Below, one piece after another: positions 1 to 12,091 of a DNA stretch of 12,091 nucleotides. Numbering within the stretch: the first letter of the stretch is position 1; each line of letters starts with the position of its first letter. The notes under the pieces were generated by a model. It was not told the DNA's origin. It searched no databases and was given only the letters and a program-made list of their open reading frames with translations. The stretch comes from Phlegmacium glaucopus (taxonomy: Eukaryota > Basidiomycota > Agaricomycetes > Agaricales > Cortinariaceae). The position numbers were made by a program, and so were the translations under genes. The stretch is from positions 1 through 12,091 of the forward strand of contig MU130625.1 in assembly GCA_015039465.1 (NCBI GenBank), read 5' to 3'.

Positions 1-112
1 AACCATCTATCTCCTTCTCAGTAGTGACTGGAAAGTGGGGTGAAAAAATCTTTGTGGAGGCATAAAAATGGAAAGAAAGAGGGTGTAAACGGGGAGGAAT
101 AATTTACGCACT

Positions 113-2313
113 TTACTTGTCATTATCAGAGACCAGTACATATTCCTGAGCAGCTTCCTCTTCTTTGGGGGCCTCACTTCCACGAGATGATGCTGAGCGC
201 GAGCGTTTACGCTTCGGCTGGTTATCAGCTAGAATGTTGGAAATCTCTGCAAAGATTGCATCCCAGTGATCCTTTGACAGAGCTTTCACCGTGGGCATGT
301 ACTGAGTTGCACGACGAACGAGGACGTTGACTGTCCTACCCTTGTCTGATTTCCGTTCAGTGCGGTCACCGTAGTTGTCAGCCGAGAAGTGGTTGGCACT
401 GCCTCTAGCTTCAACATACTCTCCTGTTGTCCAAGCCTTCAGGGCGTGCTGAACCTGATATGAATGAGAATTTAGAGATAGTTAGAAATGAGTGATGACC
501 TACTGCTTGAAGAGCAAGAATGAATGCTCCGTATGGCTTCTCATCCTCGTTGAGGCGTTCTGGGTCAGGTACATCCTCCCATTCTGCAAAGTGAGCCAGT
601 GCCAACGTGTATAAAACCAGTGGATTTTGGAGTCGTCCCTATGTGTCACTTAGCGTGCATGGTGATATAAGATAGCTTGTGCATACCTTTTTGGTAGCCT
701 TTCCAGTCTCGTCATTAATGTTCCACTCTCTCCAGAGGAAAGAATAAGTTGGCGGATTTCCATCGGGTGTAAGGGAAAATTGAACCCAGTCAGCGATGAC
801 CTGATGATTGTTGAAGAATTCGGCCTGATCGATCTTGATGTACCTCTTCAGTCCTTCAGCAGCCTTGGTACCAAACCCGTTGCGCCAATTATTCAAACGA
901 TAACTAATCTGTGTGTTTAGATGTTGCATTAGCATGATCCAAGACATTTGGTGAATGTATGACTCACAAGCGGACCCCATGGGTCGATTAGGGCATCCTG
1001 AACAGTGTGCTGTGCAGGTCCATAAATCTTGTCGACGAGCCCCTGGACTTGTTCCTTTGAAAGGCCCTCCCAGGGAGAAAGAGATCCTGCGAGACTCTTT
1101 GCGAGAGGGACTAGCTGGTTGGTAAATACATCCGATGTCCCCTTGGGAAGGTGTTCGAGCTTCCACTTTTTTCCACTTCCACCACGGGCTTCGCGTTGCG
1201 TGCGAGGGGTGGACGAGACCACTTCTATCTTTAGGGATGATGACTGAATTTTTCTCTGAGCTTGTTGTTGTTTACATGGACCAGAGAACGTACGCACATA
1301 ATGGCTTGGACCTCGTTTTGACCCTTTGTCATTCACAACAACTGACCGCTCTACCTCATCATCTTCATCATCGCCAACCATGCCGCCAAACTGTACCAGT
1401 GAGTCATCATCTTCTGTGTTGGATTTATTGGCCGGTGCAATTGATTTGGCTTTGATAGCGGAGTCCCAGCCTGAACGAAGGCCTGAAGGTGGCTGGTTCG
1501 ACTTTTTGAATTTCTTGGCTACAGGCTGAGGGCTTCAGATTTATGAAAAAAAATTAGCACGGATCATAGACTCATACATTCCATGGAACTGACCCTGGGC
1601 TCCGCTCACGATGTTTCGAGTGTTCAACAGCAGATTTAGATCCAGTGGTCGGAACAGTGGTTCAAATGGCTGCAATCTCACGGCGTCCAGGTTTGGCCTT
1701 TTTACCTTTCTTGGACACAACTTCCTCCTTTTCACTCTCACTCTCATCCTCATCCTCACTCTCAACCTCATCTTTGCTCTCGACCTCATCTTCGTCACTG
1801 CCCTCTTGGTCTTCTGGTCGGTACTGATCCTTATCGCTATCATCAGACTCCATGCCATCAGGTAGGATCATTTCACTTCTGGTCGCTCAAACTGGCCCTA
1901 AAAATCAATAGGTGAGTTATTTTTAGCAAAAAGTGTCACATAAACATATGCAGAGCTGAATCTTTAGTATGAACAGATCCGATATCATCCTCCACATCTT
2001 TTCCTGCAGTAGGGGGAGGTGGACGAAAACTGGCAACTGGCGGCTTGCGAACATTCAATTGGGCTGTACGTTGAAGGTCCTCCTGGCACTGTTCATCTTC
2101 AATATCAGCAGCAATCTTCATGGCTTGCTCCTGGTTACGTTCTTTCTCTTGCTTATCCGATGCCTGCTGATCCCGGATGGCCTGCATTTCTGCAGGTGTT
2201 CTGCGTGGTTTAGGCTTGTCAACAGCACCTGGGCGAGCATCTTTATTCTTTGTGTGAGTAGAAGGACAACTAGGTGTGAAAGGCGGAGGGAGAGGATTTT
2301 TACTAGGGGCCAT
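113..2313 (-). pseudogene. Plavaka/KDZ-associated accessory protein gene, six exons, one in-frame stop
   Basis: Function is unknown; I recognise the layout as the fast-evolving partner protein commonly found beside basidiomycete KDZ/Plavaka transposases. Exons, read on the minus strand, are 2313-1940, 1878-1578, 1525-968, 908-687, 638-504 and 454-113. Phases agree throughout and the introns are 48-61 nt. The start is the ATG at 2313 (MAPSKNPLPPPF). The N-terminal part is Pro/Lys rich with a charged helical stretch (RTPAEMQAIRDQQ). A Glu/Asp/Ser-rich region (about 1850-1730) precedes a basic patch (KKGKKAKPGRR). The conserved C-terminal half has YRLNNWRNGFGTKAAEGL, FLWREWN, LALAHFAEWEDVPDPERL and KPYGAFILALQAVQHALK, and ends in a basic KRKRSRSASSR and an acidic tail. 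An in-frame TGA at 1664-1662 (about codon 197 of 644) follows the basic patch; CGA to TGA is the simplest explanation. The exon 1/2 junction (donor GTGACA at 1939) is the weakest call. The rest reads open, so the break may be recent. Confidence 0.72.
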
Positions 2314-2439
2314 CGTGGTTGACTGTTATCGATAAAGGTGTGTTTGCTCAATGGTTTGGTTTGGATCCATCCTCATTTGCTTCCATCAACAAACAGGTTG
2401 ATTACAAACTTCCCAGTTGTGAGTTTGCCTATATCTACC
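2314..2439. promoter_or_regulatory. Bidirectional promoter spacer between the two divergent transposon genes
   Basis: These 126 bases separate the minus-strand ATG at 2313 from the plus-strand ATG at 2440, so both promoters must lie here or overlap the coding regions. A perfect 10-bp palindrome, TTATCGATAA, lies at 2326-2335 and contains GATA on both strands. I see no clear TATA box. That this spacer is a shared promoter is inferred from gene orientation only. Confidence 0.45.
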
Positions 2440-5400
2440 ATGCCCCGTTCCTTTAAATTTCACTACATTCCTTGCCCAGTCAAATCATGTACTCGTCAAT
2501 TTACAAATCAAGGGGGCCTTAAAAACCATATCCGAATGCATCGCACGCCACAGGCAAATCAAGATCTGCCAGCACATCAGCCACCCATGAATGATGATAA
2601 TATTCTGGTCGATATCGAAGAGGACGCTCAGGAGCCGCATCCAGAACATCAAAATCAGCCTCCAAATCCTGAAAAAAATGCAAAAGAGCAGATTACTTAC
2701 CATCCGTTGATTAATGGTACACCGTCCCATTTTTATTCATAAAAATTTAGCTGACAGTTATTTAGGCCTGCCATGCGATGCACAAGGCAATTTTTTACCT
2801 GAAGGCGCACCACCTCCACCTTGGGAGGAGCGTGCTGATGACGACTTCGCCACTTTCAAGGACTCTGCGGCATTTGAGCTCGCTGACCTTCTGTTCCGAC
2901 GAGACCAGATGTCCGGTACCCACATCAACGATCTTCTTCAGATCTGGGCAACAACTCTTTCTCAGGATCAAGATCCCCCTTTTGTGAGCAAGAACGAGAT
3001 GTACAACGCGATTGATAACCTTGATCTTGGAGGTGCACCATGGAATTGTTTCACCGTGAAGTACAATGGTGAGATCAAGGAAGGCGATGTGACCCCATGG
3101 AAGCACAAACCCTTTGAGGTCTGGTATCGTGATCCTCAGGTTATCATGCACAACCAGTTGGGAAACCGAGAGTATGCAGATGAAATAGATGTTGCTTCGA
3201 AGGATGTGCGCGATAAGGATGGCAAGCGACGGTATTCAGATTTTATGTCTGGAAACTGGTCATGGCGACAATCAGTACGTGAAATTAGGATAAATATTCG
3301 CCTGTCTAGATACTAAACACGGTTTGAATAGAACGAGATAGCAAATGACCCCAGAAATCATGGATCCACTTTTTGCCCCACCATCCTCGGAAGTGACAAG
3401 ACCACAGTCTCAGTCGGAACAGGCCATAACGAATATCACCCCTTGTATATATCCAGTGGGCAGGTTCACAACAATGTTCGGCGTGGTCACCGAAATGCAG
3501 TGACGCTCCTAGCCTTTCTGGCAATTCCAAAAAGTAAGTAACTTACTTTGGCCTCAATACACGTAACGCCCGAGCCTACTATCAAAAAAATGATTTAACT
3601 TCTCATTATCTAGCTGATAAGGAGCACGAAGACAGCGCCGAGTTTTGAAAATTTCGCCGTAATCTCTTCCATGGCTCAATCAATCAAATTCTCCAGCCTC
3701 TGTGGGAATATATGGAGACGCCTGATATTGTCCGTTACGGCGATGGATATTATCGACATACAATTTATGGAATTGGTCCTTACATTGCGGATTACCCCGA
3801 GCAAGTTTTGTTGGCATGCGTCATGCAGGGTTGGTGCCCAAGGTGAGCAATGACCTCATTCTCATATCAATATGTCTCTTATATGTTATTCTATAGATGT
3901 GATGCTAAATGGGACAATCTGGATGACAACATTGCAGGACGGCGCTCCCACAAACTAACATGTTCTCTTGTTGCGGCTCTGGATAAAAACTCATTGTGGG
4001 ATGACTACGGAATTGTTAGCGACATCATGGTATGTTATAGCCAGTTATTGAACTCCTGCCTGCCCTCACTGTGTCTTTCTTAGCCGTTTACCCATGGCTT
4101 TCCTCGTGCAGACATTCACGAGTTGCTATCACCGGACCTTCTCCACCAAATCATTAAAGGCACATTCAAAGATCACCTGGTGACTTGGGTTACAGCTTAT
4201 ATCAATCTCGAGCACCCTCCGGCTGAGGCCAAACGGATTCTTGCTGACATTGACCGGCGGTAAGTCCTCTCACAGCTGTTTTTTTTTTAACAACCATGAC
4301 TCACCCAACACTTTTAGCATTGCCGTGGCACCCTCATTCCCTGGCCTTCGTCGCTTCCCTGAAGGCCATGGATTCAAACAGTGGATGGGAGATGACTCAA
4401 AAGCGCTTATGAAGGTATGTAATACTTTGCCAGCTGTTTCAACTGTCTTCCTGACCCGTCATCCCAGGTTTACCTTCCTGCTATTGCAGGCCATGTTCCT
4501 GCACAAATGGTGCGTGCGATAAGCTCCTTTATGGAGTTTTGCTATCTTGTCCGCCGTAATGTCATCACTGAGGACGACATTCTTTCTATCAATAATGCTG
4601 TCGCCAAATTTCACATCGAACGCAGCATTTTTGATGAGGTTCGCCTTGATGGGTATTCACTACCCCGTCAACACTCACTTGTTCATTACACATTCCTTAT
4701 TCAAGAATTTGGAGCACCAAACGGTCTTTGTTCATCAATAACCGAGTTGAAACACATCAAGGCTGTTAAAGAACCCTGGCGAAGGTCAAGTCACTACGAA
4801 GCTCTAGGCCAGATGCTTGTCACAAACCAACGTTTGGACAAGCTAGCTGCTGCAAGAGTTGACTTTCAAGCCCGTGGTATGCTTGATCGGCAATTTGGAC
4901 CACCAGACTTGCCACCAGATCCGCCAGCCAATAATCTTCAAGATGAGGAGGATGATGATGGAGGTGCGGTCAATGGCGATATTGATAGTGAGGTGATTCT
5001 CGCACAAATCCCCAGTGAGTCTCCAGGACAATTTTTCATCTCTCTGTGATCTCTGATTTGGATCGCTGTGTTATTGTACAGTTCGAAATCTTCCTCTCAC
5101 GGTTGAAGGTCTCGGTGACCATCTCAATATCCCCCACCTTCCAAACCTCATTCGGCGCTTCCTCCATGAACAACTGGTACAAGTTGAGGCTGACATCGAG
5201 CTCGATGATGTTCCGCTGTCAGATTGTCCTGTCCTTACCAACACAACAAAAATACGTGTTTTTCCTTCTGCGGTTGCCATTTATTATGCCCCAAGTGACT
5301 TGTCTGGCACAAGGGGGATGTTTCGTGAACATATTCGAGCTGTCAACTCCTGGAGGCGTGGTCCTGCGAGACATGACTGTGTTTTTGTTCAACATGATCC

Positions 5401-5710
5401 TGACAAACCAGGTTTCCGTGGGCTGTACATTGCGCGGGTACGCCATTTTTTTTCCATTTGTCACAACAAGACCCACTTTCCATGTGCGTTGGTCTCCTGG
5501 TATTCAACTATTGGTACCACGCCATGCGCAGACACTGGAATGTGGATGGTCGAGCCTGATTTTGATAATACGGGTAATTTAGCTATGTCGATCATCCATC
5601 TCGACAGCATGGTGCGCAGTGCACATCTCATGGGTATTGCAGGTGCTACCCGAATTCCTCACCACCTAACATTTGACCGTAGCCTGGATGCTTTCCAGGC
5701 ATTTTATTAA
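2440..5710 (+). pseudogene. Plavaka-like (KDZ superfamily) transposase with C2H2 finger, decayed
   Basis: DNA transposase that would excise and reinsert its own element through a DDE-type (RNase H fold) nuclease. Exons: 2440-2716, 2766-3274, 3332-3533, 3614-3842, 3897-4029, 4084-4259, 4318-4414, 4468-5014, 5082-5710; all phases agree, introns are 49-80 nt. A C2H2 finger (C-x4-C-x12-H-x3-H, about residues 10-35) follows the start. Plavaka-type blocks follow: FLPEGAPPPP, FMSGNWSWRQ, TILGSDKTTVSVGTGHNEY (likely first catalytic Asp), YGIGPYIADYPEQVLLA, QGWCPRCDAKWDNLDD, SPDLLHQIIKGTFKDHLVTW, FPGLRRFPEGHGFKQW, SLPRQHSL, APNGLCSSITELKHIKAVKE, NQRLDKLAAARVDF, DTGMWMVEPDFD. Two breaks: TGA at 3646-3648 (codon 341), where the family has Arg (CGA to TGA fits), and a 1-nt loss near 5706 that stops translation at 5708-5710; the usual DHHAHEYAF tail survives out of frame to 5751. 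Otherwise near full length at 933 codons. No terminal inverted repeats were found. Confidence 0.85.
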
Positions 5711-5751
5711 ATAAATATATAGACCACCATGCCCACGAGTATGCGTTCTAA

Positions 5752-6066
5752 TTGATACATATGAATACGGTAGCTCCAGTATGGATTTCCCCAGAATTGG
5801 GTGGTAAAATAGCTCATGATGATCTTCTAGAACACATGGCTGTCGCAACCAAAGACCTCGAGGTAAGAAAGACCAACCTTTTGACTCAAAGACATGAAAG
5901 CCTCATAACATATATCAAAGATTCTCATCCAAAGACAGAGGCCTCGAAAGATGTCCTTTCCAAAGACATAGCGCTCAGAGATGCCGTTCCCTGAGACGAA
6001 GATGCTGAAGATCACCCTCGTGTTTTCCAGATGTTGTCGTTCTCATTTACAAGAGCGTCCTTCGCA
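5752..6066. other. Spacer upstream of the GTPase gene, with a possible upstream exon
   Basis: No recognisable gene. An 80-codon open frame begins at the ATG at 5761 (MNTVAPVWISPELGG) and resembles nothing I know. It contains a donor-like GTAAGA at 5863, and an acceptor-like TTTTCCAG ends at 6030. If that 168-nt intron were removed, 34 codons from 5761 would join in phase with the GTPase frame through MLSFSFTRASFA and then the ATG at 6067. This could be a real 5' exon or chance. Otherwise the stretch would hold the promoter and 5' UTR of the GTPase gene. I prefer the 6067 start because the protein from there has a normal length N-terminal to the P-loop. Confidence 0.35.
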
Positions 6067-7296
6067 ATGTCTACTCCATCAAAACCCCAACTCACTGCTA
6101 AGCAGATTCAGAAACTGCAAGCAAAGTTTACTCAATTCTGTATCCTCGTGATCGGGCGGGCCAACGCAGGCAAGACAACAATCCTACGAAGACTGTGCAA
6201 TGCTACAGGAGAACCTATGATCTTCAGTCCAGATGGTAAAAAGGTGAAGTATATGGTGAAATTTCATACCAGATATTGACATCCATGCCCATGATCCCAG
6301 ATCAAATCATCAGCCCTTGATCCATCCGTGAAGGTAAGTGGTTCATGTATTAATGTTTGGGCTATATTTGATTAATATCGTTCACACTGTAGCGTGGAGA
6401 GCATGACATTGAGAATCAAATGATATTTGAGAGCAATCCTGGTTTCATCTTTCATGATTCCCATGGTTTTGAAGCTGGCAGTGTTCGGGAGTTGGAGCTG
6501 GTTCAGCAGTTCATTGAGCAGCGTTCGAAGGCAAGACACGTGTCGGAACAACTTCATGCAATCTGGTGTGTTAACAATCGCCTTTAGAGAAGGAATTTCT
6601 TCACTGAGAGAAAAAATATGTTTTTGGTAGGTACTGCATCCCGACAAGTGATGACCGGCCAATCACTGCAGCAGAAAAAAAGTTTTTTAATGAATGTGGG
6701 ACAGGGCTTGGTATGTGTTGTCTTATCAATATCTTATCATGAAAGATGACTCTGTGAAGTCCCAGTGATTGTCTTGTGGACCAAGACTGACTCTCTTGAT
6801 GTTGCTAAAATCAAGCAACTCATAAAGGAAGGTAACAGTAGGGTTGAGGCAATACAACAAGCTCCCCAAAAAGCTTGGACTGATTTTGAACAGAGTATTC
6901 ATCAACAGTTTGAAGAGTTTAAATATCCACCCAAGGCATATGTTGTATTTCGAAGTAAGCATTACACTTGTTCAACAATTATTTCACTAATTATGTGGTG
7001 CAGAGATGCATGAGCCTGGAGCTGACTGTAAAGACTTGATTGAAAAAACAACAGCTGCACTCTCTAGTGAAGAATTACTACAGCTCTTTCTTTCAACACA
7101 GCAAAACAATATTGAGTTGTGTGTTGTATATGGAGTTAGAAGGTGGGGAACCATAATTTTTTAAATCTACCCCATTAACATGATTCCTAGAATTGTAAAT
7201 GAGACAGGATCTAGTCTGTTGAAATATTTCAGAACAAATAAAAGAGATGGAGCAGATTGTATGGCAATTGTGCTGAGTCATTTTCCACAAATTGTA
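6067..7296 (+). CDS. P-loop GTPase (basidiomycete G-domain protein), seven conventional exons
   Basis: Predicted GTP-binding protein of the P-loop GTPase class expanded in basidiomycetes; cellular role unknown. Exons: 6067-6243, 6301-6333, 6393-6565, 6631-6710, 6760-6954, 7004-7142, 7191-7296, total 903 nt (301 codons) with consistent phases and no internal stop. G1/Walker A is GRANAGKTT (about residues 31-39), G3 is the DSHG of FHDSHGFEAGS, and G4 is the TKTD of VLWTKTDSLD. Family-like blocks WYCIPTSDDRPITAAEKKFF, PPKAYVVF and LFLSTQQNNIELC follow, ending in LSHFPQIV. The exon 5 acceptor is AAG at 6759, with CAG at 6765 as an in-frame alternative. The donor at 7143 (GTGGGG) is weak. The last exon ends in phase 0 at a GTGTGT donor (7297), just before the intron-like array. 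Without splicing there, it would run on 15 codons to a TGA at 7339-7341. The 3' end is therefore the open question: the natural continuation is the run of 3-nt exons. Confidence 0.82.
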
Positions 7297-7402
7297 GTGT
7301 GTATTTGGTCAGACCAAAATAAGTCATTGACAACTAATTGAGTTATATAGAGTGCTATCTTGAGCATCTAGCTCAAAACTGGACTAACATATATTTTGAC
7401 AG
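7297..7402 (+). other. Intron linking the GTPase exon to the first 3-nt exon
   Basis: A GTGTGT donor at 7297 follows the phase-0 codon GTA. A CTAAC branch-like site (7384-7388) lies 14 nt before the CAG that ends at 7402. The intron would be 106 nt. Choosing the alternative donor GTATTT at 7301 would put the following triplets in a phase that hits a stop within about ten codons, so 7297 is preferred. The sequence has no similarity to the 56-bp repeat body, so the splice architecture begins before the tandem repeat does. Confidence 0.5.
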
Positions 7403-8310
7403 TGTGTATGTAGGAAAAGAGTCATCATTATATTATCTGGCTGATTACCTTACTTGTTCTCTGATAGGTTGTAAGTGTAAGACCATCTTGATCTACCCTT
7501 ACTCTAGCTTACTCTTTGGACAGATAGTAAGCAGAAGACCATCTTAATCTGCCTTGACTCTAGCTAACTCTTTTGACAGAGAGTAAGTGCAAGACCATCT
7601 TGATCTGCCTTTATTATTAGCTTACTCTTTTGACAGGGTGTAAGTGAAAGACCATCTTGATCTGCCAATACTCTAGCTTACTCTTTTGACAGTTGGCAAG
7701 TGCAAGACCATTTTGATCTGCCTTGATTCTAGCTTACTATTTTGACAGTGGGTAAGTGCAAGACCATCTTGATCTGCCTTTGCCTTGACTCTAACCTACT
7801 CTTTTAACAGAAGGTAAGTGCAAGGCCATCTTGCCTTGATTCTAGCTTACTCTTTTGATAGGATGTAAGTGCAAGGCCATCCTAACCTGCCTTTACTCTA
7901 GCTTACTCTTTTGACAGAGTGTAAGTGCAAGATCATTTTGATCTGCCTTCACTCCAGCTTACTCTTTTGACAGGGTCTAAGTGCAAGACCATCTTGACCT
8001 GCCTTTACTCTAGCTTACTCTTTTGACAGGGTGTAGGTGAAAGATCATTTTGATCTGCCTTGACTCCAGTTTACTCTTCTGACAGAGAGTAAGTGAAAGA
8101 CCATTTTGATCTGCCCCAACCTTAGGTTACTCCTTGACAGTTTGTAAGTGCAAAACCATCTTGATCTGCCTTGACTCTAGCTTATATTTTTCACAGAAGG
8201 TAAGTACAACACTGTCTTAATATGCCTTAATTCTAGCTTATTCTTTTGGCAGATGGTAAGTGAAAGACCATCTTGATCTGCCTTGACTATAGCTTACTCT
8301 TTGACAGGAG
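7403..8310 (+). other. Candidate 3-nt exons 1-17 (start, triplet, phase-0 residue)
   Basis: 7403 TGT Cys; 7468 GTT Val; 7524 ATA Ile; 7580 AGA Arg; 7637 GGT Gly; 7693 TTG Leu (donor GCAAGT); 7749 TGG Trp; 7811 AAG Lys; 7862 GAT Asp; 7918 AGT Ser; 7974 GGT Gly (donor CTAAGT, broken); 8030 GGT Gly (donor GTAGGT); 8086 AGA Arg; 8141 TTT Phe; 8197 AAG Lys; 8253 ATG Met; 8308 GAG Glu. Each is directly preceded by AG. The first has the donor GTATGT and a non-repeat intron on its left. Confidence 0.55.
7974..8029 (+). other. Array unit with a broken 5' splice site (CTAAGT)
   Basis: Unit 11 reads CAG-GGT-CTAAGT, so the donor G at 7977 has become C; it is the only unit lacking GT or GC at the expected position. 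Splicing could skip this 3-nt exon by joining 7918-7920 to 8030-8032 with no frame change, or could use the GT inside the triplet (7975). The neighbouring unit 12 also has triplet GGT. Confidence 0.6.
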
Positions 8311-8363
8311 GTAAGTGTACATGAATTTTAATCTGCCTTCACTCTAGCTTACCCTTTTGATAG

Positions 8364-9271
8364 GATGTAAGTGCAAGACCATCTTGACCTGCTTTGATTC
8401 TAGCTTACTCCTTTGACAGTGGGTATGTGCAAGACCATTTTGATCTGCCTCTGCCTTGACTCCAGCTTACTCTTTTGACAGGAGGTAAGTGCAAGGTCAT
8501 CTTGATCTGCCTTGATTCTAGCTTACTCTTTTAATAGGATGTGAGTGCAAGGCCATCTTTACCTGCCTTTACTCTAGCTTACTCCTCTGACAGTTGGTAA
8601 GTGCAAGACCACCTTGATCTGCATTGATCCCAGCTTACTCTTTTGACAGAAGGTAAGTCAAGACCATCTTGATCTGCCTTTACTCTAGTTTACCCCTTTG
8701 ACAGAGAGTAAGTGCAAGACCATCTTGATTTGCCCTGACTCTAGTTTATTCTTTTGACAGTTTGTAAGTGCAACTTGTGCAAGATCATCATGATTTTCCT
8801 TGACTTTAGCTTATCCTTTTGACAGCTGGTAAGAGTGCAAGACCATCTTGATCTGCCTTGACTCCAGTTACTCTTTTGACAGGAGGTAAGTGGAAGACGG
8901 TCTTGATCCACCTTGACTCTAGCTTACTCTTTTGACAGGAGGTGAGTGCAAGGCCATCTTGATCTGCCTAGACTTTAGCTTGCCCCTTTGATAGGAGGTA
9001 AGTGCAAGACCACCCCTTGATCTGCCTTGACTCCAGCTTACCCCTTGACAGGGGGTAAGTGCAAGACCACCTTCCTTGACTCCAGCTTACTCTTTTGACA
9101 GTTGGTAAGTGCAAGACCATCTTTATCTGCCTTAACTCCAGCTTACTTTTTTGACAGTTGGTAAGTCAAGGCCATCTTGATCCACCTTGACTCTAGCTTA
9201 CCCTGTTGACAGAGAGTAAGTGCAAGACCATTTTGATCTGCCTTGATTCTAACTTACTCTTTTGACAGGAG
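8364..9271 (+). other. Candidate 3-nt exons 18-34 (start, triplet, phase-0 residue)
   Basis: 8364 GAT Asp; 8420 TGG Trp (donor GTATGT); 8482 GAG Glu; 8538 GAT Asp (donor GTGAGT); 8594 TTG Leu; 8650 AAG Lys; 8705 AGA Arg; 8761 TTT Phe; 8826 CTG Leu (donor GTAAGA); 8883 GAG Glu; 8939 GAG Glu (donor GTGAGT); 8995 GAG Glu; 9052 GGG Gly; 9102 TTG Leu; 9158 TTG Leu; 9213 AGA Arg; 9269 GAG Glu. All are preceded by CAG or TAG. Introns here are 47-62 nt, most of them 53. Confidence 0.55.
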
Positions 9272-9323
9272 GTAAGTGCAAGGCCATTTGATCTGCCTTG
9301 ACTCTAGCTTACTCTTTTGACAG

Positions 9324-10274
9324 ATGGTAAATGCAAAAGCATCTTGATCTACCTTGACTCTAGCTTACTCTTTTGACAGATTGTAAGTGCAAAAGTATCT
9401 TGATCTGCCTTGATTCTAGCTTACTCTTTTTTAGTTTGTAAGTGCAAGACCAATTTTGATCTGCTATGACTCTAGTTTATTCTTTTGACAGGAGGCAAGT
9501 GCAAGACCATCTTGATCTGCCTTGACTCCATTTTACTCTTTTGACAGTGGGTAAGTGCAAGACCATCTTGATTTGCCTTGACTCTAGCTTACTTTTTTGA
9601 CAGATTGTAAGCACAAGACCATCTTGATCTGCCTTGACTGAAGCTTGCTCTTTTGACAGGAGGTAGATGCAAGACCATCTTGATCTCCCTTGACTCTGGC
9701 TTACTCTTTTGATAGTTTGTAAGTGCAAGACCATCTTAATCTGCCATGACTCTAGCTTATTATTTTGGCAGAGAGTAAGTGCAAGACTTTTTTAATCAAC
9801 CTCTAGCTTACTCTTTTGACAGAATGTAAGTGCAAGGCCATTATGATCTGTCTTGACTCTAGTTTACTCTTTTGACAGAGAGTAAGTTCAAGACCACCTT
9901 GATCTGTCTTGATTCTAGTTAATTCCTTTGACAGAGAGTAAGTGCAAGCACAGAGAAGTCTTTACTACTCTGTCATCTTCCTTTATTAAAATGTCTTCTT
10001 TCTTTGTATGTCATTGATGACAGGAAGTATGTGCAGGAAAGCTATGATCAATCACTATTCTTTTACTGATGTCATATGTATTTGGACAGTATGTAAGTGA
10101 ACTGATCATATCATTGTTGCTGGCATAACATTCTTTGGGCAGCATGTATGTGATGCATTGTATTTTACCTGCCATTTACTCCATGACATCTCTTTGTCAA
10201 CAGAATGTATGTGCAAACAGTTTGTGATCTGCCTTTTTCTCTGTTTACTTATGGAATACCATTATTTACAGAGG
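9324..10274 (+). other. Candidate 3-nt exons 35-51 (start, triplet, phase-0 residue)
   Basis: 9324 ATG Met (donor GTAAAT); 9380 ATT Ile; 9435 TTT Phe; 9492 GAG Glu (donor GCAAGT); 9548 TGG Trp; 9604 ATT Ile (donor GTAAGC); 9660 GAG Glu (donor GTAGAT); 9716 TTT Phe; 9772 AGA Arg; 9823 AAT Asn; 9879 AGA Arg; 9935 AGA Arg; 10024 GAA Glu (GTATGT); 10090 TAT Tyr; 10143 CAT His (GTATGT); 10204 AAT Asn (GTATGT); 10272 AGG Arg. The last five sit between introns of 86, 63, 50, 58 and 65 nt that no longer resemble the tandem repeat, yet keep AG, three bases and GTRNGT. Confidence 0.55.
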
Positions 10275-10304
10275 GTAAGTATTATAATTACTCTTAATAT
10301 TATT
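10275..10304 (+). other. Truncated 5' end of the last array intron
   Basis: A GTAAGT donor follows the triplet AGG, then AT-rich intron-like sequence runs up to the inferred LTR edge at about 10305. No branch site or acceptor lies between 10275 and the LTR. The original acceptor is probably on the far side of the copia element, outside this window. Confidence 0.45.
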
Positions 10305-10350
10305 TGTTACTGTCTGTATTAACATATGGTGATTTTTTTTTACATCAATT

Positions 10351-10497
10351 CTATAGAACAAAGTAACTCAGTCTCGGAATAAAAGACTATATATTTAGGT
10401 AATCTATACCTATAGAACAAAGTAACTGTAACTATGATCAGTCCAAGCTGTAATAGTAAAGTAGATAGTACGAACCTCAGTCTCGGAATAAAAGACT
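10351..10497. repeat. Internal direct repeats in the LTR
   Basis: An 18-bp sequence (CTATAGAACAAAGTAACT) occurs at 10351-10368 and again, identical, at 10410-10427. A 22-bp sequence at 10367-10388 recurs, identical, at 10476-10497. The left copies are joined together while the right copies are separated by about 50 bp. This suggests duplication of an LTR end followed by an internal deletion. Confidence 0.8.
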
Positions 10498-10502
10498 GAG
10501 GT
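10474..10502. repeat. Perfect 10-bp inverted repeat in the LTR
   Basis: ACCTCAGTCT (10474-10483) and AGACTGAGGT (10493-10502) are exact reverse complements around a 9-nt loop, CGGAATAAA. The loop contains AATAAA on the plus strand. It could be a transcription-factor dyad or an RNA hairpin; I cannot say which. Confidence 0.75.
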
Positions 10503-10656
10503 ATGGGATACAAATGATTGTAACATATATATGAAAGGGATTCCTTCATTCTCCGGGAACGACGGTAGCAATGGTTGGGAGGGAAATTTGTATGAGTAAT
10601 AAAACATAGATAAAAATACCTAAAATCTTTGTCATGCGCGGTTTGGGTATTCAACA

Positions 10657-10668
10657 CTCCCCCTCAAA
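10657..10668 (-). other. Polypurine tract of the copia element
   Basis: On the minus strand, GAGGGGGAG lies immediately before the LTR start TGTTGA and overlaps the pol stop codon (TGA at 10666-10664). This is the usual plus-strand priming site of Ty1/copia elements. Confidence 0.75.
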
Positions 10669-12091
10669 CCGTGCTAAGTCCTAGCGCAGAAGCGAAGTGT
10701 TTGGCTTTGACTGATGGTAACGCTTTGGTAAGCATATCGGCTGTCATGTCGTTCGTAGGGCAATAAACGAGTTTGATGGTTCCGGCCTCGATAATATAAC
10801 GGATAAAATGATAGCGAATGTCGATGTGTTTTGTGCGAGCATGATAGTGTCCGTCCTGTGCGAGTGCGATGGCAGATTTACTGTCGCTAAACAAAATTGT
10901 TGGAGTGTCGACGGATCCGAATAACTCGCTGATAAGACGTCGTAGCCAAACAGCTTCTTTTGCGGCGTGGGTAGCTGCGACGTACTCGGCTTCCGTTGTT
11001 GACAGAGTGACTAACTCTTGCTTCTTCGACGACCACGATACTGCCCCTCCATCTACCATGAAGGCGTAACCTGATATCGCCCTTCTGTGCTCTTGCGACG
11101 CCCCATCCGCATCAACATACCCCACTAGTCCTCTCGTCTCTCCACCATACATCAACTCCAGCTTCTTGGTTCCCAATAAATAACGAAATATTCGTTTTAC
11201 GGCTTCCCAATGGGTCCAGCCTGGGTTGTCTGCAAACTGGGCTACTGTCGACGTCGCGAATGCTATATCGGGTCTCGTACCCATAGCTGCATACATTAAT
11301 GAACCAACAGCTTCACGATAAGGCACGTTCTTCATTTTAATAATGTCTTCGATTTTACTGGGGCTTTGTGACTTTGACAGTGGTGCTGAGGGATCTATGG
11401 GGATCGATGATGGTTTGAGATCATCGAAATTGAATCGCGTGATTATGGACTTGATATATGCATGTTGGGATAAGGAAATGGTTTTATTGGCGAGATCGCG
11501 AGTGATCTTGATGCCGAGGAGCCAGTGGGCAGGTCCAAGGTCGGTAATCTTATATTTCTTGTTCATTTCAACCTTGAAGTTACTGATTAATTTTGTAGAG
11601 CTCCCCGTTACCATGCAGTCGTCGACATGGACTGCTAGTATGATGATGTCTTCTCCAATTTCTTTGTAGAAAACTCCGTGATCTGCTTCTGTCCTCTTGA
11701 ATCCCAAGTCGTCCAAGGCTCGGCACAATGCGTCGTACCAATTCTTTGCTCCCTGCTTCAACCCATACAAGGTTTTCAACAGCTTCCATACCCATCGTTG
11801 ACGGTCTTCCGTTTCGTGACCGATCGGTTGTTCGAGGTAAATGGTTTCATTTTCACCAAGTTCGCTGTTCAAGTATGCTGAATCGAAGTCAAAAGTATCG
11901 ACAGGCCATCCCTTGCGAGCAGCGATTGCGAGGAGGAGACGGAAGGAGGCTAGCTTTGCCACAGGTGCGTATGTCTCATAATAATCGATGCCGTAAATCT
12001 GAGTGAAGCCCTTAGCGACTAATCGAGCTTTGTACTTTTCAATTTCGCCTGCAGCATTCTTCTTGATGCGTAATACCCATCGACAGTCAAC
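10664..12091 (-). CDS. Ty1/copia Pol, C-terminal part: reverse transcriptase and RNase H
   Basis: Copies retroelement RNA into DNA (RT) and removes the RNA strand (RNase H) inside virus-like particles. The frame is open from the window edge at 12091 to TGA at 10666-10664, 475 residues, so the N-terminal part (gag, protease, integrase, start of RT) lies outside. RT motifs in order: KARLVAKGFTQ, ETYAPVAK, FDFDSAYLNSEL, LYGLKQGAKNWYD and the catalytic HVDD (about residues 155-158, with His where YVDD is common). RNase H motifs: VGYVDADGA (about 325), TLSTTEAEYVAA (about 365) and LFSDSKSAIALAQD (about 403), then ARTKHIDIRYHFIR and MLTKALP. No stop or frameshift is visible, so the copy is probably young and possibly active. 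Confidence 0.93.
   Translation of the reverse strand, partial: VDCRWVLRIKKNAAGEIEKYKARLVAKGFTQIYGIDYYETYAPVAKLASFRLLLAIAARKGWPVDTFDFDSAYLNSELGENETIYLEQPIGHETEDRQRWVWKLLKTLYGLKQGAKNWYDALCRALDDLGFKRTEADHGVFYKEIGEDIIILAVHVDDCMVTGSSTKLISNFKVEMNKKYKITDLGPAHWLLGIKITRDLANKTISLSQHAYIKSIITRFNFDDLKPSSIPIDPSAPLSKSQSPSKIEDIIKMKNVPYREAVGSLMYAAMGTRPDIAFATSTVAQFADNPGWTHWEAVKRIFRYLLGTKKLELMYGGETRGLVGYVDADGASQEHRRAISGYAFMVDGGAVSWSSKKQELVTLSTTEAEYVAATHAAKEAVWLRRLISELFGSVDTPTILFSDSKSAIALAQDGHYHARTKHIDIRYHFIRYIIEAGTIKLVYCPTNDMTADMLTKALPSVKAKHFASALGLSTV

What the first reader, a model, noticed from the sequence alone, without database searches (positions are those of the whole stretch)
7403..10274. A gene tail built of about 51 single-codon (3-nt) exons
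Fifty-one times in a row the plus strand shows a fungal-type 3' splice site, exactly three variable bases, and a 5' splice site. Nothing in an ordinary minisatellite explains why the only hypervariable part of a 56-bp unit should be the three bases between CAG and GTAAGT while both splice signals stay fixed. The array directly follows an intact GTPase gene whose last exon ends in phase 0. If spliced, each exon would contribute one codon, and any subset could be included or skipped without frameshift. That would allow combinatorial tail variants, like an extreme form of micro-exon genes known in some animals. I know of no described gene with this many consecutive 3-nt exons.
Basis: partly seen in the sequence, partly recalled or inferred. 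Interest (0 to 1): 0.96.

Follow-up and report, generated by a model that had tools for sequence, protein, structure and literature searches.

The report
Genes with one codon per exon
A mushroom genome holds dozens of GTPase genes with a stretch of up to about 98 three-base units in a row, each framed by splice signals and almost free of stop codons, which are predicted to be spliced as one-codon exons into a highly variable protein linker.

Summary
Confirmed, and larger than reported. The genome has at least 40 matches to this gene's 3' end. In 28 parsed regions of this family, 1,133 triplets include 2 stops (about 95 expected after column shuffling). Other GTPase subfamilies have the same architecture with different introns: 76-nt units (1 stop of 214), 59-nt units (0 of 294), and one array of 46 triplets whose first seven introns are no more alike than shuffled sequence. 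That excludes a minisatellite artefact. The triplet slot is 3 nt long in 717 of 726, 164 of 164 and 248 of 248 cases, while 18-40% of introns vary in length. Exons in phase follow downstream, so the array encodes a linker, not a tail. An NCBI gene model contains 20 of these codons in order. Introns and codons have separate histories: three arrays share 99% identical introns but unrelated codons. No RNA from this species was available, so splicing, its completeness and alternative inclusion are inferred. Six paper searches aimed at such arrays listed nothing comparable.

The parts
6067..6243 (+). GTPase exon 1 (start codon, P-loop GRANAGKTT)
   Evidence: projected onto 5 paralogs with the same length
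6301..6333 (+). GTPase exon 2 (33 nt)
6393..6565 (+). GTPase exon 3 (173 nt)
6631..6710 (+). GTPase exon 4 (80 nt)
6760..6954 (+). GTPase exon 5 (195 nt). Searches had it start 6 nt too late; homologs read GTGLVPVIVLW, and an AG precedes 6760 and the same place in 5 of 5 paralogs
7004..7142 (+). GTPase exon 6 (139 nt)
7191..7296 (+). GTPase exon 7 (106 nt), ends in phase 0 (FPQIV)
   Evidence: 40 places in the genome match window 6980-7480
7297..7402 (+). Ordinary intron (GTGTGT to GACAG) between the last GTPase exon and the first single-codon exon
7403..7405 (+). First single-codon exon (TGT); the intron after it is not of the repeated type
7403..10274 (+). Array of 51 predicted single-codon exons separated by introns of mostly 53 nt
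7471..9948 (+). Homogenised part of the array: 56-nt unit = 3-nt exon + intron GTAAGTGCAAGACC to CTTACTCTTTTGACAG
7974..7976 (+). Unit GGT with a mutated donor (CTAAGT); probably skipped
10024..10274 (+). Last five single-codon exons (GAA, TAT, CAT, AAT, AGG) with introns unlike the repeat; this 3' end has 39 matches in the genome, some loci hit twice
10388..10656 (-). LTR of a Copia element inserted in the intron after the last single-codon exon; the other LTR, 99.6% identical, is at C225:15138-15406, and the 30-nt exon of this gene lies beyond it at C225:15462-15491, outside the window

Best explanation
The array is predicted to be coding: each triplet would be a complete exon of one codon, spliced in phase 0 between the G domain and a C-terminal region of a GTPase, so that the linker is read one codon per exon. 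Shown from sequence: triplets lie between acceptor and donor signals, avoid stops in one frame only, keep a length of three, and are followed by exons in the same phase. Inferred: introns are removed one at a time, probably in 5'-to-3' order, because acceptor and next donor are only 3 nt apart; each splicing step adds one codon to the upstream exon, like a recursive-splicing ratchet that leaves one codon behind. A retained intron would end translation or shift the frame (1,088 of 1,105 introns), giving a GTPase with no or a shorter linker. Shown: introns are homogenised among loci while codons are not. Inferred: recombination or conversion between near-identical introns adds, removes and reorders single codons in frame, and selection keeps useful linkers, so the array makes a fast-evolving linker. 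The predicted fold of a relative resembles immunity-related and dynamin-like GTPases, so a role in recognition or membrane-linked defence is possible but untested.
For: Stops: 2 of 1,133 triplets in 28 family-A regions, expected 94.8 or 99.1 by two shuffles (minimum of 1,000 each 70 and 71); the other two frames of the joined triplets give 70 and 180 of 1,105. Allowing long gaps: 2 of 1,152, expected 95.6; 30 further strict units near the arrays but off the path, no stop. Family B 1 of 214, expected 18.0; family C 0 of 294, expected 11.8. C60: 46 triplets, no stop, first seven introns 54.6% identical against 54.7% shuffled. Length: 3 nt in 717 of 726, 164 of 164, 248 of 248 slots with near-consensus flanks; slots inside introns vary in 26 of 547, 43 of 589 and, in C, 45 of 232. 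Third base C is 0.1%, 0.9% and 0% against 15.9% in six GTPase coding sequences. Splice signals are conserved with random triplets between them. Gene frame: GTPase ends in phase 0; 3' exons follow in phase. NCBI model P0005 contains 20 of these codons in order. cDNA-like relatives P0012, P0020, P0081, P0037 carry linkers of the same amino-acid bias (borders chosen by eye).
Against: No RNA from this species. The closest cDNA-like records (P0002, P0004) do not show the linker: P0002 ends with residues that fit the first intron, so unspliced or short transcripts probably exist in a relative. Three arrays carry an internal stop triplet (C15, C8; C223). Three A slots look truly frame-breaking (AT, TGTG, GAGA). 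The linker of P0181 is intermediate in composition. Splicing of 50 introns in series would be wasteful unless each step is very efficient. How codons turn over is not resolved: introns sharing rare variants do not share flanking codons, which intron-level insertion or replacement would also give.
Confidence: 0.88

Rival explanations
1. A non-coding minisatellite in a 3' intron or UTR whose unit happens to look like a splice acceptor, three bases and a donor.
For: TRF sees a 56-nt tandem repeat; homogenised repeats are common; P0001 and P0003, two gene models of this species, stop at the array.
Against: Stop avoidance in one frame only, fixed 3-nt length, four kinds of intron with the same architecture, one of them non-repetitive by TRF, downstream exons in phase.
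Confidence: 0.03
2. The array is a regulatory switch: transcripts mostly retain the first intron or one of the following ones, giving a GTPase without a full linker, and full linkers are rare or conditional.
For: P0002 (cDNA-like) and P0001 (gene model) end with residues that fit the first intron; P0037 ends in EVSFF, as if a GTGAGT intron were retained after about 23 linker residues; retention is terminal or shifts the frame in 1,088 of 1,105 introns.
Against: Codons would not be kept free of stops if full linkers were never made. P0020, P0081 and P0181 are open through the linker into the C-terminal part, P0012 far into it.
Confidence: 0.25
3. The arrays arose when an introner-like mobile intron inserted between neighbouring codons of an ordinary exon, rather than by duplication of codon-plus-intron units.
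For: Introns are 99% identical among three arrays whose codons are unrelated and whose GTPase parts are 92-93% identical; introns sharing rare variants do not share codons. Introners with 3-9 bp target duplications are described (PMC9860276, passage).
Against: Insertion at every codon boundary in phase 0 has no mechanism that I know of. Excess of identical neighbouring codons in A (lag 1: 121 against 85.9 expected) and array-specific synonymous codons point to local unit duplication.
Confidence: 0.2
4. Triplets are recursive-splicing ratchet points that are removed from the final mRNA.
For: Acceptor and donor nearly touch, as at ratchet points with juxtaposed acceptor and donor (PMC8605326, search listing).
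Against: No reason for stop avoidance, fixed multiples of three, or codon choice of this kind.
Confidence: 0.03

Closest known systems
Micro-exon genes (MEGs) of Schistosoma
   Same: Many consecutive tiny, mostly in-frame exons, a multi-gene family that automatic annotation handles badly.
   Different: MEG exons are 6-81 bp in the text (3-81 in the abstract), mostly 15 bp, 10-20 per gene, with introns of 0.1-5 kb, and encode secreted proteins (PMC10526429, passages). Here nearly every exon of the array is exactly one codon, up to about 98 in a row, with introns of modal 53, 73 or 56 nt, inside a GTPase gene.
Introners / introner-like elements
   Same: Near-identical introns multiplied within a genome.
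   Different: As described they insert in many genes across the genome (PMC9860276, abstract start and one passage). Here the copies that I examined lie in tandem in one region of one gene family, one codon apart.
Single ultra-small exons (3-bp exon of Drosophila homothorax; 1-nt exon of Fusarium CYP621A)
   Same: Show that exons of 1-3 nt can be included, in a fungus too (PMC7392893 listing; PMC12940212 abstract and passages).
   Different: Single exons, not arrays.
Aphid bicycle genes
   Same: Rapidly evolving family recognised by gene structure rather than sequence (PMC9168663, search listing only).
   Different: Exons are not single codons (recalled); putative effectors, not GTPases.
Immunity-related GTPases and dynamin-like proteins
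   Different: About 10-13% identity and TM-scores of 0.2-0.4; no linker array in IRG genes (recalled).

Membership tests
Micro-exon genes (MEG sense) | Consecutive exons mostly multiples of 3, mostly 15 bp, with introns of 0.1-5 kb | tested here: not met
   Exon slots are 3 nt in 1,129 of 1,138 cases; introns modal 53, 73 and 56 nt; definition from PMC10526429 passages
Micro-exon genes (MEG sense) | Transcribed and spliced micro-exons | not testable with these tools
   No RNA reads of this species; P0005 is a gene model of unknown basis
Introners | Introns with near-identical sequence at many loci | tested here: met
   Families A, B and C
Introners | Insertion in many unrelated genes, target-site duplications or terminal inverted repeats | tested here: inconclusive
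Minisatellite without coding function | Repeat drift independent of reading frame and splice signals | tested here: not met
G-domain GTPases (MMR_HSR1 / TRAFAC class) | P-loop GRANAGKTT and Pfam G-domain match | tested here: met
   P-loop; window protein matches PF01926 at E 4.9e-4, 20.6 bits, just below the cut-off of 21.9; relative P0081 passes it at 23.7 bits
Immunity-related GTPases | G domain with helical bundle and sequence homology to IRGs | tested here: inconclusive

The most novel reading that the evidence does not exclude
A codon-by-codon recombination system: in mushroom-forming fungi a family of immune-like GTPases writes its variable linker one codon per exon, and near-identical introns between the codons act as universal recombination joints, so that any exchange adds, deletes or swaps whole codons in frame. 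Arrays of up to about 98 codons, several independently homogenised intron families and read-through traces in Suillus would make this a widespread way of generating hypervariable protein segments, possibly for self/non-self recognition.
Probability: 0.4. Interest if true: 0.98.

Novelty: categorically new. Interest (0 to 1): 0.95.

Why it matters
If spliced as predicted, a whole protein segment is encoded one codon per exon, tens of times in a row, in dozens of genes. It would test how the spliceosome handles an acceptor and a donor three bases apart, in series, and whether introns must be removed in order. It would show introns serving as recombination joints that let a protein segment change codon by codon without frameshift, the exon-shuffling idea at its limit. 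Ordinary aligners and gene finders miss such exons, so similar arrays may lie unseen in other fungal genomes. Codon and intron histories can be compared directly, which makes long-standing questions of intron gain and intron homogenisation testable.

Tried and rejected
Minisatellite artefact: rejected by frame-specific stop avoidance, fixed length, and the C60 array with unrelated introns. Tail at the end of the gene: rejected, 3' exons follow. Codon series inherited with their introns: not supported. A 3-bp target-site duplication as source of the triplets: identical neighbours are only mildly enriched, so left open as origin.

Errors of mine, mended: my first reading of the C-terminal exons, used in the query, was wrong in part; P0005 gave the likely exon borders. 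GTPase exon 5 was modelled 6 nt short, and the queries lack those two residues; one search shows the AG at the right place in 6 of 6 genes. The phase does not change. A first measure of intron similarity in C60 failed in one half and was redone. The path search keeps one best path per region and lost 17 units of one C145 array and 2 of C8; one search recovers them without a new stop. Rows dropped before counts: one spurious C60 hit at 6888, and two spurious window hits at 7528 and 10221.

Results against or beside the reading: of ten further GTPase loci fetched outside family A (L049-L058), seven have an array, L052 and L055 have none and L051 only a remnant. A protein search with the C-terminal region found only P0005. 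The C-terminal half of the model is barely tested by the fold rows.

Paper searches: searches were aimed at such arrays and listed 9 of 9, 0 of 0, 20 of 31, 15 of 30, 25 of 52 and 10 of 121 papers; none listed describes consecutive single-codon exons by title or abstract start. Searches covered neighbouring subjects. I read listings only, except passages of PMC9860276, PMC10526429 and PMC12940212.
Full report
1. What is in the window. Between 7403 and 10274 there are 51 triplets preceded by [CT]AG and followed by a donor-like sequence: 50 have GT or GC donors and one, GGT at 7974-7976, has its donor mutated to CTAAGT. The repeated part is a 56-nt unit: a triplet and a 53-nt intron with family consensus GTAAGTGCAAGACCATCTTGATCTGCCTTGACTCTAGCTTACTCTTTTGACAG. 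The CTTAC in it sits where a fungal branch site is expected (recalled, not tested). No triplet in the window is a stop.

2. The gene. The upstream GTPase has seven exons between 6067 and 7296, 903 nt, ending in phase 0; searches had exon 5 start 6 nt too late, which one search mends for the window and five paralogs. The exon borders of the paralogs were projected from the window; all lengths agree. Downstream of the arrays lie a 30-nt exon (ASVSKIMLPI type) and further 3' exons. The gene model P0005 suggests the order DSISKIMSPI, LSNLSAKFNLKEATYCAI, VAAIIGHLSFFLHQESPS and on. In the window copy a Copia element sits in the intron after the last triplet; its LTRs are 99.6% identical over 269 bp, and the 30-nt exon lies at C225:15462-15491 with the following exons behind it. 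So the array encodes a linker.

3. Genome and family. Contig lengths of NCBI proteins P0001 (459,859) and P0003 (880,866), both Phlegmacium glaucopus, equal those of contigs C8 and C62 (taxonomy). For P0005 they differ (868,108 against 864,199 for C237), so the assemblies may not be the same version. A stretch of the array has 276 matches, the unit pattern 745 + 604 against 0 + 26 for the control. The GTPase 3' end with the first units has 40 matches (40 of 46 candidates were scored), the array 3' end 39, some loci twice.

4. Coding signal. I fetched and parsed 28 regions of this family (A), out of at least 40 loci. A path search scored acceptor and donor, not the triplet. It gave 1,133 triplets in series of 9 to 98, some series with longer gaps where a unit is broken. 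Two triplets are TAG, none TAA or TGA. Shuffling each triplet column within arrays gives 94.8 stops on average, minimum 70 in 1,000; reading the joined triplets one or two bases off gives 70 and 180 stops of 1,105. With long gaps allowed the count is 1,152 with the same two stops, and 30 strict units near the arrays but off the path hold none. The TAGs lie in C15 and C8. The series of C237:609900 reads VLDDMNDLIRAMNERRELMRSLIRALKRDRLRARDELLRTDEELLAAGLDSDELILLALRYHT.

5. Other intron families. Loci of other GTPase subfamilies were found with P0007. Ten such loci were fetched. Seven have arrays: family B with 76-nt units, family C with 59-nt units (a 69-nt variant in L056), and C60. L052 and L055 have none, L051 a remnant. 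With further B and C loci, family B gives 214 triplets in 7 regions with 1 stop (18.0 expected, minimum 9) and family C 294 in 10 regions with none (11.8 expected, minimum 4). Regions with two arrays may be undercounted, since one best path was kept.

6. The C60 array. TRF finds no repeat there. Yet 46 units matching [CT]AG|NNN|G[TC]RNG run over 3.6 kb without a stop. Its first seven introns are 54.6% identical to one another, against 54.7% for shuffled copies; window introns score 79.6% by the same measure. Introns of a later part are weakly alike (65.8% against 58.9%). Under a strict rule (GT donors, introns of 40-90 nt) the longest unbroken chain is 8 in C60, against at most 2 in 500 Markov controls and 0-2 in eight other stretches; with introns up to 150 nt it is 24. 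This separates the architecture from repeat structure.

7. Length constraint. Where both flanks are near consensus, the slot between acceptor and donor is 3 nt in 717 of 726 cases in A, 164 of 164 in B and 248 of 248 in C. Of the nine others three are 6 nt, three look truly frame-breaking (AT, TGTG, GAGA) and three look like false block matches. Introns are off their modal length in 36%, 18% and 40%. Slots inside introns vary in 26 of 547, 43 of 589 and, in C, 45 of 232.

8. Codon choice. The third base is C in 0.1% (A), 0.9% (B) and 0% (C) of triplets, against 15.9% of 1,794 codons in six GTPase coding sequences; G is 1.4-1.7% in B and C against 24.6%. In C most amino acids use one codon: GAA 58 to GAG 1, CTT 44 to CTG 1, GGA 24 to GGT 1 and GGG 1; arginine has CGA 18, AGA 6, CGT 1. 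Single arrays keep a dialect, for example AGA only or AGG only for arginine in several A arrays. That fits an exon that must serve both splice sites, plus some local copying.

9. Separate histories of introns and codons. In A, unit pairs with 0 mismatches in 45 flanking bases still differ at 65.6% of triplet sites, against about 68% in general; within one array it is 41%. Between arrays, intron pairs sharing two rare variants (257 pairs) share the upstream codon in 3.5% and the downstream codon in 4.3%, against 5.6% and 5.5% of random pairs; with three (18 pairs) 5.6% and 0; with four or more (21 pairs) 14% and 0. Their next introns share slightly more variants (0.45 against 0.28). In B, introns of C223, C144 and C201 are 98.7-99.1% identical between arrays, random codons 3.6-4.4%, and the codon series cannot be aligned. 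Their GTPase parts are 91.8-93.1% identical. So introns were homogenised among loci after the genes split, and the codon series turned over. Local duplication also occurs: identical neighbours 121 against 85.9 expected in A (z 4.1), 46 against 35.4 in C (z 2.1), not in B (13 against 16.9). Two A arrays on C145 still share 16 aligned units with 69% identical codons.

10. Evidence from annotated and cDNA-like proteins. P0005 (BYT27DRAFT_7202008) contains two GTPase exons found exactly at C237:125284 and 125412, followed by 20 array codons from 126189 to 127483. It leaves out four units (donors GTAGTA, GTAACT, GCAAGT, GTAGGT) but keeps a GAA with donor GTAGGT; one E before the series is unexplained. 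Its other parts come from elsewhere, so the model is chimeric and may be a gene-finder product. Short JGI contigs with open frames across the intron sites of these genes look like cDNA; that is inferred. Linkers of P0012, P0020, P0081 and P0037, with borders chosen by eye, are poor in P, Q, T, A, C, V, S (4-14%; A arrays 15%, window GTPase 39%) and rich in D, E, R, L, Y, F, W (65-88%; 59%, 32%); P0181 is intermediate (30% and 55%). P0037 ends EVSFF, as a retained GTGAGT intron would read. P0002, close to this species, ends with residues that fit the first intron. Suillus models P0174, P0130 and P0150 read as if tandem 66-nt introns were separated by one or two codons; this is inferred from protein letters alone.

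11. Mechanism. Shown: signals, frame, length, gene context, intron homogenisation. Inferred: stepwise removal of introns, since two spliceosomes are unlikely to sit 3 nt apart; a one-nucleotide exon is spliced in Fusarium (PMC12940212, abstract and passages), so size alone is no bar. Retention of an intron shifts the frame or adds a stop in 1,088 of 1,105 A introns. Inferred: recombination at introns edits the linker by whole codons.

12. Protein. The G domain is weakly matched by Pfam. A model of P0081 (mean pLDDT 85, 30 sequences) has one of its two lowest-confidence stretches at about residues 291-320, in the linker between the G domain and a helical region; the other longer one is near 451-460. 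Best fold matches are immunity-related GTPases and dynamin-like proteins, at about 10-13% identity. Function is therefore only suggested.

13. Novelty. Six paper searches aimed at such arrays in an open-access library listed no gene with consecutive single-codon exons; the four others covered neighbouring subjects. Most lists were capped and were read as titles and abstract starts. The nearest kinds are schistosome micro-exon genes, introners and isolated ultra-small exons; their defining features are only partly met.

Noticed in passing
window 2338-5710 (+): Plavaka-type transposase gene (PF18759, E 1.7e-27 on the piece 2714-3313; C2H2 finger match below the cut-off) directly upstream of the GTPase gene.
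   Followed up: partly
window 10388-12091 (-) and C225:12092-15406: Copia LTR element (RVT_2, E 2.6e-50) with LTRs 99.6% identical, a recent insertion in the intron after the array.
   Followed up: partly
window 639-2313 (-): Open frames on the minus strand, perhaps one multi-exon gene; the one piece tested (639-1166) has no Pfam match.
   Followed up: no
Families B and C, loci L049-L069: Near one-to-one codon dictionary: few NNC, NNG, NGT and NTA triplets, perhaps to avoid cryptic splice sites next to GT and AG.
   Followed up: partly
Proteins P0130, P0150, P0174 (Suillus): Gene models read through tandem 22-residue blocks (VSVSILL to HCSQ) separated by one or two residues, as expected of similar arrays with 66-nt introns in Boletales.
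   Followed up: partly
C145:624393-628468 (L018, L022): Array whose 3' flank is unlike the conserved 3' end; perhaps truncated or rearranged.
   Followed up: no
C15:390891-394360 (L007), C8:330400-335900 (L035), C223 (L049): Arrays with one in-frame stop triplet (TAG, TAG, TGA); possible pseudogenes or skipped units.
   Followed up: no
C62:820000-827500 (L031): Paralog with a last donor changed to GCCAGT and a stop in one reading of the 3' exon.
   Followed up: no
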